7,206 nt of DNA from Candidatus Latescibacterota bacterium (GTDB lineage Bacteria > JAAXHH01 > JABIQT01). Position numbers and translations under genes: made by a program. The stretch spans positions 1-7,206 of the forward strand of contig JABIQT010000391.1 in assembly GCA_018667995.1 (NCBI GenBank), in the 5' to 3' direction. The number at the start of each line of letters is the position of its first letter. Positions within the stretch are counted from its first letter, which is position 1. This document shows, piece after piece, positions 1 to 7,206 of this stretch. The notes beneath the pieces were generated by a model, which was not told the DNA's origin, did no database searches, and saw nothing but the letters and a program-made list of their open reading frames with translations.

Positions 1-2
1 AC

Positions 3-716
3 TGCCTCGTCGAGAAACCACTGGCTCTAGACCGAGAACAAGCAGAGTTGCTTGTGGCGACTGCCGACTCGGCCGAAGTCGTGCTTCAGGTCGGGCACAT
101 TGAGCGTTTCAACCCGGCTGTCCGTCAACTCAAGGCACTCGTTGAGGATGGAGTCGTACTTGTCGCAAACGCACGGCGAATGAGTGCGGTCAGCGGACGG
201 GTAACTGACATTGATGTTGTTATGGATCTCATGGTTCACGACCTGGACATCGTGTTGTACCTAATGGGTGGCCAGATCGCCGGAGTTGATGCTCGTGCTA
301 TTCAGGGACCAAATGGAACCGATCACGCGACTGCCCTGCTCTCTTTCCTTGACGGAAGGCTGGCATCTTTGACGGCAAGTCGGATAACACAGAACCAAAT
401 AAGACAACTTGAGGTAACGACCAAGGATCGGTTCTTTGCCGTTGACTACCCGAATCAGGAACTATTGATCTATCGACAGGGCCGAATCGAGGGTGTTGAG
501 GGTGGCGATTCGACCGGTGGCCGGTATGCCCTTGATGTGGAAACCAGGCGGGTGTTTGTACGCAGGACCGAACCGTTGCTGGCAGAACTTCAGCACTTTG
601 TAGATGCTGTAATGGGTATTCATGAGTGTGAGGTTGACGGGCACGGAGCGCTTAGGGCGCTTGATTTGGTATGGAGGATTCAGGCTCTACTTGAAGACTC
701 GGATCATGGATCGTGA
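3..716 (+). CDS. Gfo/Idh/MocA-family nucleotide-sugar dehydrogenase, 5'-truncated by window edge
   Basis: NAD(P)-dependent oxidoreductase that probably oxidises a nucleotide-sugar hydroxyl to a ketone in the cytoplasm, most likely C3 of UDP-GlcNAc or a derivative. The reading frame is open from base 3, and the first visible residues include the family EKP motif (12-20), whose Lys is catalytic, so the true start and the N-terminal Rossmann nucleotide-binding fold lie left of the window. A possible TTG start at 48 is internal and should not be used. Next comes GHIERFNPAV, typical of the UDP-GlcNAc 3-dehydrogenase-like subgroup, then DLMVHDLDIVLYLMG with the conserved His codon at 237-239. The stop overlaps the next gene's GTG start by 4 bases, so the two are probably translationally coupled and work in sequence. 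The family is certain; the C3/UDP-GlcNAc substrate is inferred from motif style and context. Confidence 0.9.
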   Translation, partial: CLVEKPLALDREQAELLVATADSAEVVLQVGHIERFNPAVRQLKALVEDGVVLVANARRMSAVSGRVTDIDVVMDLMVHDLDIVLYLMGGQIAGVDARAIQGPNGTDHATALLSFLDGRLASLTASRITQNQIRQLEVTTKDRFFAVDYPNQELLIYRQGRIEGVEGGDSTGGRYALDVETRRVFVRRTEPLLAELQHFVDAVMGIHECEVDGHGALRALDLVWRIQALLEDSDHGS

Positions 717-1831
717 AGAAGCGAATTCCCTTGATTGCTCCGGATCTGGAGTTTGAAGACGTAAGACGTGATATTGAACGCATTCTCATGTCGGGGGTGT
801 TGACGGCAGGACCCTACGTCTGCGAATTTGAGAGGTCAGTTGCGGAACGGGTTGGGGTTGACCATGCCGTTGCGACCACCTCAGCAACGACGGCAATCCA
901 TCTCGCTCTAGTAGTTTGCGGAGTAGGGCCCGGAGATGAGGTCTTGATACCAGATTTCACGTTTCCAGCCACGGCCAATGCCGTTATCCAAACTGGCGCC
1001 ACTCCGGTGTTTGTTGACTCTGGCCATGCTGACTTCGCTATGGATCCTGAGAGTGCCCGTACTCTGATCAGTCCCAGAACACGCGTCATCTTGCCGGTTG
1101 ACCCATTTGGCCAACCAGCAAACTATCTGGCACTGGAGCGTCTAGCAGCTGATGCTGGCCTTCACCTGGTTGTAGATGCGGCATGCTCACTTGGAGCATC
1201 ACGGGCAGGACGGGAGTGTGGCGCACATGGCGAAATGGGGTGTTTCAGTTTCCATCCACGAAAAGTTGTCACGTGTGGTGAAGGCGGCATGGTGACGACG
1301 AACGACGCGAATCTGGCAGACCAACTGAGGCTGCGCAGGAACCATGGCCTTGTAAGGATTGAGGGCAAGGTTCCTGAGTTCGTTGAACCAGCATTCAATT
1401 ATCGCATGACTGAGATCCAGGCTGCACTGGGACTATCACAGATGCGTCGAATTGAGTCTATTCTCTCTGATCGGCGGTTAACCGCTAATCGGTACGACGA
1501 CGCCCTTTCAAAGGTGTCGGGGGTATCAGTTCGGACTGCGACAGCGGAGGAGACATGGTCTTATCAGTCATATGTCGTGTTGCTTGATGATGAGATTGAC
1601 CGTAACGCGGCTATAGCCAACATGGATTCCATGGGTATTGAAACCACGATCGGCACCTATGCGTGCCATCAGCATCCGGCGTTCTGCAGCCAAGGCATTC
1701 GTTCCGATGGTCTGTCGAACGCCACACGGTATGCCAACCAGACGTTGACGTTGCCCCTAGTCGCCAATATGTCCACGTCTGAGGTTGATCGCGTAGTAGC
1801 GGCGTTGATCTCAACGATTGGCCAGCAGTGA
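713..1831 (+). CDS. DegT/DnrJ/EryC1/StrS-family PLP-dependent sugar aminotransferase
   Basis: Cytoplasmic PLP enzyme that transfers an amino group to a keto-sugar nucleotide, probably the product of the upstream dehydrogenase. The 372 residues match the usual family length. Landmarks are the PLP phosphate loop region TTSATTAIHLAL (55-66), DFTFPATANA (81-90), PVDPFGQPA (128-136), Asp155 in VVDAACSLGA (contacts the PLP ring nitrogen), the Schiff-base Lys184 in FSFHPRKVVTCGEGGM, NYRMTEIQAALGLSQ (229-243) and the late GTYACHQHPAF (314-324). The start is GTG at 713, inside the stop of the preceding gene (GTGA overlap); MKKRIPLIAPDL fits the usual N-terminus. In a uronic-acid context it would resemble WbpE/WlbC, which aminate C3; amination at C4 or of another sugar cannot be excluded from sequence alone. 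Confidence 0.95.
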   Translation: MKKRIPLIAPDLEFEDVRRDIERILMSGVLTAGPYVCEFERSVAERVGVDHAVATTSATTAIHLALVVCGVGPGDEVLIPDFTFPATANAVIQTGATPVFVDSGHADFAMDPESARTLISPRTRVILPVDPFGQPANYLALERLAADAGLHLVVDAACSLGASRAGRECGAHGEMGCFSFHPRKVVTCGEGGMVTTNDANLADQLRLRRNHGLVRIEGKVPEFVEPAFNYRMTEIQAALGLSQMRRIESILSDRRLTANRYDDALSKVSGVSVRTATAEETWSYQSYVVLLDDEIDRNAAIANMDSMGIETTIGTYACHQHPAFCSQGIRSDGLSNATRYANQTLTLPLVANMSTSEVDRVVAALISTIGQQ

Positions 1832-1906
1832 ACCAGGTTTCCAGATGTCGTACACCTAGCCCGGATCTCGCGATGACTCGGATCTACCGAAAGCGCTGAA
1901 TCAATA

Positions 1907-3064
1907 ATGAGAATAGCTCTGTATGGGCCGTATCTGTACCAGTTGGCCATGGGCCTCAGAGAGAACTCAGAGAACGAGGTCAGGCTATTTCTTGACGAGG
2001 AAACGCTTCCGCGGTCATTGCTTGATGAGTTGGCAGTTCGAGACCGGGGTTTTGTCGAGGTTGGCCCTTGGGCAACCCGAAAAGCGATTATCAGACCTCA
2101 CAAGGCTCCGATAACCAGGCTAATGGCCGAGTACGATGTCATCTTGGCAACCGAGCTAGGGCCAATCTTTGCCCAGTACACCCAGACCAGGTTCTTCTTT
2201 ATACCGAGCGGATGGGACCTGACCTCAGGGCCATTCCCGATTCGGACGCGTTCACTCAGGACTCGTGGGGCAGGTGACGTATCCGCCGCGATAGTTGCCT
2301 TACACCTCAGAAAAGGAATACGGGCTGCATCAGGAATATGGGGCGCACCGTTTGCTCCGCTTGTTGATGCAGCCAATAGACTTGGCTGCTCCCTGAGTGC
2401 AGATTTGCCCCAGCCGATTGATACGGATCTATTCGCTCCAAGTGCCGTACCAGTAACGCTGAAACAGCCAAGCACCCTAGAGATCTTTCATCCAACACGG
2501 ATGATATTGTCTCGAGATCCGACCCTCTTTGAAATCGGCCGATGGAAGGGAAATGACATATTGTTTCAGGGATTGGTAGAAACGATAGATCAGGGAATAG
2601 ATGTCAATTTGACTCTAATCGATCGCGGGTCTTCGCCAGATCAGGCATTAGCGATATCGATAATTGATGATTTGGGTCTACAGAGTCACGTCACCTGGTT
2701 ACATTCAGGGTCTGAGAAGGGATTCACCTGGAGCGAACTCGTCCTCCTGTACCAGGCTTCAGATATAGTCGTTGACCAGTTTGGAGGATGGTTCGGTTTG
2801 GTGTCTCTTGAGGCCGCCTCTTGTGCAAAACCGGTGATCAATCACGTGAATAAGGAAGTAATGGATGCCATGCATCCATATGGTCACCCATTTATCCAGG
2901 CTGAGACGTCTAAGGAAGTCAGTGAGAAGATCGAATTGTGTCGCGACCCCGAAACGCGCGCTACGATTGGCAGTGCATCGAGGCAGTGGGTAGTTGAACA
3001 CCATGATCGAAGTACTGTTGGAAGGACATGTGAGACAATCTTGTCCAACGAAGGCTTTAAGTGA
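1907..3064 (+). CDS. GT-B fold glycosyltransferase, divergent GT4-like
   Basis: Probable glycosyltransferase of 385 residues that adds a sugar to a lipid-linked or surface glycan on the cytoplasmic side of the membrane. The C-terminal half carries GT4-type landmarks: PIDTDLF (170-176) at the interdomain linker, GRWKGNDILFQGL (211-223) with the KG pair near the donor phosphates, a Rossmann strand ending HVTWLHSG (261-268), and FGGWFGLVSLEAASCAKPVI (292-311). In the usual EX7E motif the second Glu is present (302), but the first is Gly294. The N-terminus (MRIALYGPYLYQL) lacks the Gly-rich acceptor loop common in GT4. No transmembrane segment is evident. It starts at ATG 75 bases after the aminotransferase, with only a weak purine stretch (GAAAGCG, about 1889-1895) upstream. 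Donor and acceptor cannot be assigned. Confidence 0.8.
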   Translation: MRIALYGPYLYQLAMGLRENSENEVRLFLDEETLPRSLLDELAVRDRGFVEVGPWATRKAIIRPHKAPITRLMAEYDVILATELGPIFAQYTQTRFFFIPSGWDLTSGPFPIRTRSLRTRGAGDVSAAIVALHLRKGIRAASGIWGAPFAPLVDAANRLGCSLSADLPQPIDTDLFAPSAVPVTLKQPSTLEIFHPTRMILSRDPTLFEIGRWKGNDILFQGLVETIDQGIDVNLTLIDRGSSPDQALAISIIDDLGLQSHVTWLHSGSEKGFTWSELVLLYQASDIVVDQFGGWFGLVSLEAASCAKPVINHVNKEVMDAMHPYGHPFIQAETSKEVSEKIELCRDPETRATIGSASRQWVVEHHDRSTVGRTCETILSNEGFK

Positions 3065-3166
3065 GAGTTGACCAATCTTGGAGAGTAGATGTCGGTGTGT
3101 TTCCAGTAGTTAGCCAATGATGGGAAATCTAGTGATAACCATCGCATCTTAGACTTGGACTAGACA

Positions 3167-3880
3167 ATGATAGGGATATTATCCGATGCTCATGGGAATA
3201 TCGATTCGTACGAGAGAGCGATCGCCCTAATTGATGAGGTTGGAGTGGATGAACTCTATTTCTTAGGAGACGCAGTCGGATACGTGCCCTCTTTGGATGT
3301 TCTTGATCGGTTGATGGGGCGGGATAGTTATGTGAAGTGCATTCTTGGTAATCATGAGGATATGATTATCAAGGCTAGTAGTGATGACTGTCAAGAAGAG
3401 ATATATCAACTGGGTTTTGTGCGGAGCATAATGAGTGATGTCCAACTTAGATATATCAGTCGCTGGCCAATCAAGATTGAACGTGAGACCTTTGGTTTAA
3501 GAGTACTGTATATTCATGGAAGCATCCTTGAGCCAACTCACGGATACGTCTATCCAGACTCGGAGTTGTCTTCCTTGAACAATGAATATGACTACGTATT
3601 CATGGGAAATACTCATCGTCCTTTTATTCGCAAGCTAAGATCTACTACTCTGATAAACGTTGGCAGTTGTGGACTTCCACGTGACGATGGCCGATATGGC
3701 TCCTTCGCTCTTTTTGACCCAAGTGAGCGAACCGTTGAGATTATTCGTTACAACATTGAGAATGATTCAGTAGACTTAGAGTCTGCGGAGGGTTCGGTGC
3801 ATTCATCGGTACTAGAGGTCCTGGCTAGGCGAGCGCCTCAAGGAACGCTAGTTGGCACCGTTGTATCAGAGGAATCATGA
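3167..3880 (+). CDS. Calcineurin-like metallophosphoesterase, YfcE/MJ0936 type
   Basis: Two-metal phosphoesterase of 237 residues, probably cytoplasmic as no signal peptide is seen. The family hydrolyses phosphodiesters or phosphomonoesters; the substrate here is unknown. Motifs in order: SDAHGN with Asp7 and His9, GDAVGY with Asp35, GNHED with Asn62 and His63, His117 in YIHGS, and MGNTHRPF (146-153). The last is normally GHTH or GHxH; here Asn148 replaces the first His while His150 is kept, so the site probably binds its second metal differently. SCGLPRDDGRYGSFALFD (167-184) is also typical of this subfamily. The ATG gives MIGILSDAHGN, which fits family N-termini exactly, though no strong ribosome-binding site precedes it. 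The stop overlaps the ATP-grasp start by 4 bases (ATGA), implying coupled expression and a joint function. The gene is more AT-rich than the left and right flanks. Confidence 0.92.
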   Translation: MIGILSDAHGNIDSYERAIALIDEVGVDELYFLGDAVGYVPSLDVLDRLMGRDSYVKCILGNHEDMIIKASSDDCQEEIYQLGFVRSIMSDVQLRYISRWPIKIERETFGLRVLYIHGSILEPTHGYVYPDSELSSLNNEYDYVFMGNTHRPFIRKLRSTTLINVGSCGLPRDDGRYGSFALFDPSERTVEIIRYNIENDSVDLESAEGSVHSSVLEVLARRAPQGTLVGTVVSEES

Positions 3881-4935
3881 TCAATGTGCTTGTTACTGCC
3901 GTTGGTGGTAATGGCAACGGTTCGCAGATTCTGAAGGCTCTCGTAATGGCGGAGAACGGTGCCCCTGGCTATTATAGAATATATGGTACAGACCGTCATC
4001 AGTGTATGGATGGCCTAGCACTTGATGGTCGATTTGCTCAACTACCTGATGCCACGTCGCCTGAGTATTTGCCAAGTGTGTTGAAACTCTGCTCTCACTG
4101 GAACGTCGACGTTCTGTTTCCTGGTAGTGATGCAGAGCTATTTGTATTCGCCGAAAATATGGAGTCTTTCATTGATCTCGGCGTTTGTGTTCCGATCCAG
4201 AGAAGGGAGTTGATTGAATGGTGCCGTACCAAGGTATGTATTCAGAACCATATGCTCCGTCTTGGCATTCCTGTTCCTCAATCCTATAGTGGCGATACAC
4301 CGTACGAACTTAATAGGTTAGATAATTACCCCTATATTCTTAAACCTACGGAGAACGGTGGTGGATCGAGAGGCGTATATATCGCTCAAGATTACGAAGA
4401 AATACGAAATCTGTTTGGATATCTGAAACTCAAACCGGAAAGTCCGGCCTATATCCTTCAAGAATATATTGGAAAGACGGACTCCGAGTTCTCGGTGGGA
4501 ATACTCCATGATGGAGATGGCGTCTATGTGGGTGGAGTGGCCCTAAATCGCGACCTAACTACGAATTTGAATATCGCTATCCGAATCAGAAATATATCAA
4601 AACGACAGGATCTCGGCGCGGAGCTTATTGTCAGTTCCGGTATCAGCCAGGGCCGAATAGGTGGTTATCTAGATATCGTAGAACAATGCCGAAATATTGC
4701 CGAGACACTTCTATCAACCGGGCCTCTCAATATTCAGTGCCGAGTGGTTGAGAATAAGGTCATTGTGTTTGAGATCAATCCGCGCCTTTCGGGTTCTACG
4801 TCCCTACGTGCATTGGTTGGATTCAACGAGCCTGATCTTCTTGTAAAACGATTTCACCAAAGGGATGTACGGTCTAAGCCACAAGGTATAGAGAGTGTCT
4901 ACATTACTCGGAAGTTGATTGAAATTGTAGAATGA
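3877..4935 (+). CDS. ATP-grasp ligase, carbamoyl-phosphate-synthase-like
   Basis: ATP-dependent ligase of 352 residues that would activate a carboxylate as an acyl phosphate and join it to an amine (or similar nucleophile). The N-terminal pre-ATP-grasp Rossmann part starts VLVTAVGGNGNGSQILKAL (4-22) and continues through VDVLFPGSDAE (77-87). The ATP-grasp core has ILKPTENGGGSRGV (154-167) with Lys156 for ATP phosphates, LQEYI (194-198) at the adenine hinge, and NIQCRVV (285-291) followed by FEINPRLSGSTSLRALVG (298-315), where Glu299 and Asn301 are the expected Mg ligands. All key residues look intact. It overlaps the phosphoesterase by ATGA. There is no second CarB-like half, so it is a stand-alone ligase; similar proteins occur in surface-glycan loci. 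One natural guess is attachment of an amino acid to a uronic acid or an amino sugar, but the substrate is inference. Codons are AT-leaning, with runs such as AGAAATATATCA. Confidence 0.9.
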   Translation: MINVLVTAVGGNGNGSQILKALVMAENGAPGYYRIYGTDRHQCMDGLALDGRFAQLPDATSPEYLPSVLKLCSHWNVDVLFPGSDAELFVFAENMESFIDLGVCVPIQRRELIEWCRTKVCIQNHMLRLGIPVPQSYSGDTPYELNRLDNYPYILKPTENGGGSRGVYIAQDYEEIRNLFGYLKLKPESPAYILQEYIGKTDSEFSVGILHDGDGVYVGGVALNRDLTTNLNIAIRIRNISKRQDLGAELIVSSGISQGRIGGYLDIVEQCRNIAETLLSTGPLNIQCRVVENKVIVFEINPRLSGSTSLRALVGFNEPDLLVKRFHQRDVRSKPQGIESVYITRKLIEIVE

Positions 4936-5013
4936 TCGCTCCCATAGTTGCGGCAGTTGTGGTCTTATAATGTAACAAGTATTTGACTGAACGTCAATTC
5001 ACTCAATTATAGA
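4936..5013. other. Convergent intergenic stretch between ATP-grasp and methyltransferase genes
   Basis: These 78 bases separate the ends of two genes that face each other, where terminators would be expected. I see only a weak 5-base inverted repeat (TTGAC/GTCAA, 4983-4987 and 4993-4997) without a clear T run, so no terminator is called. The octamer TCTTATAA at 4963-4970 recurs on the far side of the methyltransferase gene inside the 17-base tandem repeat. Confidence 0.5.
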
Positions 5014-6240
5014 TTAGATTCGATAATTAATGTCACGTTCTCTGTGCTTCTCCGATGCTTCTATGGGTGCCAATGGAGCGCAAGCCCCTGCGATGACTGA
5101 ACTTCCTCGAGAGAACCGACGCACGTTGCCAGCGATTCGCGTAGAGTAACAAGGATTGGAACATATCACGGATAATGATTGCAATTCAATGTGGATGTAA
5201 GTCGCAAATGGGCGTTGTATAGTATGGCCCCACCGTTGGGTGTTCCAGTAACTCTGGTTATCGTCAACAATGTAGTCAATATCAGTTTCCAGTGAGTAAT
5301 CGAGAGCGACCATTCCAGGCCAAAGGCTACCAGTCCCGTAAAGAATAATTGGAATACCTCGGCGCTTGGCGTCGTTGATCGCTCTAGCAGTTGTTTCGAG
5401 ACAGATGTCTAACCAGTTCTGATTTGCCTCGGCGATGGCATACTCCCTTGCAATATGTGCATCGTCTAGCTGACTCAGCTGGACCTTGGACTCAATAGGG
5501 CGTGTTGACTTTCTCAAGAGCCACCACATAGCAACATTGGTTTCGGTTGTAACGGATGCTACTATTGTGAGGCCGACGGAAGAAAATAGTACTGATATGG
5601 TGCGCGGAGTGAATCGTGTCAAGTGATCGGCAATTAATAGATCTAGTGGATTGTTTTCGAAATTTGGAGCTCCGACAAATAGCAGGGCTCCAGGCTTGAG
5701 CAGTTGCACGACCTGTTCGAGGAACGGCTTAGGATCTTCGACGTGCTCGATTACGTTGGTTAGGAGAATTAGGTCAAGATTGTCCTCTAATCCGTAATCG
5801 GATAGATCCTTATAGAGTTCTAGTTTCGAAAGTTCAAAGTCATCCTGCAACAGAAGCATTGCTGTCTGGTTTGGCTCTATACCGACAATTCGGTACGTCT
5901 CGCTATGGCGGGCGAATTCCCGCAAAAGCAATCCACGACCACAACCTACGTCCAAGATTCGGGCCTCAGGTTGCAACTGGTGGTTGCTGAATATGAAATG
6001 CAGAATCCTCTTCGATACCGTTGCCGAGGTGTCGCTGTCAAAGACAACCTGTTCAGCCTCGGGTATTCCTGCATTAAGCGCGTATTGGTCACGGTAGTAA
6101 CTCTTGGAGTCGCCCCGCGTACCAAGGCGATTTATTATCGTTGCCGAGTTATGGCAGAAAGTGTTTAGTGTCCGAAGGGATACTACTCGTCCGTCGGATG
6201 TCACGGAACGGGGATAATCGGAAAGGATCGTGTTGGTCAC
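5014..6240 (-). CDS. Class I SAM-dependent methyltransferase with C-terminal Rossmann-like domain
   Basis: Probable sugar or glycan methyltransferase of 408 residues. The SAM fold has motif I ILDVGCGRG (95-103), the acidic ribose contact Glu122 in GIEPN, NVIEHVEDP (162-170) and LKPGALLFVGAPN (181-193), then DHLTRFTPRTISVLFSSVG (205-223), a Methyltransf_23-type pattern. After a helical linker comes a second domain, IILYGTGSLWPGMVAL (298-313) and IDYIVDDNQ (321-329), whose layout recalls the C-terminal domain of sugar C-methyltransferases (NovU/TylCIII type). Unlike those, the N-terminus has a single Cys (29) and no zinc-binding CxxC pairs. The start is GTG at 6240: an in-frame TAA in the upstream repeat rules out a longer protein, and AAGAAG about 8 bases upstream is a modest ribosome-binding site. 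It lies on the opposite strand to every neighbour and is AT-leaning, suggesting separate acquisition. O- versus C-methylation cannot be decided. Confidence 0.88.
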   Translation of the reverse strand: MTNTILSDYPRSVTSDGRVVSLRTLNTFCHNSATIINRLGTRGDSKSYYRDQYALNAGIPEAEQVVFDSDTSATVSKRILHFIFSNHQLQPEARILDVGCGRGLLLREFARHSETYRIVGIEPNQTAMLLLQDDFELSKLELYKDLSDYGLEDNLDLILLTNVIEHVEDPKPFLEQVVQLLKPGALLFVGAPNFENNPLDLLIADHLTRFTPRTISVLFSSVGLTIVASVTTETNVAMWWLLRKSTRPIESKVQLSQLDDAHIAREYAIAEANQNWLDICLETTARAINDAKRRGIPIILYGTGSLWPGMVALDYSLETDIDYIVDDNQSYWNTQRWGHTIQRPFATYIHIELQSLSVICSNPCYSTRIAGNVRRFSRGSSVIAGACAPLAPIEASEKHRERDINYRI

Positions 6241-6247
6241 TGGCGAC

Positions 6248-6281
6248 TTCTTATAACATAGGAGTTCTTATAACATAGGAG
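6248..6281. repeat. Perfect 17-base tandem duplication upstream of the methyltransferase
   Basis: The unit TTCTTATAACATAGGAG occurs twice back to back (6248-6264 and 6265-6281) with no mismatch. It ends 8 bases before the methyltransferase start as read on the minus strand, where the unit reads CTCCTATGTTATAAGAA. That strand contains TATGTT and TATAAG, loosely -10-like, and a purine stretch near the start codon, so the duplication could double a promoter element or an operator, or could be simple slippage. On the plus strand the second copy creates AGGAGG, but only a 7-codon frame follows it. Confidence 0.9.
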
Positions 6282-6612
6282 GAACTTGAAGGGTGGGGAC
6301 TACTTGTGATCGGTCGAGGTTTCCTCTCATGAGTGGCTGCGCGGAGCTAAGAGGTTTGGCGGAGGGGCACGTGCCTGGCTACGCCGACTGTTAGTGCGGT
6401 TCAGCGGCGAGGACTTGATGAGGGTTGTAACTCCTCCGATATGTGCTACTGAGGTTGTTGCAGTGAATGGGCGACTCGGGAGCCTTTCATGGTCGAGTTC
6501 GGTGCTGCAAAGGCATCGTAAGCTTTTCCGCAACCAGGTTGCATGATGGCGGTGATGCGGGGCGAGGCGACATGTAGGGTGTATCGCCGATGCTCTCATA
6601 CGAGTTGATCAG
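6282..6612. other. Gene-poor region between divergent methyltransferase and 6-dehydrogenase genes
   Basis: About 330 bases with no protein I recognise. One plus-strand frame is open from 6310 to its stop at 6544-6546 (78 codons), with possible starts only at GTG 6394 or ATG 6418; its translation (for example EWLRGAKRFGGGARAWLRRL) has no known motif. A 90-codon minus-strand frame at 6327-6599 is Arg/His/Ser/Pro-rich and looks like noise. The region must hold the promoter of the right-hand dehydrogenase and perhaps that of the methyltransferase, but I cannot place -35/-10 boxes with confidence. A 13-base inverted repeat (6530-6542) and a weak 5-base stem (GGCGA 6566-6570 with TCGCC 6584-6588) are the only structured elements seen. 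It may be degenerate remains of a gene. Confidence 0.5.
6530..6542. repeat. 13-base near-palindrome, possible operator
   Basis: GCAACC, a central A, then GGTTGC form a perfect inverted repeat with a one-base centre. The spacer is too short for a full RNA hairpin, and no T run follows, so it does not look like a terminator. It lies about 70 bases upstream of the 6-dehydrogenase ATG, where a dimeric regulator could bind. The role is inference; a 6-base arm can occur by chance. Confidence 0.35.
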
Positions 6613-7206
6613 ATGACCAGTTCAGTGACCGTCGTCGGTCTTGGCTATGTGGGTCTTCCCCTTGCCCAGGAGGCATGCCGATCGGGGCTCGCTATAACCG
6701 GTCTCGATACCAATCAGTCCGTCGTTTCCAGCCTGATGGAAGGGGCATCACATGTCGACGACCTTGACTCGACCGATATCGCGGACATGCTTGGGGCTGG
6801 TTTTGTTGCTTCGGGGGATTCAGCCTGCATAGGCAACTCGGATGTCATCGTCATCTGTGTCCCGACCCCTCTCGACGAGGACGGAACGCCTGACCTGGGA
6901 GCCGTCAAGGCTGCTACCAGGACCGTCTCAGAGCATCTGCAGCCGGGCTCGCTCGTGGTCCTCGAATCGACCACCTACCCGGGGACGACCGAAGACACGG
7001 TCAGGCCCCTTCTCGAGGATGGGAGTGGGCTCACAGCGGGCATCGACTTCAGCCTGGCCTATTCGCCAGAGCGGATAGACCCCGGTAACCCGGAGTGGGG
7101 CCTGCGCAACACGCCCAAGATCGTCGGTGGGCTGACGGCGGACTGCACCGAGCGGGCCGTGCAGTTCTACGAGAAAATCGTCGACACCGTCGTACCGACC
7201 GTTGGG
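6613..7206 (+). CDS. wbpA: UDP-N-acetylglucosamine 6-dehydrogenase-type nucleotide-sugar dehydrogenase, 3'-truncated by window edge
   Basis: First 198 codons of a UDP-Glc/GDP-Man dehydrogenase-family enzyme, which oxidises C6 of a UDP-sugar to a carboxylate with two NAD+ in the cytoplasm. The frame stays open to the right edge. Visible motifs: the dinucleotide-binding loop GLGYVGLPLA (9-18), Asp32 for the NAD ribose, CVPTPLDEDGTPDL (82-95), LESTTYPGTTE (117-127) with the catalytic-region Thr/Glu, SPERIDPGNP (151-160) and TPKIVGG (167-173). ESTTYPGTTE and SPERIDPGN favour the UDP-GlcNAc dehydrogenase (WbpA/TviB-like) branch over the UDP-glucose branch (Ugd); UDP-ManNAc dehydrogenase (WecC) is less likely. 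The catalytic Cys and Lys lie beyond the window. ATG 6613 has no strong ribosome-binding site but places the Rossmann strand correctly. Its G+C is clearly higher than that of the middle genes (40/60 counted at 6901-6960). Confidence 0.93.
   Translation, partial: MTSSVTVVGLGYVGLPLAQEACRSGLAITGLDTNQSVVSSLMEGASHVDDLDSTDIADMLGAGFVASGDSACIGNSDVIVICVPTPLDEDGTPDLGAVKAATRTVSEHLQPGSLVVLESTTYPGTTEDTVRPLLEDGSGLTAGIDFSLAYSPERIDPGNPEWGLRNTPKIVGGLTADCTERAVQFYEKIVDTVVPTVG

Follow-up and report, generated by a model that had tools for sequence, protein, structure and literature searches.

The 7,206-nucleotide window analyzed here (the whole stretch of DNA under study) constitutes contig 341 of a fragmented, 6.06-Mb, 85%-complete assembly of “Candidatus Latescibacterota.” Its forward strand opened with a 5'-truncated gene for a Gfo/Idh/MocA sugar dehydrogenase resembling UDP-GlcNAc 3-dehydrogenase (positions 3 to 716; assigned from Pfam, NCBIfam, and the nearest structure), followed by a GTG-initiated gene for a DegT/DnrJ/EryC1 sugar aminotransferase (713 to 1831) and a gene for a GT4 glycosyltransferase (1907 to 3064), both assigned from Pfam and NCBIfam. 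Next came the two genes of interest, also on the forward strand: a 237-amino-acid metallophosphoesterase (MPE) of the Metallophos_2 family with a SapH/3rqz-like fold (3167 to 3880; Pfam and fold), which is the putative partner phosphatase, and a 352-amino-acid ATP-grasp ligase of the PRK12767/NF009402 family (3877 to 4935; Pfam, NCBIfam, fold, and alignment). As originally predicted, the two reading frames overlapped, sharing the stop/start tetranucleotide ATGA at 3877 to 3880. A convergent gene for an S-adenosylmethionine-dependent methyltransferase (Methyltransf_23) lay on the reverse strand (5014 to 6240; Pfam), and the window closed on the forward strand with a 3'-truncated gene for a UDP-glucose/ManNAc-type nucleotide-sugar dehydrogenase, an enzyme that makes uronic acids (6613 to 7206; Pfam and NCBIfam). 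The neighbors of the pair were thus sugar genes, in keeping with its predicted placement within a nucleotide-sugar and glycosyltransferase locus.

The Gfo/Idh dehydrogenase and DegT aminotransferase genes (3 to 1831) themselves overlapped by GTGA, and the nearest solved structure to the dehydrogenase was 7bvj; they resemble a UDP-GlcNAc 3-amino-sugar pair that may serve either a glycan or lipid A. An AT-rich island at positions 2500 to 6250 (GC content of about 0.43 to 0.49 versus 0.53 to 0.59) spanned the MPE/ATP-grasp pair as well as the methyltransferase gene and is consistent with lateral acquisition. The AT lean attributed to the pair was accordingly real but not specific to it, because the low-GC stretch, at about 2.5 to 6.2 kb when set against a GC content of 0.53 to 0.55, included the next gene. 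The intervals separating the pair from its neighbors in the window revealed no terminator-like site. A relative of the window methyltransferase adjoined the ATP-grasp gene in another pair-bearing locus (L005), and a weaker relative adjoined the MPE gene in two more (L003 and L006).

The ATP-grasp protein matched the Pfam families ATPgrasp_Ter, PylC-like_N, and ATP-grasp_3, with the TupA-like family absent among its Pfam matches at an E value of ≤0.001. It scored 267.7 bits against NCBIfam NF009402 (PRK12767.1-1), above the curated cutoff of 218; the name of that family, “carbamoyl phosphate synthase-like,” is a label rather than a tested function. Across an alignment of 49 sequences, Lys119, Asn301, and Arg303 were invariant in all rows, and Lys156, Glu204, Gln287, and Glu299 were kept in 41 to 48 of them; by analogy with carbamoyl phosphate synthase (CPS), we take these Lys, Glu/Gln, Glu-x-Asn, and Arg positions to be those that bind ATP and Mg. 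Judged by these residues, the protein is predicted to be a catalytically competent member of the ATP-grasp superfamily. Its predicted model (pLDDT of 78.7) was matched best by structure 2pn1 (Z of 25.7), after which biotin carboxylase, GAR synthetase, PylC, and other carboxylate ligases were nearly level. A role in a Ter operon, as the name of PF15632 might suggest, was rejected: there were no ter genes among the annotated neighbors, and the name refers to the domain only. No relative of the protein was found in phage records, nor was a second copy found among 16 genomes of the window's own phylum at an E value of ≤1e-20.

The MPE scored 65.5 bits against Metallophos_2 (E value of 7e-18; gathering cutoff of 27) and 49.2 bits against the YfcE phosphodiesterase family TIGR00040, below the curated cutoff of 56.25. 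Its metal-ligand set (DxH, GD, GNH[DE], H, GHxH) was complete save for one position: motif V reads GNTH (residues 147 to 150; positions 3605 to 3616, forward strand), and its first His is replaced by Asn148, whereas a metal-ligand His stands there in the other 12 of the 13 MPEs under comparison. Asn148 may itself serve as a metal ligand; the substitution could be genuine, weakening or altering the metal site, or could reflect a sequencing error of the draft assembly. The original prediction had described two intact catalytic genes; the conserved catalytic residues of the ATP-grasp bear this out, but the description is not fully supported for the MPE because an Asn replaces a metal-binding His. 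The predicted model (pLDDT of 83.8) had 1nnw, 2gju, 3rqz, and SapH as its nearest folds. SapH, which is both a phosphodiesterase and an asymmetric Ap4A hydrolase, was the closest characterized relative (Z of 22.5), with YfcE lower (Z of 17.3). Given the activity of SapH, the MPE may instead cleave a nucleotide.

A total of 84,980 species genomes were scanned with patterns drawn from the ATP-grasp only, ignoring the MPE; the patterns were obtained by aligning the window protein with its relative in the deltaproteobacterium Smac51. Five relatives were recovered at 34 to 41% identity: those of a proteobacterial metagenome-assembled genome (MAG) (Pseudomonadota), Sedimenticola hydrogenitrophicus, Smac51 itself, Chryseosolibacter histidini (Bacteroidota), and a Micrarchaeota MAG. 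All five loci encoded an MPE of the same subfamily, 28 to 41% identical to that of the window over the alignment. In four of them the MPE gene lay directly upstream of the ATP-grasp gene; in the Micrarchaeota it lay downstream, with two genes between. All five relatives carried the MPE although it had played no part in finding them, an association far beyond chance. In each of the four relatives' genomes checked, the MPE subfamily had a single strong copy, located near the ATP-grasp gene, and a 4-base overlap (ATGA or GTGA) joined the two genes in 7 of the 9 loci with a directly upstream MPE, the window included. The five loci also carried DegT aminotransferases, sugar epimerases, and methyltransferases, or nearly this combination, and three of them an AsnB-type amidotransferase. 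In Smac51, several radical-SAM genes adjoined the pair-bearing glycan locus, which resides on a 65-kb plasmid (L003, 15061 to 19885). The close ATP-grasp group is rare: large samplings of Gammaproteobacteria, Bacteroidota, and the phylum Micrarchaeota yielded a strong match only to an already-known genome. On the basis of this sporadic distribution and the glycan character of the loci read, a housekeeping role for the pair was rejected, and nothing was found that ties either gene to such a function.

Adjacency extended to deeper branches of the ATP-grasp family, where MPE genes adjoined ATP-grasp genes in L027 and L030 and lay one gene away in L026 (Acetoanaerobium); MPE neighbors on the deeper branches occurred in Bacteroidota, Gammaproteobacteria, and Clostridia. 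The prediction that the two genes would prove adjacent across unrelated glycan loci was thereby borne out, and they make up a real, conserved module shared by several phyla of bacteria and by one genome from the archaea. Elsewhere on these branches, a nonhomologous protein occupied the place of the MPE: a PHP protein beside the ATP-grasp in L028 and a HAD_2 protein in L029, both being families composed mostly of phosphomonoesterases. In a wider set of 38 further ATP-grasp loci from Gammaproteobacteria and Bacteroidota, an adjacent, codirectional phosphatase gene was present in 22 (16 HAD, 3 MPE, and 3 PHP), and no phosphatase was detected in the stretch examined for 14. Phosphatases made up 22 of 64 adjacent genes versus 4 of 221 other genes in the same stretches of these 38 loci (P = 1.6e-12, a value inflated by relatedness); after thinning to one locus per cluster (45% identity, 18 clusters), the proportions were 10 of 31 versus 2 of 113 (P = 2.8e-6). 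Pfam scans of the adjacent genes and of a sample of the other genes agreed with this enrichment.

A tree of 49 ATP-grasp sequences grouped the window protein with those of L004 to L006 and L008 (support, 99/93). Its clade was mostly MPE paired but also included HAD and PHP partners and four NAD-epimerase fusions; the other clade was mostly HAD paired, although PHP proteins had been swapped in at places and some members were unpaired. The partner changes required on this tree numbered at least nine; therefore, phosphatase activity, and not a particular protein, seems to have been retained. Such swaps among unrelated phosphatases suggest that the function kept beside the ATP-grasp is the removal of phosphate. 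DegT aminotransferases and sugar epimerases recurred across the loci. In four Bacteroidota loci (L093, L094, L100, and L104), the ATP-grasp was fused at its C terminus to an NAD-dependent epimerase/dehydratase and lay beside a DegT aminotransferase gene, with the epimerase domains of L100 and L104 confirmed by Pfam. In L072 and in two other loci of set A5, a gene for a PIG-L type de-N-acetylase directly adjoined that for the ATP-grasp, a hint that some other acyl group may replace N-acetyl.

We propose that the pair forms a two-step cassette for decorating a surface glycan, in which the ATP-grasp acts as an amide ligase that couples a phosphorylated building block with a uronic acid or an amino sugar and the MPE takes the phosphate off (probability, roughly 0.55). 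In the first step, as its family and conserved active site suggest, the ATP-grasp would convert a carboxylate to an acyl phosphate and then link a small building block through an amide to one of the sugars in the surface glycan, placing either an amine onto the carboxylate of a uronic acid or an acid onto an amino sugar derived from the aminotransferase. The recurrent, exchangeable phosphatase neighbor points to a building block that would arrive as a phosphate ester, and in the second step the coupled MPE would strip this phosphate. Phosphate removal is put forward as the coupled step because MPE, HAD, and PHP phosphatases substitute for one another beside the ATP-grasp; gene adjacency alone is no proof of successive steps.

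Three other explanations were weighed against this scheme. The MPE could be a pyrophosphatase or phosphodiesterase that acts on a nucleotide-activated intermediate (an NDP-sugar or an acyl- or amino-acyl-nucleotide), the ATP-grasp then using the released product and no phosphate-ester block being involved. The closeness of the SapH fold and the abundance of nucleotide-sugar genes in these loci speak for such chemistry, but related loci swap in HAD_2 and PHP proteins, generally phosphomonoesterases, and we consider it unlikely, if not negligibly so. Alternatively, the two enzymes might perform separate tailoring steps on different sugars, their genes being brought together only through the block shuffling of surface-glycan cassettes. 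That would account for the 14 of 38 distant ATP-grasp loci in which no nearby phosphatase was detected and for the genes that intervene between phosphatase and ATP-grasp in L007, L026, and L077. Adjacency, however, far exceeded that of the remaining genes in these loci and survived thinning, the 4-base overlap was recurrent, and adjacency persisted while the phosphatase superfamily changed, all of which makes independent steps distinctly improbable.

The family name of the ATP-grasp raises a further alternative, namely, that the enzyme makes a carbamoyl-phosphate- or carboxy-phosphate-type product, with the module carbamoylating or carboxylating a sugar and the phosphatase trimming a by-product. 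Profile matches to carbamoyl phosphate synthase and the presence of CPS and biotin carboxylase among the fold matches agree with the name. Yet the protein has one ATP-grasp domain in its 352 amino acids, with no counterpart to the second half of the large CPS subunit; PylC and similar amide ligases are about as near in fold; and the name is that of a family rather than of a demonstrated reaction. We regard this alternative as very unlikely.

No report of an MPE/ATP-grasp pair was found in the open-access literature searched, which fits the description of the module as previously undescribed. ATP-grasp amidoligases were reportedly surveyed by comparative genomics by Iyer et al. in 2009, and archaeal AglU places threonine on a ManNAcA derivative; no usable open-access paper was found on AglU as the same enzyme as the window ATP-grasp, and a lead concerning nonulosonates in Tannerella yielded nothing. 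The best structural match, 2pn1, belongs to the same PRK12767/NF009402 family, but it carries only the title “carbamoylphosphate synthase large subunit,” and the family is without an assigned reaction. PylC and the L-amino-acid ligases BL00235 and YwfE share the ATP-grasp fold and form an amide from a free carboxylate and an amine, but they act on small molecules and are only 15 to 18% identical to the window protein. SapH, the Sphaerobacter metallophosphoesterase 3rqz, and YfcE share the fold and motifs of the window MPE; unlike these, the window protein has GNTH as motif V, and none of the three was found linked to a glycan ligase. In Clostridium difficile RT027, a carbamoyl-phosphate-synthetase-like ATP-grasp, CDR20291_0245, is likewise encoded near a sugar aminotransferase, there FdtB-like, and its mutant lacks the terminal peptidylamido-sugar of type B flagellin (PMC5207246). 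That protein belongs to another ATP-grasp Pfam family (PF13535), however, and a phosphoesterase is absent from its described neighbors.

The closest parallel in logic is provided by the experimentally characterized capsule locus of Campylobacter jejuni HS:2, in which the ATP-grasp domain of Cj1438 (Cj1438C) amidates GlcA with serinol phosphate or ethanolamine phosphate, after which Cj1435, a HAD phosphatase, takes off the phosphate (PMC11800379). The window pair likewise combines an ATP-grasp (a predicted amide ligase) with a putative phosphatase in a surface-polysaccharide locus. Its parts differ: the ATP-grasp of Cj1438C is TupA-like and forms a fusion with a glycosyltransferase, whereas the window protein has no TupA match, and the partner is an MPE rather than a HAD protein. 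The best reading by analogy is that the window pair follows the ligase-phosphatase logic of C. jejuni as built from different families. With the conserved adjacency and the exchangeable phosphatases, this parallel favors the general idea of the original prediction, that a ligase and a phosphoesterase jointly decorate a glycan. More tentatively, and with the odds somewhat against so broad a claim, PRK12767-family ATP-grasps of surface-glycan loci in several phyla might share a hitherto unrecognized chemistry of ligating a phosphorylated block and then dephosphorylating it, with MPE, HAD, and PHP proteins interchangeable in the second role. Genes for “carbamoyl phosphate synthase-like” ATP-grasps lie dispersed among surface-glycan loci and have no assigned reaction; the recurring phosphatase partner would give them a specific, testable chemistry and provide a means of predicting glycans with amides formed from phosphorylated precursors. 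If so, many glycan modifications await discovery, and the serinol system of C. jejuni would be one case of a widespread principle.
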